Assembly (NCBI GenBank): GCA_947479755.1
Contig: CANKAM010000006.1
Location: 1-64,000, forward strand
From: Bacteroidota bacterium
GTDB taxonomy: Bacteria > Bacteroidota > Bacteroidia > SXHM01
Length of the DNA: 64,000 nucleotides
Reading direction: 5' to 3'
The position numbers and the translations under genes were made by a program. Below, in pieces: positions 1 to 64,000 of this stretch (its first letter is position 1; each line of letters opens with the position of its first letter). The notes beneath the pieces are model-generated. The model worked only from the letters and a program-made list of their open reading frames with translations, was not told the origin of the DNA and searched no databases.

Positions 1-1548
1 TGTAGCAAGAGGCAGGGTAACAGAATCTGATGCATTGGTTATTAAAGAACCTGTCCAGTTGTAAACACTTGCAGAACCACCATCAAAATTGTAATAAATA
101 TCAGCAGTTGTAAGGGTAGCTGTTCCTGAGTTTTTAATCACCACCACCGGGGTAACATCAGCTGTGCAATACACATTATTATCTATTGGTTCATTAATAC
201 CGCTAATTCTGGCATCAAAAGAAACAGAAGGAACATTGGGATCCCATCCATCTACTGCTACTACTCCCGTATTGTCCGGGTCAAGCCAGTGTTTTAATTG
301 TGTTGAATTTGTTCCTCCTCCTAACCATGAAAGTGAAAACTTTCCATACAAATCAGACAAATCACTTCCCCCGCAAGCTGAAGCGCCTCCATGCAATTGC
401 CCAACTAATCTGTGGTTTTGGTCCCACAAACCTGAACCTGATGAACCGCCTTCGGTAACTCCATCATCCCAGCCCGGCACCATCCAGTGGCTGTTAGCAT
501 ATGTTCCTGCCCAGGTATTGGATGTAAGTGTATTGTTTTCGCGTGAAATCTTTTTTACATCACCGCTCGGATGATGAATTCCTGTTGCCTGTGTTGCAGC
601 CAAACCATCATTTGTCCAACCTGCATAATATACATTGTAGTTTGCCGGTGGTGTGCTGCTTAGTTCCATCAATGCAAAATCAGAATTTGCAGAACTTGCT
701 CTTAGAGTAGACCCAGTTATAGATTGAGCAACAGGCGTTGCACTTTGATTGCAAGTAATGTGCTCGTAGTTAAAACGAAAAACCCATGCACTCTGACTTC
801 CGCCCATGCAATGGTTTGCTCCCAGAAAATAAGGTGTTCCTGATTGCGGAACATCTACCACCATGGTGCCTGTGCAAAATCCGCTTCCTCCTGAAATCAT
901 GATACCAACAGAACGTTTATCATCCTGCCAATCTTCCCAACCTGTGCAGTTTACATCGTTGTTGCAAGAACCAGAACCACCTCCGTTAAGATCAAAAATA
1001 TTGATGTAGCCATGTGTTACTGTTTTAAGTTGTATGCTGCCTTGCCCGCGAACCTGATTGGGCTCATAGTATTCCAAAACAGACATATCGCCTTTGACTA
1101 CATCTGTTCCAAATACACGGTCTTCACGGTTATTCTGCGAAGTAAAAGCTCCCAGCACATAATCCTTTTGCTCGTTGTAAATAAAAAACTTGGCACCGGC
1201 AGGCATAAAGAAATCACTGAAAATAAGGTTGAGCGAAAACGCTCCTTCTGATTTTATTGCCAGTCTCCATAATCTTCCGTTTTCCAACTCTTCCCACGTT
1301 CCTGAGTTTTGTAAAGAGTAATCAACATACATATTTTCACCAAACTTATAAGGACGGGGTTCATCACCACGCGCTGCCTCTGTAGCTTTAATAGCAGGGA
1401 TATCCAGCACGGGCATGGTCTTTACCTCAATGGCTTCGCTGAGGGTTGGTCTTGAAAAAGATTCGGGTTGGCCACCTGCACTTATCTGAGCATTTGCACT
1501 TGTGCAAAAAAGAGCTGCGGCAAAAAGAAGCGTGTAAAGTTTTTTCAT
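1..1548 (-). CDS. Secreted lysyl-endopeptidase-like serine protease, 3' end cut by window
   Basis: The frame is open from ATG at 1548 to the window edge (516 codons, C-terminus missing). It starts with a signal peptide (MKKLYTLLFAAALFCTSANA). A trypsin-fold domain of the Achromobacter lysyl endopeptidase type follows. The putative triad is His246 in FLGANHCMGG, Asp290 in NSDFALMELS and Ser370 in GGSSGSGLWD. Several Cys residues (C195, C201, C225, C247, C266) could form the disulfides usual in this group. The last visible stretch looks like a beta-sandwich repeat, and family members often end in a T9SS sorting domain, which would lie outside the window. Expected role: extracellular digestion of protein, cleaving after Lys. 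The specificity is inferred from the family only. Confidence 0.85.
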   Translation of the reverse strand, partial: MKKLYTLLFAAALFCTSANAQISAGGQPESFSRPTLSEAIEVKTMPVLDIPAIKATEAARGDEPRPYKFGENMYVDYSLQNSGTWEELENGRLWRLAIKSEGAFSLNLIFSDFFMPAGAKFFIYNEQKDYVLGAFTSQNNREDRVFGTDVVKGDMSVLEYYEPNQVRGQGSIQLKTVTHGYINIFDLNGGGSGSCNNDVNCTGWEDWQDDKRSVGIMISGGSGFCTGTMVVDVPQSGTPYFLGANHCMGGSQSAWVFRFNYEHITCNQSATPVAQSITGSTLRASSANSDFALMELSSTPPANYNVYYAGWTNDGLAATQATGIHHPSGDVKKISRENNTLTSNTWAGTYANSHWMVPGWDDGVTEGGSSGSGLWDQNHRLVGQLHGGASACGGSDLSDLYGKFSLSWLGGGTNSTQLKHWLDPDNTGVVAVDGWDPNVPSVSFDARISGINEPIDNNVYCTADVTPVVVIKNSGTATLTTADIYYNFDGGSASVYNWTGSLITNASDSVTLPLAT

Positions 1549-1593
1549 GTTAGGTTTTGAATGTTAAAATTATGGGTGCAATCTATAAAAAAT

Positions 1594-3621
1594 TTATTTC
1601 GATTTCATCAGCTTTTCGATGGCGTACATTTCATCACGCAGACGAGCTGCTTCTGCAAAGTCGAGTTCTTTTGCTGCTGCTTCCATGGCCTTGCGGGTTT
1701 TGTTAAATGATTTTTCCAGATCGGCTTTACTCATGTATTGCATTACCGGGTCCGCAGCCAGATTAAATGATTCATTCTCCACATATACTTTGGCTTTGTG
1801 CATAGATGCATGACTGCGTGCCAGGCCCGTTCCCGACATAATTGATTCCTTTGACTTGGTGGTGGAGGCCGGAGTGATGTTGTTCTCTATATTGTACTTC
1901 ACTTGTTTTTCTCTGCGTCTTGTGGTTTCTTCAATGGTTTGCTGCATGGAAACGGTTACTTTATCGGCATACATAATTACGCGGCCGTTTAAATTACGTG
2001 CAGCGCGACCGGCAATCTGCGTAAGTGAACGTGCCGAGCGCAAAAAACCTTCTTTATCTGCATCAAGAACGGCAACAAGAGAAACTTCAGGCAAATCCAA
2101 TCCTTCGCGCAAAAGGTTTATACCAACCAATACATCAAAATTTCCGAGGCGTAAATCGCGGAGTAATTCCACACGTTCTAATGTATCCACATCGCTGTGT
2201 ATATAACGACAATTAACGCCAAGATTAGCAATGTATTTTGATAATTCTTCTGCCATGCGTTTGGTAAGCGTTGTTACCAAAATACGCTCACCATTTTTGA
2301 TAGTGATATTTATTTCATCCAATAAATCATCCACCTGATTTAACACGGGACGAATTTCAATGGGTGGATCCAACAAACCTGTCGGGCGAATTACCTGCTC
2401 CACCACTACCCCATTTGATTTCTGCAATTCAAAATCAGCAGGTGTTGCGCTTACGTAAATTACCTGATTTTGTAATGCTTCAAACTCATCAAACTTAAGC
2501 GGTCGGTTATCCATTGCAGCAGGCAAACGAAAACCATATTCAACCAGATTTAATTTGCGCGAACGGTCGCCACCATACATGGCGCGAAACTGCGGAAGTG
2601 ATACATGACTTTCATCAATCACCATCAAATAATCCTCAGGAAAATAATCTATCAAACAGAACGGACGGGTTCCCGGCAAGCGCTGATCAAAGTAGCGCGA
2701 GTAATTTTCAATGCCTGAACAATAGCCCAGCTCACGCATCATTTCCAAATCAAATTCGGTGCGCTCTTTCAAACGTTTGGCTTCCTGCACACGACCTGTA
2801 TCATTGAAATATTCGTATTGCTTCATCAGGTCGTCCTGAATTTCTTTGATGGCAGAAAACATGGTGTCTTTAGAAGTAACAAAAATGTTGGCAGGATAAA
2901 TCACCATGTGTTTCAAACCCTCTAACCTTCCACCGGAAGCAGGGTCAAACATTTCCATCTCCTCAATTTCATCACCGAAAAACATGATGCGGTAACCGTA
3001 ATCGGCATAAGCAGGATACACATCTACAGTATCACCTTTCACGCGAAAATTTCCGCGCGAAAATTCTGCTTCAGTGCGCGAATACAAGGATGATACAAGC
3101 GCATGCAGCACTTTATTGCGGCTTATTTTCTGATGCACTTCCAGCGTAATAATATTTTCGCGAAAGGCAACAGGATTACCAATACCGTAAATACAGGAAA
3201 CAGATGAAACCACAATTACATCGCGCCTTCCCGAGAGCAATGCAGAAGTTGTACTCAACCGCAACTTCTCAATTTCTTCGTTGATGGAAAGATCTTTTTC
3301 TATAAAGGTATTTGTTGTTGGCAGATAAGCTTCGGGCTGATAATAATCGTAGTACGACACAAAATATTCCACAGCATTTTGAGGAAAGAATTGTTTGAAC
3401 TCACTATACAATTGTGCAGCCAGCGTTTTGTTATGGCTCATAATCAGAGTAGGCTTCTGCACCTGCTGAATTACGTTAGCAATCGTAAATGTTTTTCCTG
3501 AACCGGTAACACCCAACAGCGTCTGGTTATCATCTCCACGGTTTACACCTTCCACCAATTGTTTAATGGCTTCGGGCTGGTCGCCTGTAGGCTTATAATC
3601 TGATGTCAGCTGAAAATTCAC
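1594..3621 (-). CDS. uvrB: UvrABC system protein B (excinuclease subunit)
   Basis: This 675-residue protein has the normal UvrB length and layout. Walker A is GVTGSGKT at about residues 38-45. The YDYYQPEAYLP beta-hairpin that locks onto damaged DNA is present, as are helicase motifs DESH and QIAGRAARN and the C-terminal UVR motif (AAKELDFAEAARLRDEM) that contacts UvrC. It is the damage-verifying ATPase of nucleotide excision repair. The reading frame starts with GTG; no ATG lies closer to the conserved N-terminus (NFQLTSDYKPTGDQPEAI). The start follows a TACCTTTA -7-like box by only a few bases, so the mRNA may be nearly leaderless. Confidence 0.97.
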   Translation of the reverse strand: MNFQLTSDYKPTGDQPEAIKQLVEGVNRGDDNQTLLGVTGSGKTFTIANVIQQVQKPTLIMSHNKTLAAQLYSEFKQFFPQNAVEYFVSYYDYYQPEAYLPTTNTFIEKDLSINEEIEKLRLSTTSALLSGRRDVIVVSSVSCIYGIGNPVAFRENIITLEVHQKISRNKVLHALVSSLYSRTEAEFSRGNFRVKGDTVDVYPAYADYGYRIMFFGDEIEEMEMFDPASGGRLEGLKHMVIYPANIFVTSKDTMFSAIKEIQDDLMKQYEYFNDTGRVQEAKRLKERTEFDLEMMRELGYCSGIENYSRYFDQRLPGTRPFCLIDYFPEDYLMVIDESHVSLPQFRAMYGGDRSRKLNLVEYGFRLPAAMDNRPLKFDEFEALQNQVIYVSATPADFELQKSNGVVVEQVIRPTGLLDPPIEIRPVLNQVDDLLDEINITIKNGERILVTTLTKRMAEELSKYIANLGVNCRYIHSDVDTLERVELLRDLRLGNFDVLVGINLLREGLDLPEVSLVAVLDADKEGFLRSARSLTQIAGRAARNLNGRVIMYADKVTVSMQQTIEETTRRREKQVKYNIENNITPASTTKSKESIMSGTGLARSHASMHKAKVYVENESFNLAADPVMQYMSKADLEKSFNKTRKAMEAAAKELDFAEAARLRDEMYAIEKLMKSK

Positions 3622-3625
3622 TGCG

Positions 3626-3633
3626 TAAAGGTA
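3626..3633 (-). promoter_or_regulatory. Candidate -7 box for uvrB
   Basis: On the minus strand this reads TACCTTTA, one base off the Bacteroidota -7 consensus TAnnTTTG. It ends four bases before the uvrB GTG, implying a very short 5' leader. No clear -33 TTTG was found. Confidence 0.4.
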
Positions 3634-3687
3634 ACAACTGAATTACATCACCCAATGGGCGAAGAATGCAAGAAAAAAGAACCAGGC

Positions 3688-4398
3688 TTACTTTGAAACT
3701 ACCAGCTTCCTGGTAGAAATGGTTTTATTATCAACCACCAGCGAACAGAAATAAATTCCTGAGCCAACATCTTCCAACGGGAGTTTTACCGAGCCGTTTT
3801 TTTCTTTCAGGTCAATAACCTTTACCAATGAACCAAGAATGTTGTGGATTTCCAATTTAAAACTTCCTGCATCTTTTTTAACTGAATAAATCAGCTGTGC
3901 AGTTCCGTTAGAAGGATTTGGGAAAGCATCAGTAATATAATTTCCCTCAGGTAAAATACCGGATTCAATTCCGGTAGCTGAGGCATTGAAGTAAGCTGTT
4001 ACGCAAATGGAATCAGTAAGAACGTCTTCGTCAAAAAAGCAATATTTAATAGAACTCAAACCAACATTTCCGTTGGGCAAAAAATCAGCATAAAAATTAG
4101 TATAAACGCTATCCGGAACCATGGTAACTGAGTGAACCGACTCACTGGTATAAGATGTGTAACATACATCCCAGCAAAAAGAATGCGATGAACCCTGAAC
4201 TACGCTTATAGGATACCTTCTTACTTTTACATGCAGGGTATCATTGGTTATATTTTTGATATATGCCCTACCTGTCATTTGGTCATTTGCATTACCCCAA
4301 AGGTTGGTTTGCAGGTTGGAAAACTCAAAATTTGAGTTTTGGCTGAATGTTGCTGTTGTAAATAAGCTAAGTACAGTTATTGCAATTATTTTTCTCAT
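3688..4398 (-). CDS. Secreted protein of unknown function with T9SS sorting domain
   Basis: The product has 236 residues. It opens with a signal peptide (MRKIIAITVLSLFTTATFSQ), followed by a region of about 130 residues I do not recognise (ITNDTLHVKVRRYPISVVQG, with two Cys close together in CWDVCYTSYTS). It ends in a type A T9SS sorting domain (DAFPNPSNGTAQLIYSV ... GIYFCSLVVDNKTISTRKLV). Known for the family: such proteins cross the outer membrane through T9SS and are released or anchored at the surface. The middle part resembles small immunoglobulin-like folds only in composition. It is transcribed divergently from the thioredoxin-like gene at 4583. Confidence 0.8.
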   Translation of the reverse strand: MRKIIAITVLSLFTTATFSQNSNFEFSNLQTNLWGNANDQMTGRAYIKNITNDTLHVKVRRYPISVVQGSSHSFCWDVCYTSYTSESVHSVTMVPDSVYTNFYADFLPNGNVGLSSIKYCFFDEDVLTDSICVTAYFNASATGIESGILPEGNYITDAFPNPSNGTAQLIYSVKKDAGSFKLEIHNILGSLVKVIDLKEKNGSVKLPLEDVGSGIYFCSLVVDNKTISTRKLVVSK

Positions 4399-4420
4399 GC
4401 CTGAAGTTTTTTAATTTGCA

Positions 4421-4428
4421 CAAAGATA
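4421..4428 (-). promoter_or_regulatory. -7 box TATCTTTG for the gene at 4398
   Basis: On the minus strand this reads TATCTTTG, an exact match to TAnnTTTG, 22 bases upstream of the ATG. It lies in the divergent intergenic region facing the promoter at 4535. Confidence 0.5.
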
Positions 4429-4534
4429 AAAAAGAATGAGAAAAAAACAGTGCTTGAAAAAATCGAGTTAGATAAGCCTGACATAAATCACAAAATAATA
4501 AAAAGCAAAATGCTTAGAGTATTAATAAAATAAA

Positions 4535-4542
4535 TACTTTTG
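4535..4542 (+). promoter_or_regulatory. -7 box TACTTTTG for the gene at 4583
   Basis: An exact match to TAnnTTTG, 40 bases before the ATG at 4583. The surrounding DNA is very AT-rich and the -33 element is not obvious. Confidence 0.5.
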
Positions 4543-4582
4543 ACATCATAAATCAATTTAACAATCATACACTTTACTAAAA

Positions 4583-6301
4583 ATGAAAAAACAATTACTA
4601 TCAATTCTGACAAGTCTTTTTTTTCTGCTTCTATTAATAGGACAGGATGCAAAAGCACAAATGGCAACAGGATCTATTTGCCCTGACTTTACAGGAACAG
4701 ACCTTAACGGAAACACCTGGCATCTTTACGCATTATTAGACCAAGGCAAAACCGTTGTAATTGACGTTTCTGCGGCATGGTGTGGTCCTTGTTGGGGATT
4801 TCACGAAATGCATACATTAACAGATTTATGGAATCATCATGGTCCGAGTGGAACTATTTCCCAAGACATGGTTTGCCTTTTTATTGAAGGCGAAGGTCAG
4901 AACACAACAGCTCAATTATATGGAACTTCCGGAAGTGGCGCTCTTGCTTCGCAAGGGGACTGGGTTACAGGTGAACCTTATCCATTTATTGACGGAACTG
5001 ATATTGGAAATACTTTACAAATTAATAGTTTCCCAACTATTTATGTTGTTTGCCCCGACAGAAGTGTTACAGAAATTTACTGGGGAGATGCGACAGAAGC
5101 AGCTCTTGTAGCTTTAAATGGTTCATGCGCTCGCTCTACAACTACGTTGGATGCAGGTGTAATGGAACCGGCACTGCTTAACCCATTGCTTATAGACTGT
5201 GACAATGTAGACGTTTCTGCCCGCCTTTGTAACTATGGTTCAACAGCCCTGACTTCAGCAACTATTGAGTATGTTGTTAATGGCACTGTTCAAGACTCTT
5301 ATGCATGGACAGGAAACTTAGCAACCTATTCCAATGCACTTCTTACAAACCAAGGAACTGTAACAAGTTCACCAGGTGATCACACGGTTACTATCCGAGT
5401 TACCAATCCGAATAATGGCAGTGATTTAGTTTCATCCAATAACTCAAAAGACCAGGATTTTCATATCTACGAAACAACCGGTGGAGGTGCTTTCTCAAAT
5501 GACATGGAAAGTGGTAATTTAACTCCATCTGGATGGCACTTTTTAAATGCTGAGAGTGATGGCTATTTCTTTATTGCGGGCAATGCTGGTTATGATTCCG
5601 ATAAAGGAATAGTTGCAGAATTTTACTACGCTGCTAACGGAAACACTTATGAGTTATATGCTCCTGAAATAAATCTTAGCACATTTACCAATCCGGTAGT
5701 TGAATTTGATGTGGCTCACGCAGCTTATTCAAACAGTGCACAAGACAAATTGAAAGTTATGGCTATGACTTGCAGTGGAACCTGGGTTGAACTTTATAAT
5801 AAAAAAGCTAACACAAATCCGAGCGCAGTAAATGCCCTGTCTACTGTTGGGCCAGAAACAAGTGGAGAATGGGTTCCATCATCAGACAGTGATTGGAGAC
5901 ATGATGTAGTTCCTCTAACCCAGTTTAGCAACGACCAATCTGTTGTTATTAAATTTGTTGCAATAAGCGGATATGGAAACACGCTTCTTATTGATAATAT
6001 TAACGTAAGAAATGGTGGTGTTGGCATTGAGGAGTCTAAAGCTGAAGTTGGCTTGCAGGTTTACCCAAATCCATTCAGCAACCAGACTAATGTTTACTAT
6101 AATGTAGAAGGAATGGAAGATGTAACTGTTCGTGTTTACAACCTTACCGGTCAGGAAGTTTACACAAACGATTTTGGCTTACAAACAGCAGGTCAGCATA
6201 ACTTCCAGATCAATGGTGAAAACTTTGCTTCAGGAATGTATGTAATGAATCTTAACATCGGTAACAAAACAGTTTCACATAAACTTTCGGTTACTAAATA
6301 A
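4583..6301 (+). CDS. Secreted thioredoxin-fold protein with T9SS sorting domain
   Basis: The product has 572 residues. A signal peptide (to about residue 26) is followed by a TlpA-like thioredoxin fold with the active-site motif WCGPC (Cys67 and Cys70) and the usual cis-Pro segment (NSFPTIYVV). A CARDB-like beta-sandwich follows (about 190-300: VSARLCNYGSTALTSATIEY), then a jelly-roll-like region (about 310-475: NDMESGNLTPSGWHFLN). The type A T9SS domain is last (QVYPNPFSNQTNVYYN ... SGMYVMNLNIGNKTVSHKLS). It probably acts outside the cell on disulfides. It lies upstream of a second exported thioredoxin, a DUF6029 protein and an Omp28-type lipoprotein, but a strong terminator separates it from them. 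Confidence 0.88.
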   Translation: MKKQLLSILTSLFFLLLLIGQDAKAQMATGSICPDFTGTDLNGNTWHLYALLDQGKTVVIDVSAAWCGPCWGFHEMHTLTDLWNHHGPSGTISQDMVCLFIEGEGQNTTAQLYGTSGSGALASQGDWVTGEPYPFIDGTDIGNTLQINSFPTIYVVCPDRSVTEIYWGDATEAALVALNGSCARSTTTLDAGVMEPALLNPLLIDCDNVDVSARLCNYGSTALTSATIEYVVNGTVQDSYAWTGNLATYSNALLTNQGTVTSSPGDHTVTIRVTNPNNGSDLVSSNNSKDQDFHIYETTGGGAFSNDMESGNLTPSGWHFLNAESDGYFFIAGNAGYDSDKGIVAEFYYAANGNTYELYAPEINLSTFTNPVVEFDVAHAAYSNSAQDKLKVMAMTCSGTWVELYNKKANTNPSAVNALSTVGPETSGEWVPSSDSDWRHDVVPLTQFSNDQSVVIKFVAISGYGNTLLIDNINVRNGGVGIEESKAEVGLQVYPNPFSNQTNVYYNVEGMEDVTVRVYNLTGQEVYTNDFGLQTAGQHNFQINGENFASGMYVMNLNIGNKTVSHKLSVTK

Positions 6302-6313
6302 TTTCAGTCATTT

Positions 6314-6349
6314 AAAAACCTGTTCCGTAATTATGCGGAACAGGTTTTT
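6314..6349 (+). terminator. Rho-independent terminator
   Basis: A 14-bp perfect stem (AAAAACCTGTTCCG with CGGAACAGGTTTTT) encloses an 8-nt loop. On the plus strand a T run follows, 13 bases after the stop at 6301. Confidence 0.9.
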
Positions 6350-6366
6350 ATTTTTTACATCAAATT

Positions 6367-6888
6367 ATGAAGCTAAAAATCACCCTTCTTTTTTTTACTG
6401 CATTTATTCAGTTTTCCTATGCGCAGAATACCAATTCGCTTATAGATGCAGTTCGCTCCATGCCTTCTGTTGATTTAAAAACGCTGGATGGAAAAACTGT
6501 TAACTCCGCCAATTTTGATAACGAAGGCAAGCCGATGATCATCAGCTTTTGGGCAAGCTGGTGCACGCCCTGCAAAAAAGAGCTGAATAATATTGCCGAG
6601 GTTTATTCTGACTGGCAAAAAGAAACAGGCGTAAAAATTATTGCTGTTACCATTGATGATTCGCGCAACGTTACTAAAGTGCAACCTTATGTTGATGCTC
6701 AATCATGGGAATACGAAGTGCTTTCTGATGCCAACGGAGATTTAAAACGCGCACTGAATGTGAATACGATTCCACACACATTTCTGGTAAACGGTGACAA
6801 AAAAATTGTGTGGCAACACACCAGCTATGTTGAAGGTGATGAGTTTCATCTGTATGATGAGGTGAAGAAACTAGTGAACAAACAATAA
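6367..6888 (+). CDS. Exported TlpA-like thiol-disulfide oxidoreductase
   Basis: The product has 173 residues: a signal peptide (to about residue 20, FSYAQ), then a single thioredoxin/AhpC-type fold with active site WCTPC (Cys66, Cys69) and cis-Pro in NTIPHTFLV. Members of the TlpA/ResA family reduce disulfides in the periplasm, for example in cytochrome c maturation or in secreted partners. The next gene (DUF6029) starts 12 bases after the stop, so they are probably co-transcribed. The substrate is not shown by the sequence. Confidence 0.9.
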   Translation: MKLKITLLFFTAFIQFSYAQNTNSLIDAVRSMPSVDLKTLDGKTVNSANFDNEGKPMIISFWASWCTPCKKELNNIAEVYSDWQKETGVKIIAVTIDDSRNVTKVQPYVDAQSWEYEVLSDANGDLKRALNVNTIPHTFLVNGDKKIVWQHTSYVEGDEFHLYDEVKKLVNKQ

Positions 6889-6900
6889 TCTGTCTTCTCC

Positions 6901-8544
6901 GTGAACTCTGTGTTGAAATTTTTTCTCTGCTTTTCTTTTCTCTTTTTCTCCCTTTCCTCTTTTGCGCAGGAGACAGCACCACAAACACCTGATTATGGTG
7001 AGTTGCACGGGAATTTTCAGGTTGATGCACAATACTACAATCAGGATTCGGCTATTGGCGCTCCTGATGTTCCGGAGAAAATCAGAATGAATGCTTTCGG
7101 AAATGTAATTTATACACGAGGGCGTTTTACTGCCGGAGCGCGAATTGAAACTTACCTCAACGCTATGCAGGGCTTCGACCAACGCTACAAAGGCATAGGA
7201 ATTCCTTTCCGTTTTATCACCTACGACCACAAAGGACTGGAAATTACAGCCGGTAATTTTTATGAGCAATTCGGAAGCGGAATTATTTTACGTGCCTACG
7301 AAGAACGCGGACTTGGTTACGACAATGTGTTTGATGGCATGCGCATAAAATACATGCCCGTAAAAGGTCTTTATCTCAAGGGTTTTATTGCGTTACAACG
7401 AACATTCTTTGACCGTGGTCCGGGAATTGTGCGCGCATTTGATGGCGAAATAAACATCAACGAACTGTTTAAAAAACTGGCAGAAGCAAAAGCCAGATTT
7501 AGTATAGGCGGAAGTTTTGTAAGTAAATTTCAGCGTGATCAGGATCCTGTTTATAAACTACCCGAAAACGTTGGCGCATGGTCGGCAAGACTTACTTTTA
7601 TTTACGGCAAATTCAATCTTTCGGGCGAGTATGCTTACAAAATAAACGACCCGTCATCGGTGAATACGTTTATTTACAAACCGGGAAGCGCTTTGCTGCT
7701 TAACGCTTCATGGTCAACCAAGGGATTAGGAATTGTGGTTGGCGCTAAACGCATTGACAACATGGATTTCCGCAGCGACCGCACTGCAACGGGAAATAAT
7801 CTTAACATCAATTATCTACCTGCTTTAACACGACAGCATACTTACAATTTACCTGCAACCATTTATCCTTATGCTACGCAACCCAATGGTGAGTTGGCTT
7901 TGCAGGCTGAACTTACTTACACCATTAAGAAAGAAACAAAACTAGGAGGCAAATACGGAACCACGATTACAGTTAACTACTCAACCGTAAACGGATTAGA
8001 CACTACCACACTCAACAATGGTTTAGGATATGAATCTAAATTTTTAAGCACAAAAGGTCAGGCTTATTTCCGTGATTTCAATGTAGAAGTTTCACGCAAA
8101 TTCAGCAAGAAAGTAAAACTCACTTTGCAATATCTGAACTTAGTTTACAACAAAGATGTTGTGCAGGGACTTTCGGGATATGGAACTATTTATGCTGATA
8201 TAGGAATAGCTGATGTAACGTATAAGTTTAATCAGAAATATGCATTGCGCCTGGAACTTCAGAGTTTGACAACTAAACAAGACATGGGCAACTGGGCAAT
8301 GGGCTTACTGGAGTTTACGCACAGCAAATATTTTATTGCTGTAATGAACCAATACAACTATGGAAATAGTGATGAGAAAAAACGATTACACTATCCCAAT
8401 ATTTCATTGGGTTATCTGATGGATAAGGTTCGTATCACTGCAACTTACGGACGGCAGCGCGCAGGTATTTTCTGCGTTGGTGGTGTGTGCAGAGTTGTTC
8501 CTGCTTCCAATGGTTTGACGCTTTCTGTTTCCATGAGTTTTTGA
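6901..8544 (+). CDS. DUF6029-type outer-membrane protein, probable beta-barrel
   Basis: The product has 547 residues: a signal peptide (SLSSFAQ) and then a long run of alternating hydrophobic/aromatic strands ending in aromatic Phe (LSVSMSF), typical of an outer-membrane beta-barrel. The N-terminus (GELHGNFQVDAQYYNQDSAI) matches what I know as DUF6029, which occurs beside TlpA and Omp28-type genes in Bacteroidota. No ATG precedes the signal peptide: starts are GTG at 6901 or GTG at 6910. The start lies in the sequence CTCCGTGAACTCTGTG, which looks like a common dispersed repeat. The true start is therefore uncertain. Confidence 0.8.
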   Translation: MNSVLKFFLCFSFLFFSLSSFAQETAPQTPDYGELHGNFQVDAQYYNQDSAIGAPDVPEKIRMNAFGNVIYTRGRFTAGARIETYLNAMQGFDQRYKGIGIPFRFITYDHKGLEITAGNFYEQFGSGIILRAYEERGLGYDNVFDGMRIKYMPVKGLYLKGFIALQRTFFDRGPGIVRAFDGEININELFKKLAEAKARFSIGGSFVSKFQRDQDPVYKLPENVGAWSARLTFIYGKFNLSGEYAYKINDPSSVNTFIYKPGSALLLNASWSTKGLGIVVGAKRIDNMDFRSDRTATGNNLNINYLPALTRQHTYNLPATIYPYATQPNGELALQAELTYTIKKETKLGGKYGTTITVNYSTVNGLDTTTLNNGLGYESKFLSTKGQAYFRDFNVEVSRKFSKKVKLTLQYLNLVYNKDVVQGLSGYGTIYADIGIADVTYKFNQKYALRLELQSLTTKQDMGNWAMGLLEFTHSKYFIAVMNQYNYGNSDEKKRLHYPNISLGYLMDKVRITATYGRQRAGIFCVGGVCRVVPASNGLTLSVSMSF

Positions 8545-8564
8545 TTTTATTAATTTTACAGGCA

Positions 8565-9449
8565 ATGAATTTCTTTAAAACATACGTTCCCTTAATCATT
8601 ATTGCAGGATGTATTTTTTCGCTCAGCTCGTGCGACATTATTGAAGCACCTTATACAGAAGGAAATCCGATTGATACGGTTCTTTGTCCTCCCCAGGATT
8701 TTGTAGCTAACACCACTCATGTTAGAAAAGTGCTGATAGAAGACTATACCGGTCACACATGCGGCAACTGCCCGCGTGCCGCTGAAACAGCAGCAGCACT
8801 CGTAGATTTATATGGTGAACAAATTGTAGTGATGGCGGTGCATGTTGGTGATTTTGCTTTGCCGCATAATTTTACAGATGGTTCATTTCCTACTGATCAC
8901 CGCACACCTGCCGGTGATGAGCTCAATGTTTTTTTCGGAAACGATGCATCCGGTTTGCCCAACGGAATGGTGAACCGCAAAGTTGTAACCGGAAGCCCTG
9001 TGCTTTCTTATAACTCATGGGCTTCCATTGCTGCAACGGAAGTAGCACTTGCTCCTGAAATTGATATTTACATCAAGCCTCAATACGATGAGGACAACGC
9101 AACTGCCTGCGCTGATGTTAAAGTTGAATTTCTGACCGACCTTTCCGGTGAATACAAACTGTCTGTTTTTCTTATTGAAGACAGTATTGTTGACTGGCAG
9201 AAAGATTATAATTTCAATCCGGCTAATTTGCCAAATTATGTTCACCGCCACATGCTGCGCAGTTCCTTTAATGGTACCTGGGGCGAGACAGTAGGCACTG
9301 CACCCATTACCAACGGAAGCAGTGACATTAAACGCTACAGCATTTCACTTAACAGTGCATGGAACAGCGAACATCTGCACGTAGTTGCCTTTGTTTACAA
9401 TGCTAGCAGCTACGAAGTAATACAGGCAGAAGAAGTAAGTTTAAGATAG
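8565..9449 (+). CDS. Omp28-related outer-membrane lipoprotein with thioredoxin-like fold
   Basis: I chose ATG 8565 over the 26-codon upstream extension because it gives a proper lipoprotein signal with lipobox LSSC (Cys23); the extension overlaps the previous gene. The mature 272 residues show the Omp28 family start (VRKVLIEDYTGHTCGNCPRA) with a CxxC pair in a thioredoxin-like fold, then a beta-rich region. Family members are surface or outer-membrane lipoproteins in Porphyromonas and relatives; the function is not settled. The 20-base gap from the DUF6029 gene suggests one operon: TlpA-like, DUF6029, Omp28. Confidence 0.88.
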   Translation: MNFFKTYVPLIIIAGCIFSLSSCDIIEAPYTEGNPIDTVLCPPQDFVANTTHVRKVLIEDYTGHTCGNCPRAAETAAALVDLYGEQIVVMAVHVGDFALPHNFTDGSFPTDHRTPAGDELNVFFGNDASGLPNGMVNRKVVTGSPVLSYNSWASIAATEVALAPEIDIYIKPQYDEDNATACADVKVEFLTDLSGEYKLSVFLIEDSIVDWQKDYNFNPANLPNYVHRHMLRSSFNGTWGETVGTAPITNGSSDIKRYSISLNSAWNSEHLHVVAFVYNASSYEVIQAEEVSLR

Positions 9450-9503
9450 CTGAAAGCGCATTCTTAAATCTGATTAATTAAAACACTTTGCCCGATAATT
9501 TTT

Positions 9504-10157
9504 ATGCCTGATAAAAAAGAGGAATCACCCGAGAACAAATTATTAAGAAAAGCGCAGCAAGAAATTGTGCGCAGTCAGGTGGAACGTTTCCGCAGAGATT
9601 ATGACGACTATTTTAACCGCAAGGACACCGAAAAACTGGTGAAATTTTTCTTTGAACAGATTTATGACCTGGAGGCACAGGACACCATTATTCAAATCGC
9701 CATTAACACGTATCAAAAAGTAAAAGGAAAACTGAACGAACACACGCGTGAGAACCTTGAGAACCTGATTGAACTAAATCAACTCACGCATGCGCTTGAC
9801 AGAAGAATGGCTGAACTGCTGATTAAAAAAGGCTGGAAAGATGGCAAAAAAATAAGTCTTGACGAATACTTTGTGCTTTACAAAGAACTGGGAATGGAAG
9901 CCGAAAGACGCGAGCAATTATTGTCTTCTTTAAAATGCATGCTGGTAAGTCATCAACTGGCACACCGCCCGTTTAATGAAGTGTTGCTGAAAGCTGCCTA
10001 CGGCTTTGCCATTATGTTTGGCGTTATGCCGCTTTATCATTTTGCAAACGATGGTTACAAAGCAACTGCTGCTGTCAGCAAAGAAGTATTCAATAAATTT
10101 ATTGACCGCGTTACGGAAGTAGAGCTGGGAAATATTAACAAGGCTTTCGGGGAGTAG
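9504..10157 (+). CDS. Conserved cytoplasmic protein of unknown function
   Basis: The product has 217 residues and no signal peptide or membrane segment. The start is highly charged (MPDKKEESPENKLLRKAQQE). Almost everything is predicted alpha-helical, with the segments KFFFEQIYDLEAQDTIIQIA and LIELNQLTHALDRRMAELL the most family-like. I do not recognise a named family or active site. It stands 54 bases after the Omp28 gene and may be read from that operon. A bidirectional terminator at 10192 separates it from the converging GH31 gene. Confidence 0.7.
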   Translation: MPDKKEESPENKLLRKAQQEIVRSQVERFRRDYDDYFNRKDTEKLVKFFFEQIYDLEAQDTIIQIAINTYQKVKGKLNEHTRENLENLIELNQLTHALDRRMAELLIKKGWKDGKKISLDEYFVLYKELGMEAERREQLLSSLKCMLVSHQLAHRPFNEVLLKAAYGFAIMFGVMPLYHFANDGYKATAAVSKEVFNKFIDRVTEVELGNINKAFGE

Positions 10158-10163
10158 AGGCTC

Positions 10164-10191
10164 ACCACTAAGAACACTAAGTTCACTAAGC
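10164..10191. repeat. Dispersed CACTAAG repeat
   Basis: Three short copies of a CACTAAG unit in a row (CCACTAAGAACACTAAG then TTCACTAAG), directly before a terminator hairpin. The style matches the short dispersed repeats in other gaps of this window. Confidence 0.5.
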
Positions 10192-10223
10192 AAAAAATCC
10201 TGCATTGCTGTAGGATTTTTTTT
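10192..10223. terminator. Bidirectional terminator between converging genes
   Basis: Stem AAAAAATCCT with AGGATTTTTT, extended by three inner pairs, loop TTGC, T-rich on both strands. It lies between the stop of the plus gene (10157) and the stop of the minus GH31 gene (10235). Confidence 0.85.
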
Positions 10224-10234
10224 GAGTCAAGGTG

Positions 10235-11896
10235 TTACCTCAGCACTTCAAACTTCTTCACTCCCACTCCATCATTGCTTTGAAACTGCAGGTAATAAAT
10301 ACCTGATGACAAAGAGGAAATGTCAATGGTTTTGTTTTGCCCTTCGACTACGCTCAGGGTGACAAGCTGTCCTTGAGCATTGTAGATTTTTATTTGCCCT
10401 TCGACTAAGCTCAGGGTGACAAAATTACTAGCCGGATTTGGATACACAGAAAAATTGATTTCGGAGTTATGCTCTGTTACTGAAGCAACAATGCCCGGGT
10501 CGTTGATGATATCATCGTATTGTGATCCCTGACGAACATACACCGGAAACTCGCTTAACGGAAAATTCAATGCTTCGGTGCTGCCTCCTGTTTTTACTAC
10601 GGTGGTATCAAAAAGATAAATCCAGTTATCGCCTGCAGGGAAGTGAACGGTAAGATTTCCTCCTGCATCCATTAGCGGTGTTACAAAAATATCGGGGCCC
10701 AGCATAAAGCTGTAATCTGTTTTATTGAAAAACTGCATGAGTGAAACTCCGGCAGTATTTGCAGCATCGCTTTCGGGCATCAGGTAAGGAATAAGTGAGG
10801 TATGCAGTTTTGCAAACCTGCGGTAGATGTTAGTAGTTTCATCATCAAACATCCAGGGACGGTGTTCTCCTCCACCGCCATTTTCCATTAGCGGAGAAAG
10901 CGCACCCAGTTGTGCCCAGCGGATAAACAATTCTTTATCGCGGCCAAGACCGGGATACAAATCTACATCGGAACGATAACCACCAATATCAGAACCAAAA
11001 GCAAGATAATTATAGGCATCGGAATGATACATGTTGTTAAGCGCATCTTCCATGCCGCCCCAATCGCCATCCTGATCTCCAACCCAGCACGAGTAACAAA
11101 TTTCACGAGGAGTAAAAGCTACAAAGTCACCGCCAATATCAAACTGTGCATAGTTATCAATGGGGCGCGACATGTTTACCCGTTTATTGCCCAGGCGTTC
11201 GCGGGTATAATCATGAAACAACTGATAGTATTTATGCGAATAATCCAGACGCGGAACATTAGCTGCGAGATAAGGGGAGTACTTTGCTCCTATGGCATAA
11301 TAATCAGTTCCATCGCATTTCCAGCCATCAATTCCCATGTCGAGAATGGGATCCATCAAACCTTTCCACCAGGCAACGGCATCGGGATTATAAAAGTCAA
11401 TGATGCTGCCTGTGCCTTTCCACCAGTCAATAAGTGCAGGTCCGTCAGTTGCGTTTTCCTGCATAAAATATCCCAGCGCTGCAATGCTGTCGTAAAGTGG
11501 TTGCACTTCTACATTTATAATTCCGGTAATCCAGAATAAGGTTTTTACATTTTTAGAATGGAAATAATCTATCATTCCCTGCATATCGGGATACAATGAA
11601 TCTGATACCACAAGGGTATTGTAACCCGTTTCCCATGGGCTGTCAATTATAATAGCTCCTACCGGAATATCGTGCGCCAGGTAATCATTTGTTATTTGTG
11701 TTGCGCTTGCAGTAGTGCCTTCACCTTCCCATATCCAGTGAGAGAAAACCCAGGCAGGCCATTCTAAATTATAATTATCAATGGTATCGGTAGGATCATA
11801 AGCAGTAGAAAAATCAGGAGCGGGAGCTTCGTTATTCTGCGCCTGCAAAAGCAAAAAAGAGAAAGCAAAGACAATGGAGAGTACAAGTTTTTTCAT
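10235..11896 (-). CDS. Secreted GH31 alpha-glycosidase with T9SS sorting domain
   Basis: The product has 553 residues. A signal peptide (to about residue 20) is followed almost directly by the GH31 TIM barrel (EWPAWVFSHWIWEGEGT), so the usual N-terminal beta-sandwich is absent. The putative nucleophile is Asp195 in GWKCDGTDYY and the acid/base Asp274 in CWVGDQDGDWGG; GSDIGGY and ENGGGGEHRPW are further family motifs. Substrate (alpha-glucoside, alpha-xyloside or other) cannot be told. The C-terminus is a T9SS domain (FSVYPNPASNF ... GIYYLQFQSNDG), interrupted at about residues 492-520 by two coding copies of a dispersed palindromic repeat. It should be exported to degrade glycans outside the cell. 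Confidence 0.85.
   Translation of the reverse strand: MKKLVLSIVFAFSFLLLQAQNNEAPAPDFSTAYDPTDTIDNYNLEWPAWVFSHWIWEGEGTTASATQITNDYLAHDIPVGAIIIDSPWETGYNTLVVSDSLYPDMQGMIDYFHSKNVKTLFWITGIINVEVQPLYDSIAALGYFMQENATDGPALIDWWKGTGSIIDFYNPDAVAWWKGLMDPILDMGIDGWKCDGTDYYAIGAKYSPYLAANVPRLDYSHKYYQLFHDYTRERLGNKRVNMSRPIDNYAQFDIGGDFVAFTPREICYSCWVGDQDGDWGGMEDALNNMYHSDAYNYLAFGSDIGGYRSDVDLYPGLGRDKELFIRWAQLGALSPLMENGGGGEHRPWMFDDETTNIYRRFAKLHTSLIPYLMPESDAANTAGVSLMQFFNKTDYSFMLGPDIFVTPLMDAGGNLTVHFPAGDNWIYLFDTTVVKTGGSTEALNFPLSEFPVYVRQGSQYDDIINDPGIVASVTEHNSEINFSVYPNPASNFVTLSLVEGQIKIYNAQGQLVTLSVVEGQNKTIDISSLSSGIYYLQFQSNDGVGVKKFEVLR
10339..10365. repeat. Dispersed repeat inside the GH31 coding region, copy 1
   Basis: Contains the core TTCGACTACGCTCAGGGTGA. 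On the coding strand it is read in frame as VTLSVVEGQ. The same core occurs at 10396, in variant form at 48849, and partly at 62783. Confidence 0.8.
10396..10422. repeat. Dispersed repeat inside the GH31 coding region, copy 2
   Basis: Core TTCGACTAAGCTCAGGGTGA, one base different from copy 1 and 57 bases away, in the same orientation and the same reading frame (VTLSLVEGQ). Confidence 0.8.
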
Positions 11897-11945
11897 GCTA
11901 TAACGTTTTGATTTGTTGCAGCAAGGTGAGAAATTTTTTTGAAAC

Positions 11946-12554
11946 TTACTGCATCAGCTTTTGGCGTATGGTGGCCACCAGCATATTTACGGCTACTTTG
12001 TTTTCGCCACCCTGCGGAATAATAACATCGGCAAAGCGTTTGGTAGGTTCAATAAACTGTATGTGCATTTCTTTTACCAGCGTATAGCGTTCAATAACCT
12101 GATGGGCTGTGCGGCCTCTTTGCTGCATATCGCGTTCAATAATTCTAATCAGACGGTCGTCAGGTTCGGCATCTACAAATACTTTGATGTCGCATAATTC
12201 GCGGATGCGCTTATCAGTAAAAAGTAAAATGCCTTCAATAATTATTACCTGTTTGGGTTCTATATTATTGGTTGCAGCAAGGCGCACAGAGGTGATGTAA
12301 TCATAAACAGGTTCTTCAATGGCAATGCCTTTGCGCAATTGTTGTACATGATTTACGAGCAGATTAAATTCTATGCTGTCGGGATGATCAAAGTTGATGC
12401 TTCTGCGCTCTTCTTCAGAGATGTGGCTGCTGTCTTTATAATAACTGTCTTGCGAGAGTATGGCTACCTGAGCAGCAGAAAAAGAATTCATTACTTCTTT
12501 TACCACTGTTGTTTTGCCCGAACCCGAGCCACCAACTATACCTATTATGAGCAT
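11946..12554 (-). CDS. udk: Uridine kinase
   Basis: The product has 202 residues, the usual bacterial Udk length. The P-loop is GGSGSGKT (8-15). The substrate segment SQDSYYKD, the FDHPDSIEF loop and the RRIxERDxxxRGR-type lid (RLIRIIERDMQQRGR) are all present. It phosphorylates uridine and cytidine to UMP and CMP in pyrimidine salvage, in the cytosol. It stands alone: the next minus-strand gene upstream ends 179 bases away and the gap holds a dispersed repeat. Confidence 0.95.
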   Translation of the reverse strand: MLIIGIVGGSGSGKTTVVKEVMNSFSAAQVAILSQDSYYKDSSHISEEERRSINFDHPDSIEFNLLVNHVQQLRKGIAIEEPVYDYITSVRLAATNNIEPKQVIIIEGILLFTDKRIRELCDIKVFVDAEPDDRLIRIIERDMQQRGRTAHQVIERYTLVKEMHIQFIEPTKRFADVIIPQGGENKVAVNMLVATIRQKLMQ

Positions 12555-12611
12555 ATAAAAATTTTGCGCAAGATAGTAAAAGTGTTTGTCGGCCGGTTAA
12601 GCAACAAACAA

Positions 12612-12660
12612 GGTGTTAAATCATTTCACAGCGGAAGCAGGAGGTTGACACAAAGGGGCA
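12612..12660. repeat. 49-bp dispersed repeat, copy A
   Basis: Matches 13112-13160 in 44 of 49 positions without gaps. The shared core is TCATTTCACAG followed by GGAGGTTGACACA. Two copies bracket the small gene at 12733-13029. Confidence 0.8.
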
Positions 12661-12732
12661 CAGAGGTAAAGCAAACACAAAACATTCAGCCCAGCATGGG
12701 GAGCTTCAAATTAATATCTGGCTTCGCTCCAC

Positions 12733-13029
12733 TTATTCCAGCAGAAAAACTTCGCGTTTGCCGCCCTCTACAAGGTCTGTATATCCTTTCATGATTTCCT
12801 GCAATTCGGGTGTTGCTGTTGACCCGCGTAAGTCTGAAAAATAGGCCCCCATATCTTCTACTTCGTATTCCATTACTACGGTCCAGTAAGTGCTCACCGC
12901 ATCGGTCATGATCTTGTAGTTTTTACCGCCTTCTGTTTTTTCGAAATGAGGAATAGCTTGCTTAAATTTCTTTACAAGCTCTTTTGCTTTGCCGGGCTTG
13001 GCATTAAATAATTCACGGATAAGATACAT
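12733..13029 (-). CDS. Small dimeric alpha/beta-barrel-like protein
   Basis: With ATG 13029 the product has 98 residues; the longer frame starts at a TTG and adds nine unlikely residues. The pattern beta-alpha-beta-beta-alpha-beta (MYLIRELFNAKPGKAKELVKKF ... YWTVVMEYEVEDMGAYFSDL) is that of the ferredoxin-like dimeric barrel superfamily (NIPSNAP/ABM type). Such proteins include small monooxygenases and stress proteins, so no reaction can be assigned. The gene is flanked on both sides by copies of one 49-bp repeat. Confidence 0.75.
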   Translation of the reverse strand: MYLIRELFNAKPGKAKELVKKFKQAIPHFEKTEGGKNYKIMTDAVSTYWTVVMEYEVEDMGAYFSDLRGSTATPELQEIMKGYTDLVEGGKREVFLLE

Positions 13030-13111
13030 GGTGTTTTTGTTTAAGAGGTTAAACAAAAATAAAAATTATTTTACTATGCAGTGCAGGTGCATTGAATAGT
13101 ATGCCGGACAG

Positions 13112-13160
13112 GGTATCAAATCATTTCACAGAGGAAGAAGGAGGTTGACACAGAGGGGCA
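13112..13160. repeat. 49-bp dispersed repeat, copy B
   Basis: Second copy of the repeat at 12612-12660, same orientation. Directly after it lie two small hairpins (GGGGCA/TGCCCC at 13155-13169 and CGCC/GGCG at 13171-13182), just before the 3' end of the minus gene at 13185. Confidence 0.8.
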
Positions 13161-13184
13161 AAGTGCCCCGCGCCTGCGGGCGTA

Positions 13185-13799
13185 TTAATCCAGTTTATGC
13201 ACGGCAGCAAGGTATTTTTGTAATTCTTCTTTTTTCTGGGCTTCTATTTCCAGTTGATTGCCCTTAAGCATGGAGTGGGTAATAAAGGTATTCATTTTTA
13301 CAAATTTGAGCGATGTAATACACGTACCCAAGGCTACACCGTTTTTTGTAACTGCAAATATTTTCCAGATGCCGGGTGATACTTCTTCCAGATTTTGAAA
13401 GGTGTATGCCGTATGGTTATTCATAAATGTATGCAACAGCACTTTTGGTTCTGTTATTCCAAAGTTCATGCGCTCGTTATACCGCTTAAAATAATGAGTT
13501 GTAAAATAAAGCAGATATTCACTATTCGGAAATGCTTCAATTCCGGCCAATCCGCGGTCGTTATAATACCAGGCCAGATAATTGGAGAGTATGCCTTTTT
13601 TATCAAGGTCAATACGGTATATCCAGTTGTTTTTATGTTTTGACACATAATCACAGGTTTTTATAATTCGTTTACTCCGCAGCGGTGCATTGGCTTTTCT
13701 CATATCTTCGGCTACAAACATTGATTTGCGGACTACAATATCCAGGTCTTTGTCTATCTCTTTGCGGATTTCGGAAAGGTTCATGGCGGGAACTAACAT
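13185..13799 (-). CDS. Protein of unknown function
   Basis: The product is 204 residues from ATG 13799; a second ATG at 13784 fits just as well. There is no signal peptide or membrane segment. The sequence is mixed alpha/beta with several aromatic runs (YLLYFTTHYFKRYNERMN) and a His-rich stretch (FMNNHTAYTF). I do not recognise the family. It lies between repeat copy B and the 47-bp tandem repeats, in the accessory part of the window. Confidence 0.65.
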   Translation of the reverse strand: MLVPAMNLSEIRKEIDKDLDIVVRKSMFVAEDMRKANAPLRSKRIIKTCDYVSKHKNNWIYRIDLDKKGILSNYLAWYYNDRGLAGIEAFPNSEYLLYFTTHYFKRYNERMNFGITEPKVLLHTFMNNHTAYTFQNLEEVSPGIWKIFAVTKNGVALGTCITSLKFVKMNTFITHSMLKGNQLEIEAQKKEELQKYLAAVHKLD

Positions 13800-13981
13800 G
13801 GAAAAACTGTTTTAATTGTTTTGACATCTTAATCAGATAACGAAAATAATAAAATTTTATTTTTCAGGCAACACAACGTTTAACTAAACGGATGAAAGAA
13901 ATAAAAGAAGCTGGCCGGATGGCTTATTAATAAAAGCGTAGCGGAGTTCTATGCTTAATGGTTACAGACTGCACTTAACCT

Positions 13982-14122
13982 GAGATTTCTTGCAACACGT
14001 TTTCTTTTATAACATCGTTTCATAAAATGAGATTTCTTGCAACACGTTTTCTTTTATAACATCGTTTCATAAAATGAGATTTCTCGCAACACGTTTTCTT
14101 TTATAACATCGTTTCATAAAAT
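13982..14122. repeat. 47-bp tandem repeat, three copies
   Basis: Copies start at 13982, 14029 and 14076, with a period of exactly 47 bp. A fourth start at 14123 continues differently (GAGATTTCTCGCTGAAACGC), which is the dispersed element forming the next palindrome. The unit runs from GAGATTTCTTGCAACACG through TTTTCTTTTATAACATCG to TTTCATAAAAT. Copies 1 and 2 are almost identical, so the expansion is recent. Confidence 0.9.
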
Positions 14123-14171
14123 GAGATTTCTCGCTGAAACGCTCGAAATGACAGAGTGCTGTTTTGTGGGA

Positions 14172-14214
14172 GGGGGAGAGAGAAAGGGCGCGAAGCGCCC
14201 TTTCTCTCTCCCCC
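14172..14214. repeat. Perfect hairpin, 20-bp arms, loop GAA
   Basis: The left arm GGGGGAGAGAGAAAGGGCGC pairs perfectly with 14195-14214. It sits between two dispersed repeat arms (14123-14154, GAAACGCTCGAAATGACAG, and 14232-14267), so it is a nested palindrome. No minus or plus gene ends here in a way that would call for a terminator. Confidence 0.9.
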
Positions 14215-14238
14215 TTTATAATACATCTAAGTGCTGTC

Positions 14239-14267
14239 ACCCCGATCCGCCTCTGGCGGAGAGGGGT
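14239..14267. repeat. Nested dyad ACCCC/CCGCC-GGCGG/GGGGT
   Basis: Outer arms ACCCC (14239) and GGGGT (14263) enclose inner arms CCGCC and GGCGG with loop TCT. It belongs to the repeat cluster between the two long hairpins. Confidence 0.6.
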
Positions 14268-14297
14268 CTCTCCGTTTGAATCGGTTTCATATAACAA

Positions 14298-14453
14298 GAT
14301 TCCTCAGTCGCGAAAAGCTCCTTCGGAATGACAGGGGGAGCGCGGGAAAAAGAGATGGGGGATAAAGAAGGGCGCGCTTCGCGCGCCCTTCTTTATCCCC
14401 CATCTCCCAACAACCAACAAGCCCTGTCATTCCGAGCGTTTCAGCGAGGAATC
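14298..14453. repeat. Composite palindromic element next to the GIY-YIG gene
   Basis: The outer left arm (14298-14336, GATTCCTC ... GGAATGACAGGG) is an imperfect reverse complement of the outer right arm (14422-14453, CCCTGTCATTCCGAGC ... GAGGAATC). In the middle, 14352-14377 and 14381-14406 form a perfect 26-bp hairpin with loop TTC. The right edge lies two bases from the stop codon of the GIY-YIG gene. Confidence 0.85.
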
Positions 14454-14455
14454 GC

Positions 14456-14803
14456 TTACAATGAATCAGGATTTATATTTTTTATCTGACTTTCAGAAAG
14501 CGGCAATTTTATTTTACCGTTATCATATAAATCAATCCACTCAGAGTTTACCTTGTTAATCAGGTCCTCCTTCTTTTTCCTTGAATATCCTTTTATCTGT
14601 TTCTCTCTCCTGATTGTTAAATCAATAAAATCAAACAATTCAAAATAAACGAGCTTGTCAACATTGTAGTTTTCTGTAAATCCTTTTATCAGTTTGTTTT
14701 TGTGTTCATGACAACGTCTTGCTAAATCATTAGTAACTCCCGTATAAACAACTGTATTGTTTTTATTAGAAAGAATATAAACGTAATAAAGATGGATTTT
14801 CAT
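14456..14803 (-). CDS. Single-domain GIY-YIG nuclease
   Basis: The product has 115 residues with all GIY-YIG landmarks: YVYIL (7-11), VYTGVT with the second Tyr-x-Gly (Y20-G22), Arg29 in DLARRCHEH, and the metal-binding Glu67 in IRREKQIKGYSRKKK. It is the short type (UPF0213-like) found in many copies in Bacteroidota; there is no extra DNA-binding domain. Expected activity is single-metal DNA cleavage, but the biological role of these stand-alone domains is not known. Its stop codon touches the composite palindrome at 14298-14453, and an 18-bp palindrome lies about 50 bp upstream of its start. Confidence 0.9.
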   Translation of the reverse strand: MKIHLYYVYILSNKNNTVVYTGVTNDLARRCHEHKNKLIKGFTENYNVDKLVYFELFDFIDLTIRREKQIKGYSRKKKEDLINKVNSEWIDLYDNGKIKLPLSESQIKNINPDSL

Positions 14804-14853
14804 TTCAACCCACTAAGTTATTTTCAATAAACCTATAACTTATTTTTAACCCT

Positions 14854-14871
14854 CCCCGATAGCTATCGGGG
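14854..14871. repeat. 18-bp perfect palindrome
   Basis: CCCCGATAGCTATCGGGG is a perfect self-complement, 50 bp upstream of the GIY-YIG start. A related dyad (CCCGA TAGTTC TCGGG) occurs at 21220-21236. A GCGTAGCTATGCTTAA repeat follows at about 14905. Confidence 0.8.
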
Positions 14872-14935
14872 TGCTATGCTCAACATCACATTCCGCTCAG
14901 CAGGGGCGTAGCTATGCTTAATGTTAAACTATTAT

Positions 14936-15796
14936 TTAATCGGTAATTATTATTTTAGAAGTACTGATTGTTTTATCCTGTTCAGTAAACACAATATAGT
15001 AGGTGCCATTTTGCAGGTTCTCACGATTTATAGTTACTCTGTCGCCTGATATATTAGTTATAGTTCTTATTTTCTGTCCGTAGATATTGTATATGGCCAG
15101 GCTTATATCATTAACCGCTGATTTAAACTTTACTGTGGTTGAAGCATTAAAGGGATTGGGATAAACAATATGACTTTTTGCGGCAACCAGATTTTCAACA
15201 GCGGTTAAGTAATCACAAGTATCTGCAGTGGTAATTATTGCTCTTATAAATATAGAGGAATCCAAGCTACCTCCTTCAATGGTGAGGCCAGACGATTGTT
15301 GCCATACATTGATGTTGATATGAGATGGCATGCCTGTATTGGACAATGCTACCTGATTAGTATCGTCTAATTGCCACGCAATGTGATTATCAGAACTAAA
15401 TGCAGGAATATCAGGAATAAAAACATTGTTATAGCTACTAAAAAGGATATTGTCATAACCGTTATAATCATTTACCAGTTCATAAAGAAGATTAACATTA
15501 TTTACATCTGTTTTAAAAACACGGTTACCAATATTAAGGTAAAAGCCTGATGGTGCAGCGTTGTATTGATAATCTGCTACCTGTGCCATTGGATTATTAT
15601 CAACTGCATTAAGGTCGTAAATAACTTTACCGGTTATTGAATCGCCAACCAGAACATTGCCCTGTAAAAGGTTGTCTAAATCGTCAACATAGGTAACCGA
15701 ACCCTGAATACAATATGCTTTCATCTGCGAATATGAATTGTAACTGCAGAATTGCATTAATAAAAGTATACCGGAAATTTTGTAGATATTTTTCAT
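14936..15796 (-). CDS. Secreted protein of unknown function with T9SS sorting domain
   Basis: The product has 286 residues: a signal peptide (KISGILLLMQFCSYNSYSQ), then about 180 residues of unknown beta-rich sequence (GSVTYVDDLDNLLQGNVLVG), then a T9SS type A domain (SHIVYPNPFNASTTVKFKS ... GTYYIVFTEQDKTISTSK). The N-terminal part recalls PEP-CTERM-type exported domains of unknown role, a resemblance I cannot confirm. The gene stands alone between repeat-rich gaps. Confidence 0.75.
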   Translation of the reverse strand: MKNIYKISGILLLMQFCSYNSYSQMKAYCIQGSVTYVDDLDNLLQGNVLVGDSITGKVIYDLNAVDNNPMAQVADYQYNAAPSGFYLNIGNRVFKTDVNNVNLLYELVNDYNGYDNILFSSYNNVFIPDIPAFSSDNHIAWQLDDTNQVALSNTGMPSHININVWQQSSGLTIEGGSLDSSIFIRAIITTADTCDYLTAVENLVAAKSHIVYPNPFNASTTVKFKSAVNDISLAIYNIYGQKIRTITNISGDRVTINRENLQNGTYYIVFTEQDKTISTSKIIITD

Positions 15797-16193
15797 TCTG
15801 TTCTTGTCAGTGTTTAACGTGCTGACACCGCACTTTAAGATTAAATTATATGTTGGTTTGGTTGTTTCTGGTATTGAAAAATAAGACCGGAAAAGATTAA
15901 AAAATCATGCTATGCAAATATACTAAATCTAAGGCTTCTTTTAATAGATAGCTGGCCATATTGAATAATAAGCCTGACAGGGTATTAGCTTTTTAAAGCA
16001 CATGCTTCGTTAATAAAAGCGTAGCGGGAGCTACGCTTAACTGTTACTACCTAAGCGCAACCGGAGAATACGGCATGATGCCGGTTAAACTGGAGTAGCG
16101 GGGCGCTACGACCGACCTGCAAGCTACGCTCAACTGGGCTCAACTGTTACAGACTCCCCTTAACTGATAGAGCCTATGCTGAACAGGGTAAGA
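15797..16193. repeat. Repeat-rich gap without genes
   Basis: About 400 bases with no supported gene. The element TTGAATAATAAGCCTGACAG (about 15961) resembles sequence at 13092. There is a perfect hairpin GCGTAGC-GGGA-GCTACGC at 16019-16036 and a second GTAGCG-GGG-CGCTAC at 16095-16109. Several copies of CTACGCTTAACTG / CTACGCTCAACTG follow. The GCGTAGCGG motif also occurs at about 13936. Confidence 0.7.
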
Positions 16194-16793
16194 TTAATCC
16201 TTCACGCAACGCACAGAAAACGCATCTAACGTACTGTAGTTGAGCTGGAGTATCATGCCATTAGCGTATTCAGCATGTCTAATATATGCATTGTATGAAT
16301 CATACATCGTAGAACTCCACCAGTACCCTTGTTTTCCAATATAGTAGAATTTTCCATCACCAGTGCTAAAGCCACCCGGAAGAGCAGTAAAACCGCTTTG
16401 GTTGGTTGCTCCTTCATTAGGGCTTAGCCAGTGGGAGATGTCAGTTTCTTTGAGTTTGTAACCTGCCGAACCCATACCACCCAAATAATCTACAAGTATT
16501 TTCCATTCGGCATCAGATGGTAAATGCCAGCCTGTTGGACAAGCATCTTGAGCAGCTTTCCAGGTGTACAGGTAACCATAAACCTCTACATTATTCTGGC
16601 TGTTGTCATAAGCCCAGCAATCGCTTGCTGCCTTAAAGGCAAGGTTTTCGGCCAGCCATGTTTGGGTACCGATGGTTACCGTTTTATAAACTTTACCGTC
16701 TCTTGCATCGGTAAATGTTCCGGGTGCCTGTGCTATAGATTTGATTGTACTAATCAGAAGTACAATTGTAATGAAGCTTAGTTTGTTTTTCAT
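16194..16793 (-). CDS. FISUMP-domain exported protein
   Basis: The product has 199 residues: a signal peptide (to about residue 21, SIAQA), then one complete FISUMP (Fibrobacter major paralogous) domain. It is recognised by DARDGKVYKTVTIGTQTWLA, ENLAF, YGYLYTWKAAQDACPTGWHL, GFTALPGGF, YWWSS and the final FSVRCVKD. This C-type-lectin-like domain is common on secreted Bacteroidota and Fibrobacter proteins; no activity is established. There is no T9SS domain, so this is probably a periplasmic or surface protein. Confidence 0.9.
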   Translation of the reverse strand: MKNKLSFITIVLLISTIKSIAQAPGTFTDARDGKVYKTVTIGTQTWLAENLAFKAASDCWAYDNSQNNVEVYGYLYTWKAAQDACPTGWHLPSDAEWKILVDYLGGMGSAGYKLKETDISHWLSPNEGATNQSGFTALPGGFSTGDGKFYYIGKQGYWWSSTMYDSYNAYIRHAEYANGMILQLNYSTLDAFSVRCVKD

Positions 16794-16810
16794 TTTTGTT
16801 GTTTATGTAT

Positions 16811-19192
16811 TCATATTTTCAAAAACCCCAACTCATAAACCATCGGCTGCAACTTCTCTGTTAATGCTTTATACGCCTCTTCAAAGGGTTTGAAACTAAC
16901 GGGGGCATAATCACTATTGCTGTTGCGGGCTTGCAGGGCTTTGCGTATTTGATACCAACCTACATCGGCACGGTTTAATTTTAATTCATCACGCACGTTG
17001 CGGTTATCGGTGTGGGCAAAATAGGCTTGCCATAATACCTTGCCTTGCTTTAATACTTCTTTTGCTTCGGCACTCAGCTTTTTATCTTTAAGGTATTGCA
17101 CCATAAAATCACTTTCAAATCTGTCGGGGGCATTTACCTCTGCTTCGGCATAGGGTATAAAGTGGTTTACTATGCTCCATGTTTTACCGTTCCATTCTAA
17201 ATCATTGGCGCTTGCGGTTAGGTTGCTGCCATTAAAAAGCATCCATAACAAACAATCGCTTTTAAATTCTTCGGTTAAGGGTGCGGTGGGTTGTAAGAAT
17301 TGGTCGCGGTCATTGAGCCAGGTTTGTTTTATAATTCTACGAACTGTATATAGAATTGCACATTTCCAAACGTTTTCTGGAGTAATATAAATCGCTCCTT
17401 TATGACCAATACCTTGGGCTGATGATAATATTAATGTATAAAGATTTGCATTTTGAAAATCATTGCTATCACAAACCAAATGACCAATTGCGCCATCAGA
17501 CCATTTTGTAGAACCACTTTTAGTTTTTGCAGGGGTTACTGCATTACTCAAAGAAATTACTTCTTGTTTATTTGCTTTTGGTTTTTCAATCCAATTACTT
17601 AAAAACAATTCATTGGGCAGATTGTAAAATGTTTTTTCACCAATCGGTTTTGCATTTTTATCTAAAACATCTGCAATTATTTCTGTGATTGGTGTTTTTA
17701 AATTTTGATTTGTTTTCCATATTAAAAAGCCAATTGGAAAATTCCCTTTCAACCCGTCAAACGATTTACTATGCACAACAAAGCCTCCTAAATACTTTGC
17801 ATTCCAAGTTTGTCTGAATTTTTCAAAATTTGAGCCATTAACATATTTCAATTTACTGAACATAGCTAATGTAGCAGTAGGTATTTCTTGAGCAAGACGT
17901 GCTACAAACTGTGTAAATAATTCATTACTTGCTTTGCCATATTCTTTCATTGCAGTTGCTGCAACTTTTGTTTTGGCAACACCTTCTTTATTTCCTGCAC
18001 CCAACCCTTCACCGCTCTCCGCATAAGGCGGATTAATCAATACCAAAAGCTTTTTGCCATCTGCAATTGCTTTGCGCAAACCTTCGGGTATTTTATTGGT
18101 AAGGGTGTAATCTATGCGTCCGTCATCGGTAATATCATCGTTCAGGTAATCGTATTGAAAGCGTTGCGCAGCAACGCAGGTTTTGGTGGCACGCATTACA
18201 TCTACATCTTCGCTGTCCAGCGTGCTCATATAAATATTGCGCGGGTTGCTGTGCTTTACTTCCAGATTGCCCACACCGCAGCACATGTCCCAAACAATGT
18301 ATTCGCGCTGCCAGTTTTTCCCCAGTGTTTCGGCTAACTTATCATAGGCTTTGTCCACTACATTAAGCGGAGTATAGTATGCACCTTTAAAGCTGCGCTC
18401 GTCCAGCGGTATAAGGCTGTCGCGCCTTTCTAATAAATAATTGCGGTATTCAGACTTTGGTGGCTTATGATAAATAGCCCAGAACTGACGGTAGCCTTCT
18501 TTATTGCCTAATTCATAGATTTTTCCTTCAAGGGTAAACACGGGTGAAGTTCCTCTGTGCAATAATTGCGCGGTTAAATCATCATGCGTAGCGGTGGTGC
18601 CATCGTGCATAATGTCAGCAAAAAATAACAACGCATATTTATCATCGGGCACACCTTTAATTTCGCGCCCTATCATTTGTACCCATTTATCAAACACCTG
18701 TTTCAGGTTGTCGGGCGTTATCTGCGTCCGTATTATATCGCCTTTTAAAATAGCATCTTTAATGGTGCTGATAAACTCCTCTTCGTGTGTTTCAATTTTA
18801 AAAGAAACAAAGTGGGTGCCTATGTGTGTTGAAACAGCATCAAGGGCTTCCTGTGTATAGCTGCTGGCGCTCTTTCCCCACTTAATGGTTTTCTTTTCAA
18901 GAAAGGGTATCACATCGGCACTCTTCATTATTGCCGCTTTTTTGGTATCAATTACGGCAAGAAAAGGTGGTAGTGTTTCGCCTTTATTCAACGCCTGCTG
19001 CACATAGTGCATGAGCTGCGTAAACATGGCGTAGGTTGATATGTTGCTGTTGTCCTTTGCCTCAAACCATATCTCTTTGGTTTGTATATCCAACAGGTTT
19101 TTACTGTAGTCTTTTAACCCCAGTGCTTTTATGTAGGCATCTTTTACATCTTCTTCGCTGCGGGCGAGTTGGAGTTTGGCGTAGAGGGTCAT
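16811..19192 (-). CDS. One-chain DNA N6-adenine methylase with putative nuclease domain (type IIG-like)
   Basis: I chose ATG 19192 (793 residues); the longer frame begins at a TTG. The methylase core is clear: GAYYTP, SAM motif DMCCGVGNLE (about 302-311) and catalytic NPPY (387-390), so it should methylate adenine. Near the N-terminus, Asp35 followed by FEAK (Glu44, Lys46) fits a PD-(D/E)xK nuclease site. That would make it a restriction-modification enzyme on one chain. The C-terminal 250 residues have no motif I know and may recognise the target sequence. A small XRE regulator lies 144 bp upstream on the same strand. Nuclease activity is inference. Confidence 0.8.
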   Translation of the reverse strand: MTLYAKLQLARSEEDVKDAYIKALGLKDYSKNLLDIQTKEIWFEAKDNSNISTYAMFTQLMHYVQQALNKGETLPPFLAVIDTKKAAIMKSADVIPFLEKKTIKWGKSASSYTQEALDAVSTHIGTHFVSFKIETHEEEFISTIKDAILKGDIIRTQITPDNLKQVFDKWVQMIGREIKGVPDDKYALLFFADIMHDGTTATHDDLTAQLLHRGTSPVFTLEGKIYELGNKEGYRQFWAIYHKPPKSEYRNYLLERRDSLIPLDERSFKGAYYTPLNVVDKAYDKLAETLGKNWQREYIVWDMCCGVGNLEVKHSNPRNIYMSTLDSEDVDVMRATKTCVAAQRFQYDYLNDDITDDGRIDYTLTNKIPEGLRKAIADGKKLLVLINPPYAESGEGLGAGNKEGVAKTKVAATAMKEYGKASNELFTQFVARLAQEIPTATLAMFSKLKYVNGSNFEKFRQTWNAKYLGGFVVHSKSFDGLKGNFPIGFLIWKTNQNLKTPITEIIADVLDKNAKPIGEKTFYNLPNELFLSNWIEKPKANKQEVISLSNAVTPAKTKSGSTKWSDGAIGHLVCDSNDFQNANLYTLILSSAQGIGHKGAIYITPENVWKCAILYTVRRIIKQTWLNDRDQFLQPTAPLTEEFKSDCLLWMLFNGSNLTASANDLEWNGKTWSIVNHFIPYAEAEVNAPDRFESDFMVQYLKDKKLSAEAKEVLKQGKVLWQAYFAHTDNRNVRDELKLNRADVGWYQIRKALQARNSNSDYAPVSFKPFEEAYKALTEKLQPMVYELGFLKI

Positions 19193-19336
19193 GTTATTTG
19201 ATAATTGCGATGCAATGTAAAAAAACAATGTTTTAACAAACAAAAAATTATGAAACTATTTTTTTTACGGTATGATAAAAGGATTTAATTCCTCGCCTGA
19301 TAAAAATATTTTAAGAATAAATCATTTGCTGCAACG

Positions 19337-19633
19337 CTAATACCTAAGTCGTTTAATAACAAATCCTTCACAAGGCAGGCATTTGCCGTTCAAGGCAGGC
19401 TTTGCAGCAGCTGCTTCATATACGGGCTTCATTTTTGGAAAATCAACATAGTTGCCGTAGCATTCTACAATGTCTAAAACCGTATAATATTTAGGAAAAC
19501 CTTTGTCATTTTCCAGCTCGCTGATGGTTGATAGACTATAACCTGTTTTTTCTTTCACCTGCTCATGTGTCATGTTTGTGCGTGAGCGCAACTCCTTCAT
19601 TATTTTTCCAAGGCTTGGTTCTTTTTTTGCCAT
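19337..19633 (-). CDS. XRE-family helix-turn-helix regulator
   Basis: With ATG 19633 (98 residues) the protein begins MAKKEPSLGKIMKELRSRTN; the longer frame starts at TTG. A typical XRE HTH follows (MTHEQVKEKTGYSLSTISEL ENDKGFPKYYTVLDI). The C-terminal tail (CLPCEGFVIKRLRY) carries a CxxC. It stands directly upstream of the methylase/nuclease gene in the same orientation, as controller (C) proteins of restriction systems do, so it may control that gene. This link rests on position only. Confidence 0.85.
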   Translation of the reverse strand: MAKKEPSLGKIMKELRSRTNMTHEQVKEKTGYSLSTISELENDKGFPKYYTVLDIVECYGNYVDFPKMKPVYEAAAAKPALNGKCLPCEGFVIKRLRY

Positions 19634-19654
19634 GTTGTTATTAAAAAGATATAA

Positions 19655-19662
19655 CAAATATA
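19655..19662 (-). promoter_or_regulatory. -7 box TATATTTG for the XRE gene
   Basis: On the minus strand this reads TATATTTG, an exact TAnnTTTG match, 21 bases before the ATG. The surrounding TATAACAAATATA is a loose dyad and could be an autoregulatory site. Confidence 0.45.
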
Positions 19663-19800
19663 ATTAGGACACCATATTTCATAACATCGGCTACAGGCGA
19701 TGTTGTTTTTTGCTAAAGCAGCATAGTATTGCAACCGCAAAACGCAGTAAGCCCTCTGTTTTTGGCAGCGTAAAACGTTCTTTGAATACAGAAAAAGCCA

Positions 19801-20241
19801 AACCAGTTAGTAAAACCGTTTAACCAGTTAGTGAAACCAATTAAGCAGTTAGTAAAACGGATTTAACCTTTAGTAAAACGGAATAATTAGTTAGAGAAAT
19901 AGAATAACTAATTAGTAAAACGATTTAACCAGTTAGTGAAACGGAATAACTAATTAGTAAAACGAAATAACCAGTTAGCGAAACCGATTAACCAGTTAGC
20001 AAAACGGATTTAACCTTTAGTGAAAGGGAATAACCAGTTAGTGAAATCAACTAATTAGTTAGTGAAACGGATTAACTACTTAATGAAATTGAATTAACCT
20101 TTAGTAAAACCAATTAACTAATTAGTAAAACAATTTAACCGGTTAGTGAAACGATTTAACCAGTTAGTAAAACGGATTAACTGCTTATAGAAACCAAATA
20201 CATAGTTAGTTGAGCTTTTAAGCTGTTTAGCATAACAATTT
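19801..20241. repeat. Array of 21 direct repeats of exactly 21 bp
   Basis: The core TTAG (once TTAA, once TTAT) recurs at 19807, 19828, 19849 and every 21 bases up to 20227, with no insertion or deletion over 441 bp. Consensus: AACCAGTTAGTRAAACGGAT plus one T. Copies differ by substitutions mainly in the first six and last five bases, while TTAGTRAAA is nearly fixed. A pair of neighbouring units recurs 147 bp (seven units) further on. The frames I checked are broken by stop codons within the units. It fills the gap between the XRE promoter and the gene at 20309; the remaining 120 bp before it show nothing recognisable. Confidence 0.95.
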
Positions 20242-20308
20242 ACCCAACTTTTTATACATAAAAGATAATCCTCAAAATCATTTAACCCTTTAACACCAAA
20301 ACAAAAAC

Positions 20309-21019
20309 ATGATACATTGTAACAAAGACTACCGCAGAATGTACGGCACCGAATTAAAAACCTTCGCAGATGGTGTGGTAACCGGCTATTATGGCAATAA
20401 CCCGCCTTTTACTATTCAGCCTTTAACCGTGGCTGTTTTCCAGGCATTGATAGATGATTATGAAGACAAGCGCTCTGCCTATGAAAATGGCGGTGAAGTC
20501 CAGAAAGGTCCTTACCTCATAGCTAAAGATGCATTGATAGATGCACTGGACCTGCTATCACCCGAAACAGATAAAGTAGCAGAGGGTGATGCTGCTGTTA
20601 TTATTCTTGCAGGCTTTGAACCCACTAAAGAAAGAGGCGAAACTACCATCCCCGGTCAGGGAGTGGTTACAGTTAAAAGAGGGATAGCCGGTGAGCTGAT
20701 TGCTTCGAGTTCTATTGTAGAAGGTGCAAAGCATTATGGCTGCATCATGGTAGAAGGTGCTCCCCTGCCCGACTGGGTAGTGATAAACGGTAACGGAAGG
20801 ATAGTGTGGGTAAGCGGGGCTCAACCAACTCCCGGCCCCCCAGCAGGTCCCACACCTGCGCCTGGCAGCCCTTCCAGCTTTCAGTTAGATTTTACTGTTA
20901 AGCGTGTAAAGCATTTTCAAAATCTAACACACGATGTTACTTACTACTTTTATTTCTATGCGGTAAACTCCAAAGGTGTTGGCCCGTTGAGCGAAGCGGT
21001 GAGCATGGTGTGTTGGTAG
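20309..21019 (+). CDS. Small protein with C-terminal fibronectin-III-like segment, unknown function
   Basis: The product has 236 residues and no signal peptide. Residues 1-100 are mostly helical (TVAVFQALIDDYEDKRSAYE, KGPYLIAKDALIDALDLLS). Residues 105-170 are beta-rich with an LAGFEPTKERGET segment. A Pro/Gly-rich linker (about 173-190) leads to a short fibronectin-III-like end (YYFYFYAVNSKGVGPLSEAV). Similar proteins are found in Bacteroidota without a known role. Its start lies just downstream of the 21-bp repeat array, which could control it. No clear promoter box was found. Confidence 0.7.
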   Translation: MIHCNKDYRRMYGTELKTFADGVVTGYYGNNPPFTIQPLTVAVFQALIDDYEDKRSAYENGGEVQKGPYLIAKDALIDALDLLSPETDKVAEGDAAVIILAGFEPTKERGETTIPGQGVVTVKRGIAGELIASSSIVEGAKHYGCIMVEGAPLPDWVVINGNGRIVWVSGAQPTPGPPAGPTPAPGSPSSFQLDFTVKRVKHFQNLTHDVTYYFYFYAVNSKGVGPLSEAVSMVCW

Positions 21020-21021
21020 CC

Positions 21022-21218
21022 CCGTCATGCTGTCCGCCTAAGGTGGATTCAGCATCTCTGCCCAACTTCAAGACCCTGAAATAAATTCAGGGTGACGCAC
21101 TACCTACCCTCATGCTGAAGTTGTTCTCCCGTCATGCTGAACTTGTTTCAGCATCTCTCCTCTCAACAACAAGACCCTGAAATAAATTCAGGGTGACGCA
21201 CTGCCTACCCTCATGCTG
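21022..21218. repeat. Duplicated dispersed repeat of about 100 bp
   Basis: A 48-bp block at 21070-21117 recurs at 21171-21218 with one difference. Each block contains the dyad CCCTGAA-ATAAA-TTCAGGG followed by TGACGCACT. Each is preceded by a GTCATGCTG ... CAGCATCTCT segment, itself a partial dyad. The dyad CCCGA-TAGTTC-TCGGG follows at 21220-21236, just before phhA. Confidence 0.85.
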
Positions 21219-21255
21219 TCCCGATAGTTCTCGGGATTTCCACTAAACTTGCAAA

Positions 21256-21996
21256 ATGATTTCATCACCAAAACAGCGCCCCCTAAAACAGGTTTACAGC
21301 GATTATACTCCTGAAGATTTCAAAGTGTGGCACACCTTGTATGAGCGCCAGATGGAATTATTAAAGCCACTGGTGTGCAAAGAATATCTGAGCGCAATTG
21401 ATACTATAAAATTCAACGCCAATGCCATTCCTGATTTTAAGGAGATTGAAAATATTCTGAGTTCTTCAACCGGATGGAGTTTGCAAACAGTTCCAAACAT
21501 CAGTGCGCAAAAAGAGTTTTTTGAATTTCTGTCGCAGAAAAAATTTACGGCTACCTGCTGGCTGCGCAGTATGGATCAACTGGATTACCTGGAAGAGCCC
21601 GACATGTTTCACGATGTGTTTGCGCATGTTCCTTTGCTCAGCAATCAGCAATACTGCAACTTTTTTAAAGGCATAAGCGAGATAGCGCTTGAACATTTAA
21701 CTAATCCCGAAGTGATAGAACTGCTTGGCCGCGTTTATTGGTTTACCATTGAGTTCGGCCTGATACGCGAAGAGGGTGCACTTAAAATTTATGGTGCAGG
21801 TGTTATATCCTCAAAAGGCGAAACCATCAATTGTTTGAGTGACACAACCACCAAATCCGATTTCAATATTTCAAAAATTTTCGATACCCAATACCGCACC
21901 GATATTTTGCAGGACAAGTATTTTGTTATTGATTCGTTTGAGCAATTGTATCATTCACTGGATGACATACGAAGTGAACTGAAAAAGAGGTATTAG
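21256..21996 (+). CDS. phhA: Phenylalanine-4-hydroxylase (aromatic amino acid hydroxylase)
   Basis: The product has 246 residues, the length of the bacterial single-domain enzymes. The iron ligands are visible: His119 and His124 in PDMFHDVFAHVPLL, and Glu166 in YWFTIEFGLIRE. The fold landmarks YxxRQ (YERQMELL) and GAGVISSKGE are present. It converts phenylalanine to tyrosine with a tetrahydropterin and O2. In the family motif HDVFGH the Gly is Ala here, a mild change. The gene converges on nuoN with a 28-base gap. Confidence 0.95.
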   Translation: MISSPKQRPLKQVYSDYTPEDFKVWHTLYERQMELLKPLVCKEYLSAIDTIKFNANAIPDFKEIENILSSSTGWSLQTVPNISAQKEFFEFLSQKKFTATCWLRSMDQLDYLEEPDMFHDVFAHVPLLSNQQYCNFFKGISEIALEHLTNPEVIELLGRVYWFTIEFGLIREEGALKIYGAGVISSKGETINCLSDTTTKSDFNISKIFDTQYRTDILQDKYFVIDSFEQLYHSLDDIRSELKKRY

Positions 21997-22024
21997 GGGT
22001 GAGGTAGTACAAGGTGGTTGAACC

Positions 22025-23401
22025 TTATAACAACGAGATAATCATCTCCGGAAACAATCCCAGCGCAACCGCCAACACCGCAGTAATAATCATCACTGCT
22101 TTTTGCACCGTGCCTAATTCAACAGGAGTTGAATCGGTGCCTTCAGAATAAACCGCAGTAATAACACGGAAGTAATAATAGATAGCAATACAAGAGTTAA
22201 GCACTGCAATAATAGTAAGCCAAAGATGCCCTGCTTTTACAGCACCCGAGAACAGATAAAACTTTGCAAAGAAACCCGCAGTTGGCGGAATACCTGCCAA
22301 TGAAATAAATGCAACGGTAGTAATAAACGCAAGGAAAGGACTGCGTTTGGATAAACCTTTAAAGCCATCTACTTCTTCGCTGCCGGTAGTATGTTGTATC
22401 ACCATCAGCACGGCAAAAGCACAAACAGTAGAAACAGCATACGCAATAAGGTAATATAACACCGAACTCGCAGGGTTGCTGCTGATGGAAACAAATGCAA
22501 TCAACAAATAACCTGCGTGTGCAATACCTGAATATGCCAACATACGTTTAACACTGCTCTGGAAAACGGCAGTAACGTTACCAACAGTCATCGTCAATGC
22601 TGCAAGCACCGAAATAGTTGGTATCCACTCGGCAGTAATGGCCGGAAAAGCGTAAGCAAACAAACGGTAGAACGCTGCAATACCTGCTGTCTTCACAACC
22701 GTTGACATAAACGTAGTAACAATGGTTGGCGAACCCTGGTAAACATCCGGTGTCCAGAAATGGAAAGGAGCAGCAGATATTTTAAAGCCTAGTCCTCCAA
22801 TAAGCATGAACATACCGGCTACTAAAAGTGCAGGCGGTTGTCCGTTGGCATTCTTTATATAAGCAGCAATTGTTTCAATATGAAACGATGCTGTAACACC
22901 GTAAATCAAAACAATACCAAACAATAAAAAGGCAGAGGCAAATGCGCCCAGTAAAAAATATTTTATCGCAGCTTCGTTAGAAGTAAGCGTGTGTCTTTTG
23001 CTTCCTGCCAAAATATAAAGCGGAATGGAAAGTATTTCAATGCCTAAGAAAAGCATCAGCAAATTAGAATACGAAACAAGCATTACTCCGCCTGCCAATG
23101 AGAAAAATAACAAAGCAAAAATCTCTGCATTCGGCACTTCAACGCTCTCTTTATAATCAACAAACAGGGCAACTATCAGCAACATGGTAAGCGCCATTAC
23201 TCCCGTAAATGCGATGGCATAATTATCAACAAAAATCATGTCGTTGTAATAACGCACTGCTGTGTTCCAATCCAGAACATTAACCGTAAAAGCAACCGCC
23301 AAACCAAGCAACGAAACAATAACTGCCAGTTTCTTATTGTGCGAGAAACCTGAGAAGAGAGCAGCTAATCCGGCAATAGATAATACAAGCAGCGCGTTCA
23401 T
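22025..23401 (-). CDS. nuoN: NADH-quinone oxidoreductase subunit N
   Basis: The product has 458 residues and about 14 membrane helices. It is an antiporter-like subunit of the complex I membrane arm (proton_antipo_M family). Conserved features include EIFALLFFSLAGGVMLVSYS, the Glu/Lys residues in the membrane (FLGIEILSIPLYILAGSKR, LGFKISAAPFHFWTPDVYQG) and HAGYLL. It translocates protons. It is the last gene of the nuoA-N operon, seven bases after nuoM. Confidence 0.96.
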   Translation of the reverse strand: MNALLVLSIAGLAALFSGFSHNKKLAVIVSLLGLAVAFTVNVLDWNTAVRYYNDMIFVDNYAIAFTGVMALTMLLIVALFVDYKESVEVPNAEIFALLFFSLAGGVMLVSYSNLLMLFLGIEILSIPLYILAGSKRHTLTSNEAAIKYFLLGAFASAFLLFGIVLIYGVTASFHIETIAAYIKNANGQPPALLVAGMFMLIGGLGFKISAAPFHFWTPDVYQGSPTIVTTFMSTVVKTAGIAAFYRLFAYAFPAITAEWIPTISVLAALTMTVGNVTAVFQSSVKRMLAYSGIAHAGYLLIAFVSISSNPASSVLYYLIAYAVSTVCAFAVLMVIQHTTGSEEVDGFKGLSKRSPFLAFITTVAFISLAGIPPTAGFFAKFYLFSGAVKAGHLWLTIIAVLNSCIAIYYYFRVITAVYSEGTDSTPVELGTVQKAVMIITAVLAVALGLFPEMIISLL

Positions 23402-23407
23402 TTCTCT

Positions 23408-24865
23408 TTAGTTTATTACTGTTTGTGTTACAGGTGAAAGAATGTTTTCAATAGCAGGTTTTGCAATGTCTATAAAAACAGAAGGTTGCACACCCATCCA
23501 GAAAATAACTACCACAATCACCGATAAAATAATTCCTTCCTGCAATGTTACATCGGTAAAGCTTTGTGTAACCGCACTTGTTTTTCCAAGCATACTTGCC
23601 TGATACATGCGCAGCATATACACAGCGCCCAATACAATTGTCAATGTGCTGATGGTTCCTAACACCATGCTGTATTTGTAAACACCAAGCAGCAATAAAA
23701 ATTCACCCCAGAAACCATTGGTCAATGGCATAGCAATGGTGCTGAGAATAAAAATTAAAAAAATAGTAGCAAACACAGGCGCTTTACTTGTTATTCCTCC
23801 AAGCGAAGCAATTTCCATGGTTCCTGTTTTCTCGTAAATCATTTCAATCACATAGAACAAAGCAACCGCTCCAATTCCATGACTCAGCATCTGAAACATT
23901 GTGCCCTGCAAGCCTTCTGCGTTCATTGAAAACACACCTGCCGACATCAATCCAACGTGAGCGATAGAAGCATAAGCAACTAATCTTCTCAGGTTTTTCT
24001 GAACAATAGCAATGCACGAAGCATAAATAATTCCTGTAACTGAAAGTATTATAACAACATTCCCCCAGTCTTCAACAGCAAGTGGAGTAACAGGCAATAT
24101 CCAGCGGAACACACCGTAAACAGCCATCTTCACCATCAATGCAGAAAGCAGCATGGTAACCGAAACCGGAGACTCGGCATACATATCAGGCTGCCAGGTA
24201 TGAAAAGGAAACACCGGCATTTTAATAGCAAACGCAATAAAGAACGCCCAGAAAACCCAGCCTTGTGCCTCACGGTCTAACTGCACTGACTGCAATGCAG
24301 CCATATCAAACGAACCTCCCGGAGTTTGCAAGTACAAATAGATAAACCCAAGCAGCATAAAAAAACTACCCAGCACCGTATAGATGAAAAACTTAAACGT
24401 AACAGCAACTCTTCTTTCGCCTCCCCATAAGATGGCAAGGAAGTAAACAGGAATTAAAACTGCCTCCCAGAAGAAGTAAAACAAGAAACCATTGAGCGAA
24501 GTAAATACGCCAATCAATCCGCTTTGTGCCAGTAACAGCAAGGCATAAAAGGCCCATTCTTTATCGTAGTTTTTCTTAAACGAAACATGAACAATAAACG
24601 GCATCAGGAAAGCAGTAAGCAAAACCAGCAATAAACTGATACCATCCATTCCCACTTTAAAATCAATACCTAAAGAAGGTATCCACGAGTAGTTGGCAAG
24701 AAACTGAACCGATGAATTCTGAACAAACTGAACAGCGGCAACAACTGCAATTACCAATTCGGCAATCGTTGCAACCAAGGCAATTTGTTTGGCCATTGCG
24801 CTGCGCGAAATAAGCAGAAAAATCGCTGCAAGTAGTGGTAAACAAAGTAGTGATATCGTTATCAT
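23408..24865 (-). CDS. nuoM: NADH-quinone oxidoreductase subunit M
   Basis: The product has 485 residues and about 14 membrane helices. It carries the M-subunit signatures KVGMDGISLLLVLLTAFLMP, FFWEAVLIPVYFLAILWGG and AIKMPVFPFHTWQPDMYAES. The Lys and Glu residues in these helices carry protons in the antiporter-like subunits. It lies between nuoL and nuoN with gaps of only six bases on either side, so the three are almost certainly co-translated. Confidence 0.97.
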   Translation of the reverse strand: MITISLLCLPLLAAIFLLISRSAMAKQIALVATIAELVIAVVAAVQFVQNSSVQFLANYSWIPSLGIDFKVGMDGISLLLVLLTAFLMPFIVHVSFKKNYDKEWAFYALLLLAQSGLIGVFTSLNGFLFYFFWEAVLIPVYFLAILWGGERRVAVTFKFFIYTVLGSFFMLLGFIYLYLQTPGGSFDMAALQSVQLDREAQGWVFWAFFIAFAIKMPVFPFHTWQPDMYAESPVSVTMLLSALMVKMAVYGVFRWILPVTPLAVEDWGNVVIILSVTGIIYASCIAIVQKNLRRLVAYASIAHVGLMSAGVFSMNAEGLQGTMFQMLSHGIGAVALFYVIEMIYEKTGTMEIASLGGITSKAPVFATIFLIFILSTIAMPLTNGFWGEFLLLLGVYKYSMVLGTISTLTIVLGAVYMLRMYQASMLGKTSAVTQSFTDVTLQEGIILSVIVVVIFWMGVQPSVFIDIAKPAIENILSPVTQTVIN

Positions 24866-24871
24866 CCCGCG

Positions 24872-26773
24872 CTAAAACATAAAATTAAAAAACAACATAG
24901 CCGTAATTCCTGCTACCATTATAAAGAGGTAAAACCCAAGTTTACCGGTTTGCAGCAAACGTGCAACACCACTTCCAACTACCACTAATTCACCCACAGA
25001 ATTTACAATGCGGTCAAAAATGTTTTTGTCAAACACATCATTCAATACCGATGAAATCCAATCCAGCGGCTTACGGATAATCATATCGTAGAATTCATCA
25101 ATATATCCTTTGCGGCTTGAAAGACGATACAGAAATGATTGCTCTTTTTCTGAAGCAGCAGGCACATGCGACTTAGTTAAGTATCGCGAATAAGCCACAG
25201 CAAACATCACTAATGTTCCTGCAATAGCAATTGCCATCAACATATATTCAGTGGCATGTGAAGGCTCTTCACTAAAGATAATTGCCAATGACGGACGCAA
25301 CACAGGCTCCAGGAAATTCGCCAGTGCATGATGCCCGAACAATGTTTCAGGAACATTGATAAAACCACCTGCAACAGCAAGAACAGCTAAAACAATCAAA
25401 GGCGCAGTCATCACCGCAGGTGATTCATGTAAATGCGATTTTTGTTTTTCGCTTCCTCTGAAACCTCCAAAGAAAACAAGAAAGAACATTCGGAAAATAT
25501 AGAAGGCAGTCATCATAAACGTGATGACCATTACCACCGCAAGCACCGTTGAATGTTCAAATACTTTAGCAAGAATTTCGTCTTTCGAAAAGAAACCGGA
25601 GAAAGGCGGCAAACCAACAATAGCCAAAACTCCGGCAAGAAAGGTAAGATACGTTACAGGTAAATCTTTTTTCAATCCCCCCATTTTACGAATGTCCTGC
25701 TCACCGCTCATTGCGTGAATAACACTTCCTGCACCTAAGAAGAGAAGTGCTTTAAAAAATGCGTGTGTAATCAAGTGGAACATTCCGGTTGAGTATGCTC
25801 CTACTCCAACCGCAACAAACATATAACCCAACTGACTAACAGTAGAATAAGCCAGCACCTTTTTAATATCGTTTTGTGTGATGGCAACAAATGCTCCGAG
25901 CAATGCAGTAGCCACACCAACATACGTGATAACCTCCATCGTGATCGGTGCAAGTGTGAACAGAATGTTGGAACGCACGATCATGTAAATACCAGCAGTT
26001 ACCATCGTTGCAGCGTGTATCAACGCTGAAACAGGAGTTGGTCCCGCCATTGCATCAGGCAGCCAGGTGAACAAAGGAATTTGTGCGCTCTTTCCGGTTG
26101 CACCAATAAAAAGGAGCAGCGTAATAGTAGTAATAACAGCTAATCCCGCAGGCATAGCAGCCGCGCTGCTGAATACCTGGGCATATTCAATACTTCCGAA
26201 GGTGATAAAAATTAAAAAAATTCCTGTCAGAAAACCAACATCACCAATGCGATTCATCACGAATGCTTTTTTTGCAGCATCGTTATTTGCATTATCGCCA
26301 AACCAAAAACCGATAAGTAAATAAGAACAGAAACCTACGCCTTCCCAACCAACAAACATCAGGATATAATTAGCTCCCAACACCAGCATCAGCATCGAGA
26401 ACACAAACAAATTCAGGTAAGAGAAATAACGCGCAAAGCCTTCGTCATGGCTCATATAGCCAACAGAATAAACATGAATAAAGAAACCAATTCCTGTAAT
26501 AATTAAGGTCATCAAAACAGAAAGCGGGTCAATCAACAATGAAAGAGAAACCGAGAAACCACCTGCATTCATTAATTCTCCAAGGCTTAGTGTTTGAGCA
26601 CCTGCGCCACCCAATAGCCCAATAAAAATTCCTGCTGCAATTACAAATGAACCAAGAACGCTTCCACATGCAACAACAGAAACTATGTTTTTAGAAAGCC
26701 ATTTTTTCCCAAGCGCGTTGATCAGAAAACCAACTAAAGGCAGTAAAGGAATAAGCCAGGCTGCGTTTATCAT
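24872..26773 (-). CDS. nuoL: NADH-quinone oxidoreductase subunit L
   Basis: The product has 633 residues from ATG 26773, which shares one base with the nuoK stop codon (TAATG); an upstream GTG in the same frame is less likely. Family signatures include GWEGVGFCSYLLIGFWF, AKKAFVMNRIGD, GATGKSAQIPLFTWLPDAMA and GPTPVSALIHAATMV. The C-terminal lateral helix and final helix of L are present. It is the distal proton-pumping subunit of the membrane arm. Confidence 0.97.
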   Translation of the reverse strand: MINAAWLIPLLPLVGFLINALGKKWLSKNIVSVVACGSVLGSFVIAAGIFIGLLGGAGAQTLSLGELMNAGGFSVSLSLLIDPLSVLMTLIITGIGFFIHVYSVGYMSHDEGFARYFSYLNLFVFSMLMLVLGANYILMFVGWEGVGFCSYLLIGFWFGDNANNDAAKKAFVMNRIGDVGFLTGIFLIFITFGSIEYAQVFSSAAAMPAGLAVITTITLLLFIGATGKSAQIPLFTWLPDAMAGPTPVSALIHAATMVTAGIYMIVRSNILFTLAPITMEVITYVGVATALLGAFVAITQNDIKKVLAYSTVSQLGYMFVAVGVGAYSTGMFHLITHAFFKALLFLGAGSVIHAMSGEQDIRKMGGLKKDLPVTYLTFLAGVLAIVGLPPFSGFFSKDEILAKVFEHSTVLAVVMVITFMMTAFYIFRMFFLVFFGGFRGSEKQKSHLHESPAVMTAPLIVLAVLAVAGGFINVPETLFGHHALANFLEPVLRPSLAIIFSEEPSHATEYMLMAIAIAGTLVMFAVAYSRYLTKSHVPAASEKEQSFLYRLSSRKGYIDEFYDMIIRKPLDWISSVLNDVFDKNIFDRIVNSVGELVVVGSGVARLLQTGKLGFYLFIMVAGITAMLFFNFMF

Positions 26774-27105
26774 TACCACTTCAATTTGCTCAGTTCGTTA
26801 ATATCAATGGAATGAATATTCCGGTAAATCATGACAATGATTGCCAGACCAACCGCTACTTCCGCTGCTGCAACAATCATGATAAAGAAAACAAAAATCT
26901 GTCCTGCTGCACTGGAATGAAATGCTGAAAATGCTGCCAGCAAAAGGTTGCAGGCATTCAGCATCAACTCAATGGACATAAACATGATAATCACATTTCT
27001 GCGAAGCAGAACTCCTAAAACACCAAGCGAAAACAAAACCGCACTCAACAGAATGTAGTGTTCGAGCGGGGCAACCTGTGTTATCTGTGCAGAAATATTT
27101 TCCAT
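26773..27105 (-). CDS. nuoK: NADH-quinone oxidoreductase subunit K
   Basis: The product has 110 residues and three membrane helices, with conserved Glu residues in [14 protein letters not shown] and [14 protein letters not shown], which are part of the proton path. The start codon shares a base with the nuoJ stop (TAATG), and its own stop shares a base with nuoL. This points to tight translational coupling. Confidence 0.96.
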
Positions 27106-27602
27106 TATTTCAAATCGTGTTTTACCAAAACAACTGCTCCTATAATTGCTGAAAGCAGCAGCAACGCTGACACTTCAAACGGCAACAGAAAATCATTAAA
27201 CAAAACTTTTCCAAGTGCCTTTACATAACCAATCTGGTCATCAAAAGGCTGAGAAGCAATAATTGATTCAGTGCCCTTAAGTGTTCCTGAGAACGTAACA
27301 AGCAACAAGCCCGCAGCAACAACAGCAGCCAGTTTCAGCACATTTGACTTTGCAGGTTCATTGTCTTTATTTAGATTCAATAACATGATTACAGAAAGAA
27401 AAAGAACCATGATAGCACCCGCATAAACAATGATGTGAACAATAGCGAGGAATTGCGCATTCAATAAAATATAGTGCCCGGCAATAGCGAAAAAAGCAAT
27501 GATAAGATACAGCACGCTATGCACCGGATTTTTTGCAGTAATCACCATCAGACCTGCCGATACAGCTACAAACGAAAGAAAATAAAAAAGAAACTGTGTC
27601 AT
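27105..27602 (-). CDS. nuoJ: NADH-quinone oxidoreductase subunit J
   Basis: The product has 165 residues and five membrane helices. It carries the J landmark [23 protein letters not shown], including the pi-bulge helix region. It is a membrane-arm subunit linking the quinone site to the antiporter-like subunits. It lies between nuoI and nuoK in the operon. Confidence 0.95.
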
Positions 27603-27617
27603 AAATTTATCTTCTTC

Positions 27618-28187
27618 TTATCTGTTGTGTGTAAGTTTTTTATTCTTTTTAAATTCCAACACTTCAGGTGTCTGACGTATTGAAACATCAATCGGGTTTT
27701 CAAGAGTCTCTACTAATTTGTCTTTCCCGTAAACAAATTCATTCCTTTCAAAATCTGAAGGAACAATCCTGTCAGTAAGGAAAATAGATTCTTTCGGACA
27801 AGCATCTTCGCAATCTCCGCAGAAAATGCAACGCAGCATATTGATCTCGTAAGTTGCTGCATATTTTTCTTCACGATATAAATTCTCTTCCCCTTTTTTG
27901 CGTTCTGCAGCAACCATTGTAATCGCTTCAGCCGGACAAGCCACAGCGCATAATCCGCAGGCAGTGCAGCGTTCAGCACCTTTTTCATCACGCTTCAACA
28001 CGTGCATTCCTCTGTAAATCTGACTGAATTCACGCTTCTGCTCAGGATAACTGATGGTAGCTTTCTTTGTAAAAAAATGTTTGAGTGTAATTCTCATTCC
28101 ACCTAAAATAGCAGGCAGATAAAGTTTTTCAACCCAGGTCATTTCCTTTTTCCCTACAACTTTTTTCCTGTTAGTTAATGACTGCAT
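27618..28187 (-). CDS. nuoI: NADH-quinone oxidoreductase subunit I
   Basis: The product has 189 residues and two classical 4Fe-4S ferredoxin motifs: CTACGLCAVACP and CIFCGDCEDACP. These hold clusters N6a and N6b, the last relays before N2. The N-terminal part (LPAILGGMRITLKHFF) is the amphipathic anchor on NuoH. The C-terminal 25 residues (RQTPEVLEFKKNKKLTHNR) extend past the core fold and are basic. Confidence 0.97.
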   Translation of the reverse strand: MQSLTNRKKVVGKKEMTWVEKLYLPAILGGMRITLKHFFTKKATISYPEQKREFSQIYRGMHVLKRDEKGAERCTACGLCAVACPAEAITMVAAERKKGEENLYREEKYAATYEINMLRCIFCGDCEDACPKESIFLTDRIVPSDFERNEFVYGKDKLVETLENPIDVSIRQTPEVLEFKKNKKLTHNR

Positions 28188-28196
28188 TTCCCTGAA

Positions 28197-29225
28197 TTAA
28201 TTATTGGTCGCGAATATAATTGCTCCGGTAAGAAGAATATTAAAAATTGCTAGCGGTATCAAAACCGTCCAGCCTAAACGCATTAATTGGTCGTAACGAA
28301 ATCTTGGTATTGTCCAACGTACCCACATGAAGAAAAAGATGAAAAAGAAAATTTTAGCAAAAAGGAAAACAACTCCAAGAATAGCGACAGCATTGGATGA
28401 CAACCCTATGCTATTCATGAACGGAAAATTATAGCCACCGAAATAAAGCGTTGAAATAACTGCTGAAGCAATAAACATATTGATGTATTCAGCGAAGAGA
28501 TAAAAACCTAACTTCATGCTGCTGTATTCAGTATGATAACCTCCCACCAGCTCAGTTTCGCACTCTGGTAAATCAAAAGGTGCACGATTGGTTTCTGCAA
28601 AAGAGCAGATGATAAAAATCAAAAAGCCTAAAGGCTGCACAAAAATATTCCAGTGAAAACCTGCTTGTGCAGCAGAAATTTCTTTCAGGCTCAGTGTTCC
28701 TGTTGACATGATTAGCGCAATGATGGCAAGTCCCATCGCAATTTCATAACTTATCATCTGCGAAGAAGCGCGCAATGCGCCCAACAAAGAATATTTGTTG
28801 TTAGAAGCCCAGCCTCCAATCATAATTCCGTAAACACCTATTGATGTAACCGCAAAAACATACAACACACCGATATTCAAATCTGTCACCTGCAACGAAA
28901 AATCTGTTCCTGCAATATTGATGTTGGAGCCCCAGGGAATAATAGCGCTAGTCATTAAAGCGGTTGTCATAGCAAGACAAGGGCCAAGAATAAACAACAC
29001 TTTATTAGATATATCAGGAATTAATTCCTCCTTCATAAACATCTTCACACCATCAGCAAGTGGTTGCAGAATTCCGAAAATGCCTGCGCGGTTAGGACCA
29101 AGCCTGTCCTGCATAAACGCTGCAACCTTACGCTCACCATACGTTGAATACATCGCAATCACCAACGTAATTACAAAAATTGAAAGAATGAGAATTACTT
29201 TAAATATAAGGTCTGGCGTGAACAT
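28197..29225 (-). CDS. nuoH: NADH-quinone oxidoreductase subunit H
   Basis: The product has 342 residues and eight to nine membrane helices. It carries the quinone-chamber motifs GERKVAAFMQDRLGPNRAG, FAETNRAPFDLPECETELVG and YHTEYSSMKLGFYLFAEY. It forms the quinone tunnel together with NuoB and NuoD. The start is one base after the nuoG stop. Confidence 0.97.
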   Translation of the reverse strand: MFTPDLIFKVILILSIFVITLVIAMYSTYGERKVAAFMQDRLGPNRAGIFGILQPLADGVKMFMKEELIPDISNKVLFILGPCLAMTTALMTSAIIPWGSNINIAGTDFSLQVTDLNIGVLYVFAVTSIGVYGIMIGGWASNNKYSLLGALRASSQMISYEIAMGLAIIALIMSTGTLSLKEISAAQAGFHWNIFVQPLGFLIFIICSFAETNRAPFDLPECETELVGGYHTEYSSMKLGFYLFAEYINMFIASAVISTLYFGGYNFPFMNSIGLSSNAVAILGVVFLFAKIFFFIFFFMWVRWTIPRFRYDQLMRLGWTVLIPLAIFNILLTGAIIFATNN

Positions 29226-29226
29226 T

Positions 29227-30216
29227 TTATTTAGTGTTGCCGTTAGTTTTTTTCTCCGGCAATTTTGCTTTTATTCTCTGCGTGTCTAATTTCATCTGTT
29301 TCAGATTTTCATAATGATTTTGTGAAATCACCGAATGTCTGTCAACATGCGTTGGTTGCTCAATCACCCAATCCGAAACACTTTTCTTATCGTAACGACA
29401 CTCGTTACAAATAAACTCTTTCACTTCTCCCCACTCATCTTTTCTTCCTGTAACACGAAGAACATCTGCTCCTTTAAACCACAATCTTACATTACCTGAA
29501 CACTTGGTGCAATTACGATGCGCCTCTACCGGCTTGGTAAACCAAACGCGGCTTTTGAAACGGAAAGTTTTATCTGTGAGCGCTCCGACAGGGCAAACAT
29601 CAATCATGTTTCCGCTCATTTCATTGTCAATCGCTTTTTCTATGTAAGTAGAAATCTCTGAAACATCGCCCCGATTCATAACACCATGCACACGGCTCGG
29701 GCAAAGCTGATCAGCAACTTTCACACAACGGTAGCAAAGGATGCAACGTGTCATGTGCAATTGAATTTTATCTCCTATATCTTTCTTCTCAAATTCTCTT
29801 CTCTCAAATTCGTAACGGGTTCCGTCTTTTCCGTGCTCGTAACCGAGATCCTGTAAATTACATTCACCTGCCTGATCGCAGATGGGGCAATCCAGCGGAT
29901 GGTTCATCAACAAAAACTCAACTACTCCTGCACGCGCTTCAATAACTTCGGGTGAAGTAATGTTCTGCACTTCCATTCCGTCCATAACAGGTTGACGACA
30001 TGATGCAACCAGTTTAGGCATCGGGCGCGGATCTTTTTCTGAACCTTTCACCACCTTAACCATGCAGGTTCTGCAATAACCGCCTGAAGTTTCAAGACTT
30101 GTATAATAACACATTGCAGGGGGAACAATTTCTCCGCCAATCATGCGCGCTGCATTCAGGATACTTGTTCCTTCAGGCACTTCTATCGTTTGTCCGTCTA
30201 TCGTTACTTTAGCCAT
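29227..30216 (-). CDS. nuoG: NADH-quinone oxidoreductase subunit G, short form
   Basis: The product has 329 residues instead of the 700-900 of proteobacterial NuoG. Present: an N-terminal 2Fe-2S domain (CYYTSLETSGGYCRTC, then the Cys of VASCRQP), the His-Cys3 cluster loop (HPLDCPICDQAGECNLQ), a CILCYRCVKVADQLCP segment, and a Cys cluster at the start of the molybdopterin-type domain (CTKCSGNVRLW ... CNECR). The large molybdopterin-like domain itself is absent. From memory, short NuoG is normal for Bacteroidota, so this is not a broken gene. It carries electrons from NuoE/F to NuoI. Confidence 0.93.
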   Translation of the reverse strand: MAKVTIDGQTIEVPEGTSILNAARMIGGEIVPPAMCYYTSLETSGGYCRTCMVKVVKGSEKDPRPMPKLVASCRQPVMDGMEVQNITSPEVIEARAGVVEFLLMNHPLDCPICDQAGECNLQDLGYEHGKDGTRYEFERREFEKKDIGDKIQLHMTRCILCYRCVKVADQLCPSRVHGVMNRGDVSEISTYIEKAIDNEMSGNMIDVCPVGALTDKTFRFKSRVWFTKPVEAHRNCTKCSGNVRLWFKGADVLRVTGRKDEWGEVKEFICNECRYDKKSVSDWVIEQPTHVDRHSVISQNHYENLKQMKLDTQRIKAKLPEKKTNGNTK

Positions 30217-30218
30217 CG

Positions 30219-31559
30219 CTATGCGGGTTGCAAATTATTGACTCTGAAATAATGTTTCACATCTTTAAAGCTTTCTCCCTTATTAATGTATTCTTCAAAC
30301 TCACTTCTGAAATGTCTGATTGTGCTTGCAACAGGCCATGCTGCGGCTTCTCCAAGCGGACAAATTGTTCTGCTATCAATTTTAGATTGAATATCCCAGA
30401 GCAAATCAATGTCTTTAACCGTGGCGTGACCATCCAGAAATTTGTGAAGAATTTTTTCCATCCAGCCTGTTCCTTCACGGCAAGGAGAACATTGTCCGCA
30501 ACTTTCGTGATGATAAAAACGGGTGAAGTTCCAGAGATTTTTTACAACACTTGTGTCTTCATCCATCACAATAAATCCGCCCGATCCAAGCATCGTTCCG
30601 GTTATAAATCCTCCATGATTTAAACTTTCGTAAGACATTAAGCGAGGTTCGCCTTTCGCAGTTTTCAGAATTAATTCTGTTGGAAGAATCGGAACAGATG
30701 AACCTCCTGCAACAACTGCTTTCATTTTCTTTCCATTTTTTATTCCCCCGCAATAAGCATCTGAATAAATAAATTCTTCAACCGGGACACCTAATTCAAT
30801 TTCATAAACTCCGGGCTTATTAATATGTCCGCTTGCGGAAATTAATTTGGTTCCTGTTGATTTTCCGACACCAATTTTTGCATACTCATCACCGGTCATA
30901 TCAATAATTGGAACAACAGCTGCCAATGTTTCCACATTGTTTACAACTGTAGGACATTGCCAAACACCTTTCACTGCAGGAAATGGCGGCTTGATGCGCG
31001 GGTTTCCTCTTTTACCTTCCAGTGATTCTATCAACCCTGTTTCTTCTCCGCAGATATAAGCGCCTGCACCGCAATGAACATATAAATTCAAATCGTAACC
31101 CGTTCCGAGAATATTTTTTCCAAGATAACCTGCATCATACGCTTCCTGAATTGCTTTCTCTAAAATGTGAAACTGATACATCATCTCACCACGGATGTAG
31201 ATGTAGGATGTATTTGCTCCCAACGCGAAAGAAGAAATAATCATTCCTTCAATCAGGATATGCGGCTTACGCTGCATTAAGTAGCGGTCTTTAAAAGTTC
31301 CGGGCTCGCTTTCATCTGCATTGCAAACAAGGTAACGCGGAACTCCGGGAGGTTTTGCAATAAAACTCCATTTCAATCCCGTTGGAAATCCTGCACCACC
31401 TCTTCCGCGCAAACCTGATTTCTGAACTTCAGATACCACCTCTTCAGGTTTCATCTTCAGCGCTTTCTCCAAAGCAGCATAACCGCCATTAGCCTTGTAG
31501 CCCGCAAGTGTTGCGATACCTTCTTTATCTAAATCATTAATTAAAAGCTGTCTTCCCAT
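30219..31559 (-). CDS. nuoF: NADH-quinone oxidoreductase subunit F (NADH-binding)
   Basis: The product has 446 residues. FMN/NADH-binding motifs are present (GLRGRGGAGFPTGLKW, NADESEPGTFKDR, GAGAYICGEETGLIESLEGK), as are the N3 4Fe-4S ligands ESCGQCSPCREGTGW with Cys in TICPLG. It accepts hydride from NADH. The start shares its base with the end of nuoE, and two bases separate its end from nuoG. Confidence 0.97.
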   Translation of the reverse strand: MGRQLLINDLDKEGIATLAGYKANGGYAALEKALKMKPEEVVSEVQKSGLRGRGGAGFPTGLKWSFIAKPPGVPRYLVCNADESEPGTFKDRYLMQRKPHILIEGMIISSFALGANTSYIYIRGEMMYQFHILEKAIQEAYDAGYLGKNILGTGYDLNLYVHCGAGAYICGEETGLIESLEGKRGNPRIKPPFPAVKGVWQCPTVVNNVETLAAVVPIIDMTGDEYAKIGVGKSTGTKLISASGHINKPGVYEIELGVPVEEFIYSDAYCGGIKNGKKMKAVVAGGSSVPILPTELILKTAKGEPRLMSYESLNHGGFITGTMLGSGGFIVMDEDTSVVKNLWNFTRFYHHESCGQCSPCREGTGWMEKILHKFLDGHATVKDIDLLWDIQSKIDSRTICPLGEAAAWPVASTIRHFRSEFEEYINKGESFKDVKHYFRVNNLQPA

Positions 31560-32119
31560 TATTGCTTTATATCAGAATGATTTGTAATCCGTTCCTTTCT
31601 CCAGTGCGAAACGTTTTCACCTTTCGCTTTGTAACTATCAAGAATGTCAGAGCATTTTTCAAATGTCAGATTTTCATGATAGGTCTCTCCTATCTGCATC
31701 ATAGGCGCTGTTCCGCACGAAGCGAGACACTCAACTGTTTTTAAGGTGAACATTCCATCCGCAGTTGTTTGTCCTTCTTTTATGTTTAGTTTTTTCTCAA
31801 TGAATTTCACTAAATCTTCAGCACCCATTAACCAACATGGTCCTGTTCTGCAAACTTCAATCACACATTTACCAACCGGTTTCAGATTATACATGCTGTA
31901 AAAAGAAGCTACTTCATATACCTCAACCGGTTGAATTGATAATAGTGAAGCAACATAATCCATAACAGGAGCACTCAGCCAGCCGCCTAATTCAGCCTGC
32001 GCCAAATGCAGAACCGGCAGTATTGCCGACTTCTGTTTTCCTTCGGGATAACGTTTCATTATTTTGTGGCTAAGCGCTAACGCTTCGTCAGAAAATTTTA
32101 TGGGTTTAATCTCTGCCAT
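31559..32119 (-). CDS. nuoE: NADH-quinone oxidoreductase subunit E
   Basis: The product has 186 residues. It is thioredoxin-like, with the 2Fe-2S (N1a) ligands in VCRTGPCWLMGAEDL and ECLASCGTAPMM. The N-terminal helical part (KQKSAILPVLHLAQAELGGW) is typical. The C-terminal 30 residues are extra compared with E. coli. It pairs with NuoF in the NADH-oxidising tip. Confidence 0.96.
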   Translation of the reverse strand: MAEIKPIKFSDEALALSHKIMKRYPEGKQKSAILPVLHLAQAELGGWLSAPVMDYVASLLSIQPVEVYEVASFYSMYNLKPVGKCVIEVCRTGPCWLMGAEDLVKFIEKKLNIKEGQTTADGMFTLKTVECLASCGTAPMMQIGETYHENLTFEKCSDILDSYKAKGENVSHWRKERITNHSDIKQ

Positions 32120-32122
32120 TTT

Positions 32123-33334
32123 TTATGCGTCTAATTCTCCGGCAATCACATTCAAACTGCTCAGGGTTAATATTGCATCACTCAGCATTGCGCCTTTAAT
32201 CATTTCGGTATAAGCCTGGTAATAAATAAAACAAGGTCTGCGGAAATGCAGGCGATACGGGGTTCTTCCGCCATCACTCACCAGGTAAAAACCAAGTTCT
32301 CCGTTTCCACCTTCTACTGAATGATAAACTTCTCCTTTAGGAATTTCCACTTCGCCCATCACAATTTTAAAGTGATAAATCAACGCTTCCATGTTGTTGT
32401 AAACTTCTTCTTTAGGCGGCAAATAAAATTCAGGAACATCCGCATGAAAAACTTTTTCAGGCATCTGTATTATTTTGTCCATTGCCTGACGGATGATGCT
32501 CAGACTTTCCCACATCTCCTGCTGACGCACCATAAATCGGTCGTAGGTATCACCACTGGTTCCTACCGGAACAACAAAATCAAAATCCTGGTAACCTGAA
32601 TACGGATTCATTACACGCACATCGTAATCAACTCCTGTGGCGCGAAGATTTGGTCCGGTAAATCCGTAGTTCAAAGCGCGTTCGGCAGTAATAGCACCAA
32701 CACCAATTGTTCTGTCCATGAAAATGCGGTTGCGCATCAACAGGCTTTCAAACTCTTTTATAACGGCAGGAAAATTTTCAAGAAATTTCTCAATCTTATC
32801 AATACACTTTGGCGAAAAATCTCTTTCCAGTCCGCCAATGCGTCCAACGTTTGTTGTTAAACGTGCTCCGCAAATCTCTTCGTAAATCTCATAAATATGT
32901 TCACGTTGCTGGAACACATAAAGAAAACCTGACAATGCTCCGGTATCAACACCGATAACACTATTGCAGACAATATGGTCGGCAATACGCGCCAACTCCA
33001 TAATCACTACGCGTAAATATTGAACACGTTTGGGAACTTCAATACCTGCAAGCTTTTCGACTGTCATGTGCCAACCCATATTGTTGATGGGTGATGAGCA
33101 ATAATTCAGTCTGTCGGTAAGCGGTGTGATCTGATAATAAGGTCTGCGCTCTGCAATTTTTTCAAAAGCGCGGTGTATGTATCCGATTGTAGGAACGGCA
33201 TCAACGATAATCTCACCATCCATCTTCACAATATTCTGGAAGATACCATGTGTAGCCGGATGTGTTGGTCCGAGGTTAAGGGTAGTGTAATCTTTTTCTG
33301 CTACTGCTGTTTGAGCAGTTTTAATTTCGTTCAT
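32123..33334 (-). CDS. nuoD: NADH-quinone oxidoreductase subunit D
   Basis: The product has 403 residues of the 49-kDa subunit family, not fused to NuoC. Conserved: [14 protein letters not shown] (quinone-site His), the [13 protein letters not shown] helix, RADHIV-like ARIADHIV, and the C-terminal [15 protein letters not shown]. It builds the quinone-reduction site with NuoB. Adjacent to nuoC with a six-base gap. Confidence 0.97.
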
Positions 33335-33340
33335 ACAATT

Positions 33341-33847
33341 TTATCTTCCAAACATTGTATCATTCTTATCTTCCCTTGTTCCATCTTCCAGAGGATATTC
33401 TTTCCTCATCGGATGATAAGTCATATCCTCCATATTCAGAATTCTGATAAGGTTAGGATGACCTTTAAATATAAAGCCGTAAAAATCAAACGCCTCACGC
33501 TCCATCCAGTTTGCTGTTGAAAATATTCCGGTCAGCGTTGGATATTCCATATCATTTGCCGGAGTATAAACTTTAAGTCTTATTCTCCAGTTCTTAGGCA
33601 TATTGTGCAGCTGATACATGATGCAAAACTCACCTCCTTTATTATCAGGAAACTGAATGCCGCACATAGTTGTAAGAAACTGAAACCCCAACTCTTCTTC
33701 ATTATAAAGGAAGCTGATGATCTCAATAATCTTTTTCTTGCTTACTGTATAAACCGAAAAATCATAAGCCTGTTCAGCGGAGATAATATCTTCACCGAAT
33801 TTGCTTTTCAGTTTATCGTGAACGATATGAAGTAAAGTATCTTCCAT
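33341..33847 (-). CDS. nuoC: NADH-quinone oxidoreductase subunit C
   Basis: The product has 168 residues of the 30-kDa subunit family. The signature is WMEREAFDFYGFIFKGHPNL followed by RILNMEDMTYHPMRKEYPLE. It is a structural subunit of the peripheral arm. The start base coincides with the last base of the nuoB stop, as is usual for coupled genes. Confidence 0.96.
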   Translation of the reverse strand: MEDTLLHIVHDKLKSKFGEDIISAEQAYDFSVYTVSKKKIIEIISFLYNEEELGFQFLTTMCGIQFPDNKGGEFCIMYQLHNMPKNWRIRLKVYTPANDMEYPTLTGIFSTANWMEREAFDFYGFIFKGHPNLIRILNMEDMTYHPMRKEYPLEDGTREDKNDTMFGR

Positions 33848-34410
33848 CAGTCAACCTGTATTCCATAAGTGGCAAGCATGTCTTTGTATTCAGGAGAATT
33901 TCTTCTTCTTAATGATTCATTTCCTATAAGGTCCTGAATTTTTAAAATTCCATCTATCACTTGCTCAGGGCGCGGAGGACAGCCCGGAACGTAAACATCC
34001 ACGGGAATAATTCTGTCAATTCCCTGCAACACACTGTAGGTATCAAATATTCCACCGCTGCTAGCACAGGCACCCATTGATAAAACCCAACGCGGTTCAG
34101 CCATTTGTTCATAAACCTGTTTTAGTACAGGAGCCATTTTCTTAGCAATTGTTCCCATCACCATCAGCAAATCAGCCTGACGGGGTGAAAAGCTCAAGCG
34201 CTCAGAACCAAAACGTGCAAAATCATAATGTGAACCCATCATTGCCATGAACTCAATTCCGCAGCAAGAGGTAGCAAAGGGTAAAGGCCAGATTGAATTT
34301 TTACGTGCCAAGCCCACCGCCTTATCCATTGAAGTAGCAAAAAAGCCGGGACCATCATGACCGGCAGGCACTTCGGCAATATTAAAATTAGGCTTTATTA
34401 TTTCTGACAT
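33847..34410 (-). CDS. nuoB: NADH-quinone oxidoreductase subunit B
   Basis: The product has 187 residues. It holds cluster N2 through the tandem Cys of TSCCGIEFMAM, with further ligands in SMGACASSGGIFD and VPGCPPRPE. It is the direct electron donor to quinone. The gene follows nuoA by 16 bases. Confidence 0.97.
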   Translation of the reverse strand: MSEIIKPNFNIAEVPAGHDGPGFFATSMDKAVGLARKNSIWPLPFATSCCGIEFMAMMGSHYDFARFGSERLSFSPRQADLLMVMGTIAKKMAPVLKQVYEQMAEPRWVLSMGACASSGGIFDTYSVLQGIDRIIPVDVYVPGCPPRPEQVIDGILKIQDLIGNESLRRRNSPEYKDMLATYGIQVD

Positions 34411-34426
34411 TTTCTTTCTTTAAAAA

Positions 34427-34789
34427 TCACTCCCACTTTAACGCACCCTTCTTAATGATGTAAATAAGTCCTGCAAGCAGAAATGCTATAAACACCAGCA
34501 TTTCAAGAAAACCCTGCAAACCAAGTTCCCTGAAATTAACTGCCCAGGGATACATAAATATAACCTCCACATCAAAAAGAACAAATAATATAGCTACCAA
34601 AAAGTATTTGATAGAAAAGGGAACGCGCGCATTTCCTGTTGATTCAATTCCGCATTCAAAAATTTCGTCTTTTTTCTTCGATTTTCTTTTAGGCCCGAGC
34701 AATGCTGTTGCAACCATGGTGGTTACCACAAAACCCAGTGCCACTATCAGTTGTATGCCTATAGGAAGATAATCGTTCAGTGAGTTCAT
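34427..34789 (-). CDS. nuoA: NADH-quinone oxidoreductase subunit A
   Basis: The product has 120 residues and three membrane helices. It carries the matrix-loop signature KKDEIFECGIESTGNARVPFSIKYFLVAI and the charged helix LFDVEVIFMYPWAV. It is the first gene of the complete A-N operon (about 12.8 kb on the minus strand). A candidate -7 box lies about 20 bases upstream. Confidence 0.96.
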   Translation of the reverse strand: MNSLNDYLPIGIQLIVALGFVVTTMVATALLGPKRKSKKKDEIFECGIESTGNARVPFSIKYFLVAILFVLFDVEVIFMYPWAVNFRELGLQGFLEMLVFIAFLLAGLIYIIKKGALKWE

Positions 34790-34808
34790 TTTTCTTTAAA
34801 AAACTGCG

Positions 34809-34816
34809 CAAATCTA
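34809..34816 (-). promoter_or_regulatory. Candidate -7 box of the nuo operon
   Basis: On the minus strand this reads TAGATTTG, an exact TAnnTTTG match 20 bases before the nuoA ATG. No TTTG at the -33 distance is evident. The 240-base gap behind it contains no gene; apart from this box, the terminator and tRNA nearby, I see nothing in it. Confidence 0.35.
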
Positions 34817-35020
34817 TAAACTTTTTATGTGCGCCACAGGATTAAAAAATTCTTTTTCAACAACAATACCCACAATAAATAAAGGCTGTGTTTTACACTA
34901 AACAAAAAAGCACGACACATGTTTAGAATAGCCCGATGAATTCAGGTTATGTTTCGGTTGAAGAATTACAAAAAAGTAACCTATTCTTTAATATTTATGA
35001 AGTTGGGATTACTACAAACA

Positions 35021-35051
35021 AAAAAGTCTTCCCTTTTGAGGAAGACTTTTT
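35021..35051 (-). terminator. Terminator of tRNA-Asp
   Basis: A 12-bp perfect stem (AAAAAGTCTTCC with GGAAGACTTTTT) with a 7-nt loop, directly downstream of the tRNA on the minus strand and followed by a T-rich stretch. Confidence 0.88.
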
Positions 35052-35052
35052 G

Positions 35053-35126
35053 CGGGCTGGACGGGATTCGAACCCGCGACCTCTGCCGTGACAGGGCAGC
35101 ATTCTAACCAGCTGAACTACCAGCCC
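35053..35126 (-). tRNA. tRNA-Asp (anticodon GTC)
   Basis: The minus strand folds as a 74-nt cloverleaf: acceptor GGGCTGG/CCAGCCC, D-arm, anticodon arm CTGCC-CTGTCAC-GGCAG giving anticodon GTC, and T-arm GCGGGTTCGAATCCCGT. The discriminator base is G, as expected for Asp, and CCA is not encoded. A dyad GAACCC-GA-GGGTTC lies 20 bp upstream. Confidence 0.97.
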
Positions 35127-35246
35127 AAGGAGAATTTTATCTTGTATGAACCCGAGGGTTCAATAATCACATTTTATCTTAAAGAACTACCCTGCCTTTC
35201 GGTAAAAGAGGGTGCGAAAGTAACTCATTTTTGCATTCCTGCAAAA

Positions 35247-36008
35247 TTATTTATCAGTAAGATGATAAGAGATGGATTCTACGCCATTTACACGGCTCTG
35301 TCCCATCTGATGAAACAGCTGAACGTAATAACTTCCTGCCTTTTGTACCTCCAGATCCGGAAAATCAATCTTCACCGTCTTTCTGCGGAAAGGTATATTC
35401 TGTTCTTCGTTTACCGCCAGTTCTTTGCTGAAGAGCAGAATGCCCTGAGCCGGACTTACCACTTTTATTTTCAGATACAGTTTATCAAACTCGTAATTTT
35501 CGGTCAGTTCCGCATCAATGCTTAGTTGCTGCTTTTTTTCGTCCGGTTTGGCAATACGGAAAAGCGGTAACTGGTCGTCTTTCCAAATAGTTCCCGTAAA
35601 GCGGCATACCTCGCCTGTTGAAGTCATATCCACACCGGGACCGGCATTTACTGAAAATGAACCTTTAAGATTATCAATCTTCCCGGGTTCTTCGTTATTA
35701 AGGTAAATATATGCCTGCACCGAATCACCTTGCTCCAGATAAATTTCCTTGATTGTGCCGGTATAGCCTTCGCCAAAATAAAGGTAATCATTCAGCGTAT
35801 CGCTGCCGATAACATAACGCACGTTCAGATAAATATCCAGTTTGCTTTCTTTAACGTTCTTTACCGTGAACAGAAACGAAACATTGATATTCTTCTCGGC
35901 TGTATAGCTTACCATCAGGGGGTTTTCGCGCACAAGCGAAGTAAACTCCACCGCTGATGAAACAAGAGCAGAACATAAAAATAGAAATACTCCAGAAGCT
36001 TTCTTCAT
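35247..36008 (-). CDS. Exported protein of unknown function
   Basis: The product has 253 residues: a signal peptide (KKASGVFLFLCSALVSSA), then beta-strand-rich sequence. The parts INVSFLFTVKNVKESKLDIYLNVRYVI and VQKAGSYYVQLFHQMGQSRVNGVESI weakly recall the gliding lipoprotein GldH, but there is no lipobox Cys and the protein is longer, so I do not assign that name. It follows the DUF58 gene by two bases and belongs to the trxA-DUF58 operon. Confidence 0.7.
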   Translation of the reverse strand: MKKASGVFLFLCSALVSSAVEFTSLVRENPLMVSYTAEKNINVSFLFTVKNVKESKLDIYLNVRYVIGSDTLNDYLYFGEGYTGTIKEIYLEQGDSVQAYIYLNNEEPGKIDNLKGSFSVNAGPGVDMTSTGEVCRFTGTIWKDDQLPLFRIAKPDEKKQQLSIDAELTENYEFDKLYLKIKVVSPAQGILLFSKELAVNEEQNIPFRRKTVKIDFPDLEVQKAGSYYVQLFHQMGQSRVNGVESISYHLTDK

Positions 36009-36010
36009 AA

Positions 36011-36949
36011 TCAGGTCATCTTTTTACGCTTCAGCAAATAGGGCAATAAAACCTGGCGATAACCTTGTTTTATATCCGCTTCAATAAAATCAATATTGAA
36101 TTGTCCGCAGCGAAGCATCAGTTCTTTTTTAAATTTTTGAGCTGCTTCTACGTAGGATTGACGGATTTCGTTCGGAACTACGCGTAATTCTTCTCCCGTC
36201 TCCAGATCTATAAAGCGATACGGGCGGTTATCAAACTCAAAATTAAGCTCTTTTGAACTGTCGTTTACGTGAAATAAAATAACCTCGTGCTTATTATGAC
36301 GCAAGTGCTGCAAGGCAGAAAAAATTGCCTCGTTGGCTTTGCCACTGTTATCCATCATATCACTGAAAATAATAACCAGCGAACGTTTGTGAATGCTTTC
36401 GGCAATCTGGTGCAGGGCATCTGCAGCCCCTGTCTTTTTCTTTACGGTAAGTTCACGCTGCTGCAAAATATTTTCCAGTTCATGAAACAGCAGTTTGCTG
36501 TGCATGGTGCTGGAACGTGCAGGCGTGTGAACATCTACACTGTCCGAGAAAATGCTGAGACCAAACGCATCGCGCTGCTTTTTGAGCAAATGAATTAATG
36601 CCGCTGCTGAATGCACCGCAAACATCATTTTGTTTTCGTGCCCGGGTTTATTTTTCTCGCTGTAGGGAAAATACATAGACGAAGAGCTGTCAATAACCAA
36701 CTGACAACGCAGGTTGGTTTCTTCTTGGTATTTCTTTACAAAAAGTTTTTCGGTGCGACCATAAATTTTCCAGTCCATATGTCGCGTTGACTCGCCTGTA
36801 TTGTAAAGGCGATGCTCCGCAAACTCCACCGAAAAACCATGAAAAGGGCTTTTGTGAAGACCTGTTATAAAGCCTTCAACTACCTGTTTAGCTATAAGCT
36901 CCAGGTGGCTGAACTGCTGAAATTCTCTGTTATGGAGAACCTGCGACAT
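36011..36949 (-). CDS. DUF58 (von Willebrand A-like) protein
   Basis: The product has 312 residues. The DUF58 core motif is here as YNTGESTRHMDWKIYGRTEKLFVKKYQEE, followed by a vWA-like domain with a MIDAS-type site (VIDSSSSMYFP) and a second motif IIFSDMMDNSG. DUF58 proteins usually act with a MoxR ATPase and Bat-type vWA proteins, but no MoxR gene is next to this one. Its function is unknown beyond that. It lies six bases after trxA. Confidence 0.88.
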   Translation of the reverse strand: MSQVLHNREFQQFSHLELIAKQVVEGFITGLHKSPFHGFSVEFAEHRLYNTGESTRHMDWKIYGRTEKLFVKKYQEETNLRCQLVIDSSSSMYFPYSEKNKPGHENKMMFAVHSAAALIHLLKKQRDAFGLSIFSDSVDVHTPARSSTMHSKLLFHELENILQQRELTVKKKTGAADALHQIAESIHKRSLVIIFSDMMDNSGKANEAIFSALQHLRHNKHEVILFHVNDSSKELNFEFDNRPYRFIDLETGEELRVVPNEIRQSYVEAAQKFKKELMLRCGQFNIDFIEADIKQGYRQVLLPYLLKRKKMT

Positions 36950-36955
36950 ACAGGG

Positions 36956-37276
36956 TTAGCTCATCTGAGCGTCCAGCTTGCCAGCAAGCACTGTTTTAGG
37001 AACGGCTCCTACTTGTTTGTCAACTATTTCTCCTCCTTTGAAAAACAAAATAGTAGGAATATTGCGGATACCAAAACGAGCCGAAATGCCGGGATTGCTA
37101 TCTACATCCACTTTGCCAACAACGGCTTTGCCATCATAGTCTTTTGAAAGTTCTTCAACCAAAGGACCAACCATACGGCATGGACCGCACCATTCTGCCC
37201 AAAAGTCAACTAATACGGGTTTGTCTGATTTGATGACTAATTCATCAAAGTTTGCATCTGTTAATTCGATTGCCAT
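36956..37276 (-). CDS. trxA: Thioredoxin
   Basis: The product has 106 residues and no signal peptide. The active site is WCGPC (Cys30, Cys33), with cis-Pro in RNIPTILFF and the usual DFWAEWCGPCRM start. It is the cytosolic disulfide reductase that serves ribonucleotide reductase and others. It is probably the first gene of an operon with the DUF58 gene and the exported protein at 35247. dnaE lies upstream with a 127-base gap. Confidence 0.96.
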   Translation of the reverse strand: MAIELTDANFDELVIKSDKPVLVDFWAEWCGPCRMVGPLVEELSKDYDGKAVVGKVDVDSNPGISARFGIRNIPTILFFKGGEIVDKQVGAVPKTVLAGKLDAQMS

Positions 37277-37403
37277 AATTTTTTCTGTTTTTATTAGGTT
37301 ACAATATTAAATAATTTCTGCTTGGGTTTTCAATTATCCTGCCATTGGAAATTTCATGACAGGATGACGTAATGTTGTATAAACAGTTCTGTTTCGGTAA
37401 TGT

Positions 37404-40400
37404 TTAATTCAGTTTACAAACAAGGTTCATTCCTTTCTGAATTATTTCCAGTAATTCGTTATCGGGACTTACTTTCAGTCTGCGTGAAGGCATGTCAATT
37501 GCCAGATTTGCATCGGGGTCAACCACATGAAATTTTACAGAGCAAGTACCTTTTGTCTTCTTTGCATTTTCATCCAGAACACCCGTGAGTTTGGCTACAA
37601 ACTCATCCGAGATATCGGAAAGCGAAAGGGTGATAGTAATGTTCTTCAGCAGTTTGTCGCGCACCTCTGAAAGTAGCTGCATGGAGGTTATTTTAAACTC
37701 CATACTGTCAGGGCTTCTCCAACTCGTCTGCACTTTTCCGCGGATAAAAACAAAATAGCCTGGAGTCATATAAAGTTTGTATTTCACATAGTCTTCACCA
37801 AAAAGCATAAACTCTGCTGAGTCATCGTAATCCTCCACCGTTAAATTTCCGAAAGGCTTACCTGTTTTTCCTACCCGGTGATTTACAGCGGTTATCATTC
37901 CTCCGAATGTAAACTCCTTGTCTTTAGGATAGTTGTTTATTTCACGTAATTCTGAAAATTTATTTTTACAAAACCCCATCTCTACCCGATAGGTATCCAG
38001 GGGATGCCCTGAAAGATAAAAGCCGATTACATCCTTTTCATACTTCAATTGTTCTAATGCTCCCCAGGGCTCCATCAGGGGAACAGTAGGTTCTTCAATC
38101 TGAACTTCACTGGCTTCACCAAACAGTGAAACCTGCGAACTGTTTTTTGCATCCTGACTATTGGTGCCATATCGCATGGCTTTCTCCAGAAAAGAATTTC
38201 CATCGCCTTCCGTTGCAAAATAATTGGCGCGGTGCAAACCGAATGAATCAAATCCGCCACCGTAAACCAAACTTTCAAATGTTTTTTTGTTGGCTGTGCG
38301 CAGGTTAATTCTTCTCACTAAATCAAATATATTTCTGAATGGTCCGTTAGCTTTACGCTCCTCCACAATAGCTGCCACAGCCGCTTCACCAACACCTTTT
38401 ACAGCGCCTAATCCAAAACGGATTTGCCCGCTTTTATTTACGGCAAAACGGTATTGCGATTCATTGATATCAGGACCAAGAACCGGAATTCCCATGCGCT
38501 TGGATTCTTCCATGAAGAAGGTAACTTTATCAATATTACTAAGGTTATGTGTAAGCACCGAAGCCATGTATTCAGCAGGATAATGCGCTTTGAGATAAGC
38601 CGTTTGAAACGCCACAAAAGCATAGCACGTGGAGTGCGATTTATTGAAGGCATATTGCGCAAACGCTTCCCAGTCTTTCCATACTTTTTCGCATATCGTT
38701 TCATCCAGACCATTTTTCTTGATGCCATCAAAAAATTTGCTCTTCATCTTATCCAGCGTGGCTTTATCTTTCTTACCCATTGCTTTACGAAGCACATCGG
38801 CATCGCCTTTGGTAAAGCCCGCCAATTTTTGAGATAGCAACATCACCTGCTCCTGATAAACAGTGATACCATATGTTTCCTGCAAGAACTCTTCCATCTC
38901 AGGAAGGTTGTAGCTTACCTTTTCCTTGCCGTTTTTTCGCGCAATAAAATTCGGGATGTACTCAATAGGACCCGGACGATACAGGGCATTCATGGCAATT
39001 AAATCTTCAAACTTATCTGGTTTAAGATCTTTCAAATGCTTCTGCATTCCTGGCGACTCAAACTGGAATGTTCCGTTGGTTTCGCCACGTTGGTATAGCT
39101 CTAATGTTTTTTTATCGTCAAGAGGGATGGTGTCCAAATCAATTTCAACTCCGTGATTTTCTTTAATCATAATCAGCGCATCACGCAAAATGGTCAGGGT
39201 TTTTAAACCCAGAAAGTCCATTTTAATAACACCTGAATCTTCAATTACTTTGCCCTCAAACTGCGTAATCAGTAATTCCGTTTCCTTTGAAGTATAAACA
39301 GGAATAATATCCGTAAGATCTGAAGGAGCAATGATGATTCCAGCAGCGTGAATACCTGTTCCGCGCACTGAACCTTCAAGTATTACCGCCTCTTTCAACA
39401 CATTTGTTAATACACCTGTTCCATTGTAAATCTCACGCAGTTTAGTTACACCTTCCATGTCTTCGGCAGAAAGATTTTCTTTCTCTTTCAGGCTTTTGTC
39501 ACCTGTAAGCGGAGCAAGAATTAAACGATTGAGCTCAATACCCGGACGCTCAGGAACAAGTTTTGCCAACATATTAGAATCAGCCAAAGGAATATCCAAC
39601 ACGCGCGCCACATCTTTGATACTCATTTTGGCAGCCATAGTGCCATAAGTAACAATCTGTGCTACCTGATTTTTACCGTATTTCTCAACTACGTAGTCAA
39701 TTACTTTTTGTCTGCCCTCGTCATCAAAATCCGTATCAATATCGGGCATTGATTTACGGTCAGGATTCAGAAAACGCTCAAACAGTAAATTATATTTTAT
39801 CGGATCAATATTGGTAATGCCTATACAATATGCAACAACAGAACCTGCAGCAGAACCACGGCCCGGACCAACAAAAACTCCAATATCTTTTCCGTGATTA
39901 ATGAAATCAGCAACAATCAAAAAATAACCCGCAAAGCCCATTGTTTTAATCGTGAACAATTCAAAATTCAGACGCTCTTCTATTTCGGGTGAAATATCTA
40001 CGTAACGCTTTTTAGCTCCGACAAAAGTCAGGTGGCGTAGATATTCCCACTGATTTAAGGTATCAGGTGAAAGTGTTGTCTTTTCATCTACTTTTTCGGA
40101 TTGTGTGTGTGTTTGAAATTCAACAGGAATAGGAAAATTGGGCAGCATGATATCCTGCTTCAATTTCAGCATTTCAACTTTGCCTACAATTTCGTTGGTA
40201 TTATCAATTGCCGCGGGCAAATCACTGAACAACTGATTCATTTCAGTGGTTGACTTGAAATAAAACTGGTCGTTAAAGAAAGCAAAACGTTTGCCTTTTG
40301 AACTTACACTATCATCGTCACCAAAATCTTTTGCAGAAGGCGTGCTTTGCTTTTCACCGGTGTTAAGACAAAGCAAAATATCATGGGCATTTGAATCTTT

Positions 40401-41060
40401 CTGATCTACATAATGCGAATCATTGGATGCAATAATTTTCACATTATATTTCTTGGCAAACTTCAACAGCACTTCATTCACCTTCATTTGCTCGGGAATA
40501 TAATGGCGTTGCAATTCCACATAATAATCTTCACCAAACAATTCAAGCCACCACTGGAAAACTTTTTCCGCTTCCTCTTCGCCTTTACGCAAAATGGTTC
40601 GCGGCACTTCAGCTCCCAGGCAGCAGGTTGTCGCAATCAAACCTTTATGATATTTCAGAACCAGTTCTTTGTCAATACGCGGATACTTTCCATACAAACC
40701 TTCCATGTATCCAAGTGAACAAAGTTTAATCAGATTCTTATAGCCTTCTGCATTTTTGGCGAGCATCAATTGATGATAACGCACATCTTTATCGTCTTTG
40801 GTAAACTGTCTGCGGTGGCGGTCTTCCACCATGTAAAACTCACAACCTACAATGGGCTTTATTTTATTAGGGTTATCGGGTGTATTATGCTTTGAAGCCT
40901 CAGCCACAAACTTAAATGCACCAAACATGTTACCGTGGTCAGTAATAGCAAGTGCGGGCATTTCGTTGTCTATGGCTTTTTTAAATAGCGAAGAAATATT
41001 AGCAGCTCCATCCAACAATGAAAACTGAGTATGGACATGGAGATGTGAAAAAGCGGGCAT
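37404..41060 (-). CDS. dnaE: DNA polymerase III alpha subunit
   Basis: The product has 1218 residues, full length for bacterial DnaE. In order: PHP domain (HLHVHTQFSLLDG), polymerase core with catalytic Asps in SMPDIDTDFDDEGR, KSHSTCYAFVAFQTAYLK in the fingers, the HhH region (IRFGLGAVKGVGEAAV), and a C-terminal OB domain (KEFTFGGMITAVNHRVGKTG). It is the replicative polymerase. The region 41061-41243 upstream has a 9-bp dyad (AAAACTTAT/ATAAGTTTT at 41081-41106) but no clear promoter. Confidence 0.97.
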   Translation of the reverse strand: MPAFSHLHVHTQFSLLDGAANISSLFKKAIDNEMPALAITDHGNMFGAFKFVAEASKHNTPDNPNKIKPIVGCEFYMVEDRHRRQFTKDDKDVRYHQLMLAKNAEGYKNLIKLCSLGYMEGLYGKYPRIDKELVLKYHKGLIATTCCLGAEVPRTILRKGEEEAEKVFQWWLELFGEDYYVELQRHYIPEQMKVNEVLLKFAKKYNVKIIASNDSHYVDQKDSNAHDILLCLNTGEKQSTPSAKDFGDDDSVSSKGKRFAFFNDQFYFKSTTEMNQLFSDLPAAIDNTNEIVGKVEMLKLKQDIMLPNFPIPVEFQTHTQSEKVDEKTTLSPDTLNQWEYLRHLTFVGAKKRYVDISPEIEERLNFELFTIKTMGFAGYFLIVADFINHGKDIGVFVGPGRGSAAGSVVAYCIGITNIDPIKYNLLFERFLNPDRKSMPDIDTDFDDEGRQKVIDYVVEKYGKNQVAQIVTYGTMAAKMSIKDVARVLDIPLADSNMLAKLVPERPGIELNRLILAPLTGDKSLKEKENLSAEDMEGVTKLREIYNGTGVLTNVLKEAVILEGSVRGTGIHAAGIIIAPSDLTDIIPVYTSKETELLITQFEGKVIEDSGVIKMDFLGLKTLTILRDALIMIKENHGVEIDLDTIPLDDKKTLELYQRGETNGTFQFESPGMQKHLKDLKPDKFEDLIAMNALYRPGPIEYIPNFIARKNGKEKVSYNLPEMEEFLQETYGITVYQEQVMLLSQKLAGFTKGDADVLRKAMGKKDKATLDKMKSKFFDGIKKNGLDETICEKVWKDWEAFAQYAFNKSHSTCYAFVAFQTAYLKAHYPAEYMASVLTHNLSNIDKVTFFMEESKRMGIPVLGPDINESQYRFAVNKSGQIRFGLGAVKGVGEAAVAAIVEERKANGPFRNIFDLVRRINLRTANKKTFESLVYGGGFDSFGLHRANYFATEGDGNSFLEKAMRYGTNSQDAKNSSQVSLFGEASEVQIEEPTVPLMEPWGALEQLKYEKDVIGFYLSGHPLDTYRVEMGFCKNKFSELREINNYPKDKEFTFGGMITAVNHRVGKTGKPFGNLTVEDYDDSAEFMLFGEDYVKYKLYMTPGYFVFIRGKVQTSWRSPDSMEFKITSMQLLSEVRDKLLKNITITLSLSDISDEFVAKLTGVLDENAKKTKGTCSVKFHVVDPDANLAIDMPSRRLKVSPDNELLEIIQKGMNLVCKLN

Positions 41061-41243
41061 GGAAAAAAATTAGGAGAGAAAAAACTTATCAGCAAAAATA
41101 AGTTTTCAAGTTCTGAAAAAAGCAGATGTTGAAAAGTTTTAAAAGCTGATTTTTGTTTTAACACGATTTAGTTGAAAATAAAATTGGAAATATAAAATTG
41201 CTATCCGCGAATTTCCCATGTTTGTTCTGCATATTTTCATTCC

Positions 41244-42656
41244 ATGAACTATACTAAAGTAACACCTCAAATTCTTGAACTATTCAAAAATATTGTTGGT
41301 AACGAATTTGTCTTTGTTGATGCCGAAACGCTCGAAATAAATGCTTCTGACGAAACAGAAGATCATAAATTTATTCCTGAAGTAGTAATAAAACCTGCTA
41401 ATGCCGAAGAAATTTCGCAGATAATAAAAATCTGCAACGAGGCATTTATTGCCGTCACACCTCGGGGAGGCGGAACAGGTTTAAGCGGTGGCGCTTTGCC
41501 ATTGGCAGCAGGTGTTGTGCTCTCCACCGAACGACTTAATAAGATTATAGAAATAGATGAACGCAACCTGCAGGCAACTGTTGAACCGGGAGTAATCACC
41601 GAAGTTTTTCAAAATGCCGTAAAAGAAAAAGGCTTGTTTTATCCGCCCGACCCGAGCAGCCGTGGAACTTGCTTCCTGGGAGGAAATTTAGCGGAGAATG
41701 CAGGCGGACCAAAAGCAGTAAAATATGGAGTTACCCGCGATTATGTTTTGAATATGGAAGTGGTTTTGCCAACAGGTGACATAATAAAAACTGCGGCCAA
41801 TGTTTTAAAAAACTCAACAGGTTATAACCTTACACAACTGATGTGCGGCAGCGAAGGAACGCTGGGCATCATCACCAAAATAGTTTTCAAGCTTCGTCCG
41901 CTGCCGCAGAAAGATGTAACGCTGCTGGTTCCATTTTCTACTTCTGAAGAAGCGTGTCGCGGCATTACTGCGGTATATATGGCCGGAATAAATCCATCAG
42001 GAATGGAGTTTGTAGAGCGCGAAGCAATCGTAAAGACAAAAAAATATTTAGAAGATTTAGGCAAAGGAGTAAATATTGATTTACCTGACGGAATCAATGC
42101 ACACCTGATTATTGAACTGGACGGAAATGATGAAGAAGCCTTGATGAAGGATGCCGAAAAAATTATGACAACGCTTGCTGATTATGAAACCGGTGAAATT
42201 CTTTTTGCTGATTCGGATCAACAGAAAGAAGAGCTGTGGCGACTGCGCAGAAATGTTTCTCCGGCAGTAAATGCATATTCCCTTACCAAAGCAGAAGATG
42301 TGGTGGTTCCTCGTGCTGCACTTCCCGCATTGATTACTTCTGTGAAAGAAATCGGAAGCGAATATAAATTCAACTCGGTTTGTTACGGACACGCAGGTGA
42401 CGGCAATCTGCACATCAACATCATGAAAGAACAATTGAGTGATGAATGGTGGAACAAAGAAGTGAACGAAGGAATTGCAAAAATCTTTAAACGCGTTGTA
42501 GAATTAGGCGGAACGCTTTCAGGTGAACACGGAATAGGAATTGCCAAACGTCCCTACATGTCGCTTGCAATGGGCGAAGTAAACCTGAACCTTATGCGCG
42601 GCATCAAAAAAGTATTTGACCCGAAAGGAATTTTAAATCCCGGAAAAATTTTCTGA
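41244..42656 (+). CDS. FAD-linked oxidase, GlcD/D-lactate dehydrogenase type
   Basis: The product has 470 residues. The FAD-binding PCMH domain (VTPRGGGTGLSGGALPLAAG, FYPPDPSSRGTCFLGGNLAENAGG, GSEGTLGIITKIVFKLRPL) and the C-terminal cap (SVCYGHAGDGNLHINIM, GTLSGEHGIGIAKRPYM) are intact. The family oxidises 2-hydroxy acids such as glycolate or D-lactate; the substrate is open. No GlcE/GlcF partner is near, which favours a single-subunit D-lactate dehydrogenase-type enzyme. It is divergent from dnaE. Confidence 0.93.
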   Translation: MNYTKVTPQILELFKNIVGNEFVFVDAETLEINASDETEDHKFIPEVVIKPANAEEISQIIKICNEAFIAVTPRGGGTGLSGGALPLAAGVVLSTERLNKIIEIDERNLQATVEPGVITEVFQNAVKEKGLFYPPDPSSRGTCFLGGNLAENAGGPKAVKYGVTRDYVLNMEVVLPTGDIIKTAANVLKNSTGYNLTQLMCGSEGTLGIITKIVFKLRPLPQKDVTLLVPFSTSEEACRGITAVYMAGINPSGMEFVEREAIVKTKKYLEDLGKGVNIDLPDGINAHLIIELDGNDEEALMKDAEKIMTTLADYETGEILFADSDQQKEELWRLRRNVSPAVNAYSLTKAEDVVVPRAALPALITSVKEIGSEYKFNSVCYGHAGDGNLHINIMKEQLSDEWWNKEVNEGIAKIFKRVVELGGTLSGEHGIGIAKRPYMSLAMGEVNLNLMRGIKKVFDPKGILNPGKIF

Positions 42657-42690
42657 TTAGTCGGCTTACCCCTGCTCTATTTCTGAAAAA

Positions 42691-42704
42691 CTGATAAAAA
42701 TCAG
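42691..42704. promoter_or_regulatory. FNR-like dyad CTGAT-AAAA-ATCAG
   Basis: Perfect 5-4-5 inverted repeat matching TGATnnnnATCA, the core of FNR sites. Its centre is about 64 bases before the start site expected from the -7 box at 42750, near the class I activator position. Confidence 0.45.
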
Positions 42705-42713
42705 CAAACAATG

Positions 42714-42730
42714 ATGATGACGGTCATCAT
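42714..42730. promoter_or_regulatory. Operator-like dyad ATGATGAC-G-GTCATCAT
   Basis: Perfect 8-bp inverted repeat around one base. Its centre (42722) is about 39-41 bases before the expected start site, the usual class II position of Crp/FNR activators. Confidence 0.5.
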
Positions 42731-42749
42731 TGCAGCCCTTTGCGTCCCA

Positions 42750-42757
42750 TAGTTTTG
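42750..42757 (+). promoter_or_regulatory. -7 box TAGTTTTG of the TerB-like/hemN operon
   Basis: Exact TAnnTTTG match 25 bases before the ATG at 42775. It lies downstream of the two dyads and before three tightly packed genes ending in hemN. Confidence 0.5.
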
Positions 42758-42774
42758 TAAATAAATACAAAGCC

Positions 42775-43179
42775 ATGATTATACGTAACTATTATAAAGA
42801 ATTAGGCAAACTGCTTTATGCAGTTGCCAAAGCAGACGGAAAAATAAATCCACATGAAGCAGAAGAACTGAAGAGGATTATAAAATCTGAATTGGTCCCT
42901 GCCGAAAAAGAAACAGATGAGTTTGGAACTGATACTGCTTTCTATATCGAATTTGAGTTTGATATCTACGAAGAAATGGACATAGATGCTGATGTGGCAT
43001 ATGATTCATTCATTTCATTTGTAAAAGAACACAACAACTATGTAACGCTGGAAATGCGGGAGAAAGCATACTATTTAGCTACAAATGTTTGTGATGCTTT
43101 CAAAGGCAAAAACAAAGCTGAGAAAAATCTTATTACACGTTTAAAAAAAGATTTACAACTGAATAAATACATCCTATAA
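42775..43179 (+). CDS. TerB-like protein
   Basis: ATG 42775 gives 134 residues; the longer frame starts at TTG inside the promoter. The sequence LGKLLYAVAKADGKINPHEAEELKRII is the TerB/DjlA-type helical metal-binding segment, with an acidic Asp in AKADGKI. A long acidic stretch (IEFEFDIYEEMDIDADVAYD) follows. TerB-like domains occur in tellurite and stress modules; the role here is unknown. It heads an operon with a protein of unknown function and hemN. Confidence 0.8.
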   Translation: MIIRNYYKELGKLLYAVAKADGKINPHEAEELKRIIKSELVPAEKETDEFGTDTAFYIEFEFDIYEEMDIDADVAYDSFISFVKEHNNYVTLEMREKAYYLATNVCDAFKGKNKAEKNLITRLKKDLQLNKYIL

Positions 43180-43180
43180 C

Positions 43181-43618
43181 ATGAACAGAAAAAACAAAAC
43201 AGGCATTTGGATTGACCACAAACGTGCTGTAATCATAAACTTCAATGAAAAAAATGAAGAGAAAGACTACTTCATTGAATCTGGATTTGAAGGAAAAGAA
43301 AGGGAAGACGGAGAAGACCGCAACAAAAATAATGCACGCATGGGTTCGCATTATATAAGTGATGAAACAGGATTTGAAAACAGACATAAAGAGTTGTTGC
43401 GCAAGTTTTATCTTGAAGTAATTCTCCGCATCAGCGAAGATGCTGAACTGTATATTTTTGGTCCTGCTGAAGCAAAAAATGAACTTGCTTCAAAAATCAG
43501 AAATTACGAGTCTTTAAAAATACTCATCACTAAAATTGAAGCTGCAGACCGCATGACAGACAAAGAGGCAGCTGCAAAAGCAAGAGAATATTTTCACGTT
43601 GAAAAATTAGCAGCCTGA
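43181..43618 (+). CDS. Small protein of unknown function, eRF1/host-attachment-like
   Basis: The product has 145 residues. It starts MNRKNKTGIWIDHKRAVIIN and contains ELYIFGPAEAKNELASKI, a pattern like the Rossmann-type domain at the C-terminus of archaeal/eukaryotic release factor 1 and of bacterial host-attachment-type proteins. A charged middle (EGKEREDGEDRNKNNAR) probably forms a loop. It is one base behind the TerB-like gene and one base before hemN, so the three are surely one transcript. No enzymatic residues are evident. Confidence 0.65.
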   Translation: MNRKNKTGIWIDHKRAVIINFNEKNEEKDYFIESGFEGKEREDGEDRNKNNARMGSHYISDETGFENRHKELLRKFYLEVILRISEDAELYIFGPAEAKNELASKIRNYESLKILITKIEAADRMTDKEAAAKAREYFHVEKLAA

Positions 43619-43619
43619 A

Positions 43620-44978
43620 ATGAACAAGTTGCTTATCAGCAAATACAATGTTCCGGGTCCACGCTATACGAGTTACCCTACTGTTCCCTATTGGGAAAAT
43701 AATCTTACAACGGAAACATGGAAGGGACAAGTATTAGATGCTTTCCGTCAAACAAATGATAGTGAAGGAATAAGCCTTTACATTCATTTGCCTTTTTGCG
43801 AAAGCCTTTGTACTTATTGCGGTTGTAATACACGTATAACCGTTAATCATGCTGTTGAGCGTCCTTATATTGATGCTTTGCTGAAAGAGTGGGCAATGTA
43901 TCTGGATACTTTTCAGGAAACTCCACGCATCAAGGAAATACACCTTGGCGGTGGAACTCCTACTTTTTTCAGTCCCGAAAATCTTGCTGTTTTAATGGAA
44001 GGAATTATTTCTTCCGGACATCTGTTAAAAGATGCGCAACTCAGTTTTGAAGCACATCCCAACAATACAACAAAAGAACATCTTGAAACGCTTTATTCAG
44101 TTGGCTTCAGACGTTTGAGTTTAGGAATACAGGATTTTGATACGCTTGTACAAAAAGCAATTCATCGTCTGCAAAGTTTTGAGCAGGTGAAAAATATAAC
44201 AGAGCTAGCCCGCGAAATCGATTTCACTTCTGTGAACTACGATTTGATTTACGGCTTGCCTTTTCAAACTGTAGAAAGTATTACCGATACAATTGACAAA
44301 GTAAAACTGCTTCGCCCCGATCGCATTGCATTTTACAGCTACGCCCATGTTCCATGGATAAAACCTGCACAGCGCGGCTATTCTGATAGTGATTTACCGC
44401 AACCCGAAACTAAACGTAAACTTTACGAGACCGGAAGAGAGATGCTTGAATGGGCTGGATACTTAGAAATTGGAATGGACCATTTTGCACTACCCACTGA
44501 TTCGCTTTTCAAAGCAGCAGGAACAGGAAACCTGCACCGTAATTTTATGGGCTACACTTCCGGCAAAACACGTTTGCTGATTGGTTTGGGGGTTTCATCC
44601 ATCAGCGACAGCTGGACTGCCTTTGCTCAAAATGTAAAAACTGTGGAAGGCTACATAGAAAAAATAAATGCAGGTGAATTGCCTGTTTTTCGGGGACATT
44701 TGCTCACAGCAGAAGATTTAATTTTGCGACAACACATTCTCAATATTATCTGCAAAGGCGAAACATCATGGCAACGAGAAGATGAGCAATGCAATGCTCT
44801 TTATTCCACGCTGGAACAACTGGAAGAATTAGAACATGATAAGTTGGTTAACATCATTCCCTTTCATTTGAAAGTTACAACTACCGGAAAAAATTATATC
44901 CGCAATATCTGCATGGCATTTGATGCAAAGTTGCGCAGAAGTCAGCCGCAAGCGCAGCTGTTTTCTCAAACGGTTTAG
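43620..44978 (+). CDS. hemN: Oxygen-independent coproporphyrinogen III oxidase
   Basis: The product has 452 residues, the length of true HemN rather than HemW. It has YTSYPTVPYWE at the start and the radical-SAM motif FCESLCTYCGCN (Cys60, Cys64, Cys67, plus Cys69). LGGGTPTF and the C-terminal HemN domain follow (DHFALPTDSLFKAAGTGNLHRN FMGYTSGK, GLGVSSISDS). It makes protoporphyrinogen IX without O2. FNR-like dyads upstream of the operon fit control by oxygen. The end overlaps the converging membrane-protein gene by four bases. Confidence 0.95.
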   Translation: MNKLLISKYNVPGPRYTSYPTVPYWENNLTTETWKGQVLDAFRQTNDSEGISLYIHLPFCESLCTYCGCNTRITVNHAVERPYIDALLKEWAMYLDTFQETPRIKEIHLGGGTPTFFSPENLAVLMEGIISSGHLLKDAQLSFEAHPNNTTKEHLETLYSVGFRRLSLGIQDFDTLVQKAIHRLQSFEQVKNITELAREIDFTSVNYDLIYGLPFQTVESITDTIDKVKLLRPDRIAFYSYAHVPWIKPAQRGYSDSDLPQPETKRKLYETGREMLEWAGYLEIGMDHFALPTDSLFKAAGTGNLHRNFMGYTSGKTRLLIGLGVSSISDSWTAFAQNVKTVEGYIEKINAGELPVFRGHLLTAEDLILRQHILNIICKGETSWQREDEQCNALYSTLEQLEELEHDKLVNIIPFHLKVTTTGKNYIRNICMAFDAKLRRSQPQAQLFSQTV

Positions 44979-45613
44979 GTTGTTGTGTCAGCCCAATAAG
45001 CCCATGCAACCAATAACCACAAGGAAAAACCTGCATAACTGATTGCCGCTTCCGATGGTGGTGGCGGACCAAAAACATTCATCACATACACAACCAACAG
45101 AAAAATAATCAGACTCCAGAAAATGATATTGTGCTTTTTGTCAAGCTCTGTGTTTGAAATGAAGAAATAAATTCCGGCAGCAAATAATCCTACTTCAGTT
45201 GCTAAAGTAAGCGGAATATTATTCCACAAGCTTAAACCTACTTTCCAGTCAATCCAGGGAAACACAGGTAGATCTGGTCGATGAGTAAGTAAATCCAAAA
45301 ACCAGTGACTGAGCACAAGTGCGCCAAAAATCACTGCGCTTCTCAAATCTTTGCGGATAAAATAAAACAACGTTGCAAATAACATTGCCCAAACGGCAGC
45401 GTTGACAATACTGTGCGAGAAAGGATAATGAATAAAATTAAGTGGTGTGAATGCGGTATTGCCGGGTTCAATTTTTACCTTTTCAATTCCGATAAGCAGA
45501 AACAGTGGCCAAAGCAAATCTAAAAACTGAACTGCTATAAAGGTTGTTCCGAGTGAGAGTTTAGGAGCTGCTTTTTTTGCTCCGAGTGCTAATGCAAAGT
45601 GTCCGATGAACAT
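44975..45613 (-). CDS. Membrane-bound metal-dependent hydrolase-like protein (YdjM type)
   Basis: The product has 212 residues and about six membrane helices. His/Asp motifs in the membrane (YPFSHSIVNA, LSHWFLDLLTHRPDLP) match the YdjM/LexA-binding inner-membrane family (PF04307). A start of MFIGHFALALGAKKAAPKLS is also typical. The substrate and role are unknown. It follows the monooxygenase gene by 12 bases and is probably co-transcribed. Confidence 0.8.
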   Translation of the reverse strand: MFIGHFALALGAKKAAPKLSLGTTFIAVQFLDLLWPLFLLIGIEKVKIEPGNTAFTPLNFIHYPFSHSIVNAAVWAMLFATLFYFIRKDLRSAVIFGALVLSHWFLDLLTHRPDLPVFPWIDWKVGLSLWNNIPLTLATEVGLFAAGIYFFISNTELDKKHNIIFWSLIIFLLVVYVMNVFGPPPPSEAAISYAGFSLWLLVAWAYWADTTT

Positions 45614-45625
45614 GGTTATTTGTTA

Positions 45626-47086
45626 TTATTTTACCCATTTAAAATCTTCTTTCTTCAGCTTTTTCATTCGCTTCCAATACTGAAATGTAAACCCAGGCCA
45701 GATGGAAGTATTCTTTCCTTCTGCTGTCTGATACCAGCTTACGCAACCTGAATTCCAAACGGTATGTGATAAACGTTTCTGAATTTCGATGTTGTAGTTT
45801 TCCTGCACATCGTCTTTTACATTCAAATATTTAAAGCCATTCTCTTGCAAAGTTTTAATACATTGAACAATATAATTCACCTGCGCCTCAATCATAAATA
45901 TCATTGAATTATTTCCAAGTCCTGTGTTGGGACCAATGATAAAAAACAGGTTAGGAAAATGTTTAACCGCTATGCCGAGATACGCTTCCGGCCCTCGCTT
46001 CCATTCATCTGCCAATAGTTTTCCGTTCAAACCCTTTACCACAAAATCCTTTGGATAATCTGCTGCATTAAATCCTGTTCCGAAAACAATTGCATCCACT
46101 TCACTTCGCTTACCGTCTTTAGTAATGATTGTGTTGCCTTCTACTCTGTCTATACCTACTGATATAACCTGCGATTGCGGCAACGTAAGTGCTTTGTAAT
46201 AATCATTAGAAAGCAAAATACGCTTGCAACCCAAGATATACTTTGGTGTGAGTTTTTTTCTCAATTCTTCATCAGAAACTGATTTTTTTAAATGCCTCAG
46301 CGAAATTATCTCCAACAATTTTGTCCATTTAGGATTAACAACTAATCCCAGTGCACTTGACTCTAATACCCAATAAATAAAATAGCGATAAATTTTTTGT
46401 GTGAACGGTAAAAAGCGAAAAAGATTTTTTTCAAACGCGCTCATATTACGGTCAGGCTTAGGCAAAATCCATGGCGCTGTGCGCTGAAAAAGATACAGTG
46501 CTTTTACTTTCTTCACAATGTTGGGGACAATTTGAATAGCGCTTGCACCTGTGCCAATAATCGCAACGCGATTTCCTGTCAAATCAAAACTGTGATCCCA
46601 TTCTGATGAGTGAAATGTTTTTCCGGTAAAACTTTCAATGCCTTTCAGGTGCGGGACTACTGCGCGATTTAGTGGACCCATTCCGTTAATCAAAGTATCG
46701 GCAATTACACTTTCACCCGATTGTGTGTGAATAGTCCACTGCGAATTTTTCTCGTCAAACTCAGCTCCAGCAATATTGGTGTTGTATTTTATAAATGAGG
46801 CAAGCTCATATTTTGTAACACAAGCTTTGAGGTATTGCAGAATTTCAGCTTGTGGCGAAAACATACGACTCCAGTTTGGATTAGGCTCAAAAGAAAACGA
46901 ATACATATGCGAAGAAACATCGCATGCAACACCGGGATAAGTATTGTCGCGCCAGGTTCCGCCAACTTCTGAAGCCCGTTCAAAAATCAGAAAATCGGTG
47001 ATGCCTGCCTTTTTCAGTTGTATGCCCATGCATATTCCTGAAAATCCGCTGCCGATTATTGCAATGCTGGTTTGAGTTGTTGCCAT
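45626..47086 (-). CDS. Flavin-dependent monooxygenase, Baeyer-Villiger type
   Basis: The product has 486 residues. FAD-binding GSGFSG (12-17), the second Rossmann motif GTGASA (178-183), and the Baeyer-Villiger fingerprint FxGxxxHxxxW as FTGKTFHSSEW (153-163) are present. It should oxygenate ketones or other carbonyl compounds with NADPH and O2; some relatives are N-oxidising. A TTACTTTG stretch just upstream is a near-match to the -7 box. No neighbour indicates the substrate. Confidence 0.92.
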   Translation of the reverse strand: MATTQTSIAIIGSGFSGICMGIQLKKAGITDFLIFERASEVGGTWRDNTYPGVACDVSSHMYSFSFEPNPNWSRMFSPQAEILQYLKACVTKYELASFIKYNTNIAGAEFDEKNSQWTIHTQSGESVIADTLINGMGPLNRAVVPHLKGIESFTGKTFHSSEWDHSFDLTGNRVAIIGTGASAIQIVPNIVKKVKALYLFQRTAPWILPKPDRNMSAFEKNLFRFLPFTQKIYRYFIYWVLESSALGLVVNPKWTKLLEIISLRHLKKSVSDEELRKKLTPKYILGCKRILLSNDYYKALTLPQSQVISVGIDRVEGNTIITKDGKRSEVDAIVFGTGFNAADYPKDFVVKGLNGKLLADEWKRGPEAYLGIAVKHFPNLFFIIGPNTGLGNNSMIFMIEAQVNYIVQCIKTLQENGFKYLNVKDDVQENYNIEIQKRLSHTVWNSGCVSWYQTAEGKNTSIWPGFTFQYWKRMKKLKKEDFKWVK

Positions 47087-47112
47087 ACTGCAACAAAGTA
47101 AATAAATTTAAG

Positions 47113-48834
47113 CTACAATGCAGCCAACTCTGCTTTTACAAAAGCAGCCAATTCATGGACATACTCTTTAGAGAAGTTAAAAGAGATATCTGCAGTTTCA
47201 TATATCTCGCGTATCGGACGCGAATAACCAAGACTTAGAGCAGCCATGTAATTATCGATTGTCTGTGTTGGGTTCTGTTTGTAGTTTTTCCATAAAGCAA
47301 TTGCACCTAATTGCGCAATTGCATATTCTACATAATAGAATGGAACTTCAAAAAGATGTAACTGCTTTTGCCACATTGTTGCACGTGCATCTTCGTTTCC
47401 ATTCCAGTCAACCACTTTGGTGTCGAATTTATCAAGAACATTCTGCCATGCAGTTGCTCTTTCTTCAATGGTGTGGTTTGGATTTTCATAAACCCAATGC
47501 TGGAATTTATCTATTGTTCCAACCCAAGGGAAAATATGCAATACTTTTTCCAGGTGTTCTTTTTTAGCTCTGCGTAAATCATCTTCATTCTCGAAGAAAA
47601 TATCCCAATTATCCATCGTCAACAGTTCCATTCCCATTGATGCCAGTTCTGCAACTTCAGAAGGCAAACTCTTCATTTGTGTTACAGGAAGATTAGCGCT
47701 AAGGAAGGAATGCACTGCATGTCCTCCTTCGTGAATCATCGTAATCATATCGCGGAATGAACCAACAGAATTCATGTAAATGAACGGTGCGCTGGTTTCG
47801 TAAAGAGGATAGTTAAAACCGCCCGGCGCTTTTCCTTTTTTCGATTCAAGATCAAGGTTGCCTTTGGCTTTCATAATCTCCAAACACTCTGCAAAATAAG
47901 GACGGACGCGGTAAAACAACGCAATAGTTTTATCAGTCAACTCGTTTCCGTCAGGTGTAACCGTCAATGCATTCTTTCCGCTTTTATCCACTTCCATATC
48001 CCAGGGATGAAGCGAATCTAATTTCAACAATTGCTTGCGTTCCAAATCAAACTCGCGCATGATCGGAACAATTTCCTGTGCAATGGCATCATGAAAATCA
48101 AAACAATCCTGCACGGTGTAATCAAATCGTCCAAGGTCTGCAAACTTATAGTCGCGGTAATTTTTAAAGCCTGCGTTTACAGCAATTTGATTTCTGAGAT
48201 TGATAAGTAATGAATAAAGCTCATTCAGTTTTTCAACATCTGCAAGTCTGCGTGCTTTTAATAAACCATAAACAGATTCGCGAACGCTGCGTTCGGTCTG
48301 TTTAAGGAAATTACTTGCCTTTTGCATGGTCATTTCCTCCCCGTTATAAGTAACAGTTTGCATTGCCGAAATGCTTCCGAATTTCTGCTGCTCTTCATTC
48401 ACTTCTCGCTCCAGCGAAATATTTTCATCACGGAAAATTTCTAATTGCTTTTTTATTCCGCGCAGGTAAACAAAATATTTTTTGCTGTCTAAATCAGCTG
48501 CAAATGGGGAATTGACAAGTTTCTTATTCATGTCATTTTCAAAAGGCGCAACTTTAGGTTGAATCTCATTGATGTAAAACAAAAACTTCTCAGCCAGTTT
48601 CTGGTCGGTAGTGTCAATGTTCATGCGAATGTATGCCCAACCTGTTTCTTCTTCGGCAACAGCTTCCACCTCACTGCGGTCTAAAATCCAGTTTTCCAAA
48701 TCCTGAACAGAACCGATCTGTCTGTCGCGCAGATTCAAAAAATAAGGTTCAAGAACTTCCCACGAAATGATTTTAAAATCTTCGGGAAGAAAACGTCTTT
48801 TCTTTTTTAGGGATGTTTCGAGAGTTGCTTGCAT
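47113..48834 (-). CDS. M3 family oligoendopeptidase
   Basis: The product has 573 residues, with zinc site HEGGH (His368, Glu369, His372) in TMIHEGGHAVHSF and a downstream Glu helix (SEVAELASMGMELL) supplying the third ligand. This is the PepF/thimet-type fold with a mostly helical body. It cleaves short peptides in the cytosol; no signal peptide is present. The length is close to PepF (about 600). The gap to the next gene carries a dispersed repeat. Confidence 0.94.
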   Translation of the reverse strand: MQATLETSLKKKRRFLPEDFKIISWEVLEPYFLNLRDRQIGSVQDLENWILDRSEVEAVAEEETGWAYIRMNIDTTDQKLAEKFLFYINEIQPKVAPFENDMNKKLVNSPFAADLDSKKYFVYLRGIKKQLEIFRDENISLEREVNEEQQKFGSISAMQTVTYNGEEMTMQKASNFLKQTERSVRESVYGLLKARRLADVEKLNELYSLLINLRNQIAVNAGFKNYRDYKFADLGRFDYTVQDCFDFHDAIAQEIVPIMREFDLERKQLLKLDSLHPWDMEVDKSGKNALTVTPDGNELTDKTIALFYRVRPYFAECLEIMKAKGNLDLESKKGKAPGGFNYPLYETSAPFIYMNSVGSFRDMITMIHEGGHAVHSFLSANLPVTQMKSLPSEVAELASMGMELLTMDNWDIFFENEDDLRRAKKEHLEKVLHIFPWVGTIDKFQHWVYENPNHTIEERATAWQNVLDKFDTKVVDWNGNEDARATMWQKQLHLFEVPFYYVEYAIAQLGAIALWKNYKQNPTQTIDNYMAALSLGYSRPIREIYETADISFNFSKEYVHELAAFVKAELAAL

Positions 48835-48848
48835 GGGAATAATATTAA

Positions 48849-48873
48849 CCCCTCGACTGCGCTCGGGGTGACA
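48849..48873. repeat. Dispersed palindromic repeat
   Basis: CCCTCGACTGCGCTCGGGGT plus GACAG, a variant of the repeat found twice inside the GH31 gene. It lies in the gap between the M3 peptidase gene and the DUF5606 gene. Confidence 0.7.
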
Positions 48874-48891
48874 GATTTTCTTAAATAATAA

Positions 48892-49431
48892 CTAAGCTGT
48901 TCCTGATTTTCTAACGCCAACAGTTGTGCTGATTTTAGGTGCTGCCGATTTTGGAGTTACCTTCTTAACGTTTGCAACCGGTTTATTGGCTCCTTTATTA
49001 TCGTGTGCATGTGCCACATCAATATGTTTCTCGTCTGCTTTCTTTTCTTTGGTTAGCAAACCTCCATCATGCAGCATGTTATACCATTGGAAAAGTTTTT
49101 TGATATCTGATACATACACACGGTCTTTGTCATATTCCGGCAATACGTTTTCCATTTGTTTTTTCAACTCATCGTTTGATGCTTTTCCGGCATCAAATGC
49201 TTTTTCGCCTTTCAGGCTTTCCATTACTTTTTTCAAAACATCTTCGAGCGGCTGATCTTCGCCTGTTGTAAAAATGCTGATATTCTCCAGAGAAACTACT
49301 TTCTGTGAAGCGTAAACGGGAATTCGTTTTTTGTCGGTTAATGATTCCGCAATAAAACCATTTTTGGTCTGGCTGATAACTTTAAAAAGTCCGCTTTGTC
49401 CTGCAATTGAAACTATTTCGCTGATGTCCAT
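48892..49431 (-). CDS. DUF5606 protein
   Basis: The product has 179 residues. The N-terminal 130 (MDISEIVSIAGQSGLFKVIS ... YVSDIKKLFQWYNMLHDGGLL) match DUF5606, a small Bacteroidota family with a probable SH3-like fold followed by helices. The C-terminal 50 residues are low-complexity and Lys/Ala/Thr-rich (ANVKKVTPKSAAPKISTT), perhaps for binding nucleic acid. The function is unknown. Confidence 0.88.
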   Translation of the reverse strand: MDISEIVSIAGQSGLFKVISQTKNGFIAESLTDKKRIPVYASQKVVSLENISIFTTGEDQPLEDVLKKVMESLKGEKAFDAGKASNDELKKQMENVLPEYDKDRVYVSDIKKLFQWYNMLHDGGLLTKEKKADEKHIDVAHAHDNKGANKPVANVKKVTPKSAAPKISTTVGVRKSGTA

Positions 49432-49536
49432 CTTTTATTATTTGTGAATTTTTGAATTATGTTGGCAAACCTACATGAAAAGGCTGAAATACGCAAAAAC
49501 AGAAAGAAGATGTAAAAAATTAGTGTCAGTATCTGA

Positions 49537-51183
49537 CTATCTCACCACCACAATCTTATTACTGAATGATGCTTCATCTGTTTTTACAGTACAATAATAA
49601 ATTCCTGCTGCAAGCTGAGAAACATCAATAGTCTGAATATTATTTCCTTTTAAAAGATTAAAATTTCTGTTGCCAATAATTTCTTCACCTACTGCATTAA
49701 CAATAGTGATTTGTGCTTTTGAAGTTGTTATTGATTTCAACATTAAACTTATGCTGTTACTTGTCGGGTTGGGGTAAATCATCATACCGTTCTGCGCATC
49801 TTCTTCAACCATTCCAACCGGGCCACATATAGTGCTGGTAAGAGCTGCGTATGCATTCACTCTTCCCGTTCCTGTTTTTCCTGTGTATGGAACATTTTCA
49901 GGAATTCCGTCAATATTATCTGCTGTGCACTTGATAAGTTCCACAACCTGCAAAGCATTTAGTGATGGATAATATGAACGGATTAATCCTGCCAGACCAG
50001 AAACCAGAGGCGCAGCAATAGATGTTCCGCCCTGAGGTGGTGAGTATAGTGTCGAACCATTATATGTTGCGGTTGTATAAACATCAAAGCCGGGAGCAGT
50101 TACATCCACAGAATCATTCCATGAAAAAGGAGGATTTGAAGGTGGGTCAAAACGATCAAGGTTGTCAACACCAGAAACACTGAGAACAAAACGATATGAA
50201 GCAGGATAATAAGCTGTGTCATAGGGAATATTTCCTGCTGAGGCCACAATTACAGCATCATTAGCAATTATTGCATCATCAGTAACATCCTGTGCTAACT
50301 GGTTAAATGTTGTATTTCCCCACGAGCAGTTTACAATTTTAGCTCCATGGTCAACGCAATATGTAATTCCTTCATAACCCTTTGTAATAACCTGTGAACT
50401 GTTGGCAACTTTAACCGGAAGAAACTTGCATTTGAAACCAGAACCTATAAAACCAACGCTATTATCACCGGTTGCTGAACCAACAGCTGTAACAGTAGTT
50501 CCATGAATTTCATTATTGATAAAAAAGGCATTGTCGTTATCCACCATATCCCATCCACTGAAATTATCTGGATATAAATCTCCATCGTTATCCCCTCCTC
50601 CAATTGTATCGGCATAATTGTGTTTTATATTTCCGGAAAGATCCGGATGGTTGATGTCAAAACTTGTCTCCGTATAACCAATGACAACATTGCTGTCGCC
50701 TTTTGAAACATCCCATGCATTGTACAATTGCATGGTATTAAAATGATAGGGATTGTAAACCGACAATTGTACATCATTAGGTGTATAAAGTTGATAACTC
50801 ACATAATGCGGCTCAGCATAATCAAAGTATCCGCTACTCATCAATTGTTCTGATGTTTTAAAAACATCTTGTTCTGCGTTGTAATCCAATTCATAAATCA
50901 ATGACAAATCAGGCAATTTTCTGCCGCTGTCATTGTATTGTTTTGCCAAAGGTTTTCTCTGCGGAAACTTTCTGCGCAAACCTGTTATTTCAAGCGATTC
51001 AAAACCGGGGATAGTATTTTTTAATTCTGAAAAGTATGTTCGAAATTCGGGTTTAACTTTCAGGTTTATTCTTCCTTGAATATAATCAGACCCTTTTGGA
51101 TTGTTCACTACCACAAGGTTATCTTGTGCATGAGTACTAAATTGAGAGCAGAAAAGAGCGAAAAGAAGTATAAGTTTTTTCAT
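49537..51183 (-). CDS. Secreted S8 (subtilisin-like) protease with T9SS domain and altered triad
   Basis: ATG 51183 gives 548 residues with a signal peptide (KKLILLFALFCSQFSTHAQ); the longer frame begins at TTG. The S8 His (H227, NEIHGTTVTA), oxyanion Asn (N318, ASAGN) and Ser (S388, GGTSIAAP) are all present. At the Asp position the sequence is VVIGYTETSFDINHPDL, so Glu172 stands where DTG has Asp. An N-terminal prodomain of about 130 residues precedes the catalytic part. The end is a T9SS domain (MIYPNPTSNSISL). It may be a weak or specialised protease, or a non-catalytic relative. Confidence 0.88.
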   Translation of the reverse strand: MKKLILLFALFCSQFSTHAQDNLVVVNNPKGSDYIQGRINLKVKPEFRTYFSELKNTIPGFESLEITGLRRKFPQRKPLAKQYNDSGRKLPDLSLIYELDYNAEQDVFKTSEQLMSSGYFDYAEPHYVSYQLYTPNDVQLSVYNPYHFNTMQLYNAWDVSKGDSNVVIGYTETSFDINHPDLSGNIKHNYADTIGGGDNDGDLYPDNFSGWDMVDNDNAFFINNEIHGTTVTAVGSATGDNSVGFIGSGFKCKFLPVKVANSSQVITKGYEGITYCVDHGAKIVNCSWGNTTFNQLAQDVTDDAIIANDAVIVASAGNIPYDTAYYPASYRFVLSVSGVDNLDRFDPPSNPPFSWNDSVDVTAPGFDVYTTATYNGSTLYSPPQGGTSIAAPLVSGLAGLIRSYYPSLNALQVVELIKCTADNIDGIPENVPYTGKTGTGRVNAYAALTSTICGPVGMVEEDAQNGMMIYPNPTSNSISLMLKSITTSKAQITIVNAVGEEIIGNRNFNLLKGNNIQTIDVSQLAAGIYYCTVKTDEASFSNKIVVVR

Positions 51184-51280
51184 AGCTAAAATATTATGCT
51201 GCAAATTACAGAAAAATTAAACTAATAACCCCAACCATGTGGCCGGGGTTATCAGTAAAACAGATTATATAAACTATTGT

Positions 51281-53397
51281 TTAGTGAACCACCATTACTT
51301 TTCCGTTTGCAGATACGCCTTCAGATTGAATGCTGAAGAAGTAGCAAACTGTATTTACCTGCTCTACATTCCATTCAAAGCTAAGTCTTCCTGCTGCCGT
51401 AAGCTGGATTTGCTTAGTATGAATAATGCTTTGTCCCAATACATCGTAAACAGTTAAGGTATAAGTTCCTGCTTGCACCTGATCCATATTAATATACACG
51501 CTTGAATTAGCAGGATTAGGGAATACTTTTACGTCAGACAATGTCTGCTGTTCTGAAATGCCTGTAGTCTGGAATTGCTGAGGGTCTGGTGAGCAGAAAA
51601 TAGTTGCTCCGTTAGTCCATGCTGAGCTTTGGTAAAACAACTGCTCGCCATTTTGTTTGTAGAAATTAATATCGGCAAGTTGTTCAGCATTGTCAATAAT
51701 AAGACTAAGGCGCTCATCAGGCTCATTTGTATTGAGGTAAACACTCAGCACATTGTTAGCCAGTGTGGAATAAAAATCAAGTGTGTCACGCTCCTGCCAG
51801 AATTCTCCAAATTCCTCCATTGGAAGAACAAGTGCTGATTCGGGAAGACTGTCAAGATACATTTCTTCTGCAGTAACCTTCCACCTGCGGTTAGGGTGAA
51901 TGAGTAACACTGTTAGTGCATTATTTGCATCATTTTTTCGTGTAACAGAAGCCCATACAGCAACTTTCTCAGGATAATTGGTGCTGCTGATAGAAGGTGA
52001 CCACACATCCGAAATGGTCATAGGTATTTCAAGCACTGTTTGTTGTGCACCTGAATATTTTTTTCCGTCAACAGTATAATAAGGGAAGTTGGTCAACACA
52101 TCATTTGCTGAAAAAGTAGAATTAAATTTATAACCTGTTTGAGCTAATGCAAATGCTAACGTCTTGTTGTAACACAATTCGCCAGCGCGGAATGTTTTTA
52201 TTCTTATACCAAAGTCAGCCTCAAGTAAATTTTTTGAAACTTCAACTTCGCCATACGTAGAACCACCAGTTGTAGTGTTTGTAGTTGTTGAATATACTGG
52301 ACGATATGTACTTGTTGTAAGCCCACGAACACCTATAGGGAATCTAGAGTCGGTTTCAAAATCAGGAAAATGCCCTACCGAGTGCGAACCCACTATATGA
52401 TTGTGGTCCAAAATATATTGAACAGCAGCGTGCGAAGTGGTGTAAAAACCGCTTATCCAACCGTTTGAATAATAGCTGGTAGTAACATTGTAGGTTGCTC
52501 TTGCTCCTCTTGCATATTCCATATCAACAAAAAATCGGCTGGTATCCTGACAGGTTCTTGAATCATAGTCATGTGTAATCATTATGCTGGAACTGCTGCA
52601 ATTTGGGCTGGTGTGAATGCGCACTGTATTTGCAATATGGTGACGGATAATATTCTGAACTAACATCATAAACACATCTGAACCCGGCTCAAAACTATTG
52701 GAATAAACCTCCTGAGCATTACCATCATCATCAATCTGAAAACGCAGAACTACATCGCGTAAATCAATTCCAAAGGTATATACATGTCCTTGCCCTGTTG
52801 CTTTATAAACAAAAGCAGACTTTCCATCTTCGTATTGTGCCAGTGATGTACCTCCGTTAAGTGTGTAGGAACGACTTGTGCATGAATATCCACTGGAAGT
52901 CCCTAAAAAACGTATGCTGGTTTCAGAAGGGTCGCTGATACGCTCAAATAACCATGGTAAGCTTGAAGTACTTGAGTTAAAATATTTGCGCGTATCTGAT
53001 GATTGAACAGCCGATACTCCACACAAACTAAAAAGGGTTGAAGCCTGCATGGATGAACAGATAATTACACCTCCGTTGTTTACATAATTGGTAATAGAAG
53101 TTCTTTCCGCTGAGTTAAAAGTGGTGCTTTTTACAACAGGGCTGAAAAAAATAACCGGGTAAGTGAGCGCTGTTGTTAAACTGGTGTTGTAGCATACTCA
53201 ACACCAGCTGTGTTTAAAAGCCACTGAGAAGAGCGGAAACGTGAAGTATTGGCTTCTGCATTGCGTGTTGAAAGATCCAACAGAGCTACCTTACTTTGCT
53301 GGGCAATGCCTTGCTGGCAAAACAGTAATACCGAGCAGCAGATAATGAAGAAAATTTTAAATTTGCTAAAAGCCTGAATGGTAGATTTTGAATGCAT
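51281..53397 (-). pseudogene. Frameshifted secreted polysaccharide-deacetylase-like T9SS protein
   Basis: Two frames belong together. 53176-53397 encodes a signal peptide and the start of a domain (VALLDLSTRNAEANTSRF). The second frame continues it (SLTTALTYPVIFFSPVVK ... NYVNNGGVIICSS), with its first ATG only at 53050. Together they would give about 705 residues: a GATase-like N-terminal part, then a NodB-like part with ITHDYDS and HSVGH (metal-binding Asp and His), then a T9SS domain (VKVFPNPANSSVYIN). The shift lies at about 53177-53197, inside a 9-bp inverted repeat. No slippery heptamer is evident, so mutation or assembly error is more likely than recoding. Confidence 0.8.
53181..53207. 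repeat. 9-bp inverted repeat at the frameshift
   Basis: CTGGTGTTG and CAACACCAG around a 9-nt loop. It starts three bases from the premature stop of the first frame (53176-53178). Confidence 0.8.
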
Positions 53398-53555
53398 ATC
53401 AATATTAATTATTTGTGTTTAAAATTGCAAAAGAAGGCGCTAATGTACGAATAAAAGGCTTTGAACAAAGCGATTGCGCTATTTTGTCTATCAAAAAGAG
53501 GCATTAATCGACAAACAACACTTATTTCATGTGTATATCGACTTAATGATAACTA

Positions 53556-54008
53556 TTACTTAATGAAATCATAACTAGGAATGTCTTTTATAAAAACATG
53601 CTCACCATTTTCATAATCCATTTTGCAACAGAAATGGTTAATGCCATTTGTAACAACCAGATAATTCATTTTCAACGGTGCGTTGTAACGTGCAATCTGA
53701 AAGAAAACATCTTGTGTAATTTTTACTTCGGGAGCTTTGCATTCAATAATCATCCGTGGTAATCCATCATTAGTATAAATAACAATATCACCTCTTTGTT
53801 TTTTGGTTCCGCGATTAAGCGAAACTTCAACTGCAATTAATGAAGATGGGAATTTTTTTTCTGTAATAAGAAATGTAATAATGTGCTGACGCACCCATTC
53901 TTCGGGAGTAAGTGCAACATACTTCTTCCTTACGGTGTCAAAAATTTGTGTTCTTTTGTTCTCCTCTTTTATCTTGAATTGATAGTCAGGAAAATTGAGT
54001 TTTTGCAT
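53556..54008 (-). CDS. Small HsdR-N-like PD-(D/E)xK nuclease-fold protein
   Basis: ATG 54008 gives 150 residues (MQKLNFPDYQFKIKEE); the longer frame starts at TTG. The core shows the restriction-endonuclease fold: RGDIVIY (Asp) and MIIECKAPE (Glu-x-Lys), preceded by VALTPEEWVRQHIITFLI, which is typical of the type I R-subunit N-terminal domain family (HSDR_N_2). It stands alone, without methylase or specificity genes, and such solo domains are common in Bacteroidota. DNA cleavage is possible but not shown. It is divergent from amn. Confidence 0.87.
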   Translation of the reverse strand: MQKLNFPDYQFKIKEENKRTQIFDTVRKKYVALTPEEWVRQHIITFLITEKKFPSSLIAVEVSLNRGTKKQRGDIVIYTNDGLPRMIIECKAPEVKITQDVFFQIARYNAPLKMNYLVVTNGINHFCCKMDYENGEHVFIKDIPSYDFIK

Positions 54009-54042
54009 AAGGAATTTGAACAAAGATAATCGAAACAAAACT

Positions 54043-54813
54043 ATGGATACTAAAAAAGCAATTGTAGAAAACTGGCTGCCACGCTATACCGGGACTGCGC
54101 TTAAAGATTTTGGTGATTATATTCTGCTCACCAACTTTCAGAACTACGTAAATTATTTTGCAGAGAAGATGAAAGTGAAAGTAAACGGGCAGGATAAACC
54201 AATGCCCAACGCCACCAGCGGAAGAATTACCATCATCAATTTTGGTATGGGCAGCGCAAATGCTGCTACCGTAATGGATTTGCTGAGCGCGATAAAACCA
54301 AAAGCAGTTTTGTTTTTGGGCAAATGTGGCGGACTGAAAAAGAAAAACCAACTGGGCGATTTGATCTTACCGATTGCTGCCATAAGAGGTGAAGGAACTT
54401 CCAATGACTACATGCCGCCCGAAGTGCCTGCACTACCCGCTTTCAACATGCAAAAAGCCGTTTCAACTTCAATTCGTCAAAACGGAATGGACTACTGGAC
54501 AGGCACTGTTTTCACGACCAATCGAAGAGTTTGGGAACACGATAATGAGTTCAAAAAATACCTGCGCAAAATCCGTGCAATGGGTATTGACATGGAAACC
54601 GCCACCATTTTTACGGCAGGCTTCCGGAATGAAATTTCATGTGGTGCATTATTATTGGTAAGCGACCAACCTATGATTTCATCCGGAGTAAAAACTGATA
54701 AAAGCGATAAAAAAGTAACACAGAAGTTTGTGGATAAGCATATAAAAATTGGCATCGATTCACTGAACGAGTTAATCAATAACGGGCTTACGGTGAAGCA
54801 TCTGAAGTTTTAG
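54043..54813 (+). CDS. amn: AMP nucleosidase
   Basis: ATG 54043 gives 256 residues (MDTKKAIVENWLPRYTG). It belongs to the purine phosphorylase fold: NFGMGSANAATVMDLLSAIK, LFLGKCGGLKKKNQLGDLIL, the base-site segment AMGIDMETATIF with Met-Glu, and LLLVSDQPM with the catalytic Asp. It hydrolyses AMP to adenine and ribose-5-phosphate. It is the short form lacking the N-terminal domain of E. coli Amn, and this short form is usual in Bacteroidota. Confidence 0.9.
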   Translation: MDTKKAIVENWLPRYTGTALKDFGDYILLTNFQNYVNYFAEKMKVKVNGQDKPMPNATSGRITIINFGMGSANAATVMDLLSAIKPKAVLFLGKCGGLKKKNQLGDLILPIAAIRGEGTSNDYMPPEVPALPAFNMQKAVSTSIRQNGMDYWTGTVFTTNRRVWEHDNEFKKYLRKIRAMGIDMETATIFTAGFRNEISCGALLLVSDQPMISSGVKTDKSDKKVTQKFVDKHIKIGIDSLNELINNGLTVKHLKF

Positions 54814-54817
54814 TGGC

Positions 54818-54891
54818 TAATTGATAGTTGATAATGGGTAAATGGTGGAAAGTATCAGTAGTTTTTATTATCAGTTGTCAACTATCAATTA
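54818..54891. repeat. 14-bp inverted repeat across the start of the M23 gene
   Basis: TAATTGATAGTTGA (54818-54831) is the exact reverse complement of 54878-54891. The right arm continues into TATCAATTATCAATTG and is translated as part of the signal peptide (CQLSIINCEAQ). Confidence 0.85.
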
Positions 54892-56582
54892 TCAATTGCG
54901 AAGCTCAGCACCCAAAAGACTTCTTCCGATCCCCGCTTGATATTCCTCTTTTTCTGTCGGGTAACTTTGGTGAACTGCGCAGCAATCATTTTCACTCAGG
55001 CTTAGATATAAAAACACAGGGCGTTGAAAACAAGCCAGTCTATGCTCCTGCCGATGGTTTTGTATCAAGAATAAAAATTCAACCAGGAGGCTACGGCAAT
55101 GCTATGTATATTAAACACGCCAACGGATATACCACTGTTTACGGGCATCTCAATACTTACAACGACAGCATTGCGAAGTATGTAAAAGCAGAGCAATACA
55201 AAAAAGAAAGTTTCGAAATTGAGTTGTTTCCTGACAGCAATTTATTTCGTGTAAAAAAAGGCGATGTAATTGCTTACACCGGAAACACCGGCAGTTCTGG
55301 CGGGCCTCATCTGCATTTTGAAATACGCGATTCCAAAACCGAAAGTGCATACAATCCTTTGTTCTTTGGTTTTGTAGTAAAGGATAAAATTCCACCTGCA
55401 ATCACTTCATTAATTGTTTATGCCTTTGATGAAAGTTATCGAAAAGGCTGGACAAGCAAGAAAACATATGCTGTTACAAAATCAGAAAATAAGTATGTTG
55501 TGAATGGTGGGAAACCAATTGCAACATCGGGAATAACAGGCTTTGGACTTGAAGTATATGACCAGTTAGACGGAGCAGATAACCACAATGGAGCCTATTC
55601 AATTGAGCTTTTAAAAGACAGTTCCCGAATTTATTTTCACAAGATTGACGAAATGCCTTTTCATCTTTCACGCTTTATAAATAGCCATATTGACTATGAA
55701 GAAAAAGTGCTGAACAAAAATGCAGTTCAGAAAAGTTTTGTTGAACCGGGTAATCAATTAAAAATTTACGACACAAAAATTACAGCCGGCAAAACACTGA
55801 TTGAAACCGGAAAGAAATATACGTTCAGTTACCTTGTTACAGATGTTGCAGGCAACTCTTCTTCACTTAAATTTATAGTAGAAGGAGCTAAAATATCTGA
55901 GCCGCAAAAGAAAGACACGCTTGCTGCAAAAATATTTTACTTCGATTCTGTCAATACATTTAAAGCTACCGGAATTGAATTACAGATGCCCGATTTCGCA
56001 CTCTACCACGACATTGATTTTCTCTATTCGGCAAAACCAAATACAAAGCAAACGTATTCCGCAGTTCACCACATTCATAAAAATACAGTGCCGCTGCAAC
56101 GCGAATACACGCTTTCCATAACACCCGATTCTGTTTCCGAAAAAATAAAAGACAAATTGCTGATTGTCTCCTTTAACAGCAGCGGAAACCCTGTTTCTGA
56201 AGGAGGAAAACTTGAAAACGGAATAGTAGCCACCAAAACAAAATCATTTGGCTCATTTGCTGTAATGGCCGACACAACCAAACCAAAAATAACTCCTGTA
56301 AACATTACCCATGATGGCGATCTGAGTGCAGCAAAAACAATTAAAGTAAAAATCACAGATAACCTTTCGGGCATTGGCTATTACAGAGGCAGCATTGATG
56401 GAAAATGGATATTGATGGAATACGATGCTAAAAACAGTTTGCTTACTTACACCTTTGACCAAATACTTTCAAAAGGAAAACATTATTTTGAGCTTATCTT
56501 AACCGATGGCAAACAAAACACTGCTAAATATGAGGCACATTTTCACCGGTTGACCAAAGTTAATATTGCTCATACCAACTAA
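54834..56582 (+). CDS. Exported M23 family metallopeptidase
   Basis: ATG 54834 gives 582 residues. An uncleaved or cleaved signal (WWKVSVVFIISCQLSIINCEAQ) is followed early by the LytM domain with zinc ligands in NHFHSGLDIK and GPHLHFEI and the YGHL motif (VYGHLN). The long C-terminal 380 residues are beta-rich (IPPAITSLIVYAFDESYRKG, DNLSGIGYYRGSIDGKWI), probably surface Ig-like domains. M23 enzymes cut peptide cross-links of the cell wall. Part of the signal peptide is made by a repeat arm. The end overlaps the converging LysR remnant by 23 bases. Confidence 0.9.
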   Translation: MGKWWKVSVVFIISCQLSIINCEAQHPKDFFRSPLDIPLFLSGNFGELRSNHFHSGLDIKTQGVENKPVYAPADGFVSRIKIQPGGYGNAMYIKHANGYTTVYGHLNTYNDSIAKYVKAEQYKKESFEIELFPDSNLFRVKKGDVIAYTGNTGSSGGPHLHFEIRDSKTESAYNPLFFGFVVKDKIPPAITSLIVYAFDESYRKGWTSKKTYAVTKSENKYVVNGGKPIATSGITGFGLEVYDQLDGADNHNGAYSIELLKDSSRIYFHKIDEMPFHLSRFINSHIDYEEKVLNKNAVQKSFVEPGNQLKIYDTKITAGKTLIETGKKYTFSYLVTDVAGNSSSLKFIVEGAKISEPQKKDTLAAKIFYFDSVNTFKATGIELQMPDFALYHDIDFLYSAKPNTKQTYSAVHHIHKNTVPLQREYTLSITPDSVSEKIKDKLLIVSFNSSGNPVSEGGKLENGIVATKTKSFGSFAVMADTTKPKITPVNITHDGDLSAAKTIKVKITDNLSGIGYYRGSIDGKWILMEYDAKNSLLTYTFDQILSKGKHYFELILTDGKQNTAKYEAHFHRLTKVNIAHTN

Positions 56583-57441
56583 ATTTATCTTGAACAATTT
56601 GTGCTTTTTCTTCTTTTAAATGATTCAAAAATGATAACGAAACCGGAGAATGCTTTTTACCTTTCAACCATATTAAACTCCATGTAGTCTTAATTGGAAG
56701 TCCTTTGATTTGAATAATTTGAAGTTCATTGTTGTGCAGTTCATTTCTAATTCCAATCAAAGGCATAATAGAGTAACCTAATCCGGCCAATAAGGCTTGC
56801 TTAACAGCTTCATTAGAGGTTAACTCCATCTTCTTTAAAACTGATAAGTTATTCCTTTCAATAAAACCCTCCATTGCGTGTCTTGTGCCAGAACCTTTTT
56901 CTCTAAATATTAAAGGCAAATCTTTGAGCATTTCTTTTATTTTGATATCCTTCTTAAATTTTGTTTTTGTACTTCCTACCAAGTACAATTTATTTTGAAG
57001 TAAATCAAGTTTCTCGGTATTTAGTGTAGTTGGCAAAATAGAAACAAGTGCAAAATCAACTTCATTATTTTCTAAATTCTCAACAACTTTGTTCTTGTTA
57101 GTAACATCCATCATTAATTCTATTCCGGAATGCTGTTGCATAAAATCAGCTAAAAAGTAAGGCATTACATACTTTCCAGTTGATACCACTGAAATCTTTA
57201 AACGTCCTGTTAATTGTCCTTTGTAAGCTAAGGTTTTATGGTTTATGGCATAAACTTGATTGATTATATTTTCAGCCGCCTCTGCAATCTCTAGTCCAAA
57301 ATCAGTGATGTAAATTCTTCGCCCAACCACTTCTGTTAAGGGTATGTCAAACTGATCTTGGAAATTCCTCAACTGAATAGATACCGCTGGCTGAGTAAGG
57401 TGCAATTCTTCCGAAGCCTTGGTTACGCTGGAAGAATTCAT
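56560..57441 (-). pseudogene. LysR-family regulator lacking the first HTH helix
   Basis: What remains (293 residues from ATG 57441) starts inside the DNA-binding domain: SVTKASEELHLTQPAVSIQL is the recognition part, while the about 20 residues that normally precede it are gone. The substrate domain (LKISVVSTGKYVMPYFLADF ... YSIMPLIGI) is complete. A GTG start at 57468 only adds residues from the neighbouring sequence. Without helix 1 it is unlikely to bind DNA normally. The loss coincides with the start of a TolC fragment on the other strand. Confidence 0.8.
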
Positions 57442-58072
57442 TATACCCGTTGAATTTGATTCGCGCACTATAAATGAAAATGAAACAGCATCATTTGCAA
57501 TACGGGTTGATAGTATTAGAGAATCGCATCCTGCTATTGCTATTTCAAAGTTTAAAATTTCACGCCTTGAAATTGAAAGAAAATGGAAAGCAGAAAAACT
57601 GAAACCAACCTTAAATATAAATTACAATGCCATTTCTGTGCCTGTTAAAAGTGATGTTTTCAGTAATTACAGCATCAATAATTATAAATGGGGATTAACA
57701 TTCTACATGCCGCTGCTTTTAAGAAAAGAGCGCGGTGACCTTCAGCTAACAAAGCTTAAACTCAGGGATGCAGAATTTGAACTTCAAAATAAAAATCTGG
57801 AATTAATTAACAAAGCAAGAGCAAGCCTGAATGAACATACTGTCTCGAATCAGCAGATTAAACTTTATGCAAACACTGTAAAAGATTACAACTCCTTGCT
57901 TCTTGCTGAGAAAAGAATGTTTGATGGAGGAGAAAGTTCATTATTTATGATAAACGCAAGAGAAATGAGTGCCATTAATGCAAGACTTAAACTTATTGAA
58001 TTAATAACAAAAAACAGAAAAGCATTGCTTGCTGTTGAATATGCATTTGGTGAATTAGGCTTATTAAATTAA
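57442..58072 (+). pseudogene. TolC-type outer-membrane efflux protein, C-terminal half only
   Basis: About 210 residues remain. RVDSIRESHPAIAISKFKIS followed by LEIERKWKAEKLKPTLNINY is the start of the second OEP repeat of TolC/CusC proteins, and RKERGDLQLTKLKLRDAEFELQ with the later helices completes it. The first half, with signal peptide and first repeat, is missing: upstream sequence belongs to the LysR remnant. The frame stays open to a TTG at 57419, but no proper start or signal exists. It is probably non-functional. The partner pump genes are not nearby. Confidence 0.8.
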
Positions 58073-58202
58073 GCTGTAAAGTTCAGAAACTGTAATTTTT
58101 GCTATCCTTGATTGCAGATTTGCAAAAAATAATTCTTGCAGAACGATAAACCTTATTATTTTTGTTCGCGTTTCAATCTCGTTTTTACAATTAATCACTA
58201 CT

Positions 58203-58634
58203 ATGAAAAAGACACTATCAATTTTAACAGTACTTATTTTTGCCTTGGTTTCCTTTGCCAACGCTCAGTGTATTGAAGGCAACTGCTTTACCGGAAGTGG
58301 TAAATTTATTTTCAAAAGTGGCGACAGCTATAATGGTGCCTGGTTCAAAGGTAAACCCGATGGACAAGGAACCTATACCTGGAAGAACGGTGATGTTTAC
58401 AAAGGCGCTTTTATTCAGGGTGAAATGGAAGGGCGCGGAAGTATGATTTGGAATAATGGCGACCGCTACATCGGTACCTGGGAAGCAAATAAAATGCAGG
58501 GACGTGGTCACTACATCTGGGAAACACCGGGTGATGCCATGACGCAGAATAAATTTGAAGGCGACTGGATTGATGGCGTTCAGCGTTTCAGCGAAGTACA
58601 GCCTGTAGGTGAAGTGGAGCAACAGGAACAATAA
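58203..58634 (+). CDS. Exported MORN-repeat protein
   Basis: The product has 143 residues: a signal peptide (KKTLSILTVLIFALVSFANAQ), then three to four MORN repeats (YNGAWFKGKPDGQGTYTWKN, YKGAFIQGEMEGRGSMIWNN, YIGTWEANKMQGRGHYIWE). MORN repeats form a beta-ladder used in protein or membrane contacts; no enzyme activity is expected. The end (PVGEVEQQEQ) is short and polar. The partner is unknown. Confidence 0.9.
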   Translation: MKKTLSILTVLIFALVSFANAQCIEGNCFTGSGKFIFKSGDSYNGAWFKGKPDGQGTYTWKNGDVYKGAFIQGEMEGRGSMIWNNGDRYIGTWEANKMQGRGHYIWETPGDAMTQNKFEGDWIDGVQRFSEVQPVGEVEQQEQ

Positions 58635-58684
58635 ACAATATAAACAAACAAATTTTTAACAGAGCAATTACCTGCTTTGTATGT

Positions 58685-58692
58685 TACCTTTG
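58685..58692 (+). promoter_or_regulatory. -7 box TACCTTTG
   Basis: Exact TAnnTTTG match that ends six bases before GTG 58698. The expected start site would give an mRNA almost without a leader. Confidence 0.55.
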
Positions 58693-58697
58693 CAGCC

Positions 58698-59093
58698 GTG
58701 AAAAGGAAATACAAAATACTTCTGCTCCGCTTTTTCAGTGCACTGCTGTGTTTTCACTTTTTGAACATTAGCATTGAAACACACAAACACTTTCTTTCTC
58801 TCAATTCCTCAACAAATAGTGTTACCCCTTCGGCCGGCAATGAAACAGAAAGCCTGATTAACTTAGTAATGCTTGCAGGAGCAGATATGGAAAACCCTGC
58901 ACCTGAAAACAACGCCAATACTCCGGACACCGATGGTGAAGAAGAAGAAAAAAAATTCACCGGTGATGAGTTCTGTTTTTTGCACCTCAACTATTTTATT
59001 GCTACTGATAGTCAAAACGCGCACCGCTTTCACGGTGTAAGCGATACAAAAGAGTTTATCTCTGAAATAATCCCCCCGCCTCCAAAGGCTTAG
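58698..59093 (+). CDS. Small exported or membrane-anchored protein of unknown function
   Basis: GTG 58698 gives 131 residues; the open frame back to TTG 58677 crosses the -7 box and is unlikely. The start MKRKYKILLLRFFSALLCFH is a signal or anchor. Then comes a low-complexity acidic linker (ENPAPENNANTPDTDGEEEE) and a conserved-looking end with a Cys/His-containing strand (EFCFLHLNYFIATDS) and PPPPKA at the end. I do not recognise it. It lies 80 bases upstream of the SulP gene. Confidence 0.6.
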   Translation: MKRKYKILLLRFFSALLCFHFLNISIETHKHFLSLNSSTNSVTPSAGNETESLINLVMLAGADMENPAPENNANTPDTDGEEEEKKFTGDEFCFLHLNYFIATDSQNAHRFHGVSDTKEFISEIIPPPPKA

Positions 59094-59173
59094 TTTCTCT
59101 TTTTATTTTTCGCTTTATTTTTTGCACATGGAGTAAAATTCATGTGCTTCTATTAATTTTATAAAACTTTTCA

Positions 59174-60763
59174 ATGAAAGGAAAAACAGATTTTGAGTTA
59201 TTGCCCGGTGGATATAACGCCACACTTTTCGGCAAGGATTTATCCTCCGGACTGGTAGTATTTTTAGTTGCACTGCCTTTGTGTCTGGGTATTGCGTTGG
59301 CCTCGGGAGCTCCATTATTTGCAGGAGTTATTGCTGGTATTGTTGGCGGAATTGTAGTGGGTTTAATGAGTGGTTCGCCTTTGGGTGTCTCTGGCCCTGC
59401 TGCGGGTTTGGTGGTAATTATACTCACCGCTTTGCAAACACTGGGAAACTACGAAGCCCTGTTACTGGCCATTGTTATTGCAGGTATTATTCAACTGCTT
59501 GCCGGTTTTGTAAATGCAGGAATTATAGCCTATTATTTTCCTTCCGCTGTAATTAAAGGAATGCTTGCCGCAATAGGATTAACCCTTATTCTGAAAGAAA
59601 TTCCGCATGCACTGGGCTACGATGCCGATTTTATCGGTGATGATGCCTTTATCCAAAAAGACGGACACAACACCTTTACCGAAATCGGATATGCCATTCA
59701 GTATCATAATGACGGTGCAGTAATCATTGCAATTGTTTCCATTCTGTTACTGGTGCTGTTCGAACGGCCTTTTATGAAAAAAATAGGCTTATTCAAATTC
59801 CTGCCGGGTGCCCTGTTTGTAGTTATGATTGGCATAGGACTAAACCTCTTGTTCAATTCCGTTTTTCCAAAATGGACAATGGGCGAGCATCACTTGGTTG
59901 AGTTGCCCGTTGCCTCCTCCCCTGCTCAGTTCTTTGGCTTCTTCACCTTGCCCGACTTTACTGCATGGAAAAATCCGCAGGTATATCTTACTGCTTTAAC
60001 ACTGGCAATTGTGGCAAGTATTGAAACGCTGCTCTGCGTTGAAGCCACCGATAAACTGGACCCCCATCGCAGAACCACACCAACCAACCGCGAATTGAAA
60101 GCACAGGGAATCGGAAACATTATCTCCGGTTTAATCGGTGGAATTCCGGTAACACAGGTAATTGTTCGCAGCTCGGCCAACATCAACTCAGGAGGACAAA
60201 CAAAAGTGGCAACCATCATTCACGGTGTTATTCTGTTGCTGTCGGCTTTAATTATTCCGCGCTTTCTGAATATGATTCCGCTGGCTGCTTTGGCTGGTAT
60301 ATTGCTGATGGTGGGCTACAAACTTTCCAGACTTTCGCTTTACAAAATAATGTTCCGCAACGGCTGGGATCAGTTTATCCCTTTCCTTGTTACCGTAGTT
60401 GCTATACTTGCCACCGATTTGCTCAAAGGCATTGGCATAGGTATGGTGTTCGCATTCTTCTTTATTCTGCGCAGAAATTACAAATATGCCTATCATTACC
60501 AAAAAGAAAGTGTTCACGAAGGCGAAGTAATAAGGCTTACACTTTCCGAAGATGTTACCTTTTTGAATAAAGGCAGTCTGGCGCTAACACTCACCAACCT
60601 GCCCGACAACTGTAAGGTAATTATTGACGGCTCAAAATCACAGGCAATAGATTACGATGTGCTCGAAACAATTCACGATTTTAAAAAACACACGGCACCG
60701 TTCCGTAATATTACAGTCGAAACAATTCATATTAAAGACATAGTGGCATCATCAGGCCACTGA
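59174..60763 (+). CDS. SulP-family anion transporter
   Basis: The product has 529 residues with about 12-14 membrane helices: DLSSGLVVFLVALPLCLGIA, GSPLGVSGPAAGLVVIILTA, AAIGLTLILKEIPHALG, and FASIETLL-like VASIETLLCVEATDKLDPHR. It ends in a short STAS-like cytosolic region (VIRLTLSEDVTFLNKGSL, VIIDGSKSQAIDYDVLETI). SulP proteins carry sulfate or bicarbonate. The beta-carbonic anhydrase gene 27 bases downstream favours bicarbonate, as in other SulP-CA pairs. This is an inference from context. Confidence 0.93.
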   Translation: MKGKTDFELLPGGYNATLFGKDLSSGLVVFLVALPLCLGIALASGAPLFAGVIAGIVGGIVVGLMSGSPLGVSGPAAGLVVIILTALQTLGNYEALLLAIVIAGIIQLLAGFVNAGIIAYYFPSAVIKGMLAAIGLTLILKEIPHALGYDADFIGDDAFIQKDGHNTFTEIGYAIQYHNDGAVIIAIVSILLLVLFERPFMKKIGLFKFLPGALFVVMIGIGLNLLFNSVFPKWTMGEHHLVELPVASSPAQFFGFFTLPDFTAWKNPQVYLTALTLAIVASIETLLCVEATDKLDPHRRTTPTNRELKAQGIGNIISGLIGGIPVTQVIVRSSANINSGGQTKVATIIHGVILLLSALIIPRFLNMIPLAALAGILLMVGYKLSRLSLYKIMFRNGWDQFIPFLVTVVAILATDLLKGIGIGMVFAFFFILRRNYKYAYHYQKESVHEGEVIRLTLSEDVTFLNKGSLALTLTNLPDNCKVIIDGSKSQAIDYDVLETIHDFKKHTAPFRNITVETIHIKDIVASSGH

Positions 60764-60790
60764 TAAAAACCATTTAAAAAACTATACATC

Positions 60791-61435
60791 ATGCAACAGT
60801 CCTATTTAAAACTATTAGACAACAACAAAGTTTGGGTAAAAGAAAAACTGGCTAATAACCCCAATTACTTTTTAAAACTATCACAACTTCAGGCGCCCGA
60901 CTATTTGTGGATTGGCTGTTCAGACAGTCGCGTTCCGGCCAACGAAATCACAGGAACCGAACCGGGCGAAGTATTTGTACACCGCAACATTGCCAACATG
61001 GTGGTGCATACGGATATGAATATGCTCAGCGTATTGGACTATGCCGTTAACGTATTGGAAGTAAAACACGTTATCGTTTGCGGACACTATGGCTGCGGAG
61101 GCATACTCGCGGCTATGGGCAACCAGCAATTCGGTCTTATCGACAACTGGCTGCGCCACATCAAAGATGGCTACGATAAACACCGCGTGGAGTTAGATGC
61201 CATTGCCGATAAAACCGAACGCGCCAATCGCTTTGTAGAACTCAGCGTTATGGAACAGGTACACCACGTCAGCAAAACTTCCATCATCCAAAACTCATGG
61301 AAAAACCACAAACGCCCTTCTATCCACGGCTGGGTCTACGACCTCAAAACAGGTATCATCAAAGACCTCAACGTGCTGATGGACGGCATGGAAGATGTTT
61401 CGGGGGTGTATAAGTTTGATGATGCGAAATCTTAA
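60791..61435 (+). CDS. can: Beta-class carbonic anhydrase
   Basis: The product has 214 residues. Zinc ligands Cys43 (CSDSRVPANE), His99 and Cys102 (CGHYGCGG), and the Asp45/Arg47 pair are present. It interconverts CO2 and bicarbonate in the cytosol. It follows the SulP gene closely and ends before a strong terminator, so the two form one transcript for inorganic carbon supply or pH balance. Confidence 0.96.
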   Translation: MQQSYLKLLDNNKVWVKEKLANNPNYFLKLSQLQAPDYLWIGCSDSRVPANEITGTEPGEVFVHRNIANMVVHTDMNMLSVLDYAVNVLEVKHVIVCGHYGCGGILAAMGNQQFGLIDNWLRHIKDGYDKHRVELDAIADKTERANRFVELSVMEQVHHVSKTSIIQNSWKNHKRPSIHGWVYDLKTGIIKDLNVLMDGMEDVSGVYKFDDAKS

Positions 61436-61456
61436 CAAGCTCTGAACCTCAAAAAC

Positions 61457-61487
61457 AAAAAAAGGGAACCGTTTGGTTCCCTTTTTT
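61457..61487 (+). terminator. Rho-independent terminator
   Basis: Stem AAAAAAGGGAACC with GGTTCCCTTTTTT, loop GTTT, then TTTTTTG on the plus strand, 22 bases after the carbonic anhydrase stop. The T run on both sides could also serve the minus-strand holA. Confidence 0.9.
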
Positions 61488-61504
61488 GTTGATTCATATC
61501 AAAA

Positions 61505-61714
61505 CAGCATCCATTTACATCAGAACTGGATCCAAATTTTTTACAACAGCATCCATTTACAACACAACCGGATCCATATTTTTTGCAACAGCATCCATTT
61601 ACAACGCAAATGGATCCATATTTTTTACAACAGCATCCATTTACAACGCAACTGGATCCAAACTTTTTACAACAGCATCCAATTGCAATGCAATTGCATC
61701 CTAATGCATCGCTT
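61505..61714. repeat. Five tandem repeats of 42 bp overlapping the end of holA
   Basis: Units start at 61505, 61547, 61589, 61631 and 61673, with exact 42-bp period. Each starts CAGCATCCATTTACA and, in units 1-4, carries a GGATCC. Part of a unit is self-complementary: ATCCATTT with AAATGGAT in unit 3, and AATTGCA with TGCAATT in unit 5. Both plus-strand frames over the array are open, giving 14-residue peptide repeats, but neither looks like a protein. The last unit contains the holA stop codon (61701-61703). Confidence 0.92.
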
Positions 61715-62726
61715 TGAAGAAAAACTCCTTCAGCAACTCACCATGCTCGGTGCTCGGGTTATCCACCCCTTTTGATTTAACATCCATTTCGCGCAGCCAT
61801 CCAATAATCTGGCGCACCTTACGCTCATTATAATTACGTGCAGCCGTTTCATAATCTTTCATATAATAAGGATTAACCCCCAACTCACCCGCAATTTGTG
61901 CCGAAGGAACAGAAGCCTTCAGAAAATGATACTTCATCAACTTCGTAAAATAACCATACAGCGTAGCCATAATCAAAGGCAGCGGATGCTCCTTCTGGTT
62001 CTGCGCAAAATAATGCACAATACGCGTAGTCTTCAAAACATCACGCTCACCAAAAACCTTTTGCAACTCAAAAACATTGTAGTCTTTGCTTATACCAATG
62101 TTGCGCTCAATAATATCCGAAGTAAGCGCAGCCCCTTTAGGCAAACTGATAAACACCTTACCCGTTTCGTTCACAATCTTTCCCAAATCATTTCCCAGAT
62201 ACTCCGCCAGCAAATTCGCATTCCGCGCATCAATCACATAACCCTTGCGCTTCACATAATCCGCAATCCATTCCGCCACCTTATAATCCTTCAGCTTCTC
62301 CGATTCAAACAAAACACCCATCTTGTCAATCGTTTTAGCCAGCGCCTTGCGCTTGTCAAGCTTCTTATATTTATAGCAAATCACCAGCAGCGTACTTTTC
62401 TGCGGCTTCTCCACATACGCCAGCAAAGGGTTGGCATCCTCCGACTTTTTAGGTTCAAGGTTCTTGATATTCTGCGCCTCCTTCACAATCACCACCTGAT
62501 AATCACCCATCATCGGAAAACGTTTCGCCTCACTGATAACCGTCAGCAAATCCACATCACCACCGTAAAGCACACTCTGGTTAAACTCCTTCTGCCCCTC
62601 GTCCAGCACATGCTCCGCAATATAATTCGCAATCACATCAATATAAAACGGCTCCTCTCCCATCAGGAAATAAACCGGTTTATAAATCCCGTTCTTTAAA
62701 TCTTTTATAATCTGCTCGAAGGTCAA
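61701..62726 (-). CDS. holA: DNA polymerase III delta subunit (clamp loader)
   Basis: The product has 341 residues, the usual HolA length. Landmarks: KPVYFLMGEEPFYIDVIANY, FPMMGDYQVVIVKEAQNI, AEYLGNDLGKIVNETGKV, and the C-terminal collar segment (FTKLMKYHFLKA, LGVNPYYMKDYETAARNYNE). It opens the beta clamp for loading. Its last four codons and stop are inside the final unit of the 42-bp array. Confidence 0.95.
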   Translation of the reverse strand: MTFEQIIKDLKNGIYKPVYFLMGEEPFYIDVIANYIAEHVLDEGQKEFNQSVLYGGDVDLLTVISEAKRFPMMGDYQVVIVKEAQNIKNLEPKKSEDANPLLAYVEKPQKSTLLVICYKYKKLDKRKALAKTIDKMGVLFESEKLKDYKVAEWIADYVKRKGYVIDARNANLLAEYLGNDLGKIVNETGKVFISLPKGAALTSDIIERNIGISKDYNVFELQKVFGERDVLKTTRIVHYFAQNQKEHPLPLIMATLYGYFTKLMKYHFLKASVPSAQIAGELGVNPYYMKDYETAARNYNERKVRQIIGWLREMDVKSKGVDNPSTEHGELLKEFFFKAMH

Positions 62727-62782
62727 AGCGTGTTCTTTTTTATCCGCCCAAACTTAGCAAAATCCTACGTCATGCAGATAAT

Positions 62783-62806
62783 GTCACATCGAGCGTAGTC
62801 GAGATG
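62783..62806. repeat. Dispersed repeat, GTCACATCGAGCGTAGTCGA
   Basis: A variant of the palindromic family seen at 10339 and 48849, in the gap between the divergent genes holA and the one at 62852. Confidence 0.55.
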
Positions 62807-62826
62807 CCAACTCAAAAAGTAAACCC

Positions 62827-62834
62827 TAACTTTG
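62827..62834 (+). promoter_or_regulatory. -7 box TAACTTTG
   Basis: Exact TAnnTTTG match ending 17 bases before the ATG at 62852. Confidence 0.55.
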
Positions 62835-62851
62835 CCGCAAACAATTTATAA

Positions 62852-64000
62852 ATGAAAAAGCACACACTCCTATTTTCTATTTTCTATCTCCTATCATCTA
62901 TTTTCTATCCTCTCACCTCCACCGCCCAAGACAGCCTCAACATCCACCTCCTCTACCACTGGCAAGATACCACCCTCACCGATTTCACCTCCCACCAAAG
63001 CATCTACAACGAAATCTTCGGCTTTGTGCAAGATGGAAAAGAATACGGTGTAATAGGCTCCACCGTTGGTGCACACATTTTTGATGTTACCGATGCACAG
63101 AATATCTTTCCGGTAATTACCATACCTGCCGCATCACAAGGTGCATCCGTTGTAAACCGCGATTACGATTTCTTCAACGGCCACCTCTACATTGTAGGCG
63201 ACCAGTCTGGCGCTCGTTTCCAGATTGCCGATGTTTCCTTCCTCCCCGATTCAGCTCCCATCGTTTATGATTCTAATTCGCTTTTCTCACGCGCACATAC
63301 CATCACCGTTGATGCACCCACCGCACGCCTCTATGCCAATGGCGGAGATGGCGAAATGAGTATTTACGATATTTCTAATCCTTCGCAGCCATCACTCCTG
63401 CTCAACTGTACAACTCTTCCCGTCTGGAGTTCCATACAATATGTACACGACTGCTTTGCAAAAAATGATACCGTTTATTGTCATGCCGCACAGCGCGGTT
63501 TGTTTGTTATGGACTTTACCGATATACAAAACCCTGCCCTGCTGGGTTCGGTAACACAATACCCGCAGCAAGGCTACAACCATTCAGGCTGGCTGCACAA
63601 CGATGGCGCAATGTATGCGCAGGCCGATGAAAACCACGGCTTTGATGTAAAACTCTTCGATGTTTCCAACCTCAGCGACATCACCCTCATTGACACAATC
63701 GGCTCCGGCATCAGCGAAGCCTACTCCATTCCCCACAACGTAGTGTGGCGCGATGATTTTCTCTATGTAAGCTACTACCACGATGGACTTTACATCTTCA
63801 ACTGCTCCGACCCCGAAAACATTTTCATCAGCGGCTTCTACGACACCTGCGTGTTACCCGATACCAATAACTACCGCGGCAACTGGGGCGTCTATCCCTT
63901 ATTGCCTTCCGGCAAAATCTTAGCCTCCGATATGCAAAACGGATTTTATGTATTTGATGTTAGCGCAGCTACAGGCATTCATGAATCACCATCAGCCGAT
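62852..64000 (+). CDS. Secreted LVIVD-repeat (choice-of-anchor B type) protein, 3' end cut by window
   Basis: The frame is open from ATG 62852 to the window end (383 codons). A signal peptide (KKHTLLFSIFYLLSSIFYPL, cleaved near STAQ) is followed by a beta-propeller-like series of LVIVD-type blades: YGVIGSTVGAHIFDVTDAQN, FFNGHLYIVGDQSGARFQIA, MSIYDISNPSQPSLL, GLFVMDFTDIQNPALLGSV, FDVSNLSDITLIDTI and GLYIFNCSDPENIFISG. The last visible residues (VSAATGIHESPSAD) look like the linker into a T9SS domain, as in the choice-of-anchor B family. The signal-peptide coding region is a run of TCTATTTTCTAT-like repeats. The role of the family is unknown; it is probably a surface protein. Confidence 0.85.
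   Translation, partial: MKKHTLLFSIFYLLSSIFYPLTSTAQDSLNIHLLYHWQDTTLTDFTSHQSIYNEIFGFVQDGKEYGVIGSTVGAHIFDVTDAQNIFPVITIPAASQGASVVNRDYDFFNGHLYIVGDQSGARFQIADVSFLPDSAPIVYDSNSLFSRAHTITVDAPTARLYANGGDGEMSIYDISNPSQPSLLLNCTTLPVWSSIQYVHDCFAKNDTVYCHAAQRGLFVMDFTDIQNPALLGSVTQYPQQGYNHSGWLHNDGAMYAQADENHGFDVKLFDVSNLSDITLIDTIGSGISEAYSIPHNVVWRDDFLYVSYYHDGLYIFNCSDPENIFISGFYDTCVLPDTNNYRGNWGVYPLLPSGKILASDMQNGFYVFDVSAATGIHESPSAD

Follow-up and report, generated by a model that had tools for sequence, protein, structure and literature searches.

Palindromes and promoter box in front of the TerB-like gene

The window, that is, the whole 64-kb stretch of DNA analysed here, contains an intergenic stretch of 118 bp that extends from the stop codon of an FAD-oxidase gene (42656) to the start of a TerB-like gene (42775). 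Two palindromes and a promoter box lie within it, and they are followed by the three genes of a putative operon:

42691..42704, no strand assigned: upstream Crp/Fnr-type site CTGATAAAAATCAG (CTGAT-AAAA-ATCAG), predicted centre -64.5
42709..42732, no strand assigned: downstream Crp/Fnr-type site CAATGATGA-N6-TCATCATTG, centre 42720.5, predicted -41.5 (class II position)
42750..42757, + strand: TAGTTTTG, which fits TAnnTTTG, the -7 box of Bacteroidota, and is identical in 6/6 genus genomes
42762, + strand: predicted transcription start, from the -12 to -5 placement of TAnnTTTG
42775..43179, + strand: TerB-like gene (134 aa) that opens the putative operon; its Pfam TerB score of 21.6 bits falls short of the cut-off of 24.4
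43181..43618, + strand: eRF1-like (baeRF-like) gene, 145 aa, with no Pfam match of its own
43620..44978, + strand: hemN, oxygen-independent coproporphyrinogen III oxidase; TIGR00538 438.5 bits, cut-off 324.95

The TerB-like protein shows 26% and 28% identity (BLASTP) to the above-cut-off TerB proteins of genomes G075 and G020. The eRF1 label of the second gene is weak, because L018 is its sole homologue that matches baeRF_family5, with 24.1 bits under a cut-off of 27.

Both palindromes fit the TGA-N6-TCA half-site geometry of Crp/Fnr-type operators. The core of the upstream site is TGATAAAAATCA (42692-42703, centre 42697.5), and the downstream site consists of 9-bp arms around tgacgg, with its core, TGATGACGGTCA, at 42715-42726. 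With their outer letters, the two sites read CTGAT-N4-ATCAG and ATGAT-N4-GTCAT, respectively. Re-reading of the sequence bore out the letters and coordinates that an earlier sequence-only reading had given for both dyads. That reading had described the second dyad as ATGATGAC-G-GTCATCAT (42714-42730, centre 42722). Although this palindrome is perfect, a pair of longer arms lies 1.5 bp to the left. We rejected the 8-1-8 register as the conserved unit of this dyad: it is kept in four of the six genus genomes and lost in G005 and G003. A third TGA-N6-TCA (TGACGGTCATCA, 42718-42729) overlaps the second dyad through a trinucleotide repeat, and is kept in the same four genomes. At the expected distance from the box, no clear -33 TTTG was seen at the window promoter.

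The sequence-only reading had tied its interpretation to the conservation of the dyads in related species, and such conservation was found. The downstream core and the spacing of exactly 23 bp to TAGTTTTG are present in all six genus genomes aligned, the core keeping TGA-N6-TCA although the outer letters vary. The upstream TGA-N6-TCA is kept in five of the six; in G005 (78% complete) it is degraded and reads TGAGAATAATCT.

According to a report on Flavobacterium psychrophilum, the TAnnTTTG box spans -12 to -5 (PMC9723704). Because of this placement, we predict +1 at 42762 and site centres at -41.5 (downstream) and -64.5 (upstream), close to the -40 and -64 of the sequence-only reading. One Crp/Fnr-family dimer would then lie at -41.5, in contact range of RNA polymerase (class II), and a second, centred at -64.5, would be displaced from it by 23 bp in the upstream direction, which is some two turns of the helix, and would occupy nearly the same face.

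Recurrence of the sites and the genes behind them

How widespread is this arrangement? The genome-wide figures rest on pattern searches and sequence stretches. In the own genome, the pattern ATGA-N6-TCAT-N{18,26}-TAnnTTTG gave eight matches at seven distinct places, with none in the control, and the gap is 22, which equals -41.5, in six of these seven places. When up to two mismatches were allowed at gap 22, there were 112 matches versus 57 in the control, so that this mismatch set is enriched only about twofold. Across 119 class genomes, site and box at gaps of 15-30 gave 444 matches versus 129 in the control; among the 150 matches listed, a gap of 22 occurs 53 times, 23 occurs 22 times and 24 occurs 11 times, and the other gaps occur one to ten times each.

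The pairing of the sites recurs as well. A pattern in which the first dyad was TGATN4RTCA only, followed by TGAYN4RTCA within 30 bp, gave 208 strand matches in 45 class genomes versus 16 in the control. Among the 102 distinct places listed, the offset is 22 in 51 and 23 in 11 (62 together), and every other offset occurs zero to four times; G000, G001, G004 and others count toward the total of strand matches without having places among the matches listed. In the own genome, a 22-bp pair with up to two mismatches occurs at 32 places (control, seven), eight of them exact, and the window pair, with its offset of 23, comes on top of this set. The window as a whole holds nine TGAYN4RTCA dyads and only one pair spaced 22/23 bp, namely the one described here. 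Boxes of the form [TC]AnnTTTG near a pair stand at gap 23 in 9 of 13 cases, the window included, at the own-genome loci scanned. We read the two sites as members of a single element that turns up again across the class, in many related bacteria ahead of genes for respiration at low oxygen.

A search for such sites before other anaerobic genes, which the sequence-only reading had recommended, revealed pairs at cbb3 oxidase, nosZ and RIC genes. More specifically, own-genome pairs precede the genes for a fused COX1-FixO (ccoN-ccoO) protein and a FixP/ccoP-type cytochrome, a heavy-metal P-type ATPase gene that adjoins the cco genes (ccoI-like by context only), universal stress protein (Usp) genes, the gene for the iron-sulfur repair protein RIC, and a cytochrome c gene that is followed by NosZ. 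Another lies in a divergent region with Usp on one side and ArsR, a kinase and a receiver-Crp fusion (REC-CRP) on the other. A NarK-like gene on contig C1, near narG and moaA, also has a pair in front of it, with an offset of 23 and the box at gap 24. Exact pairs also precede or flank the genes for a T9SS-tail protein and uncharacterised proteins.

The connection of the TerB-like and eRF1-like proteins with low-oxygen physiology, which the sequence-only reading had put forward, gains support from paired sites in other families. One example is G020, from a different family: its TerB gene (29.1 bits, above the cut-off) is immediately preceded by a pair and has Usp genes around it, and an eRF1-like gene 4 kb further on has a pair of its own. 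At the gap expected, the -7 boxes of both promoters are not perfect matches. The TerB gene of G075 (27.1 bits) has hemN on one side and the kinase-fusion genes on the other, and is preceded by one TGA-N6-TCA. A pair also precedes the eRF1-like gene of G019, and the corresponding gene of G059 has a site that a box follows at gap 23. Overall, the 13 eRF1-like loci outside the genus comprise two with pairs (L015, L027), one with a site and a box at gap 23 (L021), two with a site and no box at the right distance (L017, L020), and eight with none. At hemN itself, we read 30 loci, six of them from the genus, and only three of the other 24 carry sites immediately before the gene: a pair with an offset of 23 and a box at gap 23 (L114), a pair with an offset of 22 without an exact box (L122), and a single site with a box at gap 23 (L124). 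At many of the other non-genus loci, hemN closely follows another gene. As judged from these promoters, a connection of the TerB-like and eRF1-like genes with low-oxygen genes has support in several families, but it is not universal.

Some further features of these regions were observed. At L179:14794-16920, CcoN and CcoO are encoded in one ORF (COX1 and FixO), and G010 has an ORF of similar size. At L179:7530-7585, three TGA-N6-TCA sites stand in a row, in steps of 22 bp, between the divergent Usp and ArsR-kinase-fusion genes. The ORF at L036:5225-6952 (G000:C1) joins a NarK-like MFS nitrate transporter to a C-terminal universal stress protein domain in a single frame. The surrounding region, G000:C1:96000-177000 (L036-L038), carries narG, the NarK-like gene, moaA, a NorB-type NO reductase gene, several Crp/Fnr genes and many single-site promoters.

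Candidate regulators and alternative explanations

Which protein might act at the pairs? The sequence-only reading had advised looking for an FNR/Crp homologue, and the own genome encodes seven proteins with a cNMP-binding domain, three of which (L002, L003 and L004) have an E..xR recognition helix. In CRP and FNR, a helix of this kind reads TGA. The same reading of TGA appears in a published analysis (PMC1274295). L002 has FNR-like cysteines (CxxCx8C and an internal Cys) and the helix TETAIR, L004 has the helix YETTVR and is sited in the nitrate/NO gene region, and L003 is the REC-CRP fusion, with Response_reg, cNMP and HTH_Crp_2 domains. By eye, the L003 sequence lacks an N-terminal Fe-S cysteine cluster and contains one Cys only, in the receiver domain. 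A further protein, L005, has FNR-like cysteines but the recognition helix SYVNK; its gene has a gap-22 site of its own upstream (G000:C1:166009-166052).

The fusion gene lies beside the gene for a PAS histidine kinase (PAS_9, HisKA, HATPase_c), next to the cbb3 oxidase genes. The second PAS domain of this kinase best matches the PDB chain 3ewk_A, and also matches an aerotaxis receptor and a nitrogen-fixation regulatory protein; these matches hint at redox sensing. Within the genus, the fusion is found in six of seven genomes, including G004 (91% complete) and G006 (87% complete), which keep the TerB promoter sites; it was not found in G005, the genome in which the upstream site is lost. For L002 and L004, the search turned up orthologues in G000, G001 and G003 only, and none in G004 or G006. 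This distribution favours the fusion as the regulator, as support and not as proof, because G004 and G006 are incomplete and G006 has one further, unlisted Crp/Fnr match.

In the class, the fusion is present at full length in 64 of 118 genomes (E <= 1e-50), although a few of these copies are partial or broken (e.g., in G061). Of 30 loci with the fusion, 28 have the kinase gene next to it and all encode the E..xR helix; a pair lies inside the locus of about 3-4 kb in 16, a Usp gene in seven and a P-type ATPase gene in six. In G042, G034 and G075, the kinase and the fusion lie beside hemN. Fusion-bearing genomes make up 23 of the 45 searched, and hold 58 of the 62 listed pairs; the four listed pairs without a fusion match are in G038 (two), G009 and G008. 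The pair pattern, with the first dyad TGATN4RTCA only, is unmatched in the fusion-bearing G013, G014 and G027. Separately, a Crp/Fnr-type gene with the helix NETTIR lies directly upstream of hemN in G028 (L120, C274).

Two alternatives concern the palindromes as such. That they arose by chance in an AT-rich spacer is scarcely credible: in 20,000 dinucleotide shuffles of the 118-bp intergenic stretch, a single TGAYN4RTCA dyad did appear 157 times, but a dyad 22-24 bp from TAnnTTTG appeared once and a TGAYN4RTCA pair spaced 22/23 bp never, and the conservation in the genus and the class-wide spacing peak also argue against chance. It is likewise very improbable, if a little less so, that the dyads act at the RNA level, as hairpins that terminate the transcript of the upstream FAD-oxidase gene or regulate the mRNA of the operon. 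They do come after the stop codon at 42656, and the stretches 42705-42740 (-12.2 kcal/mol, z -3.34) and 42686-42710 (-3.7, z -9.03) fold; however, any palindrome folds, neither stem is followed by a U-run, the box comes after both of them, and unrelated genes are preceded by the same fixed offset of 22/23 bp and the same box distance of 23 bp.

The alternative with the most in its favour is that a classical FNR/DNR-type protein, L002 or L004, binds the pair and that the REC-CRP fusion acts elsewhere. The FNR-like cysteines of L002 and the TETAIR and YETTVR helices are consistent with this, as are the clustering of single-site promoters with nitrate and NO reductase genes on contig C1 and the pairs in G008, G009 and G038, in which the fusion was not matched; a pair of G009 (C2:223211-223244) adjoins an FNR-like gene. 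In contrast, L002 and L004 orthologues were not found in the site-keeping G004 and G006, and pairs lie at the fusion's own gene region and at the ccoI-like and cco genes. On balance, we regard this explanation as unlikely, though it deserves to be taken seriously.

We consider it probable, from the evidence of the sequence, that 42691-42757 is a paired activator element with its promoter, at which Crp/Fnr-family dimers, most likely of REC-CRP, would switch on the TerB-like/eRF1-like/hemN operon at low oxygen or redox potential. The activator would be phosphorylated by the neighbouring PAS kinase, and the operon would be turned on when oxygen or redox potential drops. A low-oxygen signal is suggested because of the gene company and because cbb3 oxidase and haem synthesis are reported to go up in F. 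psychrophilum when oxygen is limiting (PMC9723704). The best reading of the pairs in general is that they mark a low-oxygen/redox regulon, the likeliest driver of which would be the kinase with the REC-CRP fusion, and not a classical FNR; against it, some own-genome pairs precede genes without an evident low-oxygen role (the T9SS-tail protein and two uncharacterised proteins). The FNR-type control envisaged by the sequence-only reading is thereby retained in part: the sites are of the Crp/Fnr type (TGA-N6-TCA), but the likeliest regulator would be the fusion rather than a classical Fe-S FNR.

Comparison with known systems and biological meaning

The anaerobic regulons of FNR in Escherichia coli and of Anr-Dnr in Pseudomonas have TTGAT-N4-ATCAA sites, a class II position, and respiratory and hemN-type targets. 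The system proposed here shares with them the TGA-N6-TCA geometry, the class II position (predicted in our case) and the hemN-type and respiratory targets (putative in our case). It differs in that the outer base is not fixed as T and the sites do not match TTGAT-N4-ATCAA, in that the sites are paired at a spacing of 22/23 bp and accompany a TAnnTTTG promoter, and in that the favoured REC-CRP lacks the FNR cysteine set. One report includes hemN among Anr boxes (PMC6588701). We do not assign the system to classical FNR, because its favoured regulator has no such set of cysteines and its sites depart from the FNR type in their outer bases.

In the rhizobial FixLJ-FixK cascade, a PAS kinase, a receiver and a Crp-type output control cbb3 oxidase and hemN targets (see PMC7888657). 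Here, too, a PAS kinase is encoded with a receiver protein, the DNA-binding output is of the Crp type, and the putative targets include cbb3 and hemN. However, the rhizobial cascade has a separate FixJ (receiver-LuxR) and FixK (Crp), whereas here one fused protein carries both receiver and Crp output and would combine the two steps. A haem PAS oxygen sensor is a further mark of the rhizobial cascade; the second PAS domain of the own kinase has 3ewk_A as its best match. Because of the fusion, the system is not FixLJ-FixK as described. By analogy, the window element would work like FNR/FixK control. HcpR/HcpR2 of Bacteroides is likewise a Crp/Fnr regulator in Bacteroidota, but its motif and gene set differ: PMC1274295 gives GTAACnnnnGTTAC as the HcpR2 motif and mostly hcp as the targets.

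Within the open-access literature searched, we found no description, for Bacteroidota, of a receiver-Crp fusion or of a Crp/Fnr regulon that responds to oxygen and uses such a paired operator. In one study of Flavobacteriales and Saprospiraceae genomes, Crp/Fnr homologues were ascribed to the sensing of carbon, and no sign that they control denitrification was seen (PMC8510549).

We tentatively propose, as a possibility with slightly less behind it than against it, that many Bacteroidia use a low-oxygen switch in which a PAS kinase would signal to a REC-CRP, with the roles of FixJ and FixK fused, and this protein would bind an operator of its own, a pair of TGA-N6-TCA sites spaced 22/23 bp whose downstream member is centred at -41.5. 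The genes so controlled would be those for cbb3 oxidase and its metal ATPase, hemN and nosZ, those for iron-sulfur repair and universal stress proteins, and those of two families of small, poorly understood proteins, TerB-like and eRF1/baeRF-like. A defined operator with a fixed spacing makes the regulon reading directly testable. The element also provides the first physiological lead seen in this analysis for the TerB-like and eRF1-like proteins: if the proposal is true, the TerB-like and eRF1/baeRF-like proteins would serve under low oxygen, and the eRF1/baeRF-like ones might act on ribosomes as respiration declines.
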